This document shows positions 1-64,000 of a stretch of DNA of 64,000 nt, in pieces. Source of the DNA: Flavobacteriales bacterium (GTDB lineage: Bacteria; Bacteroidota; Bacteroidia; Flavobacteriales_F; PHOS-HE28). Every line of letters begins with the position of its first letter. Position 1 is the stretch's first letter. A program made the position numbers and the translations under genes. The stretch covers positions 186,001 to 250,000 of the forward strand of contig JAHDVX010000001.1 in the NCBI GenBank assembly GCA_023382455.1. The letters are read 5' to 3'. The notes under the pieces were generated by a model. That model made no database searches. It was not told the origin of the DNA and worked only from the letters and a program-made list of their open reading frames with translations.

Positions 1-384
1 GTACGAGAGGCCAGGCTGGACCGGCTGGACACCCGCGGGCTGTCCGCCACGGTGGCCATGGAAGTGGCCAACCCGAACAGTTACAAGATCACCGTGCAGG
101 ACCCCGACGTGGACCTGTTCCTCAACGACATGGCCGTGGGCAAGGCCACCATGGACCAAGCCGTGGTGCTCGCCCCGGACAGCACGGCCATCTACCAGGT
201 GCCGCTCCAGGTGGCCTTCTCCAAGGAGGACGGCGGCGTGCTGCCGGTGTTGCTGATGGCCGCCCTGAATCGTCAAATGAAGCTCACCGCCAAGGGTACC
301 GTGGTGGGCAAGGCCCGCGGGTTGCGCAAGCGCTTCCCGTTGGAAGTGGAGCACGTCCTGGCGCCGGAAGGCAAGAACCCGTGA
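1..384 (+). CDS. LEA type 2 family protein, 5' end outside window
   Basis: The frame is open from the first base and ends in TGA, so the N-terminus (probably with a signal peptide) lies outside the window. The visible 127 residues contain a beta-rich unit with the phrases VAMEVANPNSYKITV, DLFLNDMAVGKATM and PLQVAFS, ending in a stretch about KLTAKGTVVGKARG. This resembles the LEA14/water-stress-and-hypersensitive-response fold common in small secreted Bacteroidota proteins. Such proteins have no assigned enzymatic activity. It converges with the next gene with no bases between the two stop codons. Family assignment is by sequence feel only. Confidence 0.6.
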   Translation, partial: VREARLDRLDTRGLSATVAMEVANPNSYKITVQDPDVDLFLNDMAVGKATMDQAVVLAPDSTAIYQVPLQVAFSKEDGGVLPVLLMAALNRQMKLTAKGTVVGKARGLRKRFPLEVEHVLAPEGKNP

Positions 385-834
385 TCAGGGTTCACCCTGG
401 CGGACCACCCGGGCCTGCGAGGTGATCACGGCCCAGCCCAACGCGCCGTCCGCCAGGCCGATCACCAGGTCATCGGGGCCCGCCACCACCACTTCCTCCC
501 AAGGCCTGTGCACCGGAAGTTCGCCGTGCATCTGCCAGTACAGGTGGATGTCCTCCCGCGCCGCGCCAGGCACCACCACACGCGTCTCCGGCCCGCGCAG
601 CAGGAAGTTCAGCCACAGGGCACCGCAAAGCAACATCGGCCCCGGGGCCAGCAGGTTGAACCAGAACCATTCCACGCGGTCCATGCCCATGGCGGCGGCA
701 TAGCAGCGCTTGGGCAGCAGGTTGCCCGCAAAGGCCAGCAGCGCGAACCAACGGAGCAACTCGCGGTAGGGCACCAAGGTCCGCTGGGCCACGAGGAAGA
801 AGGTGAAGATGGCTCCGAAAAGCCCGATGAGCAT
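385..834 (-). CDS. small membrane protein of unknown function
   Basis: This gives 149 residues starting MLIGLFGAIFTFF, with about three hydrophobic segments (residues 1-15, 25-37 and 55-75) and a soluble C-terminal tail of about 65 residues. I do not recognise the family. The frame stays open much further upstream, but that extension is Arg/Gly-rich, looks non-coding and runs over the next gene's start, so I place the start at the ATG on which the first membrane segment begins. A start at 945 remains possible. The gene is convergent with the LEA-type gene and divergent from the YyaL-type gene. Confidence 0.5.
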   Translation of the reverse strand: MLIGLFGAIFTFFLVAQRTLVPYRELLRWFALLAFAGNLLPKRCYAAAMGMDRVEWFWFNLLAPGPMLLCGALWLNFLLRGPETRVVVPGAAREDIHLYWQMHGELPVHRPWEEVVVAGPDDLVIGLADGALGWAVITSQARVVRQGEP

Positions 835-1039
835 CAAATTCACCGGCCACTGGGGGCCATCGCGCCCGGCATCAACGCCGCGCTGTTGACGAGCCGCGCC
901 GGGCCGGTGCCGGAGGCGCTCCGCAAGCGGCCTACCTTTATCCATCCCGTGCATGCCGTTGCCCCGCATCGCGTGCATCCCCGTTCCCGTAAGTTCCAAG
1001 AGGCAAGCCCCGCGCGGGCCGGCCGACGTGAAAGATACC

Positions 1040-3055
1040 ATGCCCGCCCACACCAATGCCCTTGTCCGGGAAACCAGCCCGTATCTGCTGCAACACGCGC
1101 ACAACCCGGTGAACTGGCGCCCTTGGGGCGAGGAGGCATTTGCGGACGCGAGAAGCAGGAACAAGCTGGTGCTGGTGAGCATCGGCTACAGCAGCTGCCA
1201 CTGGTGCCATGTGATGGAACATGAAAGCTTCGAGGATGAGGAGGTGGCCCGTGTGATGAACGAGCACTTCATCTGCATCAAGGTGGATCGTGAGGAACGC
1301 CCGGACGTGGACCAGGTGTACCTGTCGGCCGTGCAGCTCATGACCGGGCGCGGTGGTTGGCCGCTCAACTGCTTCACCCTGCCCGATGGGCGGCCCGTGC
1401 ATGGCGGCACCTACTTCCCCAAGGACCAATGGTTGCACGTCCTGGAGCAACTCTCCGGCCTCTGGCACAATGACCCCGGCCGGCTCAAGGAACACGCGGC
1501 CAAGCTGCTCTCCGGCCTACGGCAGAATGAGCTGGTCACGCCCAACAAGAAAGCCCCGGCCTTCACCCGTGAACAGGCCGCGCTGTTGGTGGCCGGCTTC
1601 ACCCGCCGCTTCGACACCGCCTGGGGCGGCGCGGACCGTGCGCCGAAATTCCCCATGCCGTGCACCCATGAATTCCTGCTGCGGTACGCCATGAGCGCAC
1701 GGGACAAGGCCTTGGCCGCGCAGGTACGCCTTACCCTGGACAAGATGGCCCAAGGCGGCATCTTCGACCAGGTGGGCGGAGGCTTCGCGCGCTACAGCAC
1801 CGACATCAGCTGGAAGGTGCCCCATTTCGAGAAGATGCTGTACGACAACGCACAGCTCATCTCCTTGTACAGCCATGCCCACCAGGCCTTCGGCCAGGAA
1901 ACCTACCGCGACGTGGCCGAGCGCACCATCGCCTGGGCCATGCGTGAGATGCGTAGTGCGGAAGGTGGATTCCACAGCGCGCTGGACGCCGATTCGGAGG
2001 GTGTGGAAGGCCTCTTCTACCTCTGGACCGATGCACAACTGGAGGCCGCCCTCGGCGAAGATGCCGGCTTCGCACGCGACTACTACAACGTGGGCGGCGA
2101 AGGTCTGTGGGAGGAAGGGCGGAGCATCCTGCTGCGCACCATGGACGACCATGCCTATGCCGTGAAACACGGCCTGACCCCGGGGGAGCTGCGCGCCCGC
2201 CGCGAAAGGGTGGATGCCCTTCTGCTGGCGGCGCGGGAACAGCGTGTGCGCCCCGGGCTGGACGACAAGGTGCTCACCTCCTGGAACGCCTTGATGGTGA
2301 CCGCGCTGTGCGATGCATACGCCGCCTTCGGCCAACGCGGGCACCTGGAGCAGGCCATCAGCACCATGCGGTTCCTGCTTTCGGCCTGCCGTCGCCCCGA
2401 TGGCGGGCTGTGGCATCACCGCACCAAGGGTGTTTCCGCCGTGAACGGTTACCTGGAGGACTACAGCTTCACCATCACGGCCTTGGCCGACCTCTACCAG
2501 AACACGTTCGACGAAGCATGGCTGAAGGAGGCAAAAGCCTTGGCGGAATACGCCATCGCGCATTTCCATGATGAGGCTGGCGGCATGTTCCGCTTCACCA
2601 GCTCCATCGACCCGCCGCTGATCTCCCGACCAACGGAGGTGTACGACAACGTGATCCCCTCCTCCAATTCCAGCATGGCCCGGGCCTTGTTCACCTTGGG
2701 CCACTTATTCGACGTCCGGCGGATGCTGGAGATCAGCACCAGGCAGCTCAACAATATGGTGGACGGCATGGTTGACTACCCTGACGGCCACGCCAACTGG
2801 GGCCTGCTGCTGATGGACCAAGTGTTCCCCTGGCACGAGATCGCCATCACCGGCCCCGAGGCCTTGGAGCGCCTCGCCGAGTTCGGGCAGCACCACATCC
2901 CGGGCAAGTTGTTCCTGGGTGGCACGGTAAGTGGCAGCCTGCCCTTGCTGGAGGGCAAGTTCAACCATACGGCGACCACCATTTTCGTCTGCGAGAACAA
3001 GGTGTGCCAACTCCCGGTGCCCACCGTGGAGGAAGCCTTGGGCCAACTGCGATGA
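1040..3055 (+). CDS. thioredoxin-domain protein, YyaL/SSP411 (DUF255) family
   Basis: This 671-residue protein has the usual length for the family. Residues 1-165 form a thioredoxin-like DUF255 domain with the hallmark [14 protein letters not shown] and a redox-type CHWC motif (Cys53, Cys56). The remainder looks like the alpha/alpha-barrel (glycosidase or epimerase-like) part of the family, with the phrase [15 protein letters not shown]. The biochemical role of the family is not established. I prefer the ATG at 1040 because family members begin just before the TN-L-E-SPYL motif. An in-frame ATG at 953 follows a promoter-like TACCTTTA at 933-940, so a longer form is possible. The gene overlaps its downstream neighbour by ATGA and is probably co-transcribed with it. 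Confidence 0.88.
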
Positions 3056-3987
3056 AGGAGAAACTGAAAAAGGGCGCGTGCATCACCCGGCTCACGGTGG
3101 TCGCCTTGGGATTAACGCTGGCCGCCGCCCTGCCGGTGCAGGCCCAGATGCTGCTGGTGGAGGCCGGGCCCGATGATCCCGCACAACTTCGCTTCAACCC
3201 CGAGTTCATCGCACGGAACGGTGTGAAAAGCGTGAGCGGCCAAGCCTGGGTGAAGCGGGACGGGCGGCCCATGGCCCCGATGGATCGCCACTTCCTCTAC
3301 CGCTTCGGCGAGGCCGGCCGCCTGGAATACGCCAATAACTCCTTCGGGCACCCCGGGTCCGGCCTGGACACCGCCTCGGTGATGTACCAGTATGATGCGG
3401 CCGGGCATCTGCTGCAGGAGCTGCATAACGACCTCAACGGTTTCTTCGCCTTGCGCAGGGAGTACGACGCGGAAGGCCGCGAATCGCGGGTGCGGCACGT
3501 GCGGCTGGAAAACCTCGGCACGGACCGCTACCAATTCGTGGAGGGAGCCTCCATCCTTGTCAGCGAGGAGCGCTTCACCTACCGCACGGTGAACGATACG
3601 GTCCGGAGCCGCACCTGGTTGAACGACCGCGGCCGGCCCTACTTGGAGGAAACCTTCACCAGTGACGGGCTGGGCTACCTGCGGCAGATCGCACGGCGCA
3701 ACCTGATCACCCAGCAACAGGGTTTGATCACCTTCACCTACGATGCCAAGGGCCGCTTATCCGGGCGCACGGAGGTGCCGGACCTGCGCAAGCCGAGGGA
3801 AACCACCTGGCATTGGCTCTACGACCAGGCCGGAAATCCGCTGGAACGGGACCTGCTCCGCGATGGGACATTGGTGCGCCACAGCGAATTCGTGTACGCC
3901 GAGGGCACCATGTTCCTCAAGGCCGTGGTGACCCGGAACAACGAAACGGGCCAGATCGACATCGTGCGGTACGCCACGCAGCGTTGA
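3052..3987 (+). CDS. secreted protein with YD/RHS-like repeats
   Basis: The 311-residue product begins with a signal peptide (MKEKLKKG... followed by a hydrophobic stretch ending ALPVQAQ). The mature part carries repeated motifs of the type Y-x-Y-D-A-x-G-x-L ([39 protein letters not shown]), as in the short YD/RHS-type repeats of Bacteroidota cell-surface proteins. It lacks a polymorphic-toxin C-terminus and is far too short to be an RHS toxin. The start ATG overlaps the stop of the upstream DUF255 gene (ATGA at 3052), so translation is likely coupled. It converges with kbl seven bases later. Function is unknown. Confidence 0.65.
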
Positions 3988-3994
3988 CCGCAGC

Positions 3995-5185
3995 TCAGAT
4001 CACGCCCAGCTCCTTGCCCACCTTCCCGAAGGCGGCCAGCGCACGGTCGATCTGCTCGTCGGTGTGGGCGGCGCTCAACTGCACGCGGATGCGCGCGGTG
4101 TCCTTGGGCACCACGGGGAAGAAGAAGCCGATGACGTAGATGCCCTCGTCCAGCAACTTGTCGGCCATCACTTGGCTGAGCTTGGCATCGCCGAGCATCA
4201 CCGGCACGATGGCCGCACCGGCACCGCGGGTCTTGAAGCCCAAGGCCTCGATGCCGCGGCGGAAGCGGTCCACGTTGCGCTCCAGGCGGTCGCGCAGCGC
4301 CGTGGAGCTGCTGAGCACGTCGATCACCTTGATGGAGGCGCCCACAATGGCCGGTGTGAGTGAATTGCTGAAGAGGTAAGGCCGCGAGCGCTGCCGCAGC
4401 ATCTCGATGATCTCCTTGCGGCCCGTGGTGTAGCCGCCCATGGCGCCGCCGAGCGCCTTGCCCAGCGTGCCGGTGATGATGTCCACGCGGCCGGTGACCC
4501 CGCAGTGCTCCACGCTGCCGCGGCCGGTCTTCCCGATGAAGCCGGCGGCGTGGCATTCGTCCACCATCACCAGGGCCTCGTACTTGTCGGCCAGGTCGCA
4601 GATGCCCTTGAGGTCGGCAACGATGCCGTCCATGCTGAACACGCCGTCCGTGACGATGATGATGTTGTTGGCCCCGTCGGCCCGCGCCGTCTTCAGCTGC
4701 AGCTCCAGGTCGGCCATGTCGTTGTTCGCGTAGCGGTAGCGCATGGCCTTGCACAGGCGCACGCCGTCGATGATGCTGGCATGGTTCAGCGCATCACTGA
4801 TGATGGCGTCCTCCTGGCCGAACAGCGGCTCGAACACGCCGCCGTTCGCGTCGAAGCAGGCGGCGTAGAGAATGGTGTCCTCCGTGCCATGGAACACGGC
4901 AAGCTTGCGTTCCAGCTCCTTGTGGATGTCCTGTGTGCCGCAGATGAAACGCACGCTGCTCATGCCGTAGCCGTGCGAATCCAAGGTGTCGTGGGCCGCT
5001 TTCACCACTTCCGGGTCGGAACTGAGGCCGAGGTAGTTGTTCGCGCAGAAGTTCAGCACCTTGCGGCCGTTCACGGTGATCTCCGCCCCCTGCTCGCTGG
5101 TGATGATGCGTTCGCGCTTGAAGAGGCCGGCCTCCTCGATGGCGGCGAGCTCCTTGGCCAGGTGGTCCTTCAGTTTTCCGTACAT
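3995..5185 (-). CDS. kbl: glycine C-acetyltransferase (2-amino-3-ketobutyrate CoA ligase)
   Basis: This is a 396-residue PLP enzyme of the alpha-oxoamine synthase family. Visible landmarks are the PLP-binding lysine in [10 protein letters not shown] (Lys243), the cofactor Asp/His in [11 protein letters not shown] (Asp209, His212) and [11 protein letters not shown]. The N-terminus (MYGKLKDHL...) and the length match KBL, which cleaves 2-amino-3-ketobutyrate with CoA to glycine and acetyl-CoA in threonine degradation. Serine palmitoyltransferase and BioF are relatives, but the N-terminus and the short C-terminus fit KBL better. No threonine dehydrogenase gene is in the window. It is monocistronic, with a -7-like box TAATTTCG (5221 to 5214) 28 bases before the start. 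Confidence 0.9.
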
Positions 5186-5282
5186 GATGGGTGGTGTGTA
5201 TTGGCGGTGCCGGCGAAATTAGGGAGGTGGCACCAAAGGCCTGGTCAGGGCGCGGGATGCCGGGCTTCCGGGCAGGAGGGGC

Positions 5283-5573
5283 CTACCCCACCACGCGGGG
5301 CACCTTGAAGTAGTCCCCGTCCTTCACCGGCGCGTTGGCCAGGGCCTGCTCCTTGGAGATCTCCGTGCGGGCCTTGTCCTCGCGCAGCACATCCTGCTCC
5401 TCGTTCATGAAGATCAGTGGCTCCACCCCCTTGGTATCCACCCCGGCCAGTACTTCCACGAAGTCGAACACCCGCTGCATGTCCTTGAGCATGGCGGCCC
5501 GCACGGCGGGTTCCTGCATGTCGAGCCGGGCCAGTTCGGCAATCCGGTCGAGGGTGCGGTCATCGATCTTCAT
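5283..5573 (-). CDS. gatC: Asp-tRNA(Asn)/Glu-tRNA(Gln) amidotransferase subunit C
   Basis: The 96-residue protein begins MKIDDRTLDRIAELARLDM and ends YFKVPRVVG, the typical GatC pattern (two N-terminal helices, a central V-P loop and a C-terminal F-x-V-P-x-V motif). GatC stabilises the GatAB complex that transamidates misacylated Glu-tRNA(Gln) or Asp-tRNA(Asn). gatA and gatB are not in the window. The start overlaps the end of the acyltransferase gene by 14 bases, so the two form a minus-strand operon. The start is set by the family N-terminus; an upstream extension in the same frame is out-of-frame plsC sequence. Confidence 0.88.
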   Translation of the reverse strand: MKIDDRTLDRIAELARLDMQEPAVRAAMLKDMQRVFDFVEVLAGVDTKGVEPLIFMNEEQDVLREDKARTEISKEQALANAPVKDGDYFKVPRVVG

Positions 5574-6387
5574 GGGCGGGGTATTCCAGGCGCAGCGGGG
5601 CCTCGATGGCCTCCCGTACACGGAGGCGCAAGTTATCCACATCCTCGGGACCGAGGCCCGTGGTGGGTATCGCGGGGTGTACCACGGCCCTGGCAATGCC
5701 GGGCCGGCCGCGGCTCAGCAGCACTTCGGGATCGCCGAAGAGCCGCCAGTTGTCCAGAAAGGTCACCGGCACGATGGGGACCTGCTTGTCGATGGCCAGG
5801 CGGAAGGCACCGTCCTTGAACGGGCGCATGCGTGGCGCATGCCGCGGTATGGTGCCTTCGGGGAAGATGCTCACCGGGACGCCATTGTCGATGGCCTTGC
5901 CCGCCTTGACCAAGGCGCGGGATGCGGCCATGTGGTTGTTGCGGTTCACGGCGATGTGCATGTCCTTGAAGAAGATCCGGAACAGGGGCCACCGCAATAG
6001 TTCGTGCTTGCCCATGAAGAGGAAATACTCGGGCAGCACGTTGAAGGCGTGGACGATGTCCAGGTAGCTGCCGTGGTTGAGGCAGATCACGTACGGCGGC
6101 GGCGGCAGGGGCCCTTCCCTCCGTACGCGGATGGGCACCAAGCAGGCCCAGGAAAGGAACCGGGCCCAAGCCTGCATGAGCCGGAACGCGGCCGGATAGC
6201 GGGAACGCTTGTGCAGCAGTACGCGGAAGGGCGCGTAGAGCAGCACCATGGACAACATGAACACCAGCGCGAACCAGAGCTTGAACAACAGGCGGGGCAG
6301 GGCGAACAGCCAGATGGCCGCCGGTCGGCGCAGGCGTTCCCCGTCTGCCACCAAGGGGCGTGGTCGTGTTCTCGGGTCGTCAGCCAC
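5560..6387 (-). CDS. plsC: 1-acyl-sn-glycerol-3-phosphate acyltransferase (PlsC family)
   Basis: A lysophospholipid acyltransferase of the PlsC/LPLAT family with an N-terminal membrane segment (WLFALPRLLFKLWFALVFML), the catalytic HX4D box NHGSYLD and the substrate-binding box FPEGT. It would transfer an acyl group to lysophosphatidate at the inner membrane. Start choice: a TAGCTTCG box on the minus strand (6418 to 6411) sits 23 bases before an in-frame GTG at 6387, whereas the first in-frame ATG (6453) lies upstream of that box. I therefore use the GTG, giving 275 residues; the longer form is not excluded. It is divergent from trpS and co-transcribed with gatC. Confidence 0.82.
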   Translation of the reverse strand: MADDPRTRPRPLVADGERLRRPAAIWLFALPRLLFKLWFALVFMLSMVLLYAPFRVLLHKRSRYPAAFRLMQAWARFLSWACLVPIRVRREGPLPPPPYVICLNHGSYLDIVHAFNVLPEYFLFMGKHELLRWPLFRIFFKDMHIAVNRNNHMAASRALVKAGKAIDNGVPVSIFPEGTIPRHAPRMRPFKDGAFRLAIDKQVPIVPVTFLDNWRLFGDPEVLLSRGRPGIARAVVHPAIPTTGLGPEDVDNLRLRVREAIEAPLRLEYPAHEDR

Positions 6388-6410
6388 TTGCTTCAGCGGA
6401 AAAGAAGGGG

Positions 6411-6418
6411 CGAAGCTA
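6411..6418 (-). promoter_or_regulatory. -7 box (TAGCTTCG) for plsC-gatC
   Basis: The minus-strand sequence TAGCTTCG matches the Bacteroidota -7 consensus TAnnTTTG at 7 of 8 positions (counting the two free bases). It lies back to back with the trpS box in a short divergent intergenic region. Confidence 0.4.
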
Positions 6419-6423
6419 CCTTC

Positions 6424-6431
6424 TATATTCG
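6424..6431 (+). promoter_or_regulatory. -7 box (TATATTCG) for trpS
   Basis: TATATTCG fits TAnnTTTG with one change (T to C) and lies 47 bases before the trpS ATG. It is one of the few promoters here that would give a genuine leader RNA. Confidence 0.35.
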
Positions 6432-6478
6432 TGCCCCGCTCCGGTCGGCCCAAGCCGGCTCCGGGAGTCTACCACGGT

Positions 6479-7459
6479 ATGCGCATTCTCACCGGCATCC
6501 AAAGCACGGGCACGCCCCATTTGGGCAACCTCCTGGGCGCCATCCTGCCCGCTATTGCCACGGGCCACGCCCCGGGGAACGATGCCTTCCTGTTCATCGC
6601 TGACCTGCACTCGTTCACCACCATCCGCCAGCCGCAGGTGCTGCGCGAGAACACCTACGCCGTGGCAGCTGCCTGGCTGGCCTGCGGGCTGGATGTGGAC
6701 CGGGTCACCTTCTACCGCCAGAGCGACGTGCCCGAGGTGGCCGAACTGGCCTGGTACCTGGGTTGCCTCACCCCCTACCCCATGCTGGCCAACGCGCACT
6801 CCTTCAAGGACAAGAGCGCCAACGTGAGCCAGGTGAACGCGGGCCTCTTCTTCTATCCGGTGCTGATGGCCGCCGACATCCTGCTCTACGATGCCGGGCG
6901 GGTGCCCGTGGGCAAGGACCAGAAGCAGCACCTGGAGATCACGCGCGACATCGCCAACGCCTTCAACCGCGCCTACGGGGAGGACACCTTCGTGGTGCCC
7001 GAGGCGCAGATCGACCAGCAGCTGATGACCATCCCCGGCATCGACGGCCGGAAAATGAGCAAGAGCTACAACAACTCGATCAACATCTTCCTGCCGGAGA
7101 AGGAGCTGAAGAAGCAGGTGATGGCCATCGTGACGGACAGCAAGAGCCTGGAGGAACCCAAGGACCCCGCCACGGACAACGTCTTCCAACTCTTCAAGTT
7201 GCTGGCACCGGCCGATGCGGTGCAGGCCATGGAAGCGAACTACCGCGCGGGCAACTACGGCTACGGCCACGCGAAGAAGGAATTGCTGGGCCTGTTGCTG
7301 GAGCGGTTCGCCTCCGAGCGGCAGGCCTTCCAGTCGCTGATGGCGGACAAGGGCGAACTGGACCGGCAACTGGGCATCGGTGCGGGCAAGGCCAGCCAGG
7401 TGGCCGGGGCCACGCTGAACCGCGTACGGGAGCGCACGGGATACCTGCCCAAGCGGTGA
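6479..7459 (+). CDS. trpS: tryptophanyl-tRNA synthetase
   Basis: This 326-residue class I aminoacyl-tRNA synthetase has the usual TrpRS length. The HIGH-type signature is PHLGNLLG just after MRILTGIQSTGT, and the KMSKS loop is present exactly as GRKMSKSYNNSI. It charges tRNA(Trp) with tryptophan in the cytoplasm. The start is the ATG immediately before the conserved R-x-L-T/S-G-I-Q-S/P-T-G opening; an upstream open extension belongs to the divergent promoter region. The gene is monocistronic and followed by a zinc-ribbon gene. Confidence 0.95.
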   Translation: MRILTGIQSTGTPHLGNLLGAILPAIATGHAPGNDAFLFIADLHSFTTIRQPQVLRENTYAVAAAWLACGLDVDRVTFYRQSDVPEVAELAWYLGCLTPYPMLANAHSFKDKSANVSQVNAGLFFYPVLMAADILLYDAGRVPVGKDQKQHLEITRDIANAFNRAYGEDTFVVPEAQIDQQLMTIPGIDGRKMSKSYNNSINIFLPEKELKKQVMAIVTDSKSLEEPKDPATDNVFQLFKLLAPADAVQAMEANYRAGNYGYGHAKKELLGLLLERFASERQAFQSLMADKGELDRQLGIGAGKASQVAGATLNRVRERTGYLPKR

Positions 7460-7586
7460 GCGACCTCGGCGATCGTTGAAAAATAATCGGACTTCGGGGC
7501 TTGAAGCCCCCCCCGGTTGGGCGGAGGATGCTACTTTGCCGTTGAATTAACCTCGCCCGCCCAGCGGGCCCAACACCAACTGGACA

Positions 7587-7739
7587 ATGGCAGCAGCAGT
7601 GGAAGCATATTGCGTGAAGTGCAAGGCCAAGCGGAACATGAAGGACGCCGCGCAGGTCACCATGGCCAACGGACGCAAGGCCATGAAAGGCAAGTGCCCG
7701 GAATGCGGCACGGGCATGTTCAAGATCTTGGGCAAGTGA
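7587..7739 (+). CDS. 50-residue zinc-ribbon protein (DUF5679-like)
   Basis: A short open frame encodes MAAAVEAYCVKCKAKRNMKD followed by 30 more residues. It has two CxxC knuckles (Cys9/Cys12 and Cys37/Cys40) around a basic centre containing a T-M-A-N-G-R-K-A phrase. This is the layout of the DUF5679 single zinc ribbon found as a stand-alone mini-protein in many bacteria; its function is unknown and probably involves nucleic-acid or protein binding. A TACTTTG element (7532-7538) lies 48 bases upstream and a GC-rich hairpin follows, so it looks like an independent transcription unit. Confidence 0.82.
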   Translation: MAAAVEAYCVKCKAKRNMKDAAQVTMANGRKAMKGKCPECGTGMFKILGK

Positions 7740-7746
7740 CCGGGCC

Positions 7747-7772
7747 GGCCGCCCGCCTCGCAAAGGGCGGCC
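7747..7772 (+). terminator. hairpin after the zinc-ribbon gene
   Basis: There is an 8-bp perfect stem (GGCCGCCC / GGGCGGCC) with a 10-base loop, eight bases after the stop codon. Only a very short T tract follows, so efficiency is uncertain. Confidence 0.5.
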
Positions 7773-7804
7773 TTGTGCGAGGGTGATCACATCAAGGTCC
7801 CTGC

Positions 7805-8584
7805 ATGCACACCATCGAGTTCCGATACCGGCAGGTAACGCGCATCCTGTTTGCCCTCCTGGGGGGGCTGCTCCTGCTGCACCTGGTGGTGGCCTACTGC
7901 CACTTGGTGCTGCACGTCCGCGTGGAAGCCCTGACCCAGTTGGCCGATTTCGACCTCGAAGCCAACCTGCCCACCTTTTTCAACGCATTGCTCTTCTTTC
8001 TGGCCGGGGCCTTGTTCGCGCTGCATGGCAAGGCCGCTCCTCGCCAGGCGGCCGCCGGCTGGTACCTGCTGGCGGGCCTGTTCATCTTCCTGGGCTTTGA
8101 CGAAGGTTCGCAGGTCCATGAGAAGCTCATGGGATTCACCGCCCGCCTGTTACGAAGCAGCGGCATGGATGACGGAGGATCCGGCTGGCTCTTCAATGCC
8201 TGGGTGATCCCGTATGTGCTTGCACTCCTCGGGCTGGTGATCGTCCTGAGGCGCTGGCTCCTCACCTTGGAGCGGCCCATGCTCAAAGGCCTCCTGATCA
8301 GCGGTGCGGTCTATGTGTTGGGCGCTGCCGGATGTGAGATGGCCGCCGGGAGGCTGGTCACCTCCATGCCGGGCAGGGATGCCGCCTTGTATCCTTGGCT
8401 GCCTTGCAACTTGTATGGCGACCCCGCAGGCTGCTGGCTTTTCATGGAACCCCGTTACATCTTGCTGTACACCATGGAGGAGCTGGGCGAAATGATCGGC
8501 CTGATCCTGTGCATCGGTGTGCTGCTCCGCGGCATAGAGGCGAAGGGAAGAACCGTTGTGCTCGGTTCCTTGCCGGACGAGTAG
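7805..8584 (+). CDS. multi-pass membrane protein, paralogue 1 of a tandem pair
   Basis: A 259-residue polytopic protein with about six hydrophobic segments. I do not recognise the family. It is clearly a paralogue of the next gene: identical length, co-linear segments and the same conserved blocks, DEGSQVHEKLM near residue 100 and YTMEELGEMIGLILCI near residue 235. The invariant acidic and histidine residues next to membrane segments suggest metal, proton or cofactor handling rather than a simple structural role, but this is inference. The start is the ATG before HTIEFRYRQVTRILFALLG. Both copies run in the same direction, about 70 bases apart. Confidence 0.7.
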   Translation: MHTIEFRYRQVTRILFALLGGLLLLHLVVAYCHLVLHVRVEALTQLADFDLEANLPTFFNALLFFLAGALFALHGKAAPRQAAAGWYLLAGLFIFLGFDEGSQVHEKLMGFTARLLRSSGMDDGGSGWLFNAWVIPYVLALLGLVIVLRRWLLTLERPMLKGLLISGAVYVLGAAGCEMAAGRLVTSMPGRDAALYPWLPCNLYGDPAGCWLFMEPRYILLYTMEELGEMIGLILCIGVLLRGIEAKGRTVVLGSLPDE

Positions 8585-8655
8585 GCAAGCGTGAATAAGG
8601 GCCGAATACCGGCACCGCATGGACGGCGCACGGCACTTTTCCCCATATTCGTTGC

Positions 8656-9435
8656 ATGTACAGGTTCCAGTTGAGCTCCACGCGGACCGTCCGATTTCTG
8701 TTCGCCGTGATGGGATTGCTCCTGGCGCTCCACTTGGCCGTAGCCTTCTCCCACATCGTGCTGCACAGGCCCGTGGCGGCCTTGACCTTCTTGGCGGACA
8801 TGGGGCAGGAGGCCAACCTGCCGGCCCTGTTCAACGTCTCGCTGTTCCTGATCTGCGCCGCACTCTGCCTCGTGCATGGCCGCATGGCTCCATCGGAGCT
8901 CCGGACAGGTTGGAAATGGTTGGCAGCGGTGATGGCCTTCCTGGCCATTGATGAAGGCTCACAAATACATGAAAAGCTCATGCCCGCGACCCAGCGACTC
9001 CTAGTTATCAATGGATCCATCGATTGGGCGAATGGCTGGTTCAACTTTGCCTGGGTGATTCCCTATGGGATCGCCACATTCGCCCTGGTCCTGGTGTTGG
9101 GCCGCTGGTTGCTGCGCCTGCCCGCTCCCTTGCGGAAGCAATTGCTCCTGAGCGGTGCGGTCTACGTCACTGGTGCCGTCCTGCTTGAAATGGTGGGCGG
9201 CAAAGTGCTGGAATCGCTTCCGCCCGGGGATGCATCCACTTTTCCGTGGATCCCCTGTGAGGCCTACGGCCGTTCCGGTGCCTGCTGGGCATACATGTAC
9301 CCGCGGTTCATCGCGGTATATACGCTGGAGGAAGTCTGCGAGATGACCGGTTTGATCCTTTGCATCCGCGCCCTGCTGCTCCACTTCGATGAGCGCGGGA
9401 TCACCTTGGCGGTCACCGCTTCGGCCGGGAAGTGA
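8656..9435 (+). CDS. multi-pass membrane protein, paralogue 2 of a tandem pair
   Basis: This 259-residue protein is co-linear with its upstream paralogue. It shares F-L-F-A-x-x-G/M-L-L-L-A/L-L-H-L, the signature DEGSQIHEKLM and the C-terminal YTLEEVCEMTGLILCI, while the remaining sequence has diverged considerably. That indicates an old duplication under purifying selection for the acidic/His blocks. It has about six predicted membrane spans. It converges with menE six bases later. Function is unknown; nothing nearby points to a pathway. Confidence 0.7.
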   Translation: MYRFQLSSTRTVRFLFAVMGLLLALHLAVAFSHIVLHRPVAALTFLADMGQEANLPALFNVSLFLICAALCLVHGRMAPSELRTGWKWLAAVMAFLAIDEGSQIHEKLMPATQRLLVINGSIDWANGWFNFAWVIPYGIATFALVLVLGRWLLRLPAPLRKQLLLSGAVYVTGAVLLEMVGGKVLESLPPGDASTFPWIPCEAYGRSGACWAYMYPRFIAVYTLEEVCEMTGLILCIRALLLHFDERGITLAVTASAGK

Positions 9436-9441
9436 GCGGGG

Positions 9442-10548
9442 TCACGCGATCCGTTGACGGATGATCTTCCCGGAAGCAGTGCGCGGGAAGGCGCGCAAGG
9501 CCACGATCCGGCGCGGCCATTGATGCGGTGGAAGCACGCGCATCACGGCTTGAATCACCTCGTCCGCCACTTCATCGGGCCCGCGATCGGTTTCCAGCAC
9601 CAGGCACACGGCCTGCCCGAGTCGCTCATGGGGTATGGCCGTGAAGTAGTGCGGACAGGGCACCACGCCGGCCGTGATACGCTCCAACTGCTCCGGGAAG
9701 AATTTCTTTCCGCCACTGAGGATCACATGGTCCATGCGGCCCAACCACTGAAAATGCCGGTCGTCGATGAGGTTCACCTGGTCGTTGGTCACATGCCACT
9801 TGGTGGAGAGGTGCGGGGTGTGCACCACCAGGCAGCCCCGTTCATCGGTTTCGAAGTGGACTCTCCCGATGGCGGCATACGCTTTTCTGCGCCCGGGACC
9901 GTTGAGGCGGCGGACGGCCACATGGGTCACGGTCTCGGTGCTGCCATAGCCATGGAACACGGCCGTGGACAAGCCTTGCAGGTCATCCTCCAACGCCTCG
10001 CTCACCGGGCCGCCGCCCAGCAGGATGGTGTCGAACTGCCGCTCCACCCGGGTCCGGTCATCCTGGATGGCGCGGTGCAGTTGCAGTGGCACCATGGCTG
10101 CAAATCGGAAATGGTCTTCCGGGTTGAGGTTCTCCAGCACCGCACCCCGCGGATCGGTCACATGCAGGTCCAGGCCGAGGGCCATGGCGCGCACCACCAT
10201 CATCTTGCCGGCGATGAAGGCGCAAGGCAGGCACAGCAGCACGCGGTTCCCCTCGTGCAGGCCGAAGGTCTCCGCGGTCAGGCGTGCACTGTTCACCAGG
10301 TCGCGGCGGGCGATGCGCATGGCCTTCGGCGCGCCCGTGGTGCCGCTGGTGTGCGCCGGGATGGAACTTCCGCCCATCATGAGGTCCCGCACCAAGTGGT
10401 GAAGGTCCTCCTTCCAGGTCTCGTCCTTCTTGCGTCCTTCGCTCAGGCGCCCGAAATGGTCCATGGCCTCGATCTTGCCCATGGGCACGCCGTCCACGGT
10501 AAGGGAATCAAAGGCTGACCCGATGGAGCGGGCGAACTTCATCATCAT
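9442..10548 (-). CDS. menE: O-succinylbenzoate-CoA ligase (AMP-binding)
   Basis: A 368-residue adenylate-forming enzyme, short as MenE proteins of Bacteroidota are. It has the P-loop-like signature HTSGTTGAPKAM, the GYGSTET motif and the C-terminal catalytic lysine region RTASGKIIRQ. It activates O-succinylbenzoate with ATP and CoA. It is the last gene of the men operon, and its start ATG overlaps the menC stop (ATGA). Three consecutive ATG codons (10548, 10545, 10542) could serve; the first is chosen because it couples to menC. Context makes MenE much more likely than another acyl-CoA ligase. Confidence 0.88.
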   Translation of the reverse strand: MMMKFARSIGSAFDSLTVDGVPMGKIEAMDHFGRLSEGRKKDETWKEDLHHLVRDLMMGGSSIPAHTSGTTGAPKAMRIARRDLVNSARLTAETFGLHEGNRVLLCLPCAFIAGKMMVVRAMALGLDLHVTDPRGAVLENLNPEDHFRFAAMVPLQLHRAIQDDRTRVERQFDTILLGGGPVSEALEDDLQGLSTAVFHGYGSTETVTHVAVRRLNGPGRRKAYAAIGRVHFETDERGCLVVHTPHLSTKWHVTNDQVNLIDDRHFQWLGRMDHVILSGGKKFFPEQLERITAGVVPCPHYFTAIPHERLGQAVCLVLETDRGPDEVADEVIQAVMRVLPPHQWPRRIVALRAFPRTASGKIIRQRIA

Positions 10549-11606
10549 TTCCCCGCGAGGATGCGGTCCAGGTCCCACTCGCGCTCGGGGCGGTAGCGCA
10601 ACTCGGTGCCTTCGAGGCTCAACGGCGAAGGGATGTTGTCCGTGTAGAGCAGGCCGGTACCCAGACCTTGTGGCCTGCGGACATCCAGCGTGGCTGTCCA
10701 CTGCGCGATGGCGTTGAGGCCGATGTTGCTTTCCAGCGCGGAGGTGATCCACCAGCCGATGCTCCGCTGTTGGGCCAGGTCGATCCATTCCTGAGCGGCG
10801 GCCCATCCACCCACGAGGCTGGGCTTGATCACCACAAAGTGCGGCCGAACATGCTCCAGCAGGTCCAGCTTGGCCTCCCGGGTGTTCAGGCCGATCAGGT
10901 CCTCATCCAGTGCGATGGGCAGGGGCGACTTGGCGCACACCTCCGCCATGGTCTCGTACAGCCCGGGCGGCAAGGGCTGCTCGATGCTTTCCACATGCAG
11001 CGCGGCCAGGCGCTCCAGCACGGGCATGACATTCCCGAAATTGAAGGCCCCGTTGGCATCCACGCGCAAAGTGAGCTCATCCGGCCCGTACTGGCTTCGC
11101 ACTTCGGCCAGCAGGTCCATTTCCTCCTCCACGCCGATGGCGCCGATCTTCATCTTCAAACAGCGGTTGCCCTTGGCCAGTTGGGCCTGGATGCGTTGGT
11201 GCATGGTGGCCTTGTCACCCATCCAGACCAGGCCGTTGATGGGGATGCCCCTGCGGCCCAACGTGAACTCCGAAGGGAAAAGGACCTTGCTGCCGCCTGC
11301 GGCCAGGTCGCGCAGGCACTGCTCCACGGCGAAGCGCACGCCGGGTACGTGCACCAGGTCATCCTTCAAGCGCCGCTCCCAGTCCGTGGTATTGCGGCAG
11401 AGCTCCAGCAATTTCAAGCGCACATCAGCGGGGAACTCCTTGCTGTGGCCGGGGAAGAGGGCCACCTCGCCGGTTCCGCGCACGTCCGGCCGGTCCCGGC
11501 GCCACGCGGAAAGGAACCATGCGGTGCGCCCGGTGAGCACACCCTTGCTGGTGCCGAGCGGGAAGTTCGGCGTGAAGGTGATTTCCTTCCAGGAGGCTTC
11601 GATCAT
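10545..11606 (-). CDS. menC: o-succinylbenzoate synthase
   Basis: A 353-residue enolase-superfamily protein. Visible are the catalytic lysine motif LKMKIG, metal ligands in LRVDANGAF, SIEQPL and IALDEDL, and a second lysine in HFVVIKPSLVGG. It dehydrates SHCHC to o-succinylbenzoate in menaquinone synthesis. Muconate cycloisomerase-type racemases share the fold, but position between menA and menE settles the assignment. The ATG overlaps the menA stop (ATGA at 11606). Confidence 0.9.
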   Translation of the reverse strand: MIEASWKEITFTPNFPLGTSKGVLTGRTAWFLSAWRRDRPDVRGTGEVALFPGHSKEFPADVRLKLLELCRNTTDWERRLKDDLVHVPGVRFAVEQCLRDLAAGGSKVLFPSEFTLGRRGIPINGLVWMGDKATMHQRIQAQLAKGNRCLKMKIGAIGVEEEMDLLAEVRSQYGPDELTLRVDANGAFNFGNVMPVLERLAALHVESIEQPLPPGLYETMAEVCAKSPLPIALDEDLIGLNTREAKLDLLEHVRPHFVVIKPSLVGGWAAAQEWIDLAQQRSIGWWITSALESNIGLNAIAQWTATLDVRRPQGLGTGLLYTDNIPSPLSLEGTELRYRPEREWDLDRILAGK

Positions 11607-12496
11607 GCGGCCAGTACCAACCCCAAAGAAAAGAGCAATGCGGCAACCAGGGTGGAAAGGGCCAGGATCTTCAGCTGCGGGTCCAGCTCGCGCGGCTCCT
11701 GGTTGCGGAGCACGGTCCGCAGGTGGCGGTCCAGCAACGGGAAGATGAGGATGAACAGGTATTGCCACCAGGCCCGGAAGCTGATGGCGGCATGCAGTAC
11801 CAGGCACGCCAACCCGCCCAGGACCAGCAGGGCGTGGTAGCGTTTGGCCTTGGCCGGCCCCAGGCGCACGGCCACCGTGTGCTTGCCGCTGGCGGCATCG
11901 TTCACGGCGTCGCGCATGTTGTTCAAGTTGAGCACACCGGTAGCGAGCAACCCGATGCCGAAGGCCGGCAACAAGACCAGCAGGTCGAAGTGCAGGCCGT
12001 GCAGGAAGAAGGTGCCGCCCACGCCCACCACACCGAAGAAGAGCAGCACGCTGGCATCGCCCAGGCCCGCATAGCCGTAGGGATTGCTGCCGTAGGTGTA
12101 CTTCACCGCGGCGCCGATGGCCAGCAGGCCCAACAGCAGGAAAAGCAACATGGTGGCCGACAGTCCAAGGGCGAGGATGATCAACGCCAGGCCGGAGGCC
12201 AGCGAGAGCAGGCCGCAGACCCACATGGCCCGTTTCATCGCCGCCGGTGAAATGGCCCCGCCCTGCACCGCGCGTTGCGGTCCTACGCGCTCGGCATTGT
12301 CGGTTCCGTGCAGGTGGTCGCCCAGGTCGTTGGCCAAATTGCTCAGCACCTGAAGCAGCACGGCGGTGAGCAAGGCCAGCAGGAATACCGGCCACCGGAA
12401 GGTGTGCGCGAACGCGGCCAGCCCGCTCCCGGTGATGATGCCGCTCATGGCCAAGGGCAGGGTGCGCGGGCGGAAGGCGTGGAGCCAGGGGTTCAT
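11603..12496 (-). CDS. menA: 1,4-dihydroxy-2-naphthoate polyprenyltransferase
   Basis: A 297-residue integral membrane UbiA-family prenyltransferase with about eight hydrophobic segments. The first Asp-rich prenyl-diphosphate motif is NLANDLGDHLHGTD. It attaches the polyprenyl tail to DHNA to give demethylmenaquinone in the inner membrane. The start overlaps the menD stop and the stop overlaps the menC start, both by ATGA, arguing for one polycistronic mRNA with coupled translation. Confidence 0.92.
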   Translation of the reverse strand: MNPWLHAFRPRTLPLAMSGIITGSGLAAFAHTFRWPVFLLALLTAVLLQVLSNLANDLGDHLHGTDNAERVGPQRAVQGGAISPAAMKRAMWVCGLLSLASGLALIILALGLSATMLLFLLLGLLAIGAAVKYTYGSNPYGYAGLGDASVLLFFGVVGVGGTFFLHGLHFDLLVLLPAFGIGLLATGVLNLNNMRDAVNDAASGKHTVAVRLGPAKAKRYHALLVLGGLACLVLHAAISFRAWWQYLFILIFPLLDRHLRTVLRNQEPRELDPQLKILALSTLVAALLFSLGLVLAA

Positions 12497-14181
12497 GCAC
12501 CCGGGGGATTGTGCAGGCCGGCGAAGTAGGCCTTCAACATCCGCGGCGCCACCTCCGCATCCGTATTCACCAGGAGCACGGCCGGCTTGTCAAACGGCTT
12601 GTACAGCGCATCCAGGCCGCTGGCCAGGGTGTCGGCATCGTGGGCCTCGAAACAGGCCAGGCCGTAGCCCGCCACCAGCGCGGGGATGTTGCGTCCGTGC
12701 GGTGATTCGAACCAAGGAAGAAGGTCGGGGTCGCGGTCCGGCCCATCGATGTATCGGAAGATGTTGCCTCCGCCGTTATCGATCACCACCACGCGGAGTT
12801 CCGGCGGGAGGTGCTTGTTCCAGAAAGCATTGCTGTCGTAGCAGAAGGCCACGTCCCCGGAGATGAGCGTGGTGGGCCGTCCGGAGGCAAAGGCGGCGCC
12901 CACGGCGGTGCTGGTGCATCCGTCGATGCCGCTGGTGCCGCGGTTGCCGAAGAAGCGCAGGCCGCGCCGCCGGTCGAACAGCTGCACGTAGCGCGCGGCG
13001 GTGCTGTTGGCCAGGTGCACGTCGCTTCCTTGCGGGATGCGGTCCAGCAAGGTCCGGAAGACGGTGAGGTCGCAGAAGGGCGTTCCGGCCAGGAGGCGCG
13101 CATGCGATTCCTCCATCCGTTGCGCCACCATGCGCCACGCCTCGCCGTAGAGGCTTTCATTGGGGCGCACCTGCCCTTCCATCTGGGCCAGGAAGATGTG
13201 CGGCGAAACAGCGAAGTCGTGGGTCAGGCTTTGGAACGTGTCGAAGTGGCGCCGGTCCTCATCGACGTGCCAGTGCTGCGCGGGCTTCCATTTGCGCAGC
13301 AGGCCCTTGATGCGCTTGCTGACGATGGCGCCGCCAAAGGTGATCAGGATGTCCGGCCGGAGATCGGCCTCGTTTCGTTCGTTGACCCCTTCCAAGGTCC
13401 GGTCGATGCAGGTGATGAAAGCCTCGTCGTCCAAGTTGGAGGTGGCCTCGGTGAGGACCACGCATTGCGGCAACTTCGCCCATTGCCGCAGCTGGGCCTG
13501 CAGGCCATCGCCCCAGAGGCCTTGGCCCACCAGCACCATCACCTTCAGGCTTTCGGAAAGCTGCTTGCCACGCCAGCCCTTGTCGGGCAACAGGAAGGAT
13601 GCCACGGGCATCGGTGCCACGAGGCGGGCTGCCGTAGCATGCTCCGCCTTGCCGTACAGCGGCTCGGAGAAGGGCACGTTCACCTGCACGGGCCCGGCCA
13701 CGGGCAGCAGCGTGGCATCGATGGCCTCATTGATCAGCCGGCCGGCATGCCAGCGGGAGAGGTCATCGCCGGCGCGCGGCAATTGCACGCTCTTGCGCAG
13801 GTGGGGCACCAGCACATCGCGTTGGCGGATGGTCTGCCCCTCGCCCTGGTCGGTCCATTCCTCGGGGCGGTCGGCGCTGATCACCAGCAGCGGAACGCGC
13901 TGGTAGAACGCCTCGGCGATGGCAGGCGTGTAGTTGAGCACGGCGCTGCCGCTGGTGCAGATGAGGGCAACGGGTTGCTGCAGTTGTTGGGCCATGCCCA
14001 AGGCGAAGAAGGCGGCGCTGCGCTCATCGATCACCTGAAGGCAAGTGATGCCGGGCTCCTGGCTGAAGGCGATCACCAAGGGTGCATTGCGGGAGCCGGG
14101 GCTGATCACCGCATGCCGCACGCCCTTCGCCGCACATAGCCGCGCCAGTTCGGCGGCCGTGGAATGCTCGGAGGTGGCCAT
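12493..14181 (-). CDS. menD: SEPHCHC synthase (MenD)
   Basis: A 562-residue thiamine-diphosphate enzyme of standard MenD length. Features: the N-terminal block VISPGSRNAPLVIAF, the ThDP-activating glutamate in VIDERSAAFFALG, and the ThDP/Mg-binding region GDVAFCYDSNAF followed by VVIDNGGGNIF. It condenses isochorismate with 2-oxoglutarate (decarboxylating) to give SEPHCHC. The ATG at 14181 is three bases after the menF stop. Confidence 0.94.
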   Translation of the reverse strand: MATSEHSTAAELARLCAAKGVRHAVISPGSRNAPLVIAFSQEPGITCLQVIDERSAAFFALGMAQQLQQPVALICTSGSAVLNYTPAIAEAFYQRVPLLVISADRPEEWTDQGEGQTIRQRDVLVPHLRKSVQLPRAGDDLSRWHAGRLINEAIDATLLPVAGPVQVNVPFSEPLYGKAEHATAARLVAPMPVASFLLPDKGWRGKQLSESLKVMVLVGQGLWGDGLQAQLRQWAKLPQCVVLTEATSNLDDEAFITCIDRTLEGVNERNEADLRPDILITFGGAIVSKRIKGLLRKWKPAQHWHVDEDRRHFDTFQSLTHDFAVSPHIFLAQMEGQVRPNESLYGEAWRMVAQRMEESHARLLAGTPFCDLTVFRTLLDRIPQGSDVHLANSTAARYVQLFDRRRGLRFFGNRGTSGIDGCTSTAVGAAFASGRPTTLISGDVAFCYDSNAFWNKHLPPELRVVVIDNGGGNIFRYIDGPDRDPDLLPWFESPHGRNIPALVAGYGLACFEAHDADTLASGLDALYKPFDKPAVLLVNTDAEVAPRMLKAYFAGLHNPPGA

Positions 14182-14184
14182 GCG

Positions 14185-15294
14185 TCAATTCCGGGCCGGG
14201 CTGGTTTCCATCAGGCGGAGCCAGGTCTGCGCCTTGCGGGCGGTCTCCTCCCACTCCATGGCGGCATCGCTCCCGGCGGTGATGCCCGCGCCCACCAGCA
14301 ATTGCGAGCGTCCATCGGCCAGGCGCATGCACCGCAGGTTCACGAAGATGTCCGTGGGGCCATCGGCATTCCACGGCCCCCAGAACCCGGTGTAGAGCGA
14401 CCGGTCGTGTTGCTCATGGGCCGCGATGAACTGCCGGGCCTCCCCGGTGGGTGATCCGCACACCGCCGGCGTGGGGTGTAATGCCAGCACCAGGTCCCCC
14501 AGCAGGGTATCGGCCAGGTCCGCATCGGCAACGGTGTGCAGGTGGGCCACCGGCCCGGCCCTCAGCACACCCGGGCCGCGCACGGTGATGTTGGCCAGGT
14601 CCATGCGGGCGAAGGTGCCGTGGACATGGGTCACCACTTGTTCATGCTCATCCAGCTCCTTCAGGCCCCAGGCGGACAAGCGCTCGGGCACGGCGTTCAC
14701 GGGCCGGGTGGCCGCGATGGCGTCCACGCGCACATGGTCGGACTCCTCGTGCACCAGGCGCTCGGGCGATGCGCCCATCCACGTGCCGTGGGCGGGGGTA
14801 TGGACCATGGCCACAAAGGCATCGGGGCTCTCGGTCATGGCTTGCAGGAAGAGGGCTGGCCATTGCTGCGGGGTGATCGGTGCCTCCACCACGCGGGAGA
14901 GCACCACCTTGTCCAGGCGCCGCTGCGCACAGGCCTGGGCCGCGGCCTGCACCGCACCGGTGAACGCCTCGCGCGAGGTGGGTGCATCGGCGGTCCGCCA
15001 ACCCTGGGGAGCGCCCATGCAGCCGTCCAACGGCGTGATGTCGGGATCGATCTCGGCGAACATCAACTCCACGTCGGCACGGATGAAGGGAATGTTGCCA
15101 TGGTCCAGGAGGAATGGCGCCACCAGGAACACCTGGTTGAGGCCGAGCAACAAGGTGCCCTGTACGCCTTCCAGTTCCGGCGTCCGTTGGGCCCAGATCT
15201 GCGCCGGTTTCCCCGGCGTGCGGAAGGCGGCGAAGGTGAGGCTCCTTTCCAGGCAGGTTGAAAGGGCCTTGTGCAATGCTTCGTTGGTGCTCAT
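14185..15294 (-). CDS. menF: isochorismate synthase
   Basis: A 369-residue chorismate-binding enzyme with the family C-terminus HPTPAVCGSPTGEAR, YTGFWGPWN and LLVGAGITAGS. It isomerises chorismate to isochorismate, the entry step of the o-succinylbenzoate route. It is shorter than anthranilate or aminodeoxychorismate synthases, and its position directly before menD supports MenF over a salicylate-type enzyme. The ATG at 15294 overlaps the menI stop (ATGA); the longer open frame upstream is menI sequence read out of frame. Confidence 0.9.
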   Translation of the reverse strand: MSTNEALHKALSTCLERSLTFAAFRTPGKPAQIWAQRTPELEGVQGTLLLGLNQVFLVAPFLLDHGNIPFIRADVELMFAEIDPDITPLDGCMGAPQGWRTADAPTSREAFTGAVQAAAQACAQRRLDKVVLSRVVEAPITPQQWPALFLQAMTESPDAFVAMVHTPAHGTWMGASPERLVHEESDHVRVDAIAATRPVNAVPERLSAWGLKELDEHEQVVTHVHGTFARMDLANITVRGPGVLRAGPVAHLHTVADADLADTLLGDLVLALHPTPAVCGSPTGEARQFIAAHEQHDRSLYTGFWGPWNADGPTDIFVNLRCMRLADGRSQLLVGAGITAGSDAAMEWEETARKAQTWLRLMETSPARN

Positions 15295-15710
15295 CGTTTC
15301 TGGCTGATCACCATGTTGGTGAGGCGGCACACGGCGACCAGTTCGCCCCGGTGGTTGTGCACGCGGATATCCCACACATGGGTGGTCCGCCCTTTATGGA
15401 GCAGCGTTCCGGTGGCGGTGACCTTGCCGTCCGATGCGCTCTTCAGGTGGTTCGCATTGAGCTCGATGCCCACCACGGCCTGTTCCTTCAGGTCGATGAG
15501 CATGGCGGAACCCACACTGCCCAATGTCTCGGCCAAGGCAGCAGTGGCACCGCCATGGAGCAGGCCCATGGGCTGCCTTGTCCGATGGTCTACGGGCATG
15601 GTGGCCACCAAGGTGCCGGGCGCCCCGGGGATGAACTCGATGCCCAGGCCCTCCACCATAGTATGCTTGCGGATGCTGTTGGCCCAGGCCAACTGTTCCT
15701 CGGTGAACAT
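15291..15710 (-). CDS. menI: DHNA-CoA thioesterase (hotdog fold, MenI/YdiI-like)
   Basis: A 139-residue hotdog-fold thioesterase. TMPVDHRTRQPMGLLHGGAT, ALAETLGSVGS and GIELNANHLKSA match the E. coli MenI (YdiI) pattern closely, including the catalytic Glu in ALAET. It hydrolyses DHNA-CoA, the step between MenB and MenA. It is the first gene of the men operon. Start: the ATG at 15710 lies four bases after a TACTTTCG box; the in-frame ATG at 15758 would place that box inside the gene. Confidence 0.86.
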   Translation of the reverse strand: MFTEEQLAWANSIRKHTMVEGLGIEFIPGAPGTLVATMPVDHRTRQPMGLLHGGATAALAETLGSVGSAMLIDLKEQAVVGIELNANHLKSASDGKVTATGTLLHKGRTTHVWDIRVHNHRGELVAVCRLTNMVISQKR

Positions 15711-15714
15711 GGTG

Positions 15715-15722
15715 CGAAAGTA
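15715..15722 (-). promoter_or_regulatory. -7 box (TACTTTCG) of the men operon
   Basis: The minus-strand TACTTTCG is followed by CACC and then the menI ATG. It is a one-change match to TAnnTTTG. With transcription starting a few bases after the box, the mRNA would begin at or next to the start codon. Confidence 0.5.
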
Positions 15723-15783
15723 GGTGTGCCCGGGCCGTCCGGGATGAACGCGGGCCATCCGCCGGGCTAGCGGGTCCGGGGCC

Positions 15784-15791
15784 TACCTTTG
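15784..15791 (+). promoter_or_regulatory. -7 box (TACCTTTG) of the response regulator
   Basis: An exact TAnnTTTG match, nine bases before the ATG at 15801. It supports that start over the TTG at 15789, which overlaps the box. Confidence 0.6.
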
Positions 15792-15800
15792 GCTGCCGAC

Positions 15801-16502
15801 ATGGGTGAGAAGAGCACCAAGCGCCTGCTGCTGGTGGAGGATGAGGATTCCCTCCGCACCACGCTGCGGATGAATTTCGAGCTGGAGGGCTACGACGTGA
15901 CCACGGCGGTGCGTGGCGGCGAGGCCTTGGAGCGCATCCGCGGCGCGCGATTCGATGGCATCGTGCTGGATGTGATGCTGCCCGACGTGGACGGGTTCAC
16001 CATTTGCGAGACCATCCGGCTCGAAGGCGACCGCACGCCCGTGCTCTTCCTGACGGCGCGCACCACCCCGGCCGACCGGGTTCGAGGGCTGCGGGCCGGC
16101 GACGATTATCTGGGCAAGCCGTTCGACCTGCAGGAATTGCTGCTGCGCGTGGAGAAGCTGGTGAACCGGACCGAAGAAGGCGGTGTGGTGGCAGCCCCGA
16201 GCCGGATCACCTTCGGGGGAAACATGGTGGATTTCTCCACCTACGAGATCCAGGGAAAACGCGGCCTGAACAAGCGCCTCACCCAGCGGGAAATGCTCCT
16301 CCTGCGGCTGTTGACCGAACGGGCGGACGAAGTGGTGTCCCGCGAGGAGATCCTGCAAAAGGTTTGGGGCTATGACGTGTTCCCCACCACACGAACGATT
16401 GATAATTTCATCGTTTCGTTCCGGAAATATTTTGAAGCCAACCCGCACAAGCCCAAGCACTTTCGGTCCATCCGGGGGGTGGGATACACCTTTCACCCCT
16501 GA
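15801..16502 (+). CDS. OmpR/PhoB-family response regulator
   Basis: The 233-residue protein has an N-terminal receiver domain (residues 1-125) and a C-terminal winged-helix DNA-binding domain (about 135-233, ending FRSIRGVGYTFHP). Receiver landmarks: acidic pocket LVEDED, phospho-acceptor Asp in GIVLDVMLP, Thr in VLFLTAR and the conserved Lys in YLGKPFDL. The output domain has the transactivation-loop phrase TQREMLLLRLL. No histidine kinase is adjacent, so its partner is encoded elsewhere. It probably acts as a phosphorylation-dependent transcription factor; targets are unknown. Confidence 0.93.
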   Translation: MGEKSTKRLLLVEDEDSLRTTLRMNFELEGYDVTTAVRGGEALERIRGARFDGIVLDVMLPDVDGFTICETIRLEGDRTPVLFLTARTTPADRVRGLRAGDDYLGKPFDLQELLLRVEKLVNRTEEGGVVAAPSRITFGGNMVDFSTYEIQGKRGLNKRLTQREMLLLRLLTERADEVVSREEILQKVWGYDVFPTTRTIDNFIVSFRKYFEANPHKPKHFRSIRGVGYTFHP

Positions 16503-16605
16503 AAATTCAAGGGGCGCAGGCAACCCTTTTCCGCAGTCCGCGTCTTTTCTCCAGATCAGAGGTTCTTCCTTGGATCTGGTTCCTAATCCTTGCAGGTTTG
16601 CCGCG

Positions 16606-16628
16606 CAGGGGCCCCCACCGGGCCCCTG
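16606..16628. terminator. strong hairpin between convergent genes
   Basis: There is a perfect 9-bp stem, CAGGGGCCC / GGGCCCCTG, with loop CCACC, followed on the plus strand by a T-rich tail (TTCGGTTTTC). It lies between the response regulator and the convergent AddB-like gene and could end transcription in either direction. Confidence 0.7.
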
Positions 16629-16646
16629 TTCGGTTTTCGGGTGGTT

Positions 16647-19397
16647 TCAATGGGCTCCCTGCAGACAGAACCTGCAATACCGGCTGTCCGGGTCATGCTC
16701 GGCGGGCAGCGCCGGATCCATGATCCGCAGGATGATGCTGGTAAGCAGGGCCTCGATGGCCGGAAGATCATCCCGATGAATGAGCGACCGCCCGCCCAAG
16801 GATAGGAGCAGCGGTTCGCTGCTCGCGGCCCGGCGCAGGGGCAGGATACCTGCCTGCACCTCCATTTCCGCCGGGTGCTGCTGCAGGAAGAGGAACGCAT
16901 AGATGAGCAATTGCACGGCGTAACGGTTCCTGGCGGTGATCCCTTCGGGGTCCAGGTCTCGCAGGTGGAGGTCGCCGGGTTCCACCTTGCCCGACTTCAG
17001 GTCCAGGATGCGGAGGTAGCCGTTGGCACGATCCAGGCGATCCAGGCGTCCCTTTAGGCGCACCGGCGAGCCGATGGCCTGGGAAGCTGCCTCCAATGAC
17101 CCGACCAGGTCCTGCTCCAAGGCAAGCGGTGTGACCATGGAGCCCTTTTCCAAGGTGGCGGCCTCATCCAGAAGGAAACGCTTGGCCGCGCGGGCCGCCA
17201 TGCGGAATTGGAGCATGGATTGCCCTTGTGCCAACTGGTCCTTGGCCAAATGCGGCCCGAGCTGTAATGCCAACAGGTCCTCCATACCCTCCGCCGCCTC
17301 GGCCAATCGGCCCGGTTGCATCGGGCTCCCCAGCATGGGCCTGTACACCTGTTCCACGGCCGCATGCAAGGCCTCGCCCAGGATGTTGTCCGCGATACGC
17401 ACACCGGCCTGCGTGCTTTCCCGGAGGCCCAGCACGTGCTTGAAGTGGAAATCGAGGGGGCAGCGCAGCCAATCGCCGATGGCGGACGGGGACAGGCCCT
17501 TCTCCAGCCTCTTGCGCAAGGCCTCCAGTGCGGCCAGGCCCTTGCGCACGCTCACGGTGTTTCCGGGCACGGGCGGCGTTTCCACGCGCGCATCCTGCAC
17601 GTTCAATTGGCGCCCCTGTTCCTTGAGCAATTCATGTTTCAGCTGGAGGATGAAGCGGCTGGGCCCTGTGGGTTCGGCCCCTTCCGGCCAGACCATCACC
17701 GCGTCCTCGGCGCGCTGCAGCATGCGCATGAAGTTGTACGCCTGCACGGCATCGTTGCCCTCCCGCAGGGGCATGCCGTGCGCACGCCGCAGTTCGAAGG
17801 GGATGTAACTGCGCTCCCCGGTGGCGGCGGGCAGCGTTCCTTCCTGTGCGCCGAGAACGATCAAGCGCTGGGGGTCGAGTGCGCGTGCCTCCAGCATGCC
17901 CATCACCTGCACGCCGGCCAGGGGTTCGCCGAAAAGGCCCAAGCGGGCATTGCGCAAGAGGCGGGTGAAGACCGTGGCGTAGGCATTCCGGTCCAGTTCG
18001 ATGGTGTAGCGGTCCAGCAGCCTGTGGATGCGGTGCAGGACGAGGGAGGCCTGGAAGACTTGTTCCGTGGCGAACGCATTTCCGTCGGCGGCCTGCTTGG
18101 CCCAAGCGAGTGCGGCGGCGGTGGCGGCGGTCATCTGCGCACGAACATCGGCCCCATCGGCGAAGACGTCCGCAGCATGGGGGAACACACCGCTTTTCCG
18201 GAAGATCTCCTGGATCTCCTGCGGCGGAATGAACACGCGTTGCTGTCCGCGAACCGCATCCAGCACGTGCTTCATGGCCCGCTCGGTGGCTGCATGGCGC
18301 AACATGGGGTGTGCCAGGAAGCGCTCCACGTCGGCATGGAAGAAGCCCATGCCCGGGCGCAGGCCGGCGTGCAGGCGGTGCAGGGCGCCGAGCAGGGCAC
18401 CCACGGGCAGCTGCGCGATGGGCAGGCCCATGGTCACGTTCACCGGGCCGATGTCCGGCGGCAGGGCCTCCAGCAGCGGTTGCAGCAGCGAGCCATCGGC
18501 CAACACCACGGCGGTGCGGCCGCGGTCCTCGGCAGCAGTCTGGTCGAGCAGACGGGCGGCACACCAGGCCTGTGCGGCCTCATGCGGGGCGCGGACCGCA
18601 CGGAGGTTCTTGCGCGGATCGGCCAGCGCGTCACCGGCGGGCACCACGCCCGGGCCGAACGCGGCGATGGCCTTGCGCAGGTGGAGGCCTGCTTCCTGGT
18701 CGGGCCGGTCCAGGTAGTAGCGGTCCGCATCCCAGGCCAGCGCCACCTTGTCGGCATCGATCAACTTGCGCAGCACGCTTTCCTGGGCGGGCGTAAAGGC
18801 GTTGAGCCCCACGAACCAGATGGCGTCCCAGCGCGTGGCGGCCTGTGCGGCACGTTCCACCGCGGTGCGCTCCACCAGTCCGGCGGTGCCGCCCTGCTGT
18901 GTGCGCAGGCGTTGGTTCAGTGCGGTGTGCAGGCGGCCCACCATGGCCCAGAAGCGCACCATGCGCTGCTGCCCTTCGCTCAGCGGGTCGTCGTTGAAGG
19001 TCCAGTGGATCTCCTCCCAGGAACGCAGGTCGCGGTAATAGCTCTCCAACGGCACCAGGTGGGCATCGGCCTCGCTGATGTCCGCCAGCGTGGTGGGCGC
19101 CCATTGCAGGAACTCGCTGAAATCACGGGCCCTGGTCCCCTCGGCCTGTCGATAGGCCTCATAGCCTTCGAGGAGCAGTTCCTCCATGGGCAAGGTGCGC
19201 ATGCCGGCCACCTCCTCCAGGAACGAGCCGATGGTGAAGAGCTGCGGGCTCCACATGGCCCCGCCGGCCTCCTTGGCCAGCCAATTGCGCAGGTACAATC
19301 CGGCGCGCTGGCTGGGCAGCACCACGGCCGTATTCCGCAGGGCCGTTCCCTGCCTGTCCAGCATCGCGCGGGCCACCTGTTGGAGAAAGGGTTTCAT
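16647..19397 (-). CDS. addB: AddB-like PD-(D/E)XK nuclease subunit
   Basis: A 916-residue protein of the Bacteroidota AddB-like family. The N-terminal half is helicase-like without a functional Walker A (TAVVLPSQRAGLYLRNWL replaces it). The C-terminal nuclease domain starts at LSPSAIGDWLRCPLDFHF and carries GRLDRLDR and ILDLKSGKV, the PD-(D/E)XK core, then AVQLLIYAF. Three cysteines (in LRCPL and the terminal YCRFC) recall the AddB iron-sulfur staple, but I see only three of the usual four. It should act with the AddA-like protein encoded at 22755-25862 in double-strand break repair. The ATG at 19397 is chosen from the family N-terminus. Confidence 0.85.
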   Translation of the reverse strand: MKPFLQQVARAMLDRQGTALRNTAVVLPSQRAGLYLRNWLAKEAGGAMWSPQLFTIGSFLEEVAGMRTLPMEELLLEGYEAYRQAEGTRARDFSEFLQWAPTTLADISEADAHLVPLESYYRDLRSWEEIHWTFNDDPLSEGQQRMVRFWAMVGRLHTALNQRLRTQQGGTAGLVERTAVERAAQAATRWDAIWFVGLNAFTPAQESVLRKLIDADKVALAWDADRYYLDRPDQEAGLHLRKAIAAFGPGVVPAGDALADPRKNLRAVRAPHEAAQAWCAARLLDQTAAEDRGRTAVVLADGSLLQPLLEALPPDIGPVNVTMGLPIAQLPVGALLGALHRLHAGLRPGMGFFHADVERFLAHPMLRHAATERAMKHVLDAVRGQQRVFIPPQEIQEIFRKSGVFPHAADVFADGADVRAQMTAATAAALAWAKQAADGNAFATEQVFQASLVLHRIHRLLDRYTIELDRNAYATVFTRLLRNARLGLFGEPLAGVQVMGMLEARALDPQRLIVLGAQEGTLPAATGERSYIPFELRRAHGMPLREGNDAVQAYNFMRMLQRAEDAVMVWPEGAEPTGPSRFILQLKHELLKEQGRQLNVQDARVETPPVPGNTVSVRKGLAALEALRKRLEKGLSPSAIGDWLRCPLDFHFKHVLGLRESTQAGVRIADNILGEALHAAVEQVYRPMLGSPMQPGRLAEAAEGMEDLLALQLGPHLAKDQLAQGQSMLQFRMAARAAKRFLLDEAATLEKGSMVTPLALEQDLVGSLEAASQAIGSPVRLKGRLDRLDRANGYLRILDLKSGKVEPGDLHLRDLDPEGITARNRYAVQLLIYAFLFLQQHPAEMEVQAGILPLRRAASSEPLLLSLGGRSLIHRDDLPAIEALLTSIILRIMDPALPAEHDPDSRYCRFCLQGAH

Positions 19398-19473
19398 GGG
19401 ATCACGGCGGCGCCACGGAGCTTGCGGGCCTCCGTTGGCCGCGGGCACCGACCTTTGCGCTAAAGTAGCCGCG

Positions 19474-19713
19474 ATGGACGAACCACGATTCCCGCTGTAC
19501 CGGCGTTCGGCCAATGGCCTGAACTGGTACCGGGTGGATTCGTTCACCCGACTGGTGGAGGTGCAGCGCGTGGGCAGCCGCCTGTTGCTTCACCACCTGC
19601 AAGCGGTTGCCTGGCCGGAGCAGGCGCGCATCCGCGAGCTGATCGCCATGTTGGACGGGCATGTGGAGGAATGCTCCGCCACGGAGGTGGAGGAATTGAT
19701 CGCACTGGTGTGA
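19474..19713 (+). CDS. small conserved protein of unknown function
   Basis: A 79-residue protein, MDEPRFPLYRRSANGLNWYR followed by a mixed region and a C-terminal helix ending EVEELIALV. It looks like a Bacteroidota-specific small cytosolic protein; I cannot name the family. It is divergent from the AddB-like gene across 76 bases that carry TACTTTAG on the minus strand (19467 to 19460) and GACCTTTG on the plus strand (about 19450). The reading frame and charged, non-repetitive composition support a real gene. Confidence 0.6.
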   Translation: MDEPRFPLYRRSANGLNWYRVDSFTRLVEVQRVGSRLLLHHLQAVAWPEQARIRELIAMLDGHVEECSATEVEELIALV

Positions 19714-19787
19714 CCGGCAGGTTGGTCCTTGCCAGCCTGGTATGTATCCGGCCAACGGATAGCCGTATTTTGTCGTCCTCTTACCGG

Positions 19788-21911
19788 ATGCGCAACCTCG
19801 TGGCCGCCCTTCTGCTGGCACTGGCCCAGCCCTTGCTCGCCACCCACATCCTGGGCGGGGAGATGTACTACACGTACCTGGGCAACGACAATTACCAGGT
19901 GACGTTGCGCCTATACCGGGACTGCGGCCCGGCCAACACCAACAACACGGCGCTGGACGCCATTGCCCACATCGGCATCTTCAACAGCGCGGGCGTGTGG
20001 ATCAACACGGTGGATTTCCAACTGCCCATGGAAACCACGATGCCCGTGGTGACGGACAACCCGTGCCTGACGGCCCCGCCCAGCATCTGCACCCGGCAAG
20101 GCATCTACACCGGCACCATCCACCTGCCATCGGGAACGGGCGGTTACACGCTGGCCTACCAGCGGTGCTGCCGGAGTCCCGCGGTGATCAACATCACCAG
20201 CACCCCGAACGCGCAGGGCATGACGTGCACCGTGTTCGTGCCCGACCCCTCTGTACACGGGCCGAACAGCTCGCCTGCATACGATGACGACCCGCCCATG
20301 GTGCTCTGCCTGGACCAAACGAGCGCGATCGAGCAGCTGGCCACCGACCCCGACGGCGATTCACTCGCCTACGCGTTGTGCCCGCCTTTCCAAGGAGGTG
20401 ACATCGTGAATGTTTCGCCCAACCCGCCCACGCCCCCGCCCTACACACCGATCATCTGGGCCCCGGGGTATTCCACGCAGGACCAGTTGAACTCCACGCC
20501 ACCCATGGTGTTCGGGAGCCAGGACGGGGTGCTGACCCTGCACCCCACGACCATCGGCAACTTCGCGGTGAGCATCTGCGTGAGCGAGTACCGCAACGGC
20601 GTGCTGCTGAGCACGGTGATCCGCGACTTCCGCTTCCTGGTGGTGGCGTGCTCACAGGCCATCACCGCTTCGCTGGCGGACCAGCAGGACCACTGCAACG
20701 GGCTGGAGGTGCAGATGACCAACCAGAGCACGGGCTCGAGCTTCTACCATTGGGATTTCGGCGTGGACGGCACGCTCGCGGACACTTCCAACGCGCAAGA
20801 TCCCTCGTTCACCTACCCGGCACCCGGCACCTACACCATCACACTGGTGGCCAACCCCGGTTGGCCTTGCGCAGATACCGCCACCAGCGTTTACACGGTG
20901 CATGACCCGGTGCATGTGGAGTTCACCGCACCGCCCAACCTCTGCTCGGACCAAATGCCGGTGACGCTCACGGCCACCGGGAACTTCGGCGGTTCGGCGG
21001 ACATCCAGTGGGATTTCGGCGGTGGCGTATCGCCCGATCCCACGGCCGCCACCACCACCGTGGGCTTCTCCACGCTCGGCGCGCATGCCGTCACGGTAAC
21101 GGCCACCGACAACGGTTGCACCGATTCCTACACGGACAGTGTGCGCATCTTCCCCGTGCCCACGGTGGCGTTCGCCACGGACACCAACGGCTGCGTGCCG
21201 TTCCAGCCGCAGTTCACCAACGGTTCATCGGCCTGGACACCGATGGCCTTCCATTGGGACCTGGGCGACGGCACCACCAGCAATGACAGCATACCGGTGC
21301 ACCTGTACACCACGGCCGGGGTGTACGATATCACGCTCACCGTATCCACCTCCAGCGGCTGCATCACCAGCCGATCGCTCACCCGGCCGAGCCTGGTTTC
21401 CGTATGGCCACGGCCGGTGGCGATGGCCACGGCCATACCGCCGGTCACAAGCGTGTTGTTCCCGGACATCACCTTCACCGACCATTCCGTGGATGCCGTG
21501 CAATGGGACTTCCTGGTGGAAGGCGTGCATTACGACACCACCAGCTTCACGCACAGCTTCAAGGATGCCGGCTGGTATAGTGCGCTGCAGACCGTGACCA
21601 GTGCCATGGGTTGCACGGACACGGCCACGGTACGGGTCTTCATCGGCGACCACCTGTTCTTTGCGCCAAGCGCCTTCTCGCCCAACGGGGACCAGCTCAA
21701 CGAGGTGTGGCGCCCCAGTGTGAAAGGTGCGCGTGCCTACCGCCTGGACATCTTTGACCGCTGGGGCCATCTGGTGTTCAGCACCACCGACCCGGCACAA
21801 GGCTGGGACGGCAAGGATGCGCCACCGGGCATGTACGCCTACAAGGCGTGGCTCACCGAATGGGGCCCGCTGGAGAAGGAGTACAACGGGAGCTTCGTGC
21901 TGATCCGCTGA
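19788..21911 (+). CDS. PKD-domain surface protein with T9SS type-B sorting domain
   Basis: A 707-residue secreted protein. Residues 1-20 form a signal peptide (MRNLVAALLLALAQPLLA). The N-terminal 300 residues are a Cys-containing beta region typical of Bacteroidota adhesins (HILGGEMYYTYLG). At least three PKD-like domains follow, marked by HWDFGVDG, QWDFGGG and HWDLGDGTTS. The C-terminus from about residue 625 (FFAPSAFSPNGDQLNEVW to the end) is a type-B (gliding-motility-type) C-terminal domain that directs export by the T9SS. It is likely anchored at or released from the cell surface. It sits between the addB- and addA-like genes but has no obvious functional link to them. Confidence 0.88.
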   Translation: MRNLVAALLLALAQPLLATHILGGEMYYTYLGNDNYQVTLRLYRDCGPANTNNTALDAIAHIGIFNSAGVWINTVDFQLPMETTMPVVTDNPCLTAPPSICTRQGIYTGTIHLPSGTGGYTLAYQRCCRSPAVINITSTPNAQGMTCTVFVPDPSVHGPNSSPAYDDDPPMVLCLDQTSAIEQLATDPDGDSLAYALCPPFQGGDIVNVSPNPPTPPPYTPIIWAPGYSTQDQLNSTPPMVFGSQDGVLTLHPTTIGNFAVSICVSEYRNGVLLSTVIRDFRFLVVACSQAITASLADQQDHCNGLEVQMTNQSTGSSFYHWDFGVDGTLADTSNAQDPSFTYPAPGTYTITLVANPGWPCADTATSVYTVHDPVHVEFTAPPNLCSDQMPVTLTATGNFGGSADIQWDFGGGVSPDPTAATTTVGFSTLGAHAVTVTATDNGCTDSYTDSVRIFPVPTVAFATDTNGCVPFQPQFTNGSSAWTPMAFHWDLGDGTTSNDSIPVHLYTTAGVYDITLTVSTSSGCITSRSLTRPSLVSVWPRPVAMATAIPPVTSVLFPDITFTDHSVDAVQWDFLVEGVHYDTTSFTHSFKDAGWYSALQTVTSAMGCTDTATVRVFIGDHLFFAPSAFSPNGDQLNEVWRPSVKGARAYRLDIFDRWGHLVFSTTDPAQGWDGKDAPPGMYAYKAWLTEWGPLEKEYNGSFVLIR

Positions 21912-22299
21912 GGTGGTTGTGATGCCCGCTCCTTGGAGAAGGGAGGCCCATGCCCCGGGGGCGTACGTGGTGCGGGTGGCTTCAAGAGCCTCAGCCACCG
22001 CGTACACCGGAAAGTTGGTGGTGTTGCCGTGAGGTGGGGGCACGGCACGAGGGTGGACCCTCGCGCCAGTGGAGGGGGGAATTAAGGTTTGCTTCGCGGC
22101 TAAATGAGCCGCTCGCTCTCGTCCGCGTTTGCAACGCGGACGGACTCCAATGGTCGTTTGCAACGACCCTGCCTGATTGCGTGGAGGTGAATGGTGCCGG
22201 TTAGCGCCCGCATTGCAAACGCGGGCGAGAAGAATAAATGCTTTGCGCTTATCCTTCGGCTCCGCTCAGGATAGCGCTTGCAATGACGACAATGACCGC
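21912..22299. repeat. 388-bp gene-free region with hairpin repeats
   Basis: There is no credible gene. The region holds a terminator-like hairpin (GGTGGCT 21975-21981 / AGCCACC 21993-21999), one copy of the GGCAC-palindrome family (22043-22072), three hairpins built on the core TTTGCAA (22121-22141, 22152-22168, 22206-22226) and the motif CCTTCGGCTCCGCTCAGG (22253-22270), also found inside the dnaE-type gene in reverse orientation. Confidence 0.75.
22121..22226. repeat. cluster of three REP-like hairpins with shared TTTGCAA core
   Basis: Hairpin 1 (22121-22141) has stem GTCCGCGTT / AACGCGGAC, loop TGC. Hairpin 2 (22152-22168) has stem GGTCGTT / AACGACC, loop TGC. Hairpin 3 (22206-22226) is in the opposite orientation, stem GCCCGC / GCGGGC around ATTGCAAAC. 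The stems differ in sequence but stay base-paired, and the core is constant. Confidence 0.75.
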
Positions 22300-22758
22300 T
22301 CAACCGTGCACCATGTCCACGTGCGGAATGCCGTCGAGCAGGTATTCCGCGCCCTGGGGGCTATAGCCGAGGCTGCGGTAGAAAGGGACGAGGTGCGCCT
22401 GTGCGGCCAGGGCCGAACGCGCATCACCGTATTGCCGGACCAAGGCTTGTTTCACGCGCTGCATCAACTGCCGGCCCAGGCCCGCGCCACGAAGGCCCGG
22501 GGCCACCACCACCCTTCCCACGTGGGGCAGTCCATCGGCACCAGGCGGCAGGATGCGCGCATACGCCACCACCGCACCGTCCGCGTGCCTGCCCACCACA
22601 TGCATGGCCGAGGCATCCCGGCCGTCCAGCTCGGGGTATGGGCATTGCTGCTCCACCACGAACACATCCACGCGCAACCGCAGGATGTCGTGGAGCAGCA
22701 ATGCGTCCAGCTCATCGAAGGCCATGATCGTCCAATCCATCTCCGGCGCCGCGCTCAT
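22300..22758 (-). CDS. elaA: GNAT acetyltransferase, ElaA family
   Basis: A 152-residue protein that follows the ElaA pattern: LRLRVDVFVVEQQCPYPELD, HVVGRHADGAVVAYARIL, the acetyl-CoA loop VAPGLRGAGLGRQL and C-terminal AQAHLVPFYRSLGY. Members are predicted N-acetyltransferases without a known substrate. The ATG overlaps the stop of the AddA-like gene (ATGA at 22758), so the two are co-transcribed. REP-like hairpins follow the gene. Confidence 0.85.
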   Translation of the reverse strand: MSAAPEMDWTIMAFDELDALLLHDILRLRVDVFVVEQQCPYPELDGRDASAMHVVGRHADGAVVAYARILPPGADGLPHVGRVVVAPGLRGAGLGRQLMQRVKQALVRQYGDARSALAAQAHLVPFYRSLGYSPQGAEYLLDGIPHVDMVHG

Positions 22759-25700
22759 GGGTCCACGGCCAGCAGTTCACCCTCCCGCACGTAGAGCAGC
22801 CATCCGTTCACCGGACAATGCTCCACCTCGGCCAGCAGTGCCATGTAGCCGCGCACCTGGTCCTTGTGCCGTTCCTGCGGTGCCCCCGTCTTGATGTCCA
22901 GCACATGCAGGACCTCGCCGTTGCGCACCACACGATCCGGGCGGTGTGCCTGTCCGTGCGCATCCAGCAAGGTGGCCTCGGTGTACACTTCAGCACCATC
23001 GTGGAAGAAGGGCGCCAGGCCGGGCTTGGCCAACAGCTGTGCCAGGTGCGCACCGATCAGCTCCGCCTGGCCCGGCGCGAGGCTGCCGGTTGCGGCCTCG
23101 CGGGCCACGGCGGCGGGAAGGTCCTGCGGCACGCGCACATGTTCCAGGATGGCATGCACGGCCCTGCCATGGCTGCGGTAGGGATCGGGTGCGGCGGGGT
23201 CCCAATCCTCGGGTGCCTCGCAACGGATGGCCAGCGGACGTTCGCCCGTGCGGGCGGATGACTCCAGCGGAAAGGTCCGGTCATCATCGGCATGGCCGAG
23301 GGCGATGGGCGCGCGGGGAACGCGGCTGCCGGAGGTCCATGTCCCACCGGGTTCCAGCTGGAGGTACTCCCGTATGGCGGTGGCCAGCCTCATCCGCGGA
23401 TCGTCGGAAACGCTGATGTACAAGCGCAGTTCCGGGCGGGTGATGGCCACATAGAGCACGTCAAGGTCGTCGAGTTGCCGCAGGCGGATCTCCTCTTCCA
23501 CTTCCGGTACCTCGAGCTCTTCCATGGCCTTGCTCACCCCCACCAGTGCGGCCGGCAGGTCAGGGGCCGCTTTCCCGGGGTTGATCCAGATGCGGTCGCG
23601 GGTCTTGCCACCACCGGTCTTTCCCGCCTCGGGCAGGATCACCACGGGGAACTGGAGGCCCTTGGCCTTGTGGATGGTCATCACCTGGATGGCATCCGAA
23701 CCGGGATTGCCGCCGATGGAACGATTGCTCGCGGTGCGTTCCCAGTGTTCGAGAAACCCGGGCAGGTCGTCGCCGCTGGTCTTGCAGAAGGCATGCACCT
23801 CATCCACGAGGCCCATGATGAAGGCATCCTTGGCAGGATGGTGGCCGATGGCCTCGGCGATCCTGCACGTGAGCGCCACCAGCGTTTCGCCGGGACGCAC
23901 CAAGGGATGTGCGGCATGCCAGGTGCGCATGAACGTCTGTGGCCCGGTGCCGTCCGGGAAGGGATCGACGGTGCCCGGATCCGCGCCCAGCAAGGCGATG
24001 GCCTGGGCCGCCTTGGCCGCATGCTCGTCCGCTGGATGCTGCAGCCAGGCCATGATGTTCACCACGGCCCCGGCCGCCGGATTGGCGCCCAGTCTCAGTC
24101 CATCGGGCGACACCACGTTCCAGCCTTGCGCAGCCAGTTTCCTGCTGGCCTCGATGCCTTGCTTGCCGGTGCGTACCAGCACACCGATGTCACCAGGCCG
24201 GAATTGGTCGTCCAGGCAGTCCTGAACGGCTTTCACCATCAGTTCCCAAGGCCCGTTGTCCGGCTCATCCTCCGATGGCTTTCCCGGATAGCAGACCACT
24301 TCTACATAGCCTTCATCGCCGCGCCGTGCCTGCTGCTCATGCCGATCGTAAAAGGAACGCGCCGGTCCGGACAAGGTCTGCTTCAAGTGGCCCGTAAGCG
24401 CATTGTTGAAGGCGATGATGCCCCGGCCGGAGCGCCAGTTGGCATCCAGCCGTTCAATGGGCTTGAAGGCGCGTTGCAAGGCCGACTCATATTCCGTTCC
24501 ACGCGCCAAGGCCTCCTTGCCGAACACTTGGGGAAAGGCGTCGAACTGACGCGCCTCACCATTGCGCCAGCGGTAGATGGCCTGTTTGGCATCGCCCACG
24601 AGCAGCACGGAGCCATCGGTGGCCAAGGCATTCTCCACCAAGGGCAGCATGGCGTGCCATTGCATCAGACTGGTATCCTGGAACTCATCGACCAGGAAAT
24701 GGAGGTAGCGCTCGCCCAGTTTCTCGTAGAGGAAGGGGGCCGGTTCGTTCTGCACGATGCCCATCACCTTCCGCGTGAGGTCGCTGAAGAACGAAACGCC
24801 TTCCATCTGCTTCAACTGCTCCAGGCGCTGGTCGATGGAGTGGAGCGACGCGGTGGAGAGCAGGTCGCGCAGGATGGCCAGGCGCACCAGATGGTCGCGC
24901 ATTTCGCCTCCCCGCAATTCCTCCACCTCTCCAATGATCCTCCGGAACAGCGGGGCCAAGGCATCGATGGCCTCCTTGGTTTCCGTGGAGGCCTTGGAGC
25001 TATGCCACACATCCTTTGCGAAGGCTGCAGGCCCTCCCTTGCCGAGGTCGCCGTTCGCGGGAAGGTCCAGCAGTCTTCTGAAGTACACGATGAACCCATT
25101 GGCCCCACCGGCGAGGTCGCGCGGATCGATCCCCGCGTGAGCGATGGCGTCCAAGGCCTCGGTACCGAGCCTGTGCATGTGGTCGCGGAAATCGGAGACC
25201 CGTTTTCTGAGGCGTTCACGGATCTCGAGGAAGCTCCCCGCGGAGATCGCCTTGAGCTGTTCCAGATGCTCCAGTGCGGATTCGCGGCCCAGTTGGCCGG
25301 ACAGTTCCAACAAGGGCTCGTCGAGCTTCCAGGCCCGTTCCTCCTCCAGCAATTGGGAACAGGCGGCCACCAATACTTCGGTGAGTGCGGCATCCTGGCC
25401 GGCCTCCTCCAGCAACAGGTCCACCGCCTTGGCGCGGAAGAACTCCTCCTCGACGGTCATGCGCAGCTCGTGGTCCAGCTGCAGGTCACGGGTGAAGGGC
25501 ATCACCACGCGGCGCATGAAGGAATCAATGGTGCTGATGGCCACCTGCGACCAATGGTGCAGCATGTGGGTCAGCATGGCACGTGCGCGCAGGTACAACT
25601 CTTCCTCGCCGATGCCGGCCTTGCGCATCACCTCATCGCGCACATCGGCCTTGGCCCCGTCCAAAGGCCCGCCGGAGGCCAAGGCCTCCAGGTAGACCAG

Positions 25701-25862
25701 CACCCGTTCGCGCATCTCGGCCGCAGCCTTGTTGGTGAAGGTGAGCGCCAGGATGCGCGTGTAGGCCGCGGGATCGCCTTTGTGGAGCGAGAGCAGCAGG
25801 TAGTGCTTCACCAAGGCGTGCGTCTTGCCTGCACCGGCCGAACTGTGGAGCACCTGGAACAT
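22755..25862 (-). CDS. addA: AddA-like UvrD/REP helicase-nuclease
   Basis: A 1,035-residue superfamily-1A helicase. Residues 7-14 form Walker A (SSAGAGKT), then motif Ia (ALTFTNKAAAEMRERV), Walker B LVDEFQDTS, motif III (LLVGDAKQAIYRWRNG) and motif V-VI region (VMTIHKAKGLQFPVVIL, YVAITRPELRLYI). The C-terminal RecB-type nuclease is marked by RPDRVVRNGEVLHVLDIKTG. It would unwind and resect broken DNA with the AddB-like subunit. The ATG at 25862 follows a TATCTTCG box by eight bases and directly precedes the Walker A strand; the longer frame upstream overlaps the promoter. Confidence 0.92.
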   Translation of the reverse strand: MFQVLHSSAGAGKTHALVKHYLLLSLHKGDPAAYTRILALTFTNKAAAEMRERVLVYLEALASGGPLDGAKADVRDEVMRKAGIGEEELYLRARAMLTHMLHHWSQVAISTIDSFMRRVVMPFTRDLQLDHELRMTVEEEFFRAKAVDLLLEEAGQDAALTEVLVAACSQLLEEERAWKLDEPLLELSGQLGRESALEHLEQLKAISAGSFLEIRERLRKRVSDFRDHMHRLGTEALDAIAHAGIDPRDLAGGANGFIVYFRRLLDLPANGDLGKGGPAAFAKDVWHSSKASTETKEAIDALAPLFRRIIGEVEELRGGEMRDHLVRLAILRDLLSTASLHSIDQRLEQLKQMEGVSFFSDLTRKVMGIVQNEPAPFLYEKLGERYLHFLVDEFQDTSLMQWHAMLPLVENALATDGSVLLVGDAKQAIYRWRNGEARQFDAFPQVFGKEALARGTEYESALQRAFKPIERLDANWRSGRGIIAFNNALTGHLKQTLSGPARSFYDRHEQQARRGDEGYVEVVCYPGKPSEDEPDNGPWELMVKAVQDCLDDQFRPGDIGVLVRTGKQGIEASRKLAAQGWNVVSPDGLRLGANPAAGAVVNIMAWLQHPADEHAAKAAQAIALLGADPGTVDPFPDGTGPQTFMRTWHAAHPLVRPGETLVALTCRIAEAIGHHPAKDAFIMGLVDEVHAFCKTSGDDLPGFLEHWERTASNRSIGGNPGSDAIQVMTIHKAKGLQFPVVILPEAGKTGGGKTRDRIWINPGKAAPDLPAALVGVSKAMEELEVPEVEEEIRLRQLDDLDVLYVAITRPELRLYISVSDDPRMRLATAIREYLQLEPGGTWTSGSRVPRAPIALGHADDDRTFPLESSARTGERPLAIRCEAPEDWDPAAPDPYRSHGRAVHAILEHVRVPQDLPAAVAREAATGSLAPGQAELIGAHLAQLLAKPGLAPFFHDGAEVYTEATLLDAHGQAHRPDRVVRNGEVLHVLDIKTGAPQERHKDQVRGYMALLAEVEHCPVNGWLLYVREGELLAVDP

Positions 25863-25870
25863 TGGCCCGC

Positions 25871-25878
25871 CGAAGATA
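25871..25878 (-). promoter_or_regulatory. -7 box (TATCTTCG) of addA-elaA
   Basis: The minus-strand TATCTTCG lies eight bases before the ATG and fits TAnnTTTG with one change. Confidence 0.45.
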
Positions 25879-25981
25879 TCCGATGTGCGCCGGGCGCCCG
25901 GATGTTCTAGCTTCGTGGAAGCGACCCGGCCTATAGCCCGGACACCTTGAACTGTACACACGCCAAATCCCGCGGAACCTG

Positions 25982-26761
25982 ATGCCCTGCCCATTGAGAT
26001 TGCCCAGCCTCTCATTCCTCTCCGCCCTGCTGTTCCTGGCCGCGTGCACCAAGGACCCGGAACTGCCCGCCACTGGTGCGGAGGGTGGGACTGAGGGCCT
26101 ATTGAAGCTCACCGTGAAGCCCGTGTGGCAAGGTGGCCCGTTCCACAAGGATTCGGTGTACTTGGCCGCCGGCGGGCAGCGCATCCGGATCTCGGAATTG
26201 AAATTCTACCTCGCCCCGCTTGCGTTGGAAGATGCTTCGGGCCTACACCAGGTGTTCAATGTCGACCTGTTCCAAGTGGCCAGCGGAGCGGAGACCCGTG
26301 TGGCCGCGGTGCCGCCCGGTGCCTACCATGCGGTGCACTGGGGACTGGGGCTTCCGTACGACCTCAACCACCTGGACCTGGCCACCATTCCGGTGAACGC
26401 GCCCATGGGGAACAACAGCGGCATGTACTGGGAATGGGCCACGATGTACAAGTTCGTGATCTTCTCCGGGCACTTCGACAGCGATCCCTCCGGGGCGGGC
26501 GCGCCGCCATTCCTGTTCGACATCCACACCGGCCTGGACACCTGCTACCGCACGCGGACCGTGCCCTACAACCTGACCGTGACCGCCGATGACACGACCC
26601 GGCTGACGGTGAATGTGGACATCGCGCGGTTCTTCACCGACGGCAGCCGCATCCTGGACCTGTCGCAGGGCGCAATGTGGCACGGTGACGTCAACTTCCT
26701 CTCCCTGCCCTTGCTTGCCGCGGACCTGCAATCGGCGGCCCTGTCCATCACACCGGAATGA
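25982..26761 (+). CDS. MbnP-family lipoprotein (copper-binding partner)
   Basis: A 259-residue lipoprotein (lipobox LAAC, Cys22). Visible family features are the KLTVKPVWQG opening strand, the KFYLAPLAL segment, PPGAYHAVHWGLG, GMYWEWATMYKFVIFSG and FLFDIHTGLDTCY. This resembles MbnP proteins, which in methanotrophs bind copper and carry a Trp oxidised to kynurenine by the di-haem enzyme MbnH. The following two genes encode di-haem proteins, supporting the call. It probably faces the periplasm. The start overlaps nothing upstream; the stop overlaps the next start by ATGA (26758). Confidence 0.85.
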   Translation: MPCPLRLPSLSFLSALLFLAACTKDPELPATGAEGGTEGLLKLTVKPVWQGGPFHKDSVYLAAGGQRIRISELKFYLAPLALEDASGLHQVFNVDLFQVASGAETRVAAVPPGAYHAVHWGLGLPYDLNHLDLATIPVNAPMGNNSGMYWEWATMYKFVIFSGHFDSDPSGAGAPPFLFDIHTGLDTCYRTRTVPYNLTVTADDTTRLTVNVDIARFFTDGSRILDLSQGAMWHGDVNFLSLPLLAADLQSAALSITPE

Positions 26762-27774
26762 AACGCCTCCCGCCCCTTGCCATTGTCGCCGGGCTGGCCG
26801 CCCTGTGCCTGGGCGCGTGTGCGCGAGACACCGCTGCGCCGACGGGCACGGAGCCGTATCCCTTGGCCGTGCCGACGGGCTGGCCGGACCCACCGGTGCG
26901 GGCGGACAATCCGCTCACGGTGGCCTCGGTGCAGCTGGGGCGTTCGTTGTTCTTCGATGAACGGCTTTCGCTCTCCCGCGGCCTGTCGTGCTCCTCCTGC
27001 CACCAACCGGACCGGGCCTTCAGCGACAGCGTGGCACGGAGCCGCGGGGTGGATGGCAGGACGGGCATGCGCAATGCACCCAGCCTGGCCAATGTGGCCT
27101 ATCACCCGTTGCTCCTGCGCGATGGCGGCGCCCCTTCACTGGAACAGCAGGTACTGGTTCCCTTCTTCGATCACCGGGAGCTGGATGCGGACCCCCAGCA
27201 GGTGGTGGAAGCGCTGGCGGATGACGCCGACGTGCAGCGCCTGAGCCGTACGGCCTACGGGCGCCCCTTCGACCTCTACGTGCTCACCCGTTCGCTGGCC
27301 AACTACCTGCGCACCCTGCTCAGCGGACATTCCCGCTACGATCAATACTTGGCGGGGGACCGGGCCGCACTTTCACCGGCTGAAACCCGTGGTCTGGACG
27401 TGTTCACCGGCGCGGGAAACTGCACGGCCTGCCATGCCGGCCACGACCTCAGCGACCATGGCTTCCACAACACGGGCCTGGCCTCGGACCTTGCGAGCGA
27501 CCCCGGCCGCCAACGCATCACCCTTGACCCGGGCGACCGCGGCAAGTTCAAGACGCCGACGTTGCGCAACATCGCGTTGACCGCACCGTACATGCATGAC
27601 GGCAGCCTCACCACCCTGCAGGCGGTGGTGGACCATTACCGGACCGGCGGGAAAATCGGGCCGGACAAGGACCCCTTGATGATGCCGTTGCATCTCACTG
27701 ACCAACAGCAAGCGGACCTCATCGCCTTCCTGCACGCCCTGACGGACGTTCAACCCTTGGATACGCAGCCATGA
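26758..27774 (+). CDS. di-haem cytochrome-c peroxidase-like lipoprotein (MbnH-type)
   Basis: A 338-residue lipoprotein (lipobox LGAC, Cys21) with two c-type haem sites, CSSCH (Cys78, Cys81, His82) and CTACH (Cys222, Cys225, His226). The CCP/MauG signatures NPLTVASVQLGRSLFFD, MRNAPSLANVAYHP and the KFKTPTLRNIALTAPYMHDG block are present. Encoded directly after MbnP with a 4-base overlap, it is likely the MbnH that oxidises a tryptophan of MbnP using peroxide; a plain cytochrome-c peroxidase is the alternative. The next gene encodes a paralogue and also overlaps by ATGA (27771). Confidence 0.87.
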   Translation: MKRLPPLAIVAGLAALCLGACARDTAAPTGTEPYPLAVPTGWPDPPVRADNPLTVASVQLGRSLFFDERLSLSRGLSCSSCHQPDRAFSDSVARSRGVDGRTGMRNAPSLANVAYHPLLLRDGGAPSLEQQVLVPFFDHRELDADPQQVVEALADDADVQRLSRTAYGRPFDLYVLTRSLANYLRTLLSGHSRYDQYLAGDRAALSPAETRGLDVFTGAGNCTACHAGHDLSDHGFHNTGLASDLASDPGRQRITLDPGDRGKFKTPTLRNIALTAPYMHDGSLTTLQAVVDHYRTGGKIGPDKDPLMMPLHLTDQQQADLIAFLHALTDVQPLDTQP

Positions 27775-28913
27775 ACCGAGCCCTTCCCGTGATCGCCATC
27801 CTGGTGGCCGCCCTTCTGCTGGCCGTGGCCTGCAAGCGCGAGGAAACCGCCAGCCCCGAGCCTTCCCCCTTCGCAGCCACACCGTATCAACTGGTCCTGC
27901 CATCGAACCTTCCGCCGATGGAGATCCCGGAGGACAATCCGCTCACGGTGGAAGGCGTGGCGCTGGGGCGTTTCCTGTTCTACGAGGAGCGGCTCAGCGG
28001 CGACAACGGCATGAGCTGTGCCACGTGCCATCAGCCGGGCCTGTCCTTCACGGACGGAAAAGCCGTGAGCAAAGGGATCGACAGCATCGCCGGCACACGG
28101 AGCGCCATGCCGCTGATCAACCTCGGGTACTCGCGCCACTTCTTCTGGGACGGCCGCGCCCCTTCGCTGGAAGCGCAGGTGCTGCAGCCGGTGACCAACC
28201 CGATCGAGATGCACGAGACCTGGCCCAACGTGGTGGGCAAGTTGCAGGCGGATGCCGTGTACCCGCAGCTTTTCGCACGGGCCTTCGGCACCACGCAGGT
28301 CGATTCGTTGCTGGCGGCGAAGGCGATGGCGCAGTTCATCCGCACGATGGTGAGCGGCAACAGCCCCTTCGACAAATACCGGCGCGGCGAGGGCCTGATC
28401 TCCCCGGATGCCCAGATGGGGTTCACCCTCTTCAAGTTGGAAGGCGGCGCACCGGGCGAGATGATTCCGGTGGCGGGCAGCACGCCGGTGGTGGGGCAAG
28501 GCGGCGCGGACTGCTTCCATTGCCACGTGGCGGACGCCAACTTGTTCACCGACGACCTCTTCCACAACAACGGCCTGGACAGCTCGCCCGGCGACCCCGG
28601 ACGGGGCGCGGTGACGAACGACCCGGCCGACCTGGCAAAATTCAAGACACCCACCTTGCGGAACATCATGGTCACCGCGCCATACATGCATGACGGTCGC
28701 TTCGCGACGATCGACGAGGTGCTGGACCACTACAACGCCGGGGGCCACGCATCACCCACCGTGGACCCGTTCATGAAATTCACCTCACCCGACATGGAGC
28801 TGGGCCTCACGCCGGCGAAACGGGAACAGATCAAGGCCTTCCTGCACACGCTGACCGACGAGGAATTCCTGAACAACCCGGCCTTCCAGGACCCGGGCCC
28901 TCCGCACTTGTAG
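27771..28913 (+). CDS. second di-haem peroxidase/MauG-like lipoprotein
   Basis: The 380-residue product is a paralogue of the preceding protein (shared blocks DNPLTVEGVALGRFLF, RAPSLEAQVL, KFKTPTLRNIMVTAPYMHDG). It has haem motifs CATCH (Cys83, Cys86, His87) and CFHCH (Cys248, Cys251, His252) and a signal with a Cys at residue 21 (AVAC). It has about 20 extra residues before the second haem. It is periplasmic. The three-gene set MbnP-MbnH-MbnH' is tightly coupled by overlaps, so the second enzyme may hand electrons to, or act on, the same partner. Confidence 0.85.
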   Translation: MNRALPVIAILVAALLLAVACKREETASPEPSPFAATPYQLVLPSNLPPMEIPEDNPLTVEGVALGRFLFYEERLSGDNGMSCATCHQPGLSFTDGKAVSKGIDSIAGTRSAMPLINLGYSRHFFWDGRAPSLEAQVLQPVTNPIEMHETWPNVVGKLQADAVYPQLFARAFGTTQVDSLLAAKAMAQFIRTMVSGNSPFDKYRRGEGLISPDAQMGFTLFKLEGGAPGEMIPVAGSTPVVGQGGADCFHCHVADANLFTDDLFHNNGLDSSPGDPGRGAVTNDPADLAKFKTPTLRNIMVTAPYMHDGRFATIDEVLDHYNAGGHASPTVDPFMKFTSPDMELGLTPAKREQIKAFLHTLTDEEFLNNPAFQDPGPPHL

Positions 28914-28940
28914 GAACAGGGCGCGACGTGCAGTTGCAGG

Positions 28941-30428
28941 TCAAGCGGCCATGGTGCCGGCGGACGGACGCCAGCTGTCGCAGCGCATCCGGTCGTTGAG
29001 CACCTCCGGCTTGAAGATGCTGGTGCCGATCAGCATGCGTGCGCATTCCTGCACCCCTTCGGTGATGCTGGGATGCGGGTGCATGAGGCCGGCAAGGTCG
29101 CGGATGCCCATGCCCTTGTCCATCATCAGGGCCACGGCCTGGATGGCACTGCTCGCATGTTCGCCCACGGCGCGCATGCCCAGCACGGACATGCGTTCGT
29201 CATCGGTGACGATGAGCTTGAAGAAGCCCTTGGTGTGGCGCATGGCGATGGCGCGCGCCAGGCAGGAGTAATCAATGCGTGCCGTGCGGTGCGCGATGTT
29301 GCGCGCCCGGCAGTCCTGTTCATTCAGCCCCACGCCGGCAACTTCCGGATCAAGGAACATGATGGTGCTGACGTTGACGTGGCAGAGGGGCTTCGCGTGC
29401 ACATGGAAAATCCGTTCCACGGCATGGCGTCCTTCATGTTCGCCGATGTTCACGAGCATGTTCGCTCCCATGGCATCGCCCACCACATGGATGTGCGGAT
29501 TGGTGGAGCAGGTGCCGTCCAACCGCAGCCGGCCCTTATCATCCAGTTCCACACCGGCACGCTCCAACCCCAGGTTCTCGAGGTTTGGTGCCCGCCCCAC
29601 GGAGAGCAGCGCCATTTCCACATCGATCTCCTCCTTTCGCCCGTCGTCGTATCTGAGCAGATAGCGCACGGCATCGGGCTCCGCCGCGAGGCGTTCCAAG
29701 CGGGCCTGGTGGTGGATGACCACGCCTTTGCGTTCCAGGTTGCGCGCCACCAGAGCCGAAACATCCTCGTCCTCGAAGGGCAGGATGCGCGGCGCACGAT
29801 CGATCAGGTGGACCTTGGTGCGGCCGAAGTTGCTGAAGATGGTGGCGAACTCGCAGCCCACCACGCCGGCACCGACGATGACGATGCTCCGGGGCAGGTC
29901 GGTGATGGCGAAAATGCCGTCGCTGGTAAGGATCCTGCGTTCATCCACGGCGATGCCGGGCACCTGCCTGGGGCGGCTTCCCGTGGCCACGATGAAGTGG
30001 TCCGCCTCGATGCGTGTGGCCGTTCCGCCGCGTTCCACCTGAACGGCCCGGGCATCCACGAAGGAGGCCTGTCCGCGCACGTGCCGGAATGCGCGCGCCG
30101 CCTCATCGGTGCGCGAGGCGATCATTTGCAAGTGGCAAGTGTGGAGGTACTTGCGCTCGAACAAGGCTTCGTTCACGGCCTTGGAGACCTCGCCCCACGA
30201 AAGGCCGAAGGCCTCACGCCCCCTGCCGCGCAGGACCTCGTTGGCCGTGGCCACGCGATGGCTGAGCTCCCAAAGGGTCTTCGAGGCGAGGGCACCATTG
30301 TAGATGCCGGTGCCTCCGATCCGGTCCCGCTCGACCAGTGCCACACGCTTTCCCAGGTCGATGGCCCGCATGGCGGCCGCATATCCTGCGGGCCCACCAC
30401 CGATCACACAGAGATCAAAATCAGCCAT
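28941..30428 (-). CDS. dihydrolipoamide-dehydrogenase-like flavoprotein lacking the redox disulfide
   Basis: A 495-residue two-dinucleotide-binding flavoprotein. The FAD GxGxxG is in CVIGGGPAGYAAAM, the NAD(P) site in VIVGAGVVGCEFA, and the C-terminal His-Glu dimer motif HPHPSITEGVQE is kept. The redox-active CxxxxC is gone: where lipoamide dehydrogenases read GGTCLNVGCIPSK this protein has GGTGIYNGALASK (Gly41, Ala46). It therefore cannot run the usual dithiol chemistry and is more likely an NAD(P)H oxidase-, transhydrogenase- or quinone-type enzyme. The longer frame upstream is not coding; the ATG at 30428 starts the Rossmann strand. Confidence 0.85.
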   Translation of the reverse strand: MADFDLCVIGGGPAGYAAAMRAIDLGKRVALVERDRIGGTGIYNGALASKTLWELSHRVATANEVLRGRGREAFGLSWGEVSKAVNEALFERKYLHTCHLQMIASRTDEAARAFRHVRGQASFVDARAVQVERGGTATRIEADHFIVATGSRPRQVPGIAVDERRILTSDGIFAITDLPRSIVIVGAGVVGCEFATIFSNFGRTKVHLIDRAPRILPFEDEDVSALVARNLERKGVVIHHQARLERLAAEPDAVRYLLRYDDGRKEEIDVEMALLSVGRAPNLENLGLERAGVELDDKGRLRLDGTCSTNPHIHVVGDAMGANMLVNIGEHEGRHAVERIFHVHAKPLCHVNVSTIMFLDPEVAGVGLNEQDCRARNIAHRTARIDYSCLARAIAMRHTKGFFKLIVTDDERMSVLGMRAVGEHASSAIQAVALMMDKGMGIRDLAGLMHPHPSITEGVQECARMLIGTSIFKPEVLNDRMRCDSWRPSAGTMAA

Positions 30429-30606
30429 ACGTGGAGCGAAAAGGGGATTGATGCCCCTTGATACGCCGGCCGCCTGAAATGGTTCATCGGCTTGCGAAGC
30501 TTGGCCATCGCTTTCATTGCAGCACTCGGCGGGCATCGTGTCGGGTTGGTCGCAAAGGCGATTAAAACGGGTATCCAAACCGGATACGTCCGCGTAAAGA
30601 GGACCG

Positions 30607-33600
30607 ATGCGCTCCCGCACATTCCTTCGTGTCGCCATGGTCTGCATGGTGGCCGCGCTGCATCCGGCAGCCACCATGGCCCAATGCCCTGAGCTGTTCG
30701 ACAACGAGGGAAATCCGAGCGCTGCCCCCCAGTGGATCAGTTGCTCCGGGGGCAACTTCACGTTGGTGATCGGATCACCCACCCCGACCGGAGCCTACAC
30801 GATCAACTGGGGCGACGGCAGCAGCGCGACCACGGGTGCGGGCCTGACCCCTCCCCAGACGGTGAGCCACACGTATCCGGCCGCCGTGGCGACCTACACC
30901 GTGACCTTCACCGAGATCACCAGCGGCTGCGTGATCACCGGCACGGTGACGATGGAGCAGAGCACCAGCGCCTCGATCCAGATCCCCGTGGGCGGCCTCA
31001 CCCAGGCGTGTGCCCCGCAATCGCTGGACTTCATCAACAGCAGCACCAACACCTCGCCCAACACCGTGTTCCGCTGGAACTTCGGCGACGGCACCGGCTG
31101 GACCACCTACGACTATACCAACCTCGGGCAGACCCTTACGCACATGTACATGCCCGGAACGGTGGGCTGCGAGACCACCGTTCGCCTGAGCGCGGAGAAC
31201 ATGTGCAACACCCTTCAAGGAGGGCCCAGCATCGCCACGTTCAACCCCATCCGGATCTGGGACATCGACACGGCGGACATCTCGCCCAGCGCGACCCTGC
31301 TCTGCTGGCCGGACAATGAGGTGACCTACCTGAACACCACGCGCCGCAACTGCTACCAGCAGGGCAACATCTACCAGCGCTATGAATACTGGAACTTCGG
31401 TGACTACTGGGGTGCAGGCCATGACTCGATCATCAACTGGACGCCCTGGCCGCCCACCTTCCCGCACACCATCGCCTACCCCGGCATCGGCACCTACCAG
31501 GTGATGATGCTGGACAGTAACTACTGCGGGGTGGACACGGCGTACGTCACCATCAACATCGTGCCGCCTCCATCGGTAAGCCTCACGGCCAGCCCGACCC
31601 CGGTATGCGCCGGGGATCCGGTGAACCTCAACCAGACCACCAACGGCGGCGCCAACTACTTCGAGTGGAACTTCGATGACGGTAACGGTTTCCAATGGAC
31701 CGGTCCGGGAGACCAGAGCCACACCTACGACACCCAGGGGACCTACCAGGTGCAGTACACGGCCAGCATCCAAGGGGCCACGGCGGGCTGTGCGGACACG
31801 GCGATGGCGACCGTGGTGGTGCAACCGAGGCCCACCGCCCAGTTCACCCTGGACCAACATGCGGCCTGTACCTCGCTCACCACCGACCCCACGAACAACA
31901 GCATCAATGCGGTGAGCTACCTGTGGGATTTCGGTGACCTGACAACCAGCACCCTGCCCGACCCGCCGCCCCACACCTACGCGGCCGTGGGCGATTACGT
32001 CATCAGCCTCACCGCCACGAACAACCAAGGATGCGACCACACGGTGACGGATACCGTACATGTCTATGCGGTGCCCACGCCGGTGATCAGTGCCGTAGGT
32101 GCGTGCGAAGATCTGCCGGCCCAGTTCGCCGACCTCACCGTGACGCCGCCCGGCAACCCCGTGCAGCAATGGTTGTGGGATTTCGGTGACGGGTCCACGG
32201 ACACGGTGCAGGGGCCGCAGCATGTTTACAGCGGCAACGGTACGTACCCCGTGACGCTCACGGTGACCACGCCCTATTGCTCCGGTACGGGAACATCCTC
32301 CGTCACGGTGGAGCCGAAGCCCGTCTCGGCGTTCACCGCGGACCCTGTGACGGGATGCTCACCGTTGAACGTGTCCTTCACCAACAGCAGCACCGGTGCG
32401 AGCAACTACGTCTGGTCCTTCGGGGACGGCGCGAACAGCAACACGCCGGACCCCACGCACACCTACCTGAACCCGGGCAGCGCGGACAGCGTGTACACGG
32501 CCATGCTGGTGGCAAGCACCGCCTCGGGCTGCAGCGACACGGCCGTTGCGACCATCACCGTGGCCCCCACCGTGCTGGCCATGTTCACCCATGACGCCAT
32601 TCCCGGCTGCGCGCCCCTGGCCGTGAACTTCATCAACAACAGCGCCGGGGGCACAAGCTTCATGTGGGACTTCGGCGACGGCAACACCAGCACCTCCACG
32701 TCACCGTCGCACACCTACATCAACCAAACGGGCACGCTGCAGATCATGACCGTCCAGCTCACGGTGAGCAACTGGGCGGGATGCACCAGCACCATGCAGC
32801 AGCAGATCACCGTCTATCCCGCACCGGACTTCACGTTCAGTGCACAACCGGACAGCGGATGCACGCCGCTCACGGTCACTTTCCCCTCGGTGATCGGGGC
32901 CATCAGCTACCAGTGGAGCTTCGGCGACGGCAGCACCGGTGCAGGCCCCACCCCGCAACACACCTACATCAACAACACCGACAGCACGGTGCATTACCCA
33001 GTACGCCTGGTGGCCACCAATGCATTCGGTTGTACCGACAGCACCTTCGGCACCATCACCGTGTATCCCGCACCGGTGGCCCAGTTCACGCTGGGCGCCA
33101 GCACCGGTTGCCATCCGTTGGCCACCACCCTGTACAACAACTCACAGGGTGCCGACAGCTATCACTGGTCCTATGGTGACGGCTCCACCTCGGACACGTC
33201 AGCCTCCGCACACGGCCATGCCTGGTACAACTTCCTGGGGCCAGGTGCCGCCACCTACGCGGTGACACTCACGGCCGAATCCGCCCAAGGCTGCACCAGC
33301 ACAGCCTCCTCCACCGTGGAGGTGTATCCGCAGGTGAACGCCGCCTTCGTGGCGGACACGGCGGGATGTGCGCCGATGAATCCGCACTTCGTGAACCTGA
33401 GCAGCGGCGCCATCAACTACCTCTGGACCTTCGGGGATGGCGGAGGCAGCATGGCCGCCACGCCGGTCCACATCTATAACCATCAAGGATTGAGCGATAC
33501 GTTGTTCCATCCCGTGCTCATTGCCACTTCCTCCTTTGGCTGCAGCGACACGGCCACGGCCCCGGTCCTGGTGCACCCGGCGCCGATCGCACAGTTCACC

Positions 33601-35136
33601 GCCTCCCCTTCCACCGGTTGCGCACCCGCCACCATCACCTTCACGGACCTGAGCATCGGCGCCGCCTCCATGCAGTGGCAGTTCGGCGACGGCACCTTCC
33701 TGAACGCGGTGCCGGGGCCTGTGCAGCACCTATATACCACACCCGGCACGGTTCCGGTGCAGTACCCGGTGCAGCTCACGGCCACCACCATGTACGGCTG
33801 CACGGACACCGTCACGGTACCCGTCAACATCAATCCGCCGGTCACTGCACAATTCCAGCTGCCTGCCGAAGCGTGCTCACCGGCCGCAATCTCCATCACC
33901 AACGCCAGCATCGGATCATCATTGGCCTTGTGGAACATGGGCGACGGCGTCACCCTGATCGGCGATGACATCAGCCACACCTACCTGAACACGGGCAATA
34001 CGGACACCGTGTTCACCGTGACCTTGACCGCCACCTCGCCCTATGGCTGTACCGACACACTGCAGCACTCAATCACCATCCATCCGGCACCTGCGGCCGC
34101 CTTCCTGGCCACACCCTTCGCCCAGGTATACCCGGACGCCACGGTGACCTTGGACAACAACACCGCAGCCGGTCCGTGGAGCTTCAACTGGTCCATGGGC
34201 GACGGCCAGAGCTACACGGATCAGGACCCGGCGCCCCACACCTATTCCACTTGGGGCACCTACACGGTGACGCTCACGGTGAGCACCGGCCTGTGCACGG
34301 ACACGGCAACGCAGCAGGTCACCATTGAGCCGCCGCTTCCCACGGCCTCATTCATCGGCAGCGGCATCGGATGTGCCCCGCTCACGGTGGCCTTCACCAA
34401 CACGTCCCTGCTCGGCGCGGGTTACCAATGGCAGTTCGGCGACGGTGCCACGAGCATCGCCGAGAACCCGGTTCACGAGTACCACACCCCCGGCACATAC
34501 ACCATCCAGCTCACCGTGTTCGGGGTGAACGGCGGCGTGAACACGATGGTGAAGGTGGACTCGGTGACGGTCCATCCTTCCGCGATGGCCTTCTTCACCG
34601 CGCAGCCCTCGCAAGTAGTGGCCCCCACGCAGCCCGTGTTCACGTACAACCTGAGCACCAATGCCACCAGCTTCGTCTGGGACTTTGGCGACGGCAGCTT
34701 CAGCAATGCCTCCTCGCCGCTGCACTACTACCAATCGCCGGGCACATACGACATCACGCTGATCGCGAACAACACGTGGAACTGTCCGGACACTTTCAGC
34801 ATTGCCGGGGCCGTGACGGCCATTGCCGGCGGCGAGATCGTCTTCCCCAACGCCTTCACGCCCGGAAACCTGGGCCCCACGGACGGCGTATATGACCCGA
34901 ACAGCATGGACAACGACATCTTCCACCCCCTGAGCCAAGGCGTGGTGGACTACAAGCTGCAGGTATTCAACCGCTGGGGCGAGCTGCTGTTCGAGACCAC
35001 GGATGTCAACAAGGGCTGGGACGGCTACTACCGCGGACAACTGTCCAAGCAGGACGTGTATGTGTGGAAAGCCTATGCCCGCTTCGTCTCCGGTGAGGAG
35101 AAACGGCTTACCGGCGACCTGACCCTTCTGCGATGA
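30607..35136 (+). CDS. giant PKD-repeat adhesin with T9SS type-B sorting domain
   Basis: A 1,509-residue secreted protein. A signal peptide occupies residues 1-25. About 16 PKD-type Ig-like repeats of 80-95 residues follow, each marked by a W/Y-x-F-G-D-G-like turn (for example WNFGDGTG, WDFGDGST, WSFGDGAN, WSYGDGST, WQFGDGTF, WDFGDGSF); repeats 3 to 5 have degenerate turns. The C-terminal 100 residues from IVFPNAFTPGN are a type-B T9SS sorting domain. It is probably a SprB-like surface filament or adhesin. It overlaps the next gene by ATGA (35133), forming an operon with a TPR/PD40 protein and a PorP/SprF protein. Confidence 0.92.
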   Translation: MRSRTFLRVAMVCMVAALHPAATMAQCPELFDNEGNPSAAPQWISCSGGNFTLVIGSPTPTGAYTINWGDGSSATTGAGLTPPQTVSHTYPAAVATYTVTFTEITSGCVITGTVTMEQSTSASIQIPVGGLTQACAPQSLDFINSSTNTSPNTVFRWNFGDGTGWTTYDYTNLGQTLTHMYMPGTVGCETTVRLSAENMCNTLQGGPSIATFNPIRIWDIDTADISPSATLLCWPDNEVTYLNTTRRNCYQQGNIYQRYEYWNFGDYWGAGHDSIINWTPWPPTFPHTIAYPGIGTYQVMMLDSNYCGVDTAYVTINIVPPPSVSLTASPTPVCAGDPVNLNQTTNGGANYFEWNFDDGNGFQWTGPGDQSHTYDTQGTYQVQYTASIQGATAGCADTAMATVVVQPRPTAQFTLDQHAACTSLTTDPTNNSINAVSYLWDFGDLTTSTLPDPPPHTYAAVGDYVISLTATNNQGCDHTVTDTVHVYAVPTPVISAVGACEDLPAQFADLTVTPPGNPVQQWLWDFGDGSTDTVQGPQHVYSGNGTYPVTLTVTTPYCSGTGTSSVTVEPKPVSAFTADPVTGCSPLNVSFTNSSTGASNYVWSFGDGANSNTPDPTHTYLNPGSADSVYTAMLVASTASGCSDTAVATITVAPTVLAMFTHDAIPGCAPLAVNFINNSAGGTSFMWDFGDGNTSTSTSPSHTYINQTGTLQIMTVQLTVSNWAGCTSTMQQQITVYPAPDFTFSAQPDSGCTPLTVTFPSVIGAISYQWSFGDGSTGAGPTPQHTYINNTDSTVHYPVRLVATNAFGCTDSTFGTITVYPAPVAQFTLGASTGCHPLATTLYNNSQGADSYHWSYGDGSTSDTSASAHGHAWYNFLGPGAATYAVTLTAESAQGCTSTASSTVEVYPQVNAAFVADTAGCAPMNPHFVNLSSGAINYLWTFGDGGGSMAATPVHIYNHQGLSDTLFHPVLIATSSFGCSDTATAPVLVHPAPIAQFTASPSTGCAPATITFTDLSIGAASMQWQFGDGTFLNAVPGPVQHLYTTPGTVPVQYPVQLTATTMYGCTDTVTVPVNINPPVTAQFQLPAEACSPAAISITNASIGSSLALWNMGDGVTLIGDDISHTYLNTGNTDTVFTVTLTATSPYGCTDTLQHSITIHPAPAAAFLATPFAQVYPDATVTLDNNTAAGPWSFNWSMGDGQSYTDQDPAPHTYSTWGTYTVTLTVSTGLCTDTATQQVTIEPPLPTASFIGSGIGCAPLTVAFTNTSLLGAGYQWQFGDGATSIAENPVHEYHTPGTYTIQLTVFGVNGGVNTMVKVDSVTVHPSAMAFFTAQPSQVVAPTQPVFTYNLSTNATSFVWDFGDGSFSNASSPLHYYQSPGTYDITLIANNTWNCPDTFSIAGAVTAIAGGEIVFPNAFTPGNLGPTDGVYDPNSMDNDIFHPLSQGVVDYKLQVFNRWGELLFETTDVNKGWDGYYRGQLSKQDVYVWKAYARFVSGEEKRLTGDLTLLR

Positions 35137-36734
35137 GCATGAGAAACGTATCGACCCTGATCATCCTATTGTGCCTGGTGACCGGCGGGGCGGTTCAAGC
35201 CCAACGCGGCTACACCCGTGCACAGTACAACATGCTCGATGAGGCCCGTACCCTGATGGAGGCCGGCCAATGGAGCGATGCATACAGGATCTACAAGCGT
35301 CTTGCGGGAGTGGACACCTCCTTCGCGGAGCCTTGGTATGGTCTCGGCATGTGCGAAGTCAACATGCCGGACAAACGCCAACTCGCCGCAGGACGTTTTG
35401 AGATCGCCGCGCGGCATGGCAGCGTGGAAGGCTTGTTCCAGCTTGCCCTGGCGCGCCATCGGCAGGAGCGCTTCGACGAGGAGATCGCCTTGCTGGAGCA
35501 GTACCGCAGCAAGGCCGGGCGCGAAATGGCCAACGCGGAAGTGGAGCGCGTGGCAGCCATCGCCCGGCAGGCCAAGGCACTGACCTCGGACCCGGTACGG
35601 TTGCGCATCCGCAACCTGGGAGCCAACGTCAACTCGGCCCAGCACGACTATTGCCCGTTGGTCACCGCTGATGGCAGCACGCTCCATTTCACGAGCCGCC
35701 GCCCGGGATCCCTGGGAGGATACAGGGATGCGAGCGGCCAATACTACGAGGACATCTACACCTCCCAACGGACTGATGACCGCTGGAGCCGCGCCATGAA
35801 TGCGGGTGCCCCGGTGAGCTCGACCATGCAGGATGCCACCGTGGGCCTGAGCCCGGACGGCAACGAAATGATCATCTACCGCGCCAGCGATGACAAGCCG
35901 GATGGCGACCTCTTCATCACACGGCGCGCACAAGGGGCCTGGAGCGAGCCGGAGCGGATGACCGAACGGATCAATAGCAAGGCCCATGAGCCCAGCGCGA
36001 CCATCTCACCGGACGGCACCGAGATCTACTTCAGCAGCACTCGCGAAGGGGGGTTCGGAGGCCGCGACCTCTACCGCATACGCCGCCTGCCCGACGGGCA
36101 ATGGAGCCTGCCATTGAACCTGGGACCGACGATCAACACGGCCTTCGATGAGGATGCGCCCTTCCTGCACAGCGATGGCACGATGCTCTTCTTCAGCAGC
36201 AACGGGCACAACACCATGGGCGGCTTCGACATCTTCAAGTCGGCCTTGCTGGATGCCGACATGAACGTCTGGGGTACACCGGAGAACCTCGGCTACCCGC
36301 TCAACACGGTGAACGACGACATCTACTTCAACCTCAGCGCCGACGGGATCACGGGCTACTTCAGCTCGGAGCGCGCGGGCGGGCTCGGCGGCCAGGACAT
36401 CTACGAGGTGGTGTTCCCAGCCACCCAAGTGGATTACCTGATGGTACGCGGTGTGGTGACCAATGCCAATGACGAGCCCCTGAAAGCCCGGATCGTGCTC
36501 ACGGACAAGAAGACCGAAGAGGTGGTCGGCATCTTCAACTCCAACCCAAGGACCGGCCGCTACATCATGACCGTAAGGCCCGACCGCGAGTACCACCTGC
36601 GCGTGACCTCCGAAGGGCAAGCCCCGTGGGAGCATGACCTGTTCGCGGCCGACGCGGACATGACGGGTGAGCTGCTGCTGGACGTACCGATGGCCTCCAC
36701 GGAGAAAACCGCTGTCACGGTGCCGCAACCCTGA
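35133..36734 (+). CDS. TPR plus WD40-like (PD40) cell-envelope protein
   Basis: The 533-residue protein has a signal peptide (to about residue 23, AVQAQ), TPR-like helices at about 30-140 (EARTLMEAGQWSDAYRIYKRL), then PD40/WD40-like blades marked by SPDGNEMIIYR, SPDGTEIYFSSTREGG, HSDGTMLFFSSNGHN and SADGITGYFSSERAGG. A short carboxypeptidase-regulatory-like beta domain comes near 440-520. This is the architecture of PorE-type T9SS accessory proteins, but the C-terminal OmpA peptidoglycan-binding domain is missing. It lies between the adhesin and PorP/SprF genes, so a role in placing the adhesin at the surface is likely. Confidence 0.85.
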   Translation: MSMRNVSTLIILLCLVTGGAVQAQRGYTRAQYNMLDEARTLMEAGQWSDAYRIYKRLAGVDTSFAEPWYGLGMCEVNMPDKRQLAAGRFEIAARHGSVEGLFQLALARHRQERFDEEIALLEQYRSKAGREMANAEVERVAAIARQAKALTSDPVRLRIRNLGANVNSAQHDYCPLVTADGSTLHFTSRRPGSLGGYRDASGQYYEDIYTSQRTDDRWSRAMNAGAPVSSTMQDATVGLSPDGNEMIIYRASDDKPDGDLFITRRAQGAWSEPERMTERINSKAHEPSATISPDGTEIYFSSTREGGFGGRDLYRIRRLPDGQWSLPLNLGPTINTAFDEDAPFLHSDGTMLFFSSNGHNTMGGFDIFKSALLDADMNVWGTPENLGYPLNTVNDDIYFNLSADGITGYFSSERAGGLGGQDIYEVVFPATQVDYLMVRGVVTNANDEPLKARIVLTDKKTEEVVGIFNSNPRTGRYIMTVRPDREYHLRVTSEGQAPWEHDLFAADADMTGELLLDVPMASTEKTAVTVPQP

Positions 36735-36740
36735 TCAACG

Positions 36741-37745
36741 ATGAAGCTGCGGATCGGATTTCTGGCCATGGTGGTCTTGGGAGCCTTGGGGCAAGCCAAG
36801 GCCCAGGATCCGCATTTCACACAATTCTACGCTGCGCCCACCTACCTGAGCCCTGCATTTGCCGGCACCACTGTGCAGAACCGGTTCGCGCTCCAGGTAC
36901 GCGACCAATGGCCGGCCATCCCGGGCGCCTTCGTGAGCTTCAACATGGCGGCCGACCAGTACCTGGGCTCCTTGAACAGCGGCATCGGGCTGATCGCCAC
37001 GCGCGACCAGGCGGGCAGCGGCGCCTTGAGCTCCACGAGCTTCACCTTGCAATACGCGTACGAGATCCGGTTGAAGCACAAGGTCTTCCTGAGGCCTGCG
37101 CTGCAGATGGGCTATGCAAGCCGTTCCGTGGACTATTCCAAGCTGGTGTTCAACGACCAGTTGGCACGGGGCGGGGAGGTTTCCACCTACGAACACTATG
37201 ACGGCCGCAAGCAGGGTTACTCGGATATCGGCTCCGGCCTGCTGCTCTTCACACCCAATATGTGGTTCGGCTTCTCGCTGCTCCACATGAACGAGCCGAA
37301 CCAGTCCCTCCTCGAGGATGAATCGCCCCTGCCGCGGCAGTTCAACATGCACGGCGGCTACCGCATGAAGCTGCGCACCGGGGGCATGGTGCGCAAGAAC
37401 CCGCAATCCATCGTGGCCGCCTTCAACTACCGGGCCCAGGGCAAGTTCGACCAGCTCGACATCGGCGGCTACTATGAGCACGACCCCGTGTTCGCCGGCC
37501 TCTGGTACCGCGGCATCCCGGTGAAATCCTACGCCCCGGGCATGCAGAACAATGATGCCATCGCGGTGCTGGTCGGCTTCAAGGCGGGTGATTGGCGCTT
37601 CGGCTACAGCTACGATATCACCATCTCACGGCTGGCCATGAACAGCGGCGGCGCGCACGAGATCACCACCATCCTGGAGCTGGCGGACAAGCGTAAGAAG
37701 CGCTCCATGGCGCGGCGGCGCGTGGTGCCGTGCGCAAAGTTCTGA
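36741..37745 (+). CDS. PorP/SprF-family T9SS outer-membrane protein
   Basis: A 334-residue protein with a signal peptide ending AKAQ, followed by the family-defining DPHFTQFYAAPTYLSPAFAG. Alternating beta strands typical of a 14-stranded outer-membrane barrel follow, and IPVKSYAPGMQNNDAIAVLVG near the C-terminus. PorP/SprF proteins pair with type-B-sorted substrates and hold them at the surface. It is six bases downstream of the PD40 gene; together with the giant adhesin these form one operon. The C-terminus is Arg/Lys-rich (KRKKRSMARRR). Confidence 0.92.
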   Translation: MKLRIGFLAMVVLGALGQAKAQDPHFTQFYAAPTYLSPAFAGTTVQNRFALQVRDQWPAIPGAFVSFNMAADQYLGSLNSGIGLIATRDQAGSGALSSTSFTLQYAYEIRLKHKVFLRPALQMGYASRSVDYSKLVFNDQLARGGEVSTYEHYDGRKQGYSDIGSGLLLFTPNMWFGFSLLHMNEPNQSLLEDESPLPRQFNMHGGYRMKLRTGGMVRKNPQSIVAAFNYRAQGKFDQLDIGGYYEHDPVFAGLWYRGIPVKSYAPGMQNNDAIAVLVGFKAGDWRFGYSYDITISRLAMNSGGAHEITTILELADKRKKRSMARRRVVPCAKF

Positions 37746-37765
37746 TATCACTCAATTGCGGGGCT

Positions 37766-38725
37766 TCAATACCCACCACCCCCACCTTGCCCCCGCTCGA
37801 TAGGGTGCCACGTGGTCTTCACCTCCTGGGTGTCGAGGATGAAGTAGGGTGAAGGAGCCTCGGCCACACCGTCCTTCAGTTCGCGGTGCACGATGCGCTT
37901 CATGTTGGTGGCCGCCTCGGTGTCCAGCAGTTTGCGCTCGTCGGAGGTGGCATTGGCACACACCACGGCGTTGACGTCCATGTGCAGCACCATGGGCTTG
38001 ATGAGCTCGCTGCGGAAGCCGGTGAGCAGATTGACCACGCCGCCGGGCAGGTCGCTGGTGGCGAGCACCTCGGCGAAGGAGATGGCGGGCAACGGCATGT
38101 TTTCGCTGGCGACCACCACTACCGTATTGCCACCGGTGATGGCCGGTGCGATCACATCCACCAGCCCGAGCAAGCCGCTCACTCCGGGCGCCACGATACC
38201 CACCACGCCGGTAGGCTCCTGCACGCTGAAGTTGAAATGGCTGGTGGCGGTGGGGTTCACGCTGCTGAAGAGCGCCTGGTACTTGTCACACCAGCCTGCA
38301 TAGTGTATCCATCGGTCGATGGCGGTGGTTACCTCCTTTTCTGCAGCGGATCGGGTGGCACCGTGCAGCATCAGCTCGTGTACGAACTGCGCGCTGCGGC
38401 CCTCCAGCATCTCACCGATGCGATAGAGGATCTGCCCGCGGTTGAACGCAGACCGGTTTCCCCAGTCGCCGAAGGCCTTGCGTGCGGCCACCACGCTGTC
38501 GCGCACATCCTTGCGGCTGCTGCGGCATACGTTGGCCAGCGGCTTGCCGTCGGCGCCCTTTGGCTGGTAATAGCGTCCGCTTTCGGTTCGCGGGAACTTG
38601 CCGCCGATGAAGATCTTGTAGGTCTTCATCACCGGGAGGCGTTCGGCCTTTGGGGAGGTGCCGTTGGCGCTGTGACCGTTGAGGTCGGTCTTGAGCGTGT
38701 TCGGCTTGCTGAGGGTCTTGCTCAT
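37766..38725 (-). CDS. truncated aldehyde-dehydrogenase-like protein without catalytic residues
   Basis: A 319-residue protein that aligns with the N-terminal NAD-binding half of aldehyde dehydrogenases (FIGGKFPRTESGRYY, QEPTGVVGIVAPG, TGGNTVVVVASE, LPGGVVNLLTG). It then ends in a divergent tail with no ELGGK glutamate and no catalytic cysteine. It is much shorter than the usual 480-500 residues. Such degenerate ALDH partners often sit beside a full ALDH; here the full-length gene is 3.6 kb upstream on the same strand. A TAGTTTTG box (38751 to 38744) lies 18 bases before the ATG at 38725, so it has its own promoter. Probably non-catalytic; role unknown. Confidence 0.8.
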   Translation of the reverse strand: MSKTLSKPNTLKTDLNGHSANGTSPKAERLPVMKTYKIFIGGKFPRTESGRYYQPKGADGKPLANVCRSSRKDVRDSVVAARKAFGDWGNRSAFNRGQILYRIGEMLEGRSAQFVHELMLHGATRSAAEKEVTTAIDRWIHYAGWCDKYQALFSSVNPTATSHFNFSVQEPTGVVGIVAPGVSGLLGLVDVIAPAITGGNTVVVVASENMPLPAISFAEVLATSDLPGGVVNLLTGFRSELIKPMVLHMDVNAVVCANATSDERKLLDTEAATNMKRIVHRELKDGVAEAPSPYFILDTQEVKTTWHPIERGQGGGGGY

Positions 38726-38743
38726 GAACTGGGCTTGCGTAGC

Positions 38744-38751
38744 CAAAACTA
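38744..38751 (-). promoter_or_regulatory. -7 box (TAGTTTTG) of the short ALDH-like gene
   Basis: An exact TAnnTTTG match on the minus strand, 18 bases before the ATG. Confidence 0.5.
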
Positions 38752-38785
38752 CGACAGTACAAGCCACCGTCGTCGGGTCTTCGAC

Positions 38786-39208
38786 CTACTTCATGCGGAG
38801 CACGTTTCCGTCCTTGTCCATCTCAAGGAACGGATTGAAGGCGATCTCCCACAGGTGCCCATCGGGATCCGCGAAGTAGCCGCTGTAGCCGCCCCAGAAG
38901 GCTCTTTTCGGCATCTTGGTGATGGTGGCACCGTGATCTTGCAGATGCGCGAAGAAGGCATCCACCTCCGCCTCGGTGCGCAAGCATTGGGCAAGTGTGA
39001 AGCGCGACCCGTGTGCCGGACCCTTCACCTGCGCATCCTCCTCCAGTTCATGCATGGGAAAGAGCGAGAGCACCATGCCGTTCAGCTTATACATGACGAT
39101 ACCACCATGGTCCTGGCAGGGCGACCAGCCGAGCACATTGTTGTAGAAACCTTTCGACGTGTCAAGGTCGGCGACACCCAAGGTGATGAACGTGAGGCGG
39201 GGTTGCAT
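38786..39208 (-). CDS. VOC (glyoxalase/bleomycin-resistance fold) protein
   Basis: A 140-residue single-module VOC protein: RLTFITLGVADLDTSKGFYN at the N-terminus, a central LNGMVLSLFP strand, and SGYFADPDGHLWEIAFNP at the C-terminus carrying a metal-ligand-type Glu. The substrate cannot be told; relatives range from glyoxalase I to dioxygenases and antibiotic-binding proteins. It is divergent from another VOC gene; a TAGCTTG element lies five bases before its start. Confidence 0.85.
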   Translation of the reverse strand: MQPRLTFITLGVADLDTSKGFYNNVLGWSPCQDHGGIVMYKLNGMVLSLFPMHELEEDAQVKGPAHGSRFTLAQCLRTEAEVDAFFAHLQDHGATITKMPKRAFWGGYSGYFADPDGHLWEIAFNPFLEMDKDGNVLRMK

Positions 39209-39256
39209 GGTGCCAAGCTACTCCACCCGTAACTTGGCGAAACAGATTCCATTCCC

Positions 39257-39613
39257 ATGTCCCGACACGTCACCGGCATCGGTGGATTTTTCTTCCGGGC
39301 CAACGATCACAAGGCGCTGGCCAAGTGGTACCACGAACACTTCGGCATCAACGATGAAAGCCACGGTTGGATCTGGCAGCAGGACGCCGGCCCCACGGTA
39401 TTCTCGCCCTTCAAGCGCGACAGTGACTATTTCGACGCCAAGCAGCCCTTCATGCTGAACTTGCGCGTGCAGGACCTCGACGGCCTGTTGAAGAAACTGG
39501 AGGCCGACGGCGTGCGCATCGATCCCAAGCGCATGGATGAAGGCTACGGCCGCTTTGCTTGGGTGTATGATCCGGAAGGGAACAAGATCGAGTTGTGGGA
39601 GCCGGTGGCTTGA
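39257..39613 (+). CDS. VOC-fold protein
   Basis: A 118-residue protein of the VOC superfamily: GIGGFFFRANDHKALAKWYH at the N-terminus and FAWVYDPEGNKIELWEPV at the end. It resembles the small YdfO/glyoxalase-like subfamily. It is only distantly similar to its divergent neighbour. The stop codon abuts the convergent DUF2200 gene. The cognate ligand is unknown. Confidence 0.85.
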   Translation: MSRHVTGIGGFFFRANDHKALAKWYHEHFGINDESHGWIWQQDAGPTVFSPFKRDSDYFDAKQPFMLNLRVQDLDGLLKKLEADGVRIDPKRMDEGYGRFAWVYDPEGNKIELWEPVA

Positions 39614-39976
39614 TCACTGCCGCAAGATCTTCTCCATCGCTTTGCCCTTGGCCAGTTCATCCACCAGCTTGTCCAAGTAGCGGATCTGCTGCATCAGCGG
39701 GTCTTCGATCTCTTCCACCCGGTAACCGCAGATAACACCAGTGATCTTGCCCGCGTTCGGGTTCAGGCGCGGCGCCTCAGCGAAGAAGGTGCGGAAGTCG
39801 GTGTTGTCGGCGATGACCTTCTTCAGTGCTTTCTCATCGTAGCCCGTGAGCCAGTGGATCACGGTGTGCAGCTCGTCCTGCGTGCGGCCCTTCTTTTCCA
39901 CCTTGGCCACGTAGTGCGGGTAAACGCTGGCGAAGGCCATGCGGAAGACGCGTTCGTTGTTGGTGCCCGTCTTCAT
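39614..39976 (-). CDS. DUF2200 family protein
   Basis: A 120-residue cytosolic protein with the DUF2200 hallmarks [31 protein letters not shown] and [20 protein letters not shown]. Function is unknown. A GTG three bases upstream could also start translation; the ATG at 39976 is preferred. Confidence 0.85.
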
Positions 39977-40020
39977 CACGCCTCCCTTCCCTTGACCGAA
40001 CGAACCATTTCACGCACTTC

Positions 40021-40218
40021 TTACCGTGTATAGCTCTTGCCCTCTCCGCTCTTGTACTCCTCGTACCGCTCCATCACGATGTTGGAATGCTCATCCGTGA
40101 GACCGTCCTCATCCACTTGAGCGCTGCGGAACAGGTCGGCCACCTTCTGCAGTAGACTTTGATCATCGGTCCGCAGCAACCGTTCGATCAATTCGAGCTT
40201 GAGGGATTCCGTGGACAT
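40021..40218 (-). CDS. orphan antitoxin-like protein
   Basis: A 65-residue protein, MSTESLKLELIERLLRTDDQ..., ending ERYEEYKSGEGKSYTR. The pattern (an N-terminal K-L-E-L-I-E-R-L-L helix, DDQSLLQKV, and a C-terminal E-Y-K-x-G-x-G-K-x-Y) is that of small addiction-module antitoxins common in Bacteroidota. No ParE/RelE-type toxin follows; the next gene is DUF2200. Either the toxin was lost or the protein acts alone. The start is the second ATG-type codon, matching relatives. Confidence 0.55.
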   Translation of the reverse strand: MSTESLKLELIERLLRTDDQSLLQKVADLFRSAQVDEDGLTDEHSNIVMERYEEYKSGEGKSYTR

Positions 40219-40362
40219 GGCGGGAGGATGATGTACGAAGTTAGGGCGTATAAGGGGCACGAGCTACATACTCGCACCATGGGGGGGCACAATTGGCCTG
40301 CCCGCCATTGCTAATTGTTCCCACCACCGAGCACTTGCGCCTGTGTGGGGCCTGCATCGGCA

Positions 40363-40394
40363 CGGCACAAGCGTGGACGCTCGATCCAGAGTGG
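40363..40394. repeat. GGCAC-palindrome repeat, copy 2
   Basis: It shares the frame CGGCAC-A-x-GTGGAC-x-CTCG-x-CCAG with the copy at 22043-22072. The small palindrome is AGCGT GG ACGCT here and CGAGGGT GG ACCCTCG in copy 1, so the stems differ but remain paired. Confidence 0.6.
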
Positions 40395-40413
40395 GGGCCT
40401 TTGAGGGATTTCC

Positions 40414-41217
40414 TCAGAGTCGCGACTTGACGCGCTCGATGTAAAGCTTGGTTCCCACTCTGCTCGGGGAGTCCACAGGTAGCCGGCTGTACTTATCGTA
40501 GAGCCGCTGTGGGGCGCGTGTCCCCTTCCCGTTCACTTCGACACCGACCATCTCCGATGAACCATACCGATAGTTCGTCTTCTTGTAGTTCACGCGGAAG
40601 CCATCTGCAATCATCAGCTCGAGTAACTTCTGGACGTGTGTCTTGAAATCCGTCTTCGAGGAAAAGCTCAGGTCATCCACGAACGACCGAAATCGTATGC
40701 CATGCCGCTCGCAATACCGTTCAATCTTCAAACCGGTCGGAACGAAAACAAGGTTGGCCAAGAGGGGCGAGGTGGAAGTGCCTTGCGGAAGCGCGCCTTT
40801 GTATGTCGTCAGCTTCGTGAGCAACCGTGCGATATCAGGCGAGAACCCTCTTGATAGGAACATCCCGAACACCTGATCATGGCTGATACCGGGAAAGAAG
40901 TTCGCCATATCCGTGTTCAGGAACCAACGCCCACCTGCATGGTACTTCCCGACTTGGACATTGCTCCGGCCCTTAACACTCCCATGCGCGTATTCAGGCA
41001 GCGGGAGTTTCTTCAATATCCGCTTCTCGATTCGCTTTTGGACGATCTCCAGAACACCCTTGGTCGGGGTGGTGATCCGCGTCTTCGTGGACCCATCAGG
41101 TTTCTCCTGTACAATGGGGTTCTCGTAGTAGTACCGCTCGGTGTCCTCGGCAAGCTTCAAAAGCAGCTCAGGCCGTAAATCAAGGCATCGTGCAAGGGAG
41201 TCGAGCTTCGCGATCAT
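40414..41217 (-). CDS. retron-type reverse transcriptase
   Basis: A 267-residue RT of the retron/msDNA family. Motif A is LNTDMANFFPGIS (Asp at about residue 103), the palm motif LPQGTSTSPLLANLVF is near 143-158 and the catalytic YxDD box is FVDDLSFS (about 179-186). The downstream EMVGVEVNGKG resembles the retron VTG motif with V-T replaced by M-V. Both catalytic Asp residues are kept, so activity is plausible. It has no maturase or endonuclease domain, so it is not a group II intron protein. The ATG at 41217 overlaps the XRE stop by one base (TGATG), so the pair is co-translated. Local GC is visibly lower than in the flanks, suggesting acquisition. Confidence 0.85.
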   Translation of the reverse strand: MIAKLDSLARCLDLRPELLLKLAEDTERYYYENPIVQEKPDGSTKTRITTPTKGVLEIVQKRIEKRILKKLPLPEYAHGSVKGRSNVQVGKYHAGGRWFLNTDMANFFPGISHDQVFGMFLSRGFSPDIARLLTKLTTYKGALPQGTSTSPLLANLVFVPTGLKIERYCERHGIRFRSFVDDLSFSSKTDFKTHVQKLLELMIADGFRVNYKKTNYRYGSSEMVGVEVNGKGTRAPQRLYDKYSRLPVDSPSRVGTKLYIERVKSRL

Positions 41218-41510
41218 CAACCCACAATGAAAATCTGGTTCACGAGCGACTTGATCGGTTCGACCAGTGTGGCGAAAGCCTCCTGCTTGTTCTTTGGCAG
41301 CGTGCTCTTGTCCAAGGAAAGGAAGAACAGCACTTCAGCAGGAACGCCAATGGCCTTGGAGATCTTCACGACGGTCCCCATGTTCGGCTGCCTGATGTCG
41401 TTCTCCACCAATGACAGGTAGGATGCCGTTATGCCCACGCGGGCAGCCAGATCCTTCTGGCTGATGCCCTTCTGGACACGGAGACTCTTAATGGTCGAAC
41501 CTATCTGCAT
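41217..41510 (-). CDS. XRE-family HTH regulator coupled to the RT
   Basis: A 97-residue protein with an XRE/Cro-type helix-turn-helix at about residues 8-62 (IKSLRVQKGISQKDLAARVG, SYLSLVENDIRQPN) and a C-terminal helical tail. It sits directly upstream of the reverse transcriptase with a TGATG overlap. Some retrons carry an HTH protein as their accessory (regulator or effector) gene, which is the likeliest role; simple autoregulation is the alternative. Confidence 0.85.
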   Translation of the reverse strand: MQIGSTIKSLRVQKGISQKDLAARVGITASYLSLVENDIRQPNMGTVVKISKAIGVPAEVLFFLSLDKSTLPKNKQEAFATLVEPIKSLVNQIFIVG

Positions 41511-41564
41511 GGCGCAGCTATGAGTGAAAAAGAAATCAGGAGGCTCGATTCGCTCTCAACATCA

Positions 41565-41795
41565 TCAGTCGTTGTCTCGCATAAAGCGGGTCAACCACTT
41601 AAGGAACTCGACTATCGTCAGGCCGATGTTCGCCATGTCGATGGTCTTGCCCCGTCGCACCTTAAGCAGCTTTCGATGCCACCTAAGAAGCTCGCGTCGA
41701 TCAGCGTCCGATAACGAACAGCCGTTCTTCGCAAGGAAGGAACTGATACTGCATATCAGCTCATCCAGCGGATGCTCTGCAACTTTCTTTGTCAT
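41565..41795 (-). CDS. small helical protein upstream of the XRE-RT pair
   Basis: A 76-residue protein beginning MTKKVAEHPLDELICSISSF and ending VEFLKWLTRFMRDND, predicted helical, with a basic middle (RWHRKLLKVRRGK). I do not recognise it. It is 54 bases upstream of the XRE gene in the same direction and shares the island's lower GC, so it may be a third component of the RT system. A GTG at 41819 could extend it by eight residues; the ATG is preferred because the A-rich sequence before it fits Bacteroidota starts. Confidence 0.5.
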   Translation of the reverse strand: MTKKVAEHPLDELICSISSFLAKNGCSLSDADRRELLRWHRKLLKVRRGKTIDMANIGLTIVEFLKWLTRFMRDND

Positions 41796-41819
41796 TGCTG
41801 ATTGGTTTTTACTGGACAC

Positions 41820-42130
41820 GACATTGTGCCCTGCTTAACCACTCAATCGCTCCCAGTAATCACCAACCTGACCGTTCGTCATTGGACCTCCTGATCCTTC
41901 CTGCTTAACTGATAAAAGCACCACTACGAGGTTCGACCTTCGCTGTGTGGGTCGGCCTTGGTAGGAGTCGACGCCGCGATGGCCTGGCACCCGCAGGAAC
42001 CCTTCCGGGCGCGACTGAATACGCCCTACATCAGGGCGCTACAGATCAATCGCATCAACTTAGGCTACGCTGGGAGCATACAGAGCCTCAAAGAACGCGG
42101 CCCAAAGATGCAACGTTCTTTGCCTGTGAG
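41820..42130 (-). ncRNA. candidate non-coding RNA (msr-msd-like) upstream of the RT cassette
   Basis: This is a 311-bp gene-free stretch in the same direction as the RT genes. It contains a 9-bp perfect hairpin stem (CAAAGAACG 42089-42097 / CGTTCTTTG 42114-42122), a 6-bp stem with 5-base loop (CGCCCT 42022-42027 / AGGGCG 42033-42038), a direct repeat CCTGCTTAAC (41830-41839 and 41900-41909) and an 8-bp complementary pair (42070-42077 with 41849-41856) that could close the whole RNA. Location and structure fit a retron msr-msd, but no branching guanosine or msd was identified with confidence. Confidence 0.3.
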
Positions 42131-42356
42131 GTAAAGTATCGATTAAAAAGTTTTCCACAGGGAACGAACAGCACTCCGTGTGCCCGGCCCTGTGCGTGCT
42201 CCGCGTGAGCGATTGGAGCGGCACCCCGCAGCGAGGCACGAGCGAGGAGTACAGCGGAAAGCGCGACCCGGCTGCTCCCGAGCGAAGCCCGGATGAGCGA
42301 AGGGATGAGCCGGGGCACGCCCTACTCCTCGGCTCCGCTCGGAGTGACAGGCGCGC
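42131..42356. repeat. gene-free repeat-rich stretch
   Basis: No gene is seen. The second half is rich in GAGCGA/GAGCGG-type short repeats and ends with CTCGGCTCCGCTCGGAG (about 42328-42344), a relative of the CTTCGGCTCCGCTCAGG motif found at 22253 and 49269. Confidence 0.5.
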
Positions 42357-43811
42357 TCAATTCAACCTCAAGTACGCCCCCAGCCCATGCACCCCGCCCT
42401 CCCGGCCATAGCCGCTTTCCTTGTAACCGCCGAAGGGTGAGGTGGGGTCGAACTTGTTGAAGGTGTTGGCCCACACCACGCCGGCGCGGAGCTTGGTGGT
42501 GAGGTTGAAGATCTTGCTGCCCTTGTCCGTCCACACGCCGGCGCTGAGACCGTAGGGCGTGTTGTTGGCCTTTTGCAGGGCCTCGTCCATGGTGCGGAAG
42601 GTCTGGATGGCGAGCACCGGCCCGAAGATCTCCTCCTGGGCGATGCGGGAGCTTTGGGCCACGTTGGTGAAGAGCGTGGGTCGGCACCAGAAGCCCTTGG
42701 ACGGCAGGTCGCAGCTGCTTTGGTACATGTCGCTGCCCTCGTTGACGCCGATCTTGATGTACTTGTTGATGGTGCCCAGCTGCTCCTTGCTGTTGATGGC
42801 GCCGATGTCGGTGTTCTTGTCCAGGGGGTCGCCCACCACGAGGCTCTTCATGCGGTGCTTGAGCTTGCGCACCACTTCATCGTGCACGCTCTCTTCCACA
42901 TAGAGGCGGCTGCCGGCGCAGCACACGTGGCCCTGGTTGAAGTAGATGCCGTTGACGATGCCTTCCACGGCCTGGTCGATTGTGGCATCGGCGAAGATGA
43001 TGTTGGGGGCCTTGCCGCCGAGCTCCAGCGTGAGCTTCTTGCCGGTGCCGGCGGTGGCGCGCTGGATGATCTTGCCCACGGCGGTGCTGCCGGTGAAGGC
43101 GATCTTGTTGACGTCGGGGTGGTTGACGATGGCCGCGCCGGTGGCCCCGGCACCGGTGACGATGTTGACCACGCCATCGGGCAGTTCGGCCTCTTGGATC
43201 AGCTCCGCGAGGAAGAGCGCGGAGAGGGGCGTGGTCTCGGCGGGCTTCAGCACCACGGTGTTGCCGCAGGCCAGGGCGGGCGCGATCTTCCATGCGGCCA
43301 TCAGCAGCGGGAAGTTCCACGGGACGATCTGGCCGGCCACGCCGAGGGGCGCCACGCGGCGGTTGGGGAAGGCGTAGCTGAGCTTGTCGGCCCAGCCGGC
43401 GTAGTAGAAGAAGTGGGCGGCGGCGGTGGGCACGTCGAAGTCGCGGCTTTCGCGGATGGGCTTGCCGCCGTTCAGGCTTTCCACCACGGCAAACTCGCGG
43501 GCCCTTTCCTGCAACAGGCGGGCAATGCGGTACACGTACTTGCCGCGTTCGGCGGGGGGCATCTTGCTCCACACGGTGCCGTAGGCCTTGCGGGCGGCCT
43601 TCACGGCGGCATCCACGTCGGCCTCGCCGCCTTCGGCGATGCGCGCCAGTTTCTGCTCGTTGGCGGGGTTGATCGTGTCGTAGTACTTGCCACTCTTGGG
43701 CTTCACCCACTTACCGCCGATGAACAGGCCGTATTCCGGCTTGATGCGGACGTGGTCGGTGCTTTCGGGGGCGGGGGCGAGGGCCCAGTTGGTGCTGTTC
43801 TTCTTGGCCAT
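42357..43811 (-). CDS. aldehyde dehydrogenase (full-length)
   Basis: A 484-residue NAD(P)-dependent aldehyde dehydrogenase with all catalytic landmarks: QIVPWNFPLLMAAWKIAPAL, NTVVLKPAETTPLSAL, FTGSTAVGKII, the general-base Glu in LTLELGGKAPN, and the nucleophile region YFNQGHVCCAGSRLYVEE. The end is PFGGYKESGYGREGG. Substrate is not evident. It lies on the same strand as the truncated ALDH at 37766, with the VOC/RT island between them; in relatives such genes are often adjacent. An exact TACCTTTG box lies four bases before the ATG at 43811. Confidence 0.93.
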   Translation of the reverse strand: MAKKNSTNWALAPAPESTDHVRIKPEYGLFIGGKWVKPKSGKYYDTINPANEQKLARIAEGGEADVDAAVKAARKAYGTVWSKMPPAERGKYVYRIARLLQERAREFAVVESLNGGKPIRESRDFDVPTAAAHFFYYAGWADKLSYAFPNRRVAPLGVAGQIVPWNFPLLMAAWKIAPALACGNTVVLKPAETTPLSALFLAELIQEAELPDGVVNIVTGAGATGAAIVNHPDVNKIAFTGSTAVGKIIQRATAGTGKKLTLELGGKAPNIIFADATIDQAVEGIVNGIYFNQGHVCCAGSRLYVEESVHDEVVRKLKHRMKSLVVGDPLDKNTDIGAINSKEQLGTINKYIKIGVNEGSDMYQSSCDLPSKGFWCRPTLFTNVAQSSRIAQEEIFGPVLAIQTFRTMDEALQKANNTPYGLSAGVWTDKGSKIFNLTTKLRAGVVWANTFNKFDPTSPFGGYKESGYGREGGVHGLGAYLRLN

Positions 43812-43815
43812 GGAC

Positions 43816-43823
43816 CAAAGGTA
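43816..43823 (-). promoter_or_regulatory. -7 box (TACCTTTG) of the aldehyde dehydrogenase
   Basis: An exact TAnnTTTG match on the minus strand, separated from the ATG by only GTCC. The transcript should be leaderless or nearly so. Confidence 0.6.
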
Positions 43824-43883
43824 GATGGGCTGCCGCACAATTGCAGGCGACGGTTGTTGTTCCTGCAAATAGCCCGATCACCG

Positions 43884-44516
43884 ATGGACACGGTCGGTCC
43901 CCATATCTACCACTACCTGCATCACCCGCTCTTCTCCTCCGGCGAGGCCATGCTGTACTATGCCTTGGAGCACCTGGTCTTCACCGGCGCGATCACCTTC
44001 GACCACAGCCGCGTGCATCCCGGCCACGACGACCACCGTTTGGTGGACCGCCTTTTCCTGCACCGCGCGGCAGGCACGGAGGCCACAGGGCCTGAGGGCG
44101 CCGCACTGGACCTGATCCCCCGCGGCGAAGCCTACTCCTTGGCCGATCTCCGGCGGAAGATCGACCACGTGTACCCGGACCTGCACGCCTTCAAGGCCGG
44201 GCCCATGCAGGAGCACTTGCTGGGGCAGGGGCTCCTTTCCTCCCCCAGCTTCACCACCGCGGAGGGCCGCAAGGCATACCGGCATGTACACCACCTGCTG
44301 CACCAGGTGGAGCACGAGGAGGAGCATCTGCTGGCGGATGCCGCACGCCTGCACGGCCGCTTGGCGGAGCTGGGCAGCAACGTGGTGTTGCTGCACCACG
44401 GCTTCCTGGAGAAACTGCGCGACCGCAACGACCTGGAACCGCTGCTGAAAACGGTGTTGATCCTCCAGACCTTCCTGGAAAGCGGCGGCTACTTCCACAC
44501 GCGGCGGATGGGCTGA
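43884..44516 (+). CDS. helical protein of unknown function
   Basis: A 210-residue soluble protein beginning MDTVGPHIYHYLHHPLFSSG, rich in His and helices, with a central region HHLLHQVEHEEEHLLADAARL that looks like a coiled coil or a metal-binding helix. I do not recognise the family. It is 54 bases upstream of dinB in the same direction and divergent from the ALDH gene. The start is the first ATG after the divergent promoter region; open frame further upstream is ALDH antisense. Confidence 0.6.
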   Translation: MDTVGPHIYHYLHHPLFSSGEAMLYYALEHLVFTGAITFDHSRVHPGHDDHRLVDRLFLHRAAGTEATGPEGAALDLIPRGEAYSLADLRRKIDHVYPDLHAFKAGPMQEHLLGQGLLSSPSFTTAEGRKAYRHVHHLLHQVEHEEEHLLADAARLHGRLAELGSNVVLLHHGFLEKLRDRNDLEPLLKTVLILQTFLESGGYFHTRRMG

Positions 44517-44537
44517 GCGGCGCTATCTTATGGCTGC

Positions 44538-44564
44538 GCGATCGACGGCTAATGCGTCGATCGC
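44538..44564. promoter_or_regulatory. perfect 10-7-10 inverted repeat before dinB
   Basis: GCGATCGACG (44538-44547) and CGTCGATCGC (44555-44564) are perfect inverted copies around GCTAATG, six bases before the dinB ATG. They follow a weak -7-like TATCTTAT (44524-44531). This is the position expected of a repressor operator or of a translation-controlling hairpin. A 14-codon frame (ATG 44530 to TGA 44574) spans it and overlaps the dinB start by ATGA. Confidence 0.5.
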
Positions 44565-44570
44565 CTTCCC

Positions 44571-45791
44571 ATGAGCGACGACCGCACCATCCTCCACCTG
44601 GACCTGGACAGCTTCTTCGTAAGCGTGGAGCGCACGCACGACAAGGCCCTCATCGGCAAGCCGGTGCTCATCGGCAGCGACAGCGACCGCGGCGTGGTGG
44701 CCAGCTGCAGCTACGAGGCGCGGGCCTTCGGCGTGCGCAGCGCCATGCCCATGCGCACCGCCAAGCAGCTCTGCCCGGAGGCCATCATCATCCGCGGCAA
44801 CAGCGGCGAGTACATGCGCTGCAGCGACGAGGTCACCGAGATCATCCGCGAACACGTGCCGCTGTTCGAGAAAAGCAGCGTGGACGAGTTCTATGCCGAC
44901 CTCACCGGCACGGAGCGCTTCTTCGGCGCAATGAAGCTGGCCACGGAACTGCGCGCGCGTATCGCCAAGGAGACCGGCCTGCCCAACAGCTTCGGGCTCA
45001 GCATCAACAAGACGGTGAGCAAGGTGGCCACCAACACGGCCAAGCCCAACGGCCAGCGCGAGGTGGAACGCGGCACCGAGAAGCCCTTCCTCGCACCCAT
45101 GGCCATCGAGGCCATCCCCGGCGTGGGCGAAAAGACCGCGCACCTGCTGCGCAGCATGGGCGTGGCGCGCATCCACACCCTGCAGGAACTGCCCGTCAAC
45201 CTGATGCAGCGGCTGCTGGGCGAGCACGGCCCCGTGCTGTGGCGCAAGGCCAACGGCATCGATCCCAGCCCCGTGGTGGCCTGGCACGAGCGCAAGAGCA
45301 TCAGCACCGAGCGCACCTTCGAGCGCGACACCATCGACGTGGTGAAGCTGCGCGGCCTGCTCACCGCCATGGCCGAGAACCTGGCCTATCAGCTGCGCAA
45401 GGGCGGCAAGCTCACCAGCTGCGTGGCCGTGAAGGTGCGCTACGCCGACTTCAACACGCACACGCGCCAGCAACGCATCCCCTACACCGCGTGCGACCAC
45501 CTGCTGCTGCCCGCCATCCACGAACTCTTCCGCGCGCTCTACGACCGCCGCCAGCGCATCCGCCTCATCGGCATCCGCTTCAGCCACCTCGTCGGCGGCG
45601 GCCACCAGATGGACGCCTTCACCGACACGCAGGAGGCCATGAACCTCTACCAGGCCATGGACAAGGTGCGCCGGCGCTTCGGCGACCGCATGGTGATGCG
45701 CGCCAGCGGCATGGCCGCCCGGAGCATCGGCCGCATGGACAACCCCTTCGACGGGCAGGCCCCGGTGCTGCTGGCGAACAGGAGGAGCTGA
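44571..45791 (+). CDS. dinB: DNA polymerase IV (Y-family)
   Basis: A 406-residue Y-family polymerase with catalytic residues in LHLDLDSFF (Asp11) and SSVDEFYADLTGTE (Asp105, Glu106). The fingers block CSYEARAFGVRSAMP is present, followed by helix-hairpin-helix AIPGVGEKTAHLLRSMG and a C-terminal little-finger domain. I see no terminal beta-clamp peptide of the usual QLxLF type. It performs translesion synthesis. It is followed at 47095 by a DnaE-type polymerase on the opposite strand; in Bacteroidota these two often form a damage-tolerance pair. An inverted repeat six bases upstream suggests dedicated control. Confidence 0.93.
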   Translation: MSDDRTILHLDLDSFFVSVERTHDKALIGKPVLIGSDSDRGVVASCSYEARAFGVRSAMPMRTAKQLCPEAIIIRGNSGEYMRCSDEVTEIIREHVPLFEKSSVDEFYADLTGTERFFGAMKLATELRARIAKETGLPNSFGLSINKTVSKVATNTAKPNGQREVERGTEKPFLAPMAIEAIPGVGEKTAHLLRSMGVARIHTLQELPVNLMQRLLGEHGPVLWRKANGIDPSPVVAWHERKSISTERTFERDTIDVVKLRGLLTAMAENLAYQLRKGGKLTSCVAVKVRYADFNTHTRQQRIPYTACDHLLLPAIHELFRALYDRRQRIRLIGIRFSHLVGGGHQMDAFTDTQEAMNLYQAMDKVRRRFGDRMVMRASGMAARSIGRMDNPFDGQAPVLLANRRS

Positions 45792-46158
45792 CGAGGGATC
45801 AGACGATCAGAAAATGAAAGACCATCCGATCATCTGATCATCTGATCGTCTGATTTTCTGATCCGCATTTGGGCGTGCCTTCGCCCTCCAACGACCATTT
45901 CGCATGGGCTGCGCCCGACAAAGCCCGACGAAGGAGGGCGAAGTCGGGTGCTCCGCTGTAGCTGCCTTGGCCCGGCCTGCATCCACGGCGCTGCGGGGGC
46001 TCCTGCGCGCCTTCGCTGAGCTATGGCGACGCGAAGGTCGCCTCCTCGCGGCACGTGGCTGCACGGCCGTCCCTTCAGCAGGCTGCCGCTGCGCCCCCTC
46101 ACGCAAGCCGCATCCCGCTACATGTGCGATCTTGCCGCGGCAACAGAACTTTCACGCC
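45792..46158. repeat. gene-free region with inverted octamer repeats
   Basis: The first 75 bases hold GATCAGACGATCAGAAAATG (an inverted copy) followed by five direct octamers of the form CTGATCNT (45827-45866), so the two arms can pair. The rest is GC-rich sequence with GCGCCTTCG/CGAAGG-type short inverted repeats and no credible gene. Confidence 0.65.
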
Positions 46159-47073
46159 ATGGCTGTACCCGATTACCAGAGCATCATGCTCCCTTTGTTG
46201 AAGTACGTGTCCAACCAAAAGGTCCATACCCTGCGCGAAGTGGTGGATGGCTTGGCATCACACTTCAAGCTCACGGAGCAAGACCGGCGTGAAATGCTTC
46301 CCAGCGGCATGCAAGCCGCGTTCGACAACCGCGTTGGCTGGGCACGGACCTATCTGAAAAAGGCCGGATTACTTGATTCGCCCAAACGAGCCACAATACA
46401 GATCACCCCACGCGGCATCCAGGTGCTCCAGGAAAATCCTCCTCGGATCGACGTTGCCTACCTGAAGCGCTTTGAGGAGTTTGTCGCGTTCCAAAGTGCC
46501 AAACGGGAAAGCAGGGAATCCGAGCCTGTATTGGAAGAAAGCAATGGACGCACCCCGGAAGAGACCATCGAGAGCGGTTATGAACAAGTGCGTACCGCCC
46601 TGGGCCAAGAGCTTCTTTCCAAGGTACAAAGCCTCACTTGGATGGATTTCGAGCGTCTCGTTGTTCAGTTGCTCGTCCGCATGGGCTATGGCGGCTCCAT
46701 GAAGGACGCAGGCCGCGCACTCACAAAAAGCGGCGACGAAGGCATCGACGGCACCATCAAGGAGGACAAGCTTGGTTTGGACGTGATCTATATCCAAGCC
46801 AAGAAATGGCAATCGGGGAATACCGTGGGCCGTCCGGAGATCCAGAAGTTCGTGGGGGCGCTTGCCGGGCAAGGTGCCAAGAAGGGTATCTTCATCACCA
46901 CCTCAACCTTCACCAAAGAAGCCCGCGAATACCAGCCGCGCAATGAGACAAAGATCGTCCTCATCGACGGTGAGGAGCTCACGCAACTGATGATCGATCA
47001 CGACCTCGGCGTTACCACCCAGCGCACCTACGCCGTCAAGCGCATCGATAGCGATTTCTTCGGGGAGGAATAA
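46159..47073 (+). CDS. mrr: Mrr-type restriction endonuclease
   Basis: A 304-residue protein with an N-terminal winged-helix Mrr_N domain (about residues 5-95, VPDYQSIMLPLLKYV...) and a C-terminal Mrr catalytic domain. Catalytic landmarks: WMDFERLVVQLLVRMGY, SGDEGIDGTI (Asp197) and IYIQAKKW (Gln213, Lys215), the PD-(D/E)XK variant in which Q replaces the second acidic residue. Mrr-type enzymes cut modified (methylated) DNA. It stands alone between dinB and the DnaE-type gene and has somewhat lower GC than both, consistent with acquisition. The ATG at 46159 matches the family start; upstream open frame is low-complexity repeat sequence. Confidence 0.92.
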   Translation: MAVPDYQSIMLPLLKYVSNQKVHTLREVVDGLASHFKLTEQDRREMLPSGMQAAFDNRVGWARTYLKKAGLLDSPKRATIQITPRGIQVLQENPPRIDVAYLKRFEEFVAFQSAKRESRESEPVLEESNGRTPEETIESGYEQVRTALGQELLSKVQSLTWMDFERLVVQLLVRMGYGGSMKDAGRALTKSGDEGIDGTIKEDKLGLDVIYIQAKKWQSGNTVGRPEIQKFVGALAGQGAKKGIFITTSTFTKEAREYQPRNETKIVLIDGEELTQLMIDHDLGVTTQRTYAVKRIDSDFFGEE

Positions 47074-47094
47074 AAATCCAGGCAACCTGTTCTA

Positions 47095-50000
47095 TCACCT
47101 TTCCCCATACCTCGGGTCCGGCTTCCACGGAAGCTTCTCCACGCTTTGCGTGCGCAGGGCACAATGCCCGAACTCCTCCTCCACCACGCCGGTGAGCCGG
47201 TACACGCCCCGGCCCCTGAAGGGATGGCGCGCCGCCACAGCGGGAAACTGCGTGCTGTCCCACAGGTCACCGCCGGTATCGATGAACGAACCGAAGGTCA
47301 TGCGCTGCCCGTGGGTGGTGGTGGTGCTCTTCACGTGGACCATGTAGCCGAGCATGGTGACGCGCTTGCCGATGTACTGGTGCATCTCCCGCTGAAGTAT
47401 CGCGTTCCGGCCATTTTCTGATCTTCTGATCGTCTGATCATCTGATCCGCCTTCCACCAAGGAGAACGGATCGCACAGCGGAAAGCCCAGCAGCTCCAGT
47501 TCATCGTAGGCGTCGGCCAGGGGATAGTGGTGCAGCTCGGGCAGCACGGGCTCCTCCACCTTGGTGATGAAGAAATCGCCTTGGCAACGCCCGGCGGCGG
47601 CCGCTTCCTTGCCCGTGTGCAGCAGCGTGAGGTCCCACAGCAGTTCGGGCTTGCTGCGTCCGGTGAAGCGCAAGGCACCCGCGCGGATGAGGATGCGCGC
47701 CTGCTCCAGCGGCAAGGGTACGCGGTGCAGCAGGTCCTCCAGGCCGGTGAACGGCCCGTGGCGTTCGCGCTCGCGCAGGATCAGCCGCACGGTCTCGTCG
47801 TTGAGGCTTTTGATGTTGGCCAGGCCGAGGAAAATGCGGGGCTTCGCAGGGATTGCAGGAGGCGCGTGATCGCACCTGTCGCGTCGACCCAGTGGGTCGA
47901 CTGTACAAGTGCTTCGATCCATTTCAGCGCCTCCGGTCATCTCCATTTTCCGATCGTCCGATCGTCTGATTTTCTGATTGTCTGATCGTCTGATCTTCTG
48001 ATCCTTTGATCTGCGAAGCACACACAGCTCCCCGCTCACATTCACGCACGGCGCCTCGATCACCGCCCCATGGCGCTTGGCCTCGTGCAGGTAGAACTCG
48101 GTGCTGTAGAATCCGCCGAAGTTGTTGGCCACGGCCACGAGGAATTCCAGCGGATAATGGGCCTTCAGCCACAGGCTCTGGTAGCTCTCCACGGCGTAGC
48201 TGGCGCTGTGGCCCTTGGCGAAGCTGAAGCTGGCGAAGCTCTCGATCTGCCGCCAGACCTCGCGCGCCTGCTCGTCGGGACGGCCCATGGCCTTGCAGTT
48301 GGAAAAGAATTTCTCCTCCACGGCCTTGAATTCGGGCCGCTCGCGGAAGCGGGCCGTCATGCCCCGGCGCAGGATGTCGGCCTCCTCCAGGCTGAGGCCC
48401 GCGTAGTGGTGCGCCACCTTCAGCACGTCCTCCTGGTACACCATCACGCCGTAGGTATCGGGCATGATCTCCAGCAATTCCTTGGGTGCGCGCCGCACAC
48501 GCTCGGGATCGTTATGGCGCAGGATATACTCGCGCATCATGCCGCTCTCAGCCACGCCGGGCCGGATGATGCTGCTGGCGGCCACCAGGGTGAGGTAGTC
48601 CTCCACGCGCAGCTTCTTCAGCAGCATGCGCATGGCCGGGCTCTCCACGTAGAAGCAGCCCACGGTGTCGCCGGTGCGCAGCAGCTGCTTGATGGCGGGA
48701 TCTTGCTTGAAACGGGGGATAGCGTGGATGTCGATGGCGGCTTCCCCACTGGCCACAGGGCGCCTGTTGGGTCGACCCATTGGGTCGACGGTACAGGCGC
48801 CCTGATCACCCTCCGGACGGGCCATCCCCCCCACCAGCTCCACCGCATCCCGTATATGGCCCAGGCCGCGCTGGCTGAGGATGTCGAATTTGTGCAGGCC
48901 GAGGTCCTCGGCTTCCAGCAGGCTGAACTGCACCACGGGGAAGCCCTTGGGCGGGCGGTGCAGCGCGCTGTAGCTGGTGATGGGCTCCTCGCTCACCAGG
49001 ATGCCGCCGACGTGGATGCCGAACTGGTGCGGCATGCCGATGATGCGCTGCGCGTAGCGCACCACGGCGGTGGCCACGCGGTCGGCATGGCCGCTGCGCA
49101 CCAGCTCGCTGGGGCGACCGCCGCCGTAGTAGCTGCGGCCCTCGCTGAGCGCATCAATCTCGGCGGGCGGCAGGCCCAGGGCCTTGCCCAGCTCGCGCAC
49201 CGCGCCGCGCCATTGGAAGGTGGTGTAGGTGGCCACCTGCGCCGCATGGATACCGCTTGTACCGGCACCCTGAGCGGAGCCGAAGGGGCCGTTGTACTTG
49301 TCAAAAATGTAGCGGAACACCTCGTCGCGGTCCTTCCAGCTGAAGTCGATGTCGAAGTCGGGCGGCTTCTTGCGCGCGGTGCTGATGAAGCGCTCGAAAT
49401 AGAGGTTCAGCTCGATCGGGTCCACATCGGTGATGCCGAGGCAATAGGCCACCAGGCTGTTGGCGCCGCTGCCGCGCCCCACGTGGAAGAAGCCGCGGCT
49501 TTGGGCGTAGCGCACGATGTCGTGGTTGATGAGGAAGTAGCTGATGAAGCCCATGCGTTCGATCACCTCCAGCTCGTGCTGCAGGCGGGCCAGGGCCGTG
49601 GGCGCGAGCCGCACGTAGCGGCGGTGCAGGCCCTCACGGGCAAGCAGGTGCAGCTGTTCGCGGTCGGCGGCGGCGCTGCTGCCGAAGACCTTGGGCGTCT
49701 TGTCGCTGCCGTCGAAGGCGATGCTGCATTGCTCCAGCAGCCGCTCGGCGTTGCGCAGCAGTTGCGGAAAATCACGATAAAGGTGCCGCACCTCCCCAGG
49801 CGTGCGGAAATGCTCATCGGGCGCGGCCAATTCTTCGGACGGCACCTGGCTCAGCAGCGTGTTGTGCGCCATGGTGCGCAGCAGGCGGTGCGTGTTGAAG
49901 GGCACCGGCCTGGTGGCCTGCGGAAAGGTGACGGGCAGCCAGGCCACCAGCTTTGCGGGCTGCTTCATCCAAGGACTGAACGGCAGGCGCGTGAGTTCGG

Positions 50001-50445
50001 CGGGGCGCACGCCGATGAACTCGTTGGCATGCAGTTCGCGCGGCGGCGTGGCGAGGGGCAGGATGAAGAAGGCTTCACCTGCTGTCATCCCGAGCATTAG
50101 CGAAGCGGTGCTCCGCAAGGCGCAAGGCGACTGAGGAGCCGAGGGAGACAGCAGGTGCCCATCCAGCAAATGCGGACTGAGCAACTGGTTCAGCTGCCGG
50201 AAGCCATCGTTGTTCCGGGCCAGTCCGATGTACAGTACCTGCGACCCCTGCCGGAACTCGATGCCGGCCACGGGGCGGATGCCGTGCTCGGGCGCCAGCC
50301 GCACGAAGTCCGGGATCCCGGCGGTACTGTGGATGTCGGTGAGGGCGAAGCTGCGCACCCCTGCCTTGGCCGCCTCTTCCAGCAGGGCCTCGGGCTTGAG
50401 CAGGCCGTACTTGAAGCTGAACCAGCTGTGGGCGTTGAGGAACAT
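47095..50445 (-). CDS. dnaE2: DnaE-type DNA polymerase III alpha subunit (likely translesion DnaE2/ImuC-like) with in-frame repeat insertions
   Basis: A 1,116-residue C-family polymerase. The N-terminal PHP domain begins NAHSWFSFKYGLLKPEAL; the catalytic Asp triad region is KPPDFDIDFSWKDRDEVF; HHH motifs and a C-terminal OB domain (GYMVHVKSTTTTHGQ) follow. I judge the core at about 980-1,000 residues, the size of the DinB-associated Bacteroidota DnaE rather than the larger replicative enzyme. The extra length sits in stretches derived from repeats: octamer arrays (47418-47449, 47951-48014), SalI-type palindromes (47883-47901, 48771-48789), an 18-base motif (49269-49286) and an 82-bp inverted-ended element (50076-50157). 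The frame stays open through all of them. The ATG at 50445 starts the PHP domain. Confidence 0.88.
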   Translation of the reverse strand: MFLNAHSWFSFKYGLLKPEALLEEAAKAGVRSFALTDIHSTAGIPDFVRLAPEHGIRPVAGIEFRQGSQVLYIGLARNNDGFRQLNQLLSPHLLDGHLLSPSAPQSPCALRSTASLMLGMTAGEAFFILPLATPPRELHANEFIGVRPAELTRLPFSPWMKQPAKLVAWLPVTFPQATRPVPFNTHRLLRTMAHNTLLSQVPSEELAAPDEHFRTPGEVRHLYRDFPQLLRNAERLLEQCSIAFDGSDKTPKVFGSSAAADREQLHLLAREGLHRRYVRLAPTALARLQHELEVIERMGFISYFLINHDIVRYAQSRGFFHVGRGSGANSLVAYCLGITDVDPIELNLYFERFISTARKKPPDFDIDFSWKDRDEVFRYIFDKYNGPFGSAQGAGTSGIHAAQVATYTTFQWRGAVRELGKALGLPPAEIDALSEGRSYYGGGRPSELVRSGHADRVATAVVRYAQRIIGMPHQFGIHVGGILVSEEPITSYSALHRPPKGFPVVQFSLLEAEDLGLHKFDILSQRGLGHIRDAVELVGGMARPEGDQGACTVDPMGRPNRRPVASGEAAIDIHAIPRFKQDPAIKQLLRTGDTVGCFYVESPAMRMLLKKLRVEDYLTLVAASSIIRPGVAESGMMREYILRHNDPERVRRAPKELLEIMPDTYGVMVYQEDVLKVAHHYAGLSLEEADILRRGMTARFRERPEFKAVEEKFFSNCKAMGRPDEQAREVWRQIESFASFSFAKGHSASYAVESYQSLWLKAHYPLEFLVAVANNFGGFYSTEFYLHEAKRHGAVIEAPCVNVSGELCVLRRSKDQKIRRSDNQKIRRSDDRKMEMTGGAEMDRSTCTVDPLGRRDRCDHAPPAIPAKPRIFLGLANIKSLNDETVRLILRERERHGPFTGLEDLLHRVPLPLEQARILIRAGALRFTGRSKPELLWDLTLLHTGKEAAAAGRCQGDFFITKVEEPVLPELHHYPLADAYDELELLGFPLCDPFSLVEGGSDDQTIRRSENGRNAILQREMHQYIGKRVTMLGYMVHVKSTTTTHGQRMTFGSFIDTGGDLWDSTQFPAVAARHPFRGRGVYRLTGVVEEEFGHCALRTQSVEKLPWKPDPRYGER
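47418..47449. repeat. octamer repeat array inside dnaE-type gene (4 units)
   Basis: Four 8-bp units CTGATCNT/CG in tandem, preceded by CATTTT. On the coding strand they are read as DDQTIRRSEN. Confidence 0.8.
47883..47901. repeat. SalI-type palindrome, copy 1 (inside dnaE-type gene)
   Basis: GTCGACCC AGT GGGTCGAC is a perfect 8-bp stem, flanked by imperfect outer arms GCACCTGT / ACAAGTGC. It is translated as CTVDPLGRRDRC. Confidence 0.8.
47951..48014. repeat. octamer repeat array inside dnaE-type gene (8 units)
   Basis: Eight consecutive 8-bp units of the form TGATCNTC (first two CGATCGTC), preceded by CATTTTC. Three units equal 24 bp, so the protein shows an 8-residue period: KDQKIRRS, DNQKIRRS, DDRKM. 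Confidence 0.85.
48758..48802. repeat. SalI-type palindrome with long outer arms, copy 2 (inside dnaE-type gene)
   Basis: The inner stem is GTCGACCC ATT GGGTCGAC (48771-48789). The outer arms GGGCGCCTGT (48758-48767) and ACAGGCGCCC (48793-48802) are perfect inverted copies. It is read in frame as CTVDPMGRPNRR. Confidence 0.85.
50076..50157. mobile_element. 82-bp MITE-like element inside dnaE-type gene
   Basis: Perfect 11-bp terminal inverted repeats CACCTGCTGTC (50076-50086) and GACAGCAGGTG (50147-50157) bound a GC-rich interior containing CCCGAGC and GCCGAGG. It is translated within the PHP-domain region without a stop. No transposase is encoded; any mobility would depend on an enzyme elsewhere. 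Confidence 0.6.
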
Positions 50446-50755
50446 GATTGCCGGATTTTCCGTCGTTCTTGAGACGTATAATATAGCATTGCCTATTCCT
50501 CTCGCAGGGTCTTTTTCCTCCCGCAGGGTCTTCGCCCCGAGACCCTGCGTCCTGAAATCCTGAACCCACCAGCGAAGGCTGCATCCCTCAGGGTCCACTG
50601 CGTGAGACCCTGAGGGAGCAGGGGGTATACCACAGAGTCCACTACGTGAGACCCTGAGGGAGCAGGGAAAGGGAAGGGAGTATAACTGCATGAGACCCTG
50701 AGGGAGCAGGGCGCCCGAATCAGGCGCATTCCCCTGCCCACCACCCTTCAGCGGT
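50446..50755. repeat. gene-free repeat region between dnaE-type gene and cysS
   Basis: It contains a weak -7-like TATATTAT on the minus strand (50485 to 50478), a 10-bp hairpin CGCAGGGTCT (50522-50531) / AGACCCTGCG (50540-50549), and a 12-bp hairpin TCCCTCAGGGTC (50584-50595) / GACCCTGAGGGA (50606-50617). Three tandem copies of a 44-bp unit containing GACCCTGAGGGAGCAGGG start at 50591, 50635 and 50679. Confidence 0.75.
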
Positions 50756-50763
50756 TAGTTTTG
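50756..50763 (+). promoter_or_regulatory. -7 box (TAGTTTTG) of cysS
   Basis: An exact TAnnTTTG match six bases before the ATG at 50770; it excludes the alternative in-frame start at 50761, which lies within the box. Confidence 0.6.
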
Positions 50764-50769
50764 CGGGCC

Positions 50770-52254
50770 ATGGCCAACGAACAAGAGCATCCGCTGTTTC
50801 TGACCAACACGCTGACGCGCCAGAAGGAGCGCTTCGTGCCGTTGCAACCGCCGCACGTGGGCCTGTACGTGTGCGGCCCCACGGTGTACAGCGACGTGCA
50901 CCTGGGCAACGTGCGCAGCTTCCTCACCTTCGACGTGCTGGTGCGCTGGCTGCGCCACCTCGGCTACCAAGTGCGCTACGTGCGCAACATCACCGACGTG
51001 GGGCACCTGGTGGACGACCAGGACGCGGGCGAGGACAAGATCGCCAAGCGCGCACGCATGGAGCGGCTGGAGCCGATGGAGATCGTGCAGAAGTACACCA
51101 ACGGCTTCCACGATGTGATGCGCCTCTTCAACATCCTGCCGCCGAGCATCGAACCCACGGCCACCGGGCACCTCATTGAGCAGATCGGCATGATCGAGCG
51201 CATCCTGGCCAACGGCTACGCGTACGAGGTGAACGGTTCGGTGTATTTCGACGTGCCGAAGTACGCGGCGGAGCATGCCTACGGCGAATTGAGCGGGCGC
51301 AAGATCGAGGAGCAGTTGGCGAACACGCGCGGCACCGAAGGGCAGGACGAGAAGCGCAGCCCGCTGGACTTCGCGCTGTGGAAGAAGGCCGAGAAAGGTC
51401 ATCTGATGCACTGGCCCAGCCCGTGGGGCGAGGGCTTCCCGGGCTGGCACCTGGAGTGCAGCGCCATGAGCACCAAGTACCTGGGCCCCACCTTCGACAT
51501 CCACGGCGGCGGCATGGACCTGAAGTTCCCGCACCACGAATGCGAGATCGCGCAGAGCACCGCGGCCGACGGCACGGCGCCGGTGCGCTACTGGGTGCAC
51601 GGCAACATGCTCACGGTGAACGGCCGGAAGATGGCCAAAAGCGAGGGTAACGGCTTCACGCCGGAGGAACTGATCACCGGCAACCACAAGCTGCTGGAGC
51701 GCGGCTACTCGCCGATGACGGTGCGCTTCTTCATGCTGCAATGCCACTATGCCAGCACGCTGGATTTCAGCAATGCGGCCCTGCAGGCGGCGGAGAAGGG
51801 CCTGCAACGGCTGATGGCCGCCAACGGGCTGCTGCAGCGCCTGAGGCCTTCCGCAGCGGGCGAGCCCTTTGACGTGGCAGCGCTGAAGGCGGCCTGCCAC
51901 GCGGCAATGAACGACGACCTGAACACGCCGGTGATGATCGCGCAGCTGTTCGACGGCGCCCGGGCCATCAACGCGGCACATGCAGGCAAGGCCATGCTTT
52001 CGCAAGCGGACATCGACGCCCTGAAGGCCCTTTTCCACGACATGCTCTTCACGGTGCTGGGGCTGAAGGCCGAGGACGGCGCACAGGCAGGCGATGATCT
52101 GAGCGGCGGCCTGATGGACGTGCTGCTGGGCCTGCGCGCGGATGCCAAAAACCGCAAGGATTTCGCCACCAGCGATATGATCCGCGACAAGCTGGCGGCG
52201 CTGGGGATCACGGTGAAGGACTCGAAGGAAGGGATGACGTGGGAGCGTGGATGA
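50770..52254 (+). CDS. cysS: cysteinyl-tRNA synthetase
   Basis: A 494-residue class I synthetase of standard CysRS length. Landmarks: zinc ligand Cys35 in [20 protein letters not shown], the HIGH-type HLGN (44-47), the second zinc cluster [10 protein letters not shown] and [10 protein letters not shown], and the KMSKS loop as [16 protein letters not shown]. It charges tRNA(Cys). It precedes an M28 peptidase gene, separated by 72 bases with a palindromic repeat. Confidence 0.96.
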
Positions 52255-52301
52255 GCTTCTTCACCACAGAGGACACGGAGAACGATCAAAGCACCTGTAC
52301 C

Positions 52302-52319
52302 GTCGACCTTCGGGTCGAC
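52302..52319. repeat. SalI-type palindrome, copy 3 (intergenic)
   Basis: GTCGACC TTCG GGTCGAC is a 7-bp stem closed by a stable TTCG loop, preceded by GCACCTGTACC as in the two copies inside the dnaE-type gene. It lies just upstream of the M28 peptidase start. Confidence 0.75.
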
Positions 52320-52326
52320 CTGAAAC

Positions 52327-53340
52327 ATGAAAACGGCCCTTAAAGAACTGATCGGGATAAGCCTGGCCCTGGCTTTCCTGGTGGCCTGCCAGCCCGACAG
52401 CGCACCGGTGCAGCAACCGGAAACCGTACGGCCTGCACAACCGGAGCTGCCGCCCGTGCCCTTGTTCAACGGTGACAGCGCTTACGCCTTCGTGGCCAGG
52501 CAAGTGGCCTTCGGGCCACGCGTGCCGGGCAGTGATGCGCACCGCGCCTGTGGCGATTGGCTGGTGGAAAAGCTGAAGGGCTATGGCGGCTCGGTGGTGG
52601 AGCAGAACGCGGAGGTGACCATTTACAGCGGTCAGAAGGTGCCGATGCGGAACATCATCGCCAGCTGGCAGCCGGAGAAGAAAGAGCGCATCCTGCTGTT
52701 TGCGCACTGGGACACCCGGCCGATGGCCGACCAGGACCCGGAGCGGCGCAATGAACCCATCGACGGGGCGAACGACGGCGGCAGCGGCGTGGGCGTGCTG
52801 CTGGAGATCGCCCGGCACCTGGCCTCCGACAGCACGCAGGTGGGCGTGGACATCTTCCTGACCGACGTGGAGGACATGGGCGAACCGCACGGGGCCATGG
52901 GGCTGGGCCAGGAAAGCCTGAAGACCTGGTGCCTGGGGGCGCAATACTGGGCCAAGAATCCGCATGTGCCAGGCTACAAGGCACGCTACGGGATCCTGCT
53001 GGACATGGTGGGCTCCAAGGATGCCGTGTTCCCGAAGGAAGGCTACAGCATGCGCTATGCAGCTGGCGTGGTGAACAAGGTGTGGAAGGCGGCGGCCGCC
53101 ACGGGCCACGGCGACCGATTCCTGAGCGAGGTAAGGAACCATGTGGGCGTGGACGACCACGTGTTCGTGAACGAAGGCACCGGCATCCCGAGCATCGACA
53201 TCATCGCGTACAACCCGACCACCGGCGGTTTCCCGGCCACGTGGCACACCCACGCCGACAACCTGGCGAACATCGACAAGGAGAGCCTTCAGGCCGTGGG
53301 CGCCACCGTGGCCCAAGTGGTGTGGACGGAGCGGCAGTGA
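52327..53340 (+). CDS. M28-family lipoprotein, glutaminyl-peptide cyclotransferase-like
   Basis: A 337-residue lipoprotein (lipobox LVAC near residue 21). The catalytic zinc-site phrases are LLFAHWDTRPMADQD, PIDGANDGGSGV, FLTDVEDMG and the C-terminal TWHTHADN. This combination matches Bacteroidota glutaminyl cyclases (type II, M28 fold) better than aminopeptidases. Such enzymes form N-terminal pyroglutamate on exported proteins after signal-peptide cleavage, mostly in the periplasm; many Bacteroidota secreted proteins start with Gln, as do several here (AQ / Q after the signal). Confidence 0.85.
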   Translation: MKTALKELIGISLALAFLVACQPDSAPVQQPETVRPAQPELPPVPLFNGDSAYAFVARQVAFGPRVPGSDAHRACGDWLVEKLKGYGGSVVEQNAEVTIYSGQKVPMRNIIASWQPEKKERILLFAHWDTRPMADQDPERRNEPIDGANDGGSGVGVLLEIARHLASDSTQVGVDIFLTDVEDMGEPHGAMGLGQESLKTWCLGAQYWAKNPHVPGYKARYGILLDMVGSKDAVFPKEGYSMRYAAGVVNKVWKAAAATGHGDRFLSEVRNHVGVDDHVFVNEGTGIPSIDIIAYNPTTGGFPATWHTHADNLANIDKESLQAVGATVAQVVWTERQ

Positions 53341-53410
53341 TCACCGGCTGAAGCAGGTGCACCATCCGTCCACGTGACCGAACTCTGTCCGGCGTGGATA
53401 ACTTGCACGC

Positions 53411-55180
53411 ATGTCCGCAAAGATCAAACGCTGGCGTCTGAAACCGGCCGTGGACCCCGGGGTGGTGGCCGCCCTGACGCATGCCCGCAGCTCCCAGGCC
53501 CTGGCGACGCTGCTGGCCCAGCGCGGCTTGCGGACCCCCGGTGAGGCCCGGGAATTCTACCGCCCTTCGGCCGACCATCTGCATGATCCCTTCCTGATGA
53601 AGGACATGGACCGCGCGGTGAAGCGGATCAACCGTGCGTTGAGGGATAAGGAGCCAATCATGGTGTATGGGGACTACGACGTGGACGGCACCACCTCCGT
53701 GGCCCTGGTGTATGGCCTGCTTGCCCACTATTCGGAACGGATCATCCACTACGTGCCGGACCGGTACGCCGAGGGCTACGGCATCTCCTACCAGGGCATA
53801 GACACGGCGGCGGCCAAGGGCGTGAAGCTGATCATCGCCCTGGATTGCGGCATCAAGGCCGTGGCGAAAGTGGCCTACGCCAAGGAGAAGGGTATCGACT
53901 TCATCATCTGCGACCACCATCTGCCCGGCCCTGACCTGCCCGATGCCGTGGCCGTACTGGACCCGAAGCGCACCGACTGCCCCTACCCGTACAAGGAGCT
54001 CAGCGGATGCGGCATCGGCTTCAAGTTGATGCAGGCCTTCGCCTCCAGCAACGGGATCGGGCTTGGCGAGATCGAGCATGTCCTGGACCTGGTGGCCATC
54101 AGCATCGGCTGCGACATCGTGCAGGTGACCGGTGAAAACCGGACACTGGCCTTCCTCGGACTGGAACGGCTGAACAAGCATCCGCGCCGGGCCGGCATCA
54201 AGGCCTTGCTGGAAATGTCCAACTTCAACCGGGACCTCACCATCTCCGACCTCGTGTTCGTGCTGGGCCCGCGGATCAACGCCGCAGGCCGCATCCAGCA
54301 TGGGCAACAGGCCGTGGAGCTGCTGCTGGCCAAGAGCAGCAACGAGGCAGGCAACATCGCCAACCTCATCCACGCCAACAACCTGGAGCGGCAGTTGCTC
54401 GACCGGTCGATCACCGACCAGGCCTTGGCCATGTTCGATACCGAGGACAGCCTGAAGGATGCATGGAGCACCGTGGTGTTCAATCCCTCCTGGCACAAGG
54501 GCGTCATCGGCATCGTGGCCTCGCGGCTGATCGAGACCCACTACCGGCCCACGGTGGTGCTTACCGAGAGCAACGGCAAGGTGAGCGGCAGCGCGCGCAG
54601 CGTGAAGGGCTTCAACATCTACGACGCGCTGGACGCCTGCGGCGAACTGCTGGAGCAATACGGCGGCCACATGTATGCCGCCGGCCTCACGATGAAGGCG
54701 GAGAACCTGGATGCATTCCGCGAAAGGTTCGAGGAGGTTGTTCGCGAAACGTTGGACGAAACCATGCGCACGCCGGAGGAGGAGGTGGACCTGGAAATCC
54801 AGCTGGCGGACATCGGACCCGGCTTCGTCAAGGCCATCAAGGGCATGGAACCCTTCGGGCCGGGCAACATGCGCCCGGTGTTCCTCACGCGCGGACTGAA
54901 GGCCAATGACGTCCGATTGATCGGCAACGACAGGAACCACCTGAAGTTCAAGGTGGCCACGCCGGGCACGGAGCCCCTGGAAGCCATCGCCTTCGGGCAG
55001 AAAGACCACTTCGACACCATTGCCGACGGCCAACCTTTCAGCCTGTTGTACAGCATCGAGACCAACCATTGGAAGGGGCGGGCGACGCTCCAGCTGAACG
55101 TGAAGGACATGAAGCCCGGCCACCTGGACCCGCTGGCCAGCGGTGCCGCTGCCTCCACCTTGGCGCAAACCAACACCTGA
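53411..55180 (+). CDS. recJ: single-stranded-DNA exonuclease RecJ
   Basis: A 589-residue DHH-superfamily nuclease with the standard motifs: MVYGDYDVDGTTSVALVYGL, IALDCGIKA, IICDHHLPG and the DHHA1-type block ARSVKGFNIYDALDACG followed by GGHMYAAGLTM. It degrades single-stranded DNA 5' to 3' in recombination and repair. A TAACTTG element lies five bases before the ATG. The stop overlaps the tadA start by one base (TGATG). Confidence 0.95.
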   Translation: MSAKIKRWRLKPAVDPGVVAALTHARSSQALATLLAQRGLRTPGEAREFYRPSADHLHDPFLMKDMDRAVKRINRALRDKEPIMVYGDYDVDGTTSVALVYGLLAHYSERIIHYVPDRYAEGYGISYQGIDTAAAKGVKLIIALDCGIKAVAKVAYAKEKGIDFIICDHHLPGPDLPDAVAVLDPKRTDCPYPYKELSGCGIGFKLMQAFASSNGIGLGEIEHVLDLVAISIGCDIVQVTGENRTLAFLGLERLNKHPRRAGIKALLEMSNFNRDLTISDLVFVLGPRINAAGRIQHGQQAVELLLAKSSNEAGNIANLIHANNLERQLLDRSITDQALAMFDTEDSLKDAWSTVVFNPSWHKGVIGIVASRLIETHYRPTVVLTESNGKVSGSARSVKGFNIYDALDACGELLEQYGGHMYAAGLTMKAENLDAFRERFEEVVRETLDETMRTPEEEVDLEIQLADIGPGFVKAIKGMEPFGPGNMRPVFLTRGLKANDVRLIGNDRNHLKFKVATPGTEPLEAIAFGQKDHFDTIADGQPFSLLYSIETNHWKGRATLQLNVKDMKPGHLDPLASGAAASTLAQTNT

Positions 55181-55644
55181 TGGGGGAAGGCACCATCATC
55201 ATCCACGACGACGAGCATTGGATGCGGCACGCGCTGCGTGAGGCAGAGGCGGCGTTCGCAGCGGACGAGGTGCCCATCGGCGCCGTGATCGTGGCGCAGG
55301 ACCGCATCATTGCCCGGGGCCACAACCTCACCGAGCGGCTGAACGACGTGACCGCGCATGCGGAGATGCAGGCCATCACCGCGGCGGCGGAGAACCTCGG
55401 CGGCAAATACCTGAAGGACTGCACGCTCTACGTGACGCTGGAGCCCTGCGTGATGTGCGCAGGTGCCTTGGCCTGGGGCCAGGTCGGGCGCATCGTGTTC
55501 GGCGCGTTCGACGAGAAGGCGGGATACCGCCGCGTGGGCGGCATGCTGCTCCATCCCAGGACACAGGTGACCGGCGGCATCCTGGAACCGGCTTGCGCCG
55601 ACCTGATGAAGGCTTTCTTCCGGAAGAAGCGGTCGCTGAAGTGA
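55180..55644 (+). CDS. tadA: tRNA-specific adenosine deaminase
   Basis: A 154-residue zinc deaminase with the catalytic motif TAHAEMQAI (HAE) and PCVMCAGAL (PCxxC). It converts adenosine-34 to inosine in the anticodon of tRNA(Arg). The ATG directly overlaps the recJ stop (TGATG), so the two are co-transcribed. A longer in-frame form would run through recJ and is rejected. Confidence 0.93.
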   Translation: MGEGTIIIHDDEHWMRHALREAEAAFAADEVPIGAVIVAQDRIIARGHNLTERLNDVTAHAEMQAITAAAENLGGKYLKDCTLYVTLEPCVMCAGALAWGQVGRIVFGAFDEKAGYRRVGGMLLHPRTQVTGGILEPACADLMKAFFRKKRSLK

Positions 55645-55646
55645 TG

Positions 55647-55688
55647 TTGTTCGTTGTCAGTTGTTCGTTGTCAGTTATCAGTTTTCAG
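55647..55688. repeat. heptamer tandem repeat (6 units)
   Basis: Six 7-bp units lie in a row: TTGTTCG, TTGTCAG, TTGTTCG, TTGTCAG, TTATCAG, TTTTCAG, between the convergent tadA and lolE genes. Confidence 0.8.
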
Positions 55689-55711
55689 GCCGGACAACCA
55701 GCAACTGGCAA

Positions 55712-56932
55712 CTACACCGAAGCCTCCAGGTACCTCCTGCTCAAGCTGCGCAAGGGAACACCGGCGGCCAACGTGCCGATGACCATCACGGCGATGAAGA
55801 TCATGGCCAAGTCGCCCCACATCACCTTCACGGGGTAGCTCTCTACCACCGAGCCTTCCAAGGCGATCACACCGGTCCACAGTTGCAGGCCGCACAGCGC
55901 CAGGCCCAGCGCCAGGCCCAACACCGTTCCCACGGCCACGATCAGCAGGCCTTCCAGGAAGAACAGCCGGCGCACGAAGCCGTTGGTGGCACCCATGGCG
56001 GTGACCGTGCGCATGTCCCGCCGCTTCTCGATCATCATCAGTGTGAGCGAGGCGATGATGTTGAACGCGCCGATGATGCCGATGAAGGCGAGCACCGCGA
56101 AGGTGAACCACTTCTCATTGGCGTTGGTGGCGTACATCAGCGCGTTCTTCTGGTGGCGCGTCTTCACGGTGAACCCCGCACCGGCCACCTGCTCCACCGC
56201 ACGCTTCAGTCGCTCGGGTTCCGTGCCCGGCGCGGCCTGCAGCTCCAACGCGTTCACCTCGTGCCCATAGTGCAGCAGTTGCGCGGCCATGTCGATGGGG
56301 GCGACCATGTACTGCCCATCGAACTCCATATTGATGGTGAACGCCCCGGCCACGGCCACACGCCGGTGCTCAAAGGCCGACGGCCGGAAGCCGGCGAGTT
56401 TCCGGCCACGGACCAGCGCGCCGATTTCCAGCGGCTCCAGCACGCCATCGTCCACAGGCACCTGCAGGGCATCCTTCAGGGCGGCGCCCAGCACCACCAC
56501 CGGCGCCTGGCCATTGTCCAACCGGGCCTGGCCGCTGTACATATGCGAGTCGAGGCGGCTCATGGCCAGGTACTGCGGCTCCACGCCCTTCATGGTGGCC
56601 ACCACCTGCTGACCACCCGCGCGCAGCAGCACGTTCTCCTCGATCACCCAACTGGCCTTCTCCACGCCGGGAAGGGCCTTGATCGCGGCCAGGTCGAGGC
56701 TGTCGCGCGGGAAGGTCTTGCCCGTGGCCGGGGTGATGGTGATGTCCTGGTCGAACGGGCTGTAGAGCGTGTCCACCAGGGCGGAGATGCCGTTGAGCGT
56801 GCTGAGTACCACCACCATGGCCGCGGTGACCACCGCCACCACCACGATGCTGATGAGCGTGATGATGTTGACGGCGTTGCGCGAGCGCTTGGCCAACAGG
56901 TAGCGGCGGGCGAAAAGGAGCGGGAGGTTCAT
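55712..56932 (-). CDS. lolE: LolE/LolC-type FtsX-like ABC permease
   Basis: A 406-residue membrane protein with the MacB/LolCE layout: one N-terminal span (NIITLISIVVVAVVTAAMVV), a large periplasmic domain (about residues 45-270) and three C-terminal spans (FTFAVLAFIGIIGAFNIIASL, LIVAVGTVLGLALGLALCGL, LAMIFIAVMVIGTLAAGV). The phrase LTLMMIEKRRDMRTVTAMGA is typical. It probably extracts lipoproteins from the inner membrane with a LolD ATPase encoded elsewhere. It is 19 bases after a methyltransferase gene in the rbfA-methyltransferase-lolE unit. Confidence 0.88.
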   Translation of the reverse strand: MNLPLLFARRYLLAKRSRNAVNIITLISIVVVAVVTAAMVVVLSTLNGISALVDTLYSPFDQDITITPATGKTFPRDSLDLAAIKALPGVEKASWVIEENVLLRAGGQQVVATMKGVEPQYLAMSRLDSHMYSGQARLDNGQAPVVVLGAALKDALQVPVDDGVLEPLEIGALVRGRKLAGFRPSAFEHRRVAVAGAFTINMEFDGQYMVAPIDMAAQLLHYGHEVNALELQAAPGTEPERLKRAVEQVAGAGFTVKTRHQKNALMYATNANEKWFTFAVLAFIGIIGAFNIIASLTLMMIEKRRDMRTVTAMGATNGFVRRLFFLEGLLIVAVGTVLGLALGLALCGLQLWTGVIALEGSVVESYPVKVMWGDLAMIFIAVMVIGTLAAGVPLRSLSRRYLEASV

Positions 56933-56951
56933 CCGTCCTGCATTGACCCGG

Positions 56952-57761
56952 TCATTTCCACGCCTTCACGATGAGGCCCGTTCCGGTGGCGTGGTCCATG
57001 CGCACATCGAGGCAATTGAGCACGAAGGCGATCGGGTAGGCGATGACGTAGTAGAACGGCAGCACGATGAAGAAGAGCTTGCTGGTCCCCAGCATCAGCA
57101 GCGGCCATTTCATGCTGAGCCGCCAACTGACCTTGCCCGGAGCGCCGTAGCTGTACCGCGCCTCCACCCGGCTGAAGCCGTTGCGAAGCGCTTTCGCACG
57201 GATGTCATCGATGTTATACCCGTCGCGCACATGCTCCTCGATGAAGGAACCTTCGCCCTCGTCATGCACGTCGCTGCCGCCCTGGTCGCTGGGCGTGCTG
57301 ATGATGAGCATGCCGCCCGGCTTGAGCGAAGTGGAGTAGCAGCGCAGCGCGGCCTCGTCTTCCAGGATGTGCTCCATCACGTCCACACACACCACCAGCT
57401 CGAAGGTATCGGGCCGTTGGAAGCGGGTCACGTCCCCGACCTCGAATTGCACCTGCGGCCGCCCGATCCTCCCGAAGAACGCGTTGCAGTCCGCCACTTG
57501 TTCCTCCTTCACGTCGATGGCGGTGATGCGCCACTTGCGCGAGAGGCTGCTGAGCCAATAGCTGTACTGGCCAAAGCCGGCCCCGGCGTCATAGATCGCC
57601 AGCTCCTGATCGCGCTTGTCCGCCGCCCAGCGGCGAAGCTCGCGGTGGATGTGCCAGGCGCGCAGCAGCAGCAGGTCCAGCAACTTGTAGAAGACCTTCC
57701 GCAGGAAGGGCGTACTGTTGAACACCACGCCCAGACGGCGCTTTACGGGATCATACTGCAT
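56952..57761 (-). CDS. class I SAM-dependent methyltransferase
   Basis: A 269-residue protein with a Rossmann methyltransferase core: motif I IYDAGAGFGQYSYWL, motif II ITAIDVKEEQVADC, and LVVCVDVMEHI with ALRCYSTSLKPGGMLIISTP. A hydrophobic C-terminal stretch (LLMLGTSKLFFIVLPFYYVIAY) could tether it to the membrane. The substrate is unknown. It lies between rbfA and lolE on the same strand. Confidence 0.85.
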   Translation of the reverse strand: MQYDPVKRRLGVVFNSTPFLRKVFYKLLDLLLLRAWHIHRELRRWAADKRDQELAIYDAGAGFGQYSYWLSSLSRKWRITAIDVKEEQVADCNAFFGRIGRPQVQFEVGDVTRFQRPDTFELVVCVDVMEHILEDEAALRCYSTSLKPGGMLIISTPSDQGGSDVHDEGEGSFIEEHVRDGYNIDDIRAKALRNGFSRVEARYSYGAPGKVSWRLSMKWPLLMLGTSKLFFIVLPFYYVIAYPIAFVLNCLDVRMDHATGTGLIVKAWK

Positions 57762-57870
57762 GGAAGGCTATGCTGGGTTGGTGGGGGCAAGGGGGTACCG
57801 GGTCTGCATCACCGTGAAAGACCTTCGGCCCCTCGGGCAATGTGCAACGGACAACCACCAACGTTCCTCC

Positions 57871-58209
57871 TCATCGCTTCAGCAGCTGGTCGATCTCCTC
57901 GGCCTTGTCCAGCGAGTCGTCGATGTAAAAGTTGAGTTCCGGCACGATCCGCAATTGCTTGCCCACGCGCATGCCCAGTTCACCGCGCAGGCGGTGGCCC
58001 ATGTCGCGCACCAGTTGCAGCACGGCCTGCTTGTCCTTGGCCGGGAAAAGGCTGAGGTACACCTTGGCCAGGCCGAGGTCCGGGCTGATGCGCACACCGG
58101 TGACCGTGATGAGCCCGCCGGGAAGCAGCGCGCGGTTGTGGCCTTGCATCACCTCCGCCATTTCCTTTTGCAGCAGGCTGTTCACCTTGCTTTGCCGGAT
58201 GCTGTCCAT
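57871..58209 (-). CDS. rbfA: ribosome-binding factor A
   Basis: A 112-residue KH-type protein with the RbfA signatures MDSIRQSKVNSLLQKEMAEV, ITVTGVRISPDLGLAKVYLS and LRIVPELNFYIDDSLDKAEE. It acts in 30S subunit maturation. A TATCTTCG box lies four bases before the ATG. Confidence 0.93.
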   Translation of the reverse strand: MDSIRQSKVNSLLQKEMAEVMQGHNRALLPGGLITVTGVRISPDLGLAKVYLSLFPAKDKQAVLQLVRDMGHRLRGELGMRVGKQLRIVPELNFYIDDSLDKAEEIDQLLKR

Positions 58210-58213
58210 GGTG

Positions 58214-58221
58214 CGAAGATA
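58214..58221 (-). promoter_or_regulatory. -7 box (TATCTTCG) of rbfA
   Basis: The minus-strand TATCTTCG is followed by CACC and then ATG, the same spacing and spacer as in front of menI. Confidence 0.5.
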
Positions 58222-58280
58222 GCTGGGGCGCCCTTGGGCCTCGCCGACCGCCCCGTCTGGGCAGGGAGCCTTGGCCCGGA

Positions 58281-58288
58281 TACCTTTG
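58281..58288 (+). promoter_or_regulatory. -7 box (TACCTTTG) of the ABC exporter
   Basis: An exact TAnnTTTG match ten bases before the ATG at 58299. Confidence 0.55.
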
Positions 58289-58298
58289 GCCCTTCACC

Positions 58299-60119
58299 AT
58301 GAAGAACTTCCTCCGCATCATGCGTTTCGGGCGGCCCTATGCCCGGTTCGCTGTGCTGAACGGCGTGTTCAACCTGCTGGCCACCGTTTTCCACCTGGCC
58401 AGCATGCTGCTCTTCATCCCGTTCCTGCGGTTGCTGCTGGGACAAACGCAGGCGGTGCACGAGCAGCCCGAGCTGACGTGGACCAAGGCCTCGCTGGAGC
58501 AGGGCTTCAACTGGTCGCTCACGCGGTTGATCGAGCTGAACGGGCAGGTGGGCGCACTGGGGATCATCTGCGTCACCGTGGTGGCGTTGTTCCTGCTGAA
58601 GAACCTGTTCCGCTACTTGGCGGTGCGGGCCATCTGCACGTTCCGCAACCGGATCATCCGCGATGTGCGCTCGCGGATCTACGACAAGATGCTGGAGCTT
58701 CCGCTGCGCTACCACAACGATGAGCGCAAGGGCAACCTGCTGTCGCTGATCACCAACGACATGCAGGTGCTGGAGTACTCGGTGATGTACTCCATCGAGA
58801 TGGTGGTGCGCGAGCCCATCGCGGTGCTCCTCTTCCTGGGCACCATGGTGACGCTGTCGCCGGAGCTCACGCTGTGGTCGCTGCTGTTGCTGCCGATCAG
58901 CGGGCTGTTGATCGGGCGCATCAGCAAAAGCCTGAAGCGGCGCAGTACGCGGGTGCAGGAGAAGAGCGCCGACCTGTTGGCGCGCGTGGAGGAGACGCTC
59001 ACCGGCATGCGCGTGGTGAAGGCCTTCAACGGGGAGGCGGCCATGAAGCGGCGCTTCGAACGCGAGAACGACCTGCTGATGCGCTCCAGCATCGCCATGC
59101 TCAACCGGCAGGACGTGGCCTCCCCGCTGAGCGAGACCCTGGGCACGGCGGTGATGGCCATGATCGCCTACATCGGCGGCTCGCTCGTTCTGGGCCCCGA
59201 TGCCAGCCTCAGCGGCGACAGCTTCCTGGGCTTCATCATCATCTTCTCCCAGTTGCTCACACCCATCAAGGGCTTCTCGCAGGGCTACTCCGGCATCGTG
59301 CGCGGATCGTCCAGCGCCCAGCGGGTGTTCGAGCTGCTGGCGGTGCCCAACACCGTGGTGGAGAAGCCGGACGCGAAGCCCGTGGCCGCCTTCCGCGACA
59401 AGGTGGAGTTCCGGGACGTGGCCTTCGCCTACGGGGAGAAGCCCGTGCTGCAGGGCATCCACCTCAGCGTGGCCAAGGGTAAGAGCGTGGCGCTGGTGGG
59501 CGGCAGCGGCGGCGGCAAGACCACGCTGGCCGGGCTGCTCCCGCGATTCTTCGACGTCACGGCAGGCGCTGTACTGCTGGACGGCACCGACATCCGCGAC
59601 CTGCGGATCAGGGACCTGCGCGCCCTGATGGGCATCGTGACACAGGACAGCCTGCTGTTCAACGATACGGTGGCCGCCAACATCGCCTTCGGCCGTACGG
59701 GCATCAGCGAAGCGGACATCCAGCGGGCGGCGGAGGTGGCCAATGCGCATGAGTTCATCACCCGGCTGCCGCAAGGCTACCACACCTCCATCGGCGATGC
59801 GGGCAACCGCCTCAGCGGCGGCCAGAAGCAACGTATCGCCATTGCGCGCGCCGTGCTGGGCGACCCGGCCATCCTGATCCTGGACGAGGCCACCTCGGCG
59901 CTGGATACCGAAAGCGAAAAACTGGTGCAGGACGCGCTCTTCAACCTGATGAAGGACCGCACCTCCCTGGTGATCGCGCACCGGCTGAGCACCATCCAGC
60001 ATTGCGACGAGATCATCGTGCTGGACCAGGGCCGCATCATCGAACGGGGCACGCACACCGAGCTGTTCGCCGCCAACGGGCAGTACCGCAAGCTGTGCGA
60101 CCTGCAGGCGTTTGCCTGA
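58299..60119 (+). CDS. MsbA-type ABC exporter (fused membrane and ATPase)
   Basis: A 606-residue half-transporter with about six N-terminal membrane spans (to about residue 330) and a C-terminal ABC ATPase: Walker A VGGSGGGKTTLAG, Q-loop IVTQDSLLF, signature RLSGGQKQRIAIARA, Walker B AILILDEATSALD and the H-loop VIAHRLSTI. This is the layout of MsbA-like lipid or lipid-A flippases and multidrug exporters. It works as a homodimer in the inner membrane. It is divergent from rbfA and converges with the penicillin-binding protein gene. Confidence 0.92.
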   Translation: MKNFLRIMRFGRPYARFAVLNGVFNLLATVFHLASMLLFIPFLRLLLGQTQAVHEQPELTWTKASLEQGFNWSLTRLIELNGQVGALGIICVTVVALFLLKNLFRYLAVRAICTFRNRIIRDVRSRIYDKMLELPLRYHNDERKGNLLSLITNDMQVLEYSVMYSIEMVVREPIAVLLFLGTMVTLSPELTLWSLLLLPISGLLIGRISKSLKRRSTRVQEKSADLLARVEETLTGMRVVKAFNGEAAMKRRFERENDLLMRSSIAMLNRQDVASPLSETLGTAVMAMIAYIGGSLVLGPDASLSGDSFLGFIIIFSQLLTPIKGFSQGYSGIVRGSSSAQRVFELLAVPNTVVEKPDAKPVAAFRDKVEFRDVAFAYGEKPVLQGIHLSVAKGKSVALVGGSGGGKTTLAGLLPRFFDVTAGAVLLDGTDIRDLRIRDLRALMGIVTQDSLLFNDTVAANIAFGRTGISEADIQRAAEVANAHEFITRLPQGYHTSIGDAGNRLSGGQKQRIAIARAVLGDPAILILDEATSALDTESEKLVQDALFNLMKDRTSLVIAHRLSTIQHCDEIIVLDQGRIIERGTHTELFAANGQYRKLCDLQAFA

Positions 60120-60145
60120 GTCCCCCGCCCACCTGGCAAGGGGCC

Positions 60146-62386
60146 TCAACGGCCCTTCCCCGGGAACAACCTCCGGAAGAACCCTTCCTTCTGCTTCTTT
60201 TCCGCCGTGTCCGCCTTGGTTTCCTTCTTTCCGAAAATCCCCTCGATCAAGCGCTCCAACGGATCGGCCGAGCGGCGCGGGTCGCAGTCCATGGCCATGC
60301 TGTCCGCCGGGAAGGGCTTGATGTAACGATCGCGCAGCAGGGATGAGCGTTCCACCTCGGCCAGTGTGCCGCCGATGATGGGCAGGGCCAATTGGGAACC
60401 GGTGCCCAAGGCACTGTGGAAATGCACCTCGGGGTCGCGCGCGCCCACCCACGTGCCGGCCACCAGCTCCGGCGTGTAGGCCACGAACCAGGCATCGCTG
60501 TAATCCTGCGAAGTGCCGGTCTTGCCGGCCAGATCGGCACGCACGCCGAAGCGTGAACGGATGCCGACACCGGTGCCTTGGTCCACGGCGCGGCGCAGCA
60601 AGGCCGTGATGGTGGTGGTGACCGTTTCGTCCAACGCGCGGCGGGCGGCGGCAGGCTTTCCCTGCCAGATCACCTTCCCTTGGGCATCGGTGATCTTCTC
60701 GATCAGCTGCGGGTCGCGCACCAGGCCTCCATTGGCGAAGGCCGCATAGGCGCGCACGATCTCCTTCAGCGAGATGTCCGCCGCGCCCAACGCCAGCGCG
60801 GGGTTGCCCACGCCGCCTGTGGGGAGGCCGAGCGCCTGGAAGACTTCGCGGATGCCGTCCGCACCGGTGCGGAAGTACAGGTCCACGGTGGGGATGTTCA
60901 TGGAATGCGCCAGCGCGTACCATAGCGCCACCTGCCCGCCGATGGTGTCCTTGTCGAAGTTCTGCGGCGACCAACCCTCGTAGTCCGGATAGGTCTTCTG
61001 TTCATTGTTCAAGTAGGTGCACGGCTCCAGGCCCTTGCGCAGGGCGGCGGCGTAGATCACCGGCTTGATGGTGGAAGCGATGGGGCGGTGGCTTTCCACC
61101 TGGTCGAAGGGCAGTGCGCGGAAATCGTTGCCGCCGCTGTATGCCCGCACCTTCCCGGTGAGCGGGTCCATCATCAGGAAAGCGGCCTGCAACATGCTGT
61201 GGTAGTGCCATAGGCTGTCGCGGTAGCTGATGCTGTCCGGCGGGGAATCATCCCAGGTGAAAACGCTGCGCACGGTGTGTTCATTCCGTTTCCAGGCGGC
61301 ATTGGCACGTTTCCCCATGGCCTTTTCCCATGCCTTGCGGGCATTGCGGCCGCGAAGCTCGCGATCCAGCTTGGGCTGCATGGCGGCCAACTGCCTCGCC
61401 GTGGCGCGCAGGGCAGCCTGCTGCAAGGCGGTATCCAGCGTGGTGTGGATCCGCAGACCGTCCTTCTCGACATCCCAAGCCCTCCCCTTCTTCCGGCCCA
61501 GCTCCACCAGGATGCGGCGCGCCTCCGTCTCCACCCGGGCATCGAAGTAGCCGTATGCATCCAGGGCATCCAGGCCGGCATAGCGGATGCGCAGCGGCAG
61601 GGCTTGCAGGCTGTCGCGCCGGCCGGCGGAAAGCTTGCCGTTGCCCGCCATCAGGGCCAGCACCTGGTTGCGGCGTCCCTTGGCGGCTTCGGGGTGAAGG
61701 CGCGGGTTGTAGCTGGTGTTGGCCTTCAGCATGCCGATCAGTACGGCCGCCTCCTCCACCTTCAGCTTCTTCACGCCCTTGCTGAAGAAGCGCTCCGAGG
61801 CCGCCTCGATGCCGTAGATGTTCTCGCCGAACGGAACGGAATTGAGGTAGAGCGCCACCACGTCCTCCTTGCTGTACACCTGCTCCAAGCGTTGGGCCAC
61901 CAGGGCTTCCTTGATCTTGTTCACCGGGATGGTGAGCGGCCCGTACCGTTCCCGCCCGTAGAGGTTCTTGATGAGCTGCTGGGAGATGGTGCTGCCGCCG
62001 CCGGCGCTGCGATCACAGCCGAGCAATGTGCGGAAGAACACGCGCACATAGCTGAAGGCGTCCACGCCCTGGTGCTCGAAGAAGCGCTTGTCCTCCGTGG
62101 AGACCAAGGCATCCACCACATGGGCCGGGATGTCCTTGTAGTGCACGTTGGTGCGGTCCTTGGCGAAGATCTTGCCGATCACCGCACCCTCGCGGGAAAG
62201 GATCAATGTGGCCTCCTCGTTGCGCAGCGCCGCCAGTTCCTCCTTGGAGGGCAATTTGCCGAAGACGCCGTTCTGCACCAGGATCACCAGCAGGAAGACG
62301 GAGATGAAGGCGATGGCCAGCAAGAGGAACAAGGCTTTCCATAGAAAGGCTGTTCCTCCTGACTTCTTCGATCGTTTCTTGGCCAT
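60146..62386 (-). CDS. mrcA: class A penicillin-binding protein (PBP1a-type)
   Basis: A 746-residue bifunctional peptidoglycan synthase. After a Lys-rich cytosolic tail and one membrane span (residues 14-39) comes a GT51 glycosyltransferase domain (VSTEDKRFFEHQGVD, GGGSTISQQLIKNLYG, EALVAQRLEQVYSKEDVV). A transpeptidase domain with active-site SxxK in ASTIKPVIYAA, SxN in AHSMN and KTG in AGKTGTSQDYSD follows. A charged, unstructured C-terminal tail (KKETKADTAEKKQK) ends it. It polymerises glycan strands and cross-links them in the periplasm. Confidence 0.95.
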   Translation of the reverse strand: MAKKRSKKSGGTAFLWKALFLLLAIAFISVFLLVILVQNGVFGKLPSKEELAALRNEEATLILSREGAVIGKIFAKDRTNVHYKDIPAHVVDALVSTEDKRFFEHQGVDAFSYVRVFFRTLLGCDRSAGGGSTISQQLIKNLYGRERYGPLTIPVNKIKEALVAQRLEQVYSKEDVVALYLNSVPFGENIYGIEAASERFFSKGVKKLKVEEAAVLIGMLKANTSYNPRLHPEAAKGRRNQVLALMAGNGKLSAGRRDSLQALPLRIRYAGLDALDAYGYFDARVETEARRILVELGRKKGRAWDVEKDGLRIHTTLDTALQQAALRATARQLAAMQPKLDRELRGRNARKAWEKAMGKRANAAWKRNEHTVRSVFTWDDSPPDSISYRDSLWHYHSMLQAAFLMMDPLTGKVRAYSGGNDFRALPFDQVESHRPIASTIKPVIYAAALRKGLEPCTYLNNEQKTYPDYEGWSPQNFDKDTIGGQVALWYALAHSMNIPTVDLYFRTGADGIREVFQALGLPTGGVGNPALALGAADISLKEIVRAYAAFANGGLVRDPQLIEKITDAQGKVIWQGKPAAARRALDETVTTTITALLRRAVDQGTGVGIRSRFGVRADLAGKTGTSQDYSDAWFVAYTPELVAGTWVGARDPEVHFHSALGTGSQLALPIIGGTLAEVERSSLLRDRYIKPFPADSMAMDCDPRRSADPLERLIEGIFGKKETKADTAEKKQKEGFFRRLFPGKGR

Positions 62387-62865
62387 GCCCTTGCTGCACG
62401 ATCCGCCCGGCTCTGTTCTGCCCGGGTGGCTAATGGGGATGCAAAGGTCTGATGCACGAGGGGATCAAACTCGTGAAAATGCGGGGTGGCAACCGTTCTG
62501 GAATGGACCATCGGCCTCAGGCGCACTCGCCACCGGCCGCCTACTCTGGCAGTACCGGGATGCGGGGTAAGCAGCACTGAACCCGGGCCTCTGCCCCAGG
62601 TACCTACCAGCTGCGTGCTCCCGAGCTGGGCAGCGTGGTGCGCATGCTGCGGTCGCGGTGAGGAAGGCCGGAATTGCAAGAACCATTCGCATGCATTTGT
62701 GGCCCCTTGCCTTCACAGGTCAGGGTCTACGGTATTGGTCCTGATGTTGAGGTTTGCAAGCCCCAACCACAGCAAAATCCAATTGCCCGGGCCAATCCGT
62801 TTGAAGTTCCCTTTCACCTGGCCACTCAGACTACATTCGCCCGGCTCCCGCTACGGTTGCCTTTC
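62387..62865. other. 479-bp gene-free intergenic region
   Basis: No credible gene is seen. It contains a GC hairpin (CCCGG / CCGGG around 62407-62430) and a GACCTTTG-like element on the minus strand near 62437-62450 that might serve the penicillin-binding protein. Near its end on the plus strand are TACATTCG (62832-62839) and TACGGTTG (62852-62859). Confidence 0.5.
62852..62859 (+). promoter_or_regulatory. -7-like box (TACGGTTG) of the hydrolase gene
   Basis: Matches TAnnTTTG except for one base and lies six bases before the ATG at 62866, which supports that start. A second near-match, TACATTCG, is at 62832-62839. Confidence 0.35.
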
Positions 62866-63885
62866 ATGAATTCATCGCAAAGTCGTCCCACCGGAGCATC
62901 AACGGTGCTCACTATCCATCTGCTCGCCTCGGTTTGGTGCGTGCTGGCCGGTCTGGGGGCATATGCACGGACCGTTGCGGACACCGCGATCATGTTCAAG
63001 CCCGCACCCGCAAACTTTGACGGGGCCCTTTTCAGCATTCGCGTGAATGACCTTGAACTTGAAGGAGTCTTCCTTGGGGATCGCCAGATGAAGAGGCCGT
63101 TGATCCTGTTCATACCCGGTTCAGGGCCGTTACCGCTGTTCACCTCCTTCGGGGATACGGCATACTATCCCCTATTCCCCCATCAATTGCTGGACAATGG
63201 CACAGCATTCAACTTCATCTTCCTTTCCAAGCCGGGCATACCAGCCCTGTGCAAAAAGGAACAGCTGAGTGACAACTACTATTTCCTGGACACGGTAACC
63301 GGCATGCCGCCTTCGGAATACCTGCACCTCAACACGCTTGAGTTCTGCCGATCGGCCTACTCCACGCTATTGGACCATATCGGGGAAGTGTGTGCTTCCA
63401 CCATGGTCATCGCCATGGGGCATTCACAAGGTGCGCGCGTCGTAGCCGAGTTGGCCACCCATTCGAAGATCGACAAGCTGGTGTACATGAGCGCGGATCC
63501 ACTTGGCCGGATGGCGGCCCTGTATGATGGTGAATACGCCAAATTCCGCCATCGCGACCCTGAAAAGCTGAGCTTCCTCCATGACTTATTAAACCCCGCC
63601 TTTGCCGACAGCACCTACATGGGTGAGCGGTATGAATCCTTCCGCAGCTTCGCGAAGCCTTCGCTCATCCCCCTTTCCAAGGCAACCGCACCCACCTTGC
63701 TGGTTTATGGCGATATGGACCCAAGCTGCCCCAACTGCTACGTATTGTCCCTGCTTCCGGAATGGCTCCCGCAGATGAAGGCATTGCGTTATCCCGGATA
63801 CGACCACAACTACTTCGATCCGGAGGGCACGAACCATTGGGGCGAGGTGGTGGCGGATGTGTTCAGGTGGATACTTGGCAACTAG
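62866..63885 (+). CDS. exported alpha/beta hydrolase
   Basis: A 339-residue protein with an N-terminal hydrophobic segment (TVLTIHLLASVWCVLAGLGA) followed by an alpha/beta-hydrolase fold. The oxyanion phrase LFIPGSGPLPL, the nucleophile elbow AMGHSQGARV (GxSxG), a candidate acid in LLVYGDMDPSC and the catalytic His in GYDHNYFDP are visible. It is probably periplasmic or surface-exposed; substrate unknown. A 64-residue in-frame extension upstream is rejected because a -7-like box lies inside it. Confidence 0.82.
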   Translation: MNSSQSRPTGASTVLTIHLLASVWCVLAGLGAYARTVADTAIMFKPAPANFDGALFSIRVNDLELEGVFLGDRQMKRPLILFIPGSGPLPLFTSFGDTAYYPLFPHQLLDNGTAFNFIFLSKPGIPALCKKEQLSDNYYFLDTVTGMPPSEYLHLNTLEFCRSAYSTLLDHIGEVCASTMVIAMGHSQGARVVAELATHSKIDKLVYMSADPLGRMAALYDGEYAKFRHRDPEKLSFLHDLLNPAFADSTYMGERYESFRSFAKPSLIPLSKATAPTLLVYGDMDPSCPNCYVLSLLPEWLPQMKALRYPGYDHNYFDPEGTNHWGEVVADVFRWILGN

Positions 63886-63939
63886 GATCGGTTAGACTTT
63901 CGCGTATGCAGGCATCTGGCCTTCAGGCCCTGCACGACT

Positions 63940-63947
63940 TATCTTTG
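63940..63947 (+). promoter_or_regulatory. -7 box (TATCTTTG) of the terminal gene
   Basis: An exact TAnnTTTG match separated from the ATG at 63952 by only ATCC. Confidence 0.55.
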
Positions 63948-63951
63948 ATCC

Positions 63952-64000
63952 ATGTCGGAGATCATTTTCCAAGTGGAGGAATCACCTGAAGGAGGCTTCG
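63952..64000 (+). CDS. start of a HicB-like small protein, cut by window end
   Basis: Only 16 residues are visible, MSEIIFQVEESPEGGF. This opening is typical of small HicB-like (type II antitoxin-fold) proteins, some wrongly annotated as 2-oxoisovalerate dehydrogenase. A HicA-type toxin would be expected just downstream, outside the window. Confidence 0.5.
   Translation, partial: MSEIIFQVEESPEGGF

Follow-up and report, generated by a model that had tools for sequence, protein, structure and literature searches.

Hairpins in the gap between two convergent genes

The window analyzed here, a 64,000-nt stretch of DNA from a Flavobacteriales bacterium, contains a gap of 388 bp between two convergent genes, one for a PKD/CHU_C protein that carries a T9SS sorting domain, the other for a GNAT protein. 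The following features were located in the gap:

22046–22067, plus strand: REP-type hairpin CACGAGGGTGGACCCTCGCGCC from a different family, lying outside the element
22118–22229, no strand assigned: whole element, in the order CT, HP1, 9 nt, HP2, 36 nt, HP3, AG
22120–22142, plus strand: HP1, outer hairpin of the RE type, CGTCCGCGTT-TGC-AACGCGGACG, 10 perfect pairs, loop TGC
22143–22151, plus strand: spacer of 9 nt between HP1 and HP2, GACTCCAAT
22152–22168, plus strand: HP2, inner hairpin of the RE type, GGTCGTT-TGC-AACGACC, 7 pairs, loop TGC
22205–22227, minus strand: HP3, outer hairpin in inverted orientation, from the opposite end (LE); the inner LE hairpin (GCGCGCTTGCAGCGCGC in relatives) is missing

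The window element thus consists of a full RE (HP1, 9 nt, HP2) and of the outer LE hairpin only. The original prediction, made from the sequence of the window, had placed three hairpins at 22121–22226 and ascribed to them a constant TTTGCAA core, one inverted copy, and stems that differ completely but remain paired. The three hairpins were confirmed, and TTTGCAA is present in all of them, with HP3 carrying it on the minus strand, but this "core" is really a TGC three-base loop together with its two closing T-A pairs. The stem of HP2 is indeed unlike the other two, but those of HP1 and HP3 are near-identical variants of CGYCCGCR. Pairing is perfect in HP1 and HP2, but in HP3 the pair adjacent to the core is non-Watson–Crick (G-T as read on the minus strand and A-C as read on the plus), which explains why HP3 is missing from the list of perfect hairpins and why the strict test counted 0 perfect pairs for it.

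The window was also compared with shuffled sequences. At two of the five TTTGCAA sites in the window there were 8 and 5 perfect flanking pairs, while sites with at least 4 flanking pairs occurred on average 0.005 times per shuffle in 200 dinucleotide shuffles (one shuffle had one). The predicted DNA fold of the 116-nt stretch had z values of −4.91 for the plus strand and −5.25 for the minus strand, with 0 of 200 shuffles as good, and in this fold HP3 was paired with HP1 and HP2 was enclosed. The covariance model R1, which was built without sequences from this genome, matched the window at 22118–22168 with a value of 4.4e-12.

The site of the element

The gap was compared with the syntenic gaps of the genus. 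Of the 45 genomes, 42 had a match, and the search yielded 30 loci. Both genes were present in 25 of them; five (L132, L133, L138, L142, and L145) were dropped because the partner gene was not found in the stretch. The data showed that in 19 of the 25 loci, the window's own locus being counted among the 25, the gap was at most 21 bp or the extended frames overlapped, while the other six gaps measured 75, 179, 192, 273, 388 (the window), and 781 bp. Hence, the gap in the window consists mostly of added material, although this comparison marks the whole 388 bp as extra and not the hairpin element alone. The separate hairpin at 22046–22067 belongs to a family with nine matches in this genome (control 0), which also flanks the tandem RAYT genes L042/L043; relative to CACGAGCGTGGACGCTCGCGCC of this genome, CACGAGGGTGGACCCTCGCGCC has a change in each arm, and the two changed positions pair with each other. 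The odd intergenic region of the window is explained, at least partly, as repeat debris. No tRNA was found in the 64-kb window. A further hairpin, TATCCTTCGGCTCCGCTCAGGATAG at 22250–22274, occurs once in this genome at up to 3 mismatches.

Copies in the genome of the window

TTTGCAA was mildly enriched in this genome, with 128 sites compared to 81 for the reversed pattern. Among 101 of these 128 sites that were read, only three formed hairpins with at least 5 perfect flanking pairs, two in the window and one at C23:13438, so that TTTGCAA hairpins as such were rejected as a genome-wide family. When CGYCCGCGTTTGCAACGCGGRCG was used as the pattern with up to 2 mismatches, seven matches were obtained at six places (control 0): two in the window, and others at C23:13432, C3:36172 (on both strands), C4:37510, and C28:5628. 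At C23 there is one outer hairpin together with a second, inverted one of which half has been lost. The C3 copy, which is CTCGCCCGCGTTTGAAACGCGGGCGAG, looks like the product of a central deletion between inverted hairpins, by analogy with the "double foot" idea outlined in PMC6006769. The C4 and C28 copies are doubtful, the latter perhaps with half an inner hairpin.

The R1 model gave four matches at three places (the window, C23, and C3). Further copies, few and non-autonomous, therefore exist in the genome, in line with the check proposed in the original prediction, but the family is small and decayed here. This copy number, like the maximum of 21 R1 matches among the 45 genus genomes, is below the level of more than 100 per genome that is given as usual for REPs in the available text of PMC2817692.

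Copies in related genomes and the anatomy of the ends

R1 matches were found in 16 of the 45 genus genomes, this one included, and ranged from 0 to 21 per genome, with the highest numbers in G033 (21), G020 (17), G031 (15), and G042 (7). The outer-hairpin pattern was present in 14 of the 45 genomes, again including this one, while its control was at 0 in all 45. In a sample of the class, CCGCGTTTGCAACGCGG occurred in five of 395 genomes (control 0), three of the five lying outside the genus, and an exact scan of contig records returned 25 stretches, which were assigned to Flavobacteriales (17), Bacteroidetes MAGs (6), a Bacteroidales MAG (1), and Pedobacter terrae. In the relatives the inverted pairing of HP1 and HP3 recurs, the copies being the inverted ends of units of 108–216 bp. 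In G285 an array (L206, hairpins at 698–1290) is made up of six units in the same orientation, spaced at 109–116 bp, and every unit has both the outer hairpin and an inner one.

The ends share one layout, which is CT, the outer hairpin (23 nt), 9 nt, and the inner hairpin (17 nt), and they are of two types, with the inner hairpin being GGTCGTTTGCAACGACC in the RE type and GCGCGCTTGCAGCGCGC in the LE type. This layout was assessed on all 83 different outer hairpins of the loci examined, which were taken at up to 2 mismatches and counted without selection for an inner hairpin. An inner hairpin of either type was found within 30 nt of 43 of the 83, and in 37 of these 43 it was at exactly 9 nt. 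The other 40, which include HP3 and many hairpins from outside the genus, had neither type of inner hairpin, although several had other inner hairpins. In 71 of 83 cases the outer hairpin was immediately preceded by CT. CACT preceded the LE in 17 of 28 cases and the RE in 1 of 18, and this bias may reflect a preference in cleavage or in the choice of target. On the strand carrying TTTGCAA, GT[AG]G was directly 5′ of none of the 83 outer hairpins, and C[CT]AC was directly 3′ of two.

The pairing of the stems was analyzed in alignment A1, which contains 37 of the 40 ends from other genomes (L082 minus strand, L084 5455, and L097 1322 were left out by hand). In these ends, which had been chosen for similarity and pairing, 94.8% of 629 cells were paired compared to 87.1% after shuffling, and cells changed on both sides numbered 54 compared to 20.8 ± 3.9 (0 of 500 shuffles). 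When the structure was slid along the alignment, 52.3% of cells at most were paired. A weaker measure is the count of pairs that change on both sides, which was 6 compared to 4.3 ± 0.8 and was reached by 31 of 500 shuffles. As an example from the outer stem, pair 5–23 is C-G in 23 ends, T-A in 6, T-G in 5, and unpaired in 3. In the inner stem most two-sided changes reflect the two end types, so that few independent events are found there.

A transposase gene between the same hairpins

In one relative (L077, in G042:C323) a RAYT reading frame of 183 amino acids lies between an LE, with the outer hairpin and GCGCGCTTGCAGCGCGC, and an RE downstream of the gene, with GGTCGTCGCAAACGACC and the outer hairpin. 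Its product matched the NCBIfam model NF047646, "REP-associated tyrosine transposase," with 94.2 bits (cut-off 80) and PF01797 with 32.9 bits (cut-off 23), but with 29 bits it did not reach the cut-off of 55 set for the IS200 model. Beside this autonomous element, at 4657–4993 of L077, there is a tandem partial copy with the C-terminal part of the RAYT (96% identical) and an RE of its own. A distant case from a Bacteroidales MAG (L084) has a RAYT preceded by CCTCCGCGTTTGAAACGCGGAGG (CCTCCGCG-TTTGAAA-CGCGGAGG) and followed by CCTCCGCGTTTGCAACGCGGAGG (CCTCCGCG-TTTGCAA-CGCGGAGG). With NF047646 its product scored 94.5 bits and that of L042 90.8 bits. The motifs are NHAH, FWED, and YLHMNP in L077 and SHVH, FWKD, and YIHQNP in L084, those of TnpAREP subclass 2.6 being NH[LIV]H, WQ, and YIH[QN]NP. 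In their phylum and in their hairpins lacking GT[AG]G the L077 and L084 elements fit subclass 2.6, or RAYT group 5, of which they are candidate members. Among solved structures the only match to the RAYT was 2fyx, with E = 0.26.

Four copies of 215–216 bp in two genomes (L086 of G033, and L053, L089, and L098 of G020) have the RAYT start region joined to an RE. In L089 this region reads MSSDRYSLAD, as in the full gene, and in L086 MSNGPSSLSDK, while L053 and L098 have an early stop. From their sequences these four elements are read as internal-deletion derivatives of the RAYT element. The loci examined covered 30 plus 6 match rows, with many of the remaining rows in the copy-rich G020, G033, and G042, and they showed a RAYT with the hairpin set both upstream and downstream in one genus genome only; an order-level RAYT search covered the same 45 genomes as the genus. 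At L115 (= L058) the hairpin set was upstream only and outside another REP.

The genome of the window itself has seven Y1_Tnp matches (L039–L045), and in none of these loci was R1 found up to E = 1, which suggests that the matching RAYT is absent from, or unassembled in, this genome of 51 contigs. The flanks of L041–L045 were read, and L039 and L040 were scanned with R1. The hairpins flanking the genome's own RAYTs were:

L042/L043: CGAGCG-type
L041: GGCAGTC- and GTGAAGTC-type
L044: CGGATC-type
L045: CTCGG-type, downstream only

The frames of L042/L043 (G000:C12:5124–5838) are 520 bp apart and identical in their first 154 residues, a recent tandem duplication. At L040 (G000:C2, ~250 kb) several GGCGGACC...GGTCCGCC palindromes lie inside a long open frame with a Y1_Tnp match. 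The expectation that a RAYT gene with flanking copies would be found was thus borne out in a relative but not beside the RAYT genes of the window's own genome.

Origin of the element and alternative explanations

Judging from these comparisons, the element is very probably a non-autonomous, presumably dead REP/BIME-like relic, belonging to an internal-deletion family of a RAYT element with double-hairpin ends. The copies elsewhere and the RAYT flanked by the same hairpins in L077 support in substance the REP/RAYT interpretation of the original prediction, whose description of the stems held only in part. In single-stranded DNA, as during replication, the hairpin ends would fold and could be bound by the HUH/tyrosine RAYT, largely through the TGC loop; the enzyme would cleave at the conserved CT adjoining the outer hairpin and then move or recombine the cut piece, and the matching RAYT has apparently been lost from the window's genome. 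The stems could drift together while the loop stays, because they would need only to pair. According to the available text of PMC8266576, TnpAREP acts on single-stranded hairpins, the E. coli enzyme has its cleavage site at a CT next to the REP, and in two of three TnpAREP systems tested particular bases of the loop were critical.

Stable hairpins in a convergent gap could also serve the PKD/CHU_C and GNAT genes as a two-way transcription terminator or an mRNA-stabilizing structure. This explanation is unlikely, since a promoter and terminator scan of 21800–22500 found neither a promoter nor a terminator-like site, the gap is at most 21 bp in 19 of the 25 syntenic loci (own included), and copies lie at other places and beside the transposase in L077. 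A secondary terminator-like role, as REPs can have, may still be served by the relic. The constancy of the core would suit sites at which a nucleoid protein or regulator of the host reads TTTGCAA independently of any mobility, and REPs are described as bound by host proteins in the part of PMC6006769 available. However, strong hairpins were formed at only 3 of the 101 TTTGCAA sites read, the stems covary, and the copies in relatives are the inverted ends of 108–216-bp units, four of which carry RAYT remnants, which together leave this explanation with very little probability. Stem covariation would suit a structured RNA, such as a riboswitch or a conserved small RNA, but that is the least probable explanation of all, given that no Rfam match was obtained in 21900–22500 up to E = 1, that the copy number varies from 0 to 21 across the genus genomes, and that the copies come as inverted pairs. 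Readings as an integron attC site or as CRISPR were set aside on anatomy alone.

Relation to known systems

The closest known systems include TnpAREP subclass 2.6 (RAYT group 5) of Bacteroidetes, for which manual inspection revealed "atypical secondary structures" (Quentin et al. 2018, PMC6006769). The family of the window element shares with it the Bacteroidota RAYT, the flanking hairpins without GT[AG]G, and the copies elsewhere in the genome, and differs from the subclass, as described in the available text, by the possible loop rule set out below, the double-hairpin ends, and the 9-nt spacer; the present sequences may already be in Table S1 of that paper. With the REPINs and BIMEs of gamma-proteobacteria, as far as they are covered by the available parts of PMC3116915, PMC6006769, and PMC8266576, it has in common inverted REP pairs linked to a RAYT and the CT at the foot, but here there is no GTAG, the copy number is low, each end has two unlike hairpins, and the stems have a TGY triloop and are without the E. 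coli bulge. IS200/IS605 elements, as outlined in PMC6006769, likewise have a transposase of the HUH/Y1 family and hairpins at both, non-identical ends, while here the RAYT model was passed, the outer hairpins are inverted, and there are two hairpins per end. The CGTC-tagged REPs (Di Nocera et al. 2013, PMC3733652) are also short palindromes, and HP1 starts with CGTC; however, the tag as presented there is unpaired and flanks no transposase gene, while here CGTC is within the stem and varies to CGCC. In a literature search none of the titles listed tied a TTTGCAA palindromic repeat to REP or RAYT, and no paper was found on RAYT/REP sequences in Flavobacteri. The present element, with its autonomous relative, deletion derivatives, and relics, offers a worked case for a RAYT group whose hairpins are called "atypical" in what is available of PMC6006769, the single paper that the search turned up on TnpAREP in Bacteroidetes.

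A possible loop rule across RAYT loci

As a relic, the element itself belongs to a known kind; the bolder lead, and the one that deserves to be followed, is the possible loop rule. The hairpins flanking RAYT genes were collected from 56 distinct loci across the class, obtained from searches with one RAYT (67 were given, of which 10 had no match at E 1e-20 and one was a duplicate). Hairpins with at least 6 pairs and a 3-base loop were counted up to 200 bp from the gene, with regions more than 600 bp away as the control. There were 124 such hairpins near the RAYT genes, or 5.6 per kb compared to 0.43 per kb in the control, and 87 of the 124 had TGC, TGT, or a complement as the loop, compared to 12 of 40 control hairpins. 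The orientation differed between the two sides, with 33 TGY and 8 RCA loops upstream and 11 TGY and 35 RCA loops downstream, a pattern that was noticed in the same data in which it was counted. When the RAYTs were grouped at 60% identity into 31 clusters, which are not fully independent, the upstream side was TGY in 16 clusters and RCA in 2 (13 tied or with none), and the downstream side RCA in 13 and TGY in 2 (16 tied or with none). A TGY/RCA loop was found in 21 of the 31 clusters, and 8 were without any triloop hairpin.

These data could point to a code among Bacteroidota RAYTs, in which each has its own drifting stem and most read a TGY triloop that is inverted between one end and the other, while in the clade studied each end would have two hairpins with a fixed spacing; we regard this as a tentative proposal, with a chance somewhat short of even. 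If it is true, the enzyme class would be addressed through the loop and the individual family through the stem, REP families could be predicted from RAYT sequences, and the turnover of stems around a constant core would be explained. The orientation rule can be put to the test, as it says what these single-strand transposases would read and how their stems can change with mobility retained. Beside the TGY loop 23 different 5-bp stems were counted. The exact core TTTG[CTA]AA was present in 37 of the 124 flank hairpins compared to 6 of 40 in the control, and because it was found at only 15 of the 56 loci, the heptamer is not the rule and the loop is the better candidate.

What the first reader, a model, noticed from the sequence alone, without database searches (positions are those of the whole stretch)
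47095..50445. A DnaE-type polymerase gene whose reading frame absorbs five or more intergenic-type repeat elements
Seen directly: two octamer arrays, two SalI-type palindromes, an 82-bp inverted-ended element and an 18-base shared motif all lie inside one open frame that also holds intact PHP, catalytic DxD and OB landmarks. Each repeat type also occurs between genes elsewhere in the window (45827, 52302, 22253). Their translations (KDQKIRRS-type octapeptides, CTVDPMGRPNRR, PFGSAQGAGTSG) do not look like polymerase sequence. Inference: elements that normally spread between genes are accepted in surface loops of this non-essential, probably translesion, polymerase, either as tolerated passengers or as newly made peptide segments.
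Basis: partly seen in the sequence, partly recalled or inferred. Interest (0 to 1): 0.85.

Follow-up and report, generated by a model that had tools for sequence, protein, structure and literature searches.

The report
Hairpin repeats inserted in a polymerase
In a genus of uncultured Flavobacteriales, short hairpin-forming repeat DNAs that normally sit between genes have repeatedly entered, in reading frame, the same few loops of a DNA-repair polymerase and other conserved proteins, and are replaced so fast that sister species carry different ones; this extends to a new lineage and repeat type a phenomenon known from Rickettsia and from REP elements.

Summary
The ORF at 47095-50445(-) is an intact DnaE2-type polymerase whose frame contains octamer arrays, SalI-core palindromes and two other dispersed repeats. 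Across the genus the same three loops (aa ~545-568, ~813-864, ~1000-1012) hold different repeat-derived peptides; homologues outside the family have no insert there. Inserts form hairpins (median fold z -3.7, -4.3, -1.6; gene body -0.1), are open in the used frame in 69/69 cases but only 18 and 11/69 in the other forward frames, and turn over within dS 0.17-0.38 while the core stays at dN/dS 0.15-0.22. AlphaFold leaves these segments disordered. Mfd shows the same pattern, replicative DnaE one such loop, IleS a rarer one; GyrA, RecJ and UvrA are essentially clean. Dihydroorotate dehydrogenase of this species carries one too, so "tolerated because non-essential" is not the rule. REPs inside DnaE2 and other repair genes were reported in 2013 (PMC3733652), and Rickettsia RPEs are the classic case. 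New here: lineage, repeat type (inverted octamer/heptamer arrays), genus-wide reuse of loops, measured turnover. Most likely translated, tolerated passengers; how they move is not shown.

The parts
47095..50445 (-). DnaE2-type C-family DNA polymerase, 1116 aa, start ATG at 50445
48742..48813 (-). Loop A insert (aa 545-568): SalI-core palindrome, 24-nt arms 48756-48779 / 48781-48804 (coding CTVDPMGRPNRR); short tight loop in homologues outside the family
47854..48009 (-). Loop B insert (aa 813-864): octamer array (47945-48011) plus SalI palindrome (47872-47912), coding SKDQKIRRSDNQKIRRSDD...CTVDPLGRRD; disordered in the model
47407..47448 (-). Loop C insert (aa 1000-1013): four-unit octamer array (47416-47447), coding SDDQTIRRSEN, before the OB domain
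50076..50157 (-). Minor site D (aa ~97-124): 82-bp segment with 11-bp inverted ends CACCTGCTGTC/GACAGCAGGTG around a dispersed ~62-bp repeat
49252..49287 (-). Minor site E (aa 387-398): PFGSAQGAGTSG, containing the repeat CCCTTCGGCTCCGCTCAGGG
44571..45791 (+). Y-family DinB-type polymerase; with the nearby DnaE2 resembles the Bacteroidetes PolY2-DnaE2 pair
   Evidence: PMC6511836
45797..45863 (.). Intergenic octamer hairpin between dinB and mrr (reverse units 45798-45819, forward array 45823-45863)
46159..47073 (+). Mrr-type restriction endonuclease gene between dinB and dnaE2

Best explanation
Hairpin-forming interspersed repeats (a ~41-bp SalI-core palindrome, paired or single octamer arrays, and several heptamer/octamer families) spread in this genus, mostly between genes. 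A few loops of conserved proteins accept them: three in DnaE2, three in Mfd, one in replicative DnaE, a rarer one in IleS. Once a loop has accepted one insert, later insertions, array expansions and deletions there are nearly neutral as long as the frame stays open, so the same loop is refilled with unrelated repeats in different species. The inserts are translated as disordered segments and the polymerase keeps working. Shown: repeat identity, open frame, hairpin propensity, shared sites, turnover, purifying selection on the core, predicted disorder. Inferred: translation, near-neutrality, and the way the elements move.
For: Different repeat peptides at the same three loops in the genus, no inserts in 11 homologues from other families and lengths of 975-1016 aa in 37 further distant homologues. 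Loop statistics: RecJ (63% identity) has no variable loop and GyrA only a tail; UvrA none internally. Octamer array found in 29 of 58 and SalI palindrome in 30 of 58 genomes searched, all in this one genus and none in the 23 genomes of other families. Inverted repeats ~43 times denser between genes than inside. Fold z-scores -3.7/-4.3/-1.6 against -0.1 for the body, p 6e-23. 69/69 inserts open in the used frame, 18 and 11/69 in the other forward frames; species pairs at 85-95% core identity share only 17% of inserts. dN/dS 0.155-0.222 at dS 0.17-0.38. In Mfd the octamer unit that would read TGA in frame is altered in three species (codon reading by hand). pLDDT below 50 at 108-121, 388-393, 545-568, 819-864 and 1002-1011, mean 83.8.
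Against: No transposition event, target-site duplication or mobilising enzyme was shown. Translation is inferred from sequence. Loop C is often a direct array with a weaker hairpin signal (median z -1.6). Two species (G021 with two TGA codons and G030 with a split frame) may hold damaged genes or assembly errors.
Confidence: 0.8

Rival explanations
1. The hairpins are kept because the mRNA structure matters (for example a translational pause near a domain boundary that helps folding, or control of level). Sequence is free to change while the hairpin is conserved.
For: Loops A and B are occupied in almost all species and fold strongly whatever the repeat family; loop C precedes the OB domain.
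Against: Homologues outside the family manage without; G021 loop A and G009 loop B are near-empty; intergenic copies are hairpins too, so the property belongs to the element class; loop C is weaker.
Confidence: 0.1
2. The inserted peptides are functional linkers or interaction segments selected for protein function.
For: Inserts stay open in frame; loops are nearly always longer than outside the family.
Against: No sequence or length conservation (25 to 171 aa at the loop A region); replaced within dS 0.17-0.38; predicted disordered; the same peptides occur in unrelated proteins.
Confidence: 0.06
3. The inserts are not translated: ribosomes bypass them or they are removed from the RNA.
For: They are hairpin-rich and foreign to the protein.
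Against: 69/69 are open in the gene's own frame while the other forward frames are mostly closed; the stop-producing octamer unit in Mfd is altered in three species.
Confidence: 0.02
4. Assembly or binning artefact of metagenome-assembled genomes.
For: Repeats are error-prone in short-read assemblies; one insert contains a run of N.
Against: Seen in near-complete assemblies with 1, 4 and 7 contigs (G009, G003, G024) and across the genus with open frames.
Confidence: 0.02

Closest known systems
Rickettsia palindromic elements (RPE) inside protein-coding genes (PMC10969869; PMC3733652)
   Same: Palindromic repeats dispersed in a genome, many in-frame inside unrelated genes; proteins thought to remain functional.
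   Different: RPEs belong to defined families, the best known ~150 bp long. Here several unrelated short families (41-bp SalI palindrome, octamer/heptamer arrays often in inverted pairs) use the same few loops, in a Flavobacteriales genus, with fast turnover.
GTAG- and CGTC-tagged REPs inside genes (PMC3733652)
   Same: That survey reports REPs inside DnaE2 genes, in R. conorii dnaE, and in uvrA, recBCD and others, with many hosts in DNA synthesis and repair; different REPs at about the same site in two Xanthomonas recB genes.
   Different: The octamer arrays are not REPs. RAYT-like Y1 transposases are present here but none was tied to these elements. Genus-wide reuse of loops and turnover are quantified here.
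Tandem heptamer repeats TAACTGA of Beggiatoaceae, Cyanobacteria and some Bacteroidetes (PMC4679880)
   Same: Short direct repeats, mostly intergenic, sometimes inside ORFs in the orientation that is free of stops.
   Different: There nearly always single direct arrays at protein ends or in hypothetical proteins; here often inverted pairs forming hairpins, inside conserved enzymes.
Bacteroidetes PolY2-DnaE2 gene pair (PMC6511836; short DnaE2 cores, PMC3919608)
   Same: Apparently active Y-family polymerase gene near a DnaE2 gene.
   Different: Here an mrr gene lies between, dnaE2 is on the opposite strand, and DnaE2 is enlarged by inserts.

Membership tests
DnaE2-type C-family DNA polymerase | PHP, Pol3, (HhH)2 and OB architecture with catalytic aspartates | tested here: met
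   Pfam domains; invariant D363, D365, D521; closest solved folds are Pol III alpha subunits
DnaE2-type C-family DNA polymerase | Distinct from the replicative DnaE1 of the same genome; dispensable | tested here: inconclusive
   A separate DnaE1 locus exists and the gene was not found in G020, which is ~99% complete; no phylogeny with reference DnaE2 was built and no knockout exists
Palindromic elements in coding genes (RPE-like) | Same element present at many dispersed loci, in and between genes | tested here: met
Palindromic elements in coding genes (RPE-like) | In-frame, stop-free inside genes under purifying selection | tested here: met
Palindromic elements in coding genes (RPE-like) | Sequence homology to a described RPE/WPE family | not tested
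   no reference RPE sequences were compared
REP element mobilised by a RAYT | RAYT gene flanked by the element | tested here: not met
   22 Y1_Tnp loci scanned: SalI element at one (about 2.2 kb away), octamers within the fetched stretch at five, other palindromes flanking several
REP element mobilised by a RAYT | GTAG or CGTC tetranucleotide at one end | tested here: inconclusive
   consensus CCTGTACCGTCGACCCANTGGGTCGACGC contains CGTC at the foot of the core stem, but the element's ends are not defined

The most novel reading that the evidence does not exclude
Certain loops of DNA-handling proteins are maintained as permanent landing pads for hairpin elements because the hairpin itself (in mRNA or DNA) tunes production or folding of DnaE2 and Mfd, linking repeat activity to mutation rate.
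Probability: 0.08. Interest if true: 0.88.

Novelty: new variant of a known kind. Interest (0 to 1): 0.58.

Why it matters
It gives a genus-scale series in which the birth, replacement and loss of translated segments in essential and repair enzymes can be followed over short evolutionary times, with internal controls (GyrA, RecJ, UvrA) that stay clean. That makes testable how noncoding repeats become protein sequence, why some loops are open to it, and whether the repair-gene bias reported for REPs (PMC3733652) is real: here DnaE2 and Mfd fit, but UvrA and RecJ do not, and IleS and dihydroorotate dehydrogenase break it.

Tried and rejected
Pseudogene: rejected. Ancestral protein segments: rejected, absent outside the family. 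Inserts reflect general divergence: rejected, RecJ is more diverged and has none. Tolerated because non-essential: not the rule. Strict DNA-repair bias: not supported (UvrA, RecJ negative; IleS, PyrD positive). RAYT mobilisation: octamers near 5 of 22 Y1_Tnp loci but no consistent flanking, not pursued to significance. A search for inverted repeats inside genes of a 0.83-Mb sample found only 4 against 6 in synonymous shuffles, so most genes are free of them.

Full report
What is there. The gene at 47095-50445(-) encodes a 1116-aa DnaE2-type polymerase with PHP, Pol3-alpha, finger and HhH domains; its nearest solved folds are bacterial Pol III alpha subunits. Related species start at the same methionine (50445). 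A Y-family dinB lies nearby with an mrr gene between, which recalls the Bacteroidetes PolY2-DnaE2 pair (PMC6511836).

The repeats. Two octamer arrays, two SalI-core palindromes, an 18-base motif and a ~62-bp dispersed repeat lie in frame. The SalI core occurs 14 times in the genome, control 0, with consensus CCTGTACCGTCGACCCANTGGGTCGACGCnACAGG. Octamer patterns hit 63 times (overlapping hits counted), control 0. Both families were found only in this genus: 29 and 30 of 58 genomes searched, none of the 23 from other families. In a 0.83-Mb sample, inverted repeats are 234 per Mb between genes and 5.4 per Mb inside.

Genus-wide comparison. Alignment with same-genus proteins and 11 from other families shows three loops filled with different repeat-derived peptides: SDDQMIRR octamers, CTVDPxGR palindromes, QLSVVG...TTDNQQ, SQVTSHK...CDLSLGTCDF, GEWRMANG...SHSPFTN and others. 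Many are an array followed by its reverse complement. Composite inserts occur, such as octamers, an unrelated repeat and a SalI palindrome in G017 loop A. Near-empty loops exist (G021 loop A, G009 loop B). The 37 distant homologues from named genomes are 975-1016 aa long.

Are they hairpins, and are they read? Fold z-scores have medians -3.7 (A), -4.3 (B) and -1.6 (C), against -0.1 in the gene body. All 69 testable inserts are open in the gene's frame; only 18 and 11 are open in the other two forward frames. In Mfd, the unit of the second octamer arm that would read TGA in frame is altered in G000, G059 and G028 (sequences; codon reading by hand). This indicates selection to keep the inserts readable.

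Turnover. Species pairs with 85-95% core identity share (at least 70% DNA identity) 17% of inserts, while dS of close pairs is 0.17-0.38 and dN/dS 0.155-0.222. The core is conserved and the inserts are not.

Other genes. Mfd has several such loops, replicative DnaE one, IleS one in a few species. In the window's genome the octamer also lies in a dihydroorotate dehydrogenase gene and the SalI element twice in a P-type metal ATPase gene. GyrA (tail only) and RecJ are clean, as is UvrA apart from its N-terminus. These genes were chosen by hand, so the true range of host genes is unknown.

Structure. AlphaFold2 (mean pLDDT 83.8) leaves the insert segments below 50: 108-121, 388-393, 545-568, 819-864, 1002-1011. 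Two further stretches, 438-443 and 947-959, are also low and are not known inserts. The structural claim is disorder and lack of disruption of the fold; distances to DNA were not measured.

Relation to what is known. In-frame palindromes are known from Rickettsia (PMC10969869), and Di Nocera et al. (PMC3733652) list DnaE2 and R. conorii DnaE among REP-carrying genes. Heptamer arrays in ORFs are known (PMC4679880). So the kind is known. The lineage, the inverted octamer/heptamer type, the genus-wide reuse of loops and the measured turnover are, as far as the searches made here show, new. Seven searches of an open-access library were made; subscription papers could not be seen.

How it most likely works. 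Elements arrive in loops that tolerate extra residues; later changes there are nearly neutral while the frame stays open, so the loop becomes a standing site of replacement. The mobilising mechanism is unknown; a role of Y1 transposases is possible but not supported by flanking evidence.

Noticed in passing
50496-50711: The space between dnaE2 and cysS holds another repeat family: three copies of ACTGCGTGAGACCCTGAGGGAGCAGGG at 44-base spacing plus CTCCCGCAGGGTC copies.
   Followed up: no
L170:12831-16379: Mfd of the same genome carries a SalI palindrome and an octamer hairpin; genus-wide its loops vary the same way.
   Followed up: yes
L241:2-2746: A P-type metal ATPase gene carries two in-frame SalI palindromes about 60 bases apart.
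   Followed up: partly
L246:977-2158 (minus): Dihydroorotate dehydrogenase gene with an in-frame octamer array, DQKIRGSEDQKIRS.
   Followed up: partly
L169:11164-13086: Pyruvate/2-oxoacid oxidoreductase-type protein with an inserted peptide ESGTLSAAEGRVLSEVEA from another repeat.
   Followed up: no
G000:C4:119900-120450: Y1_Tnp (RAYT-like) gene flanked by CGACCCCTTCGGGGTCG palindromes, a likely genuine REP system.
   Followed up: partly
L199:12148-16383 (minus): Large ORF of 1412 aa starting MKKILGLDLGTTSIGWAVV, Cas9-like by its N-terminus; not searched further.
   Followed up: no
L053 and L043: In G030 the DnaE2 frame is split and in G021 it holds two TGA codons: possible decay or assembly error.
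   Followed up: no
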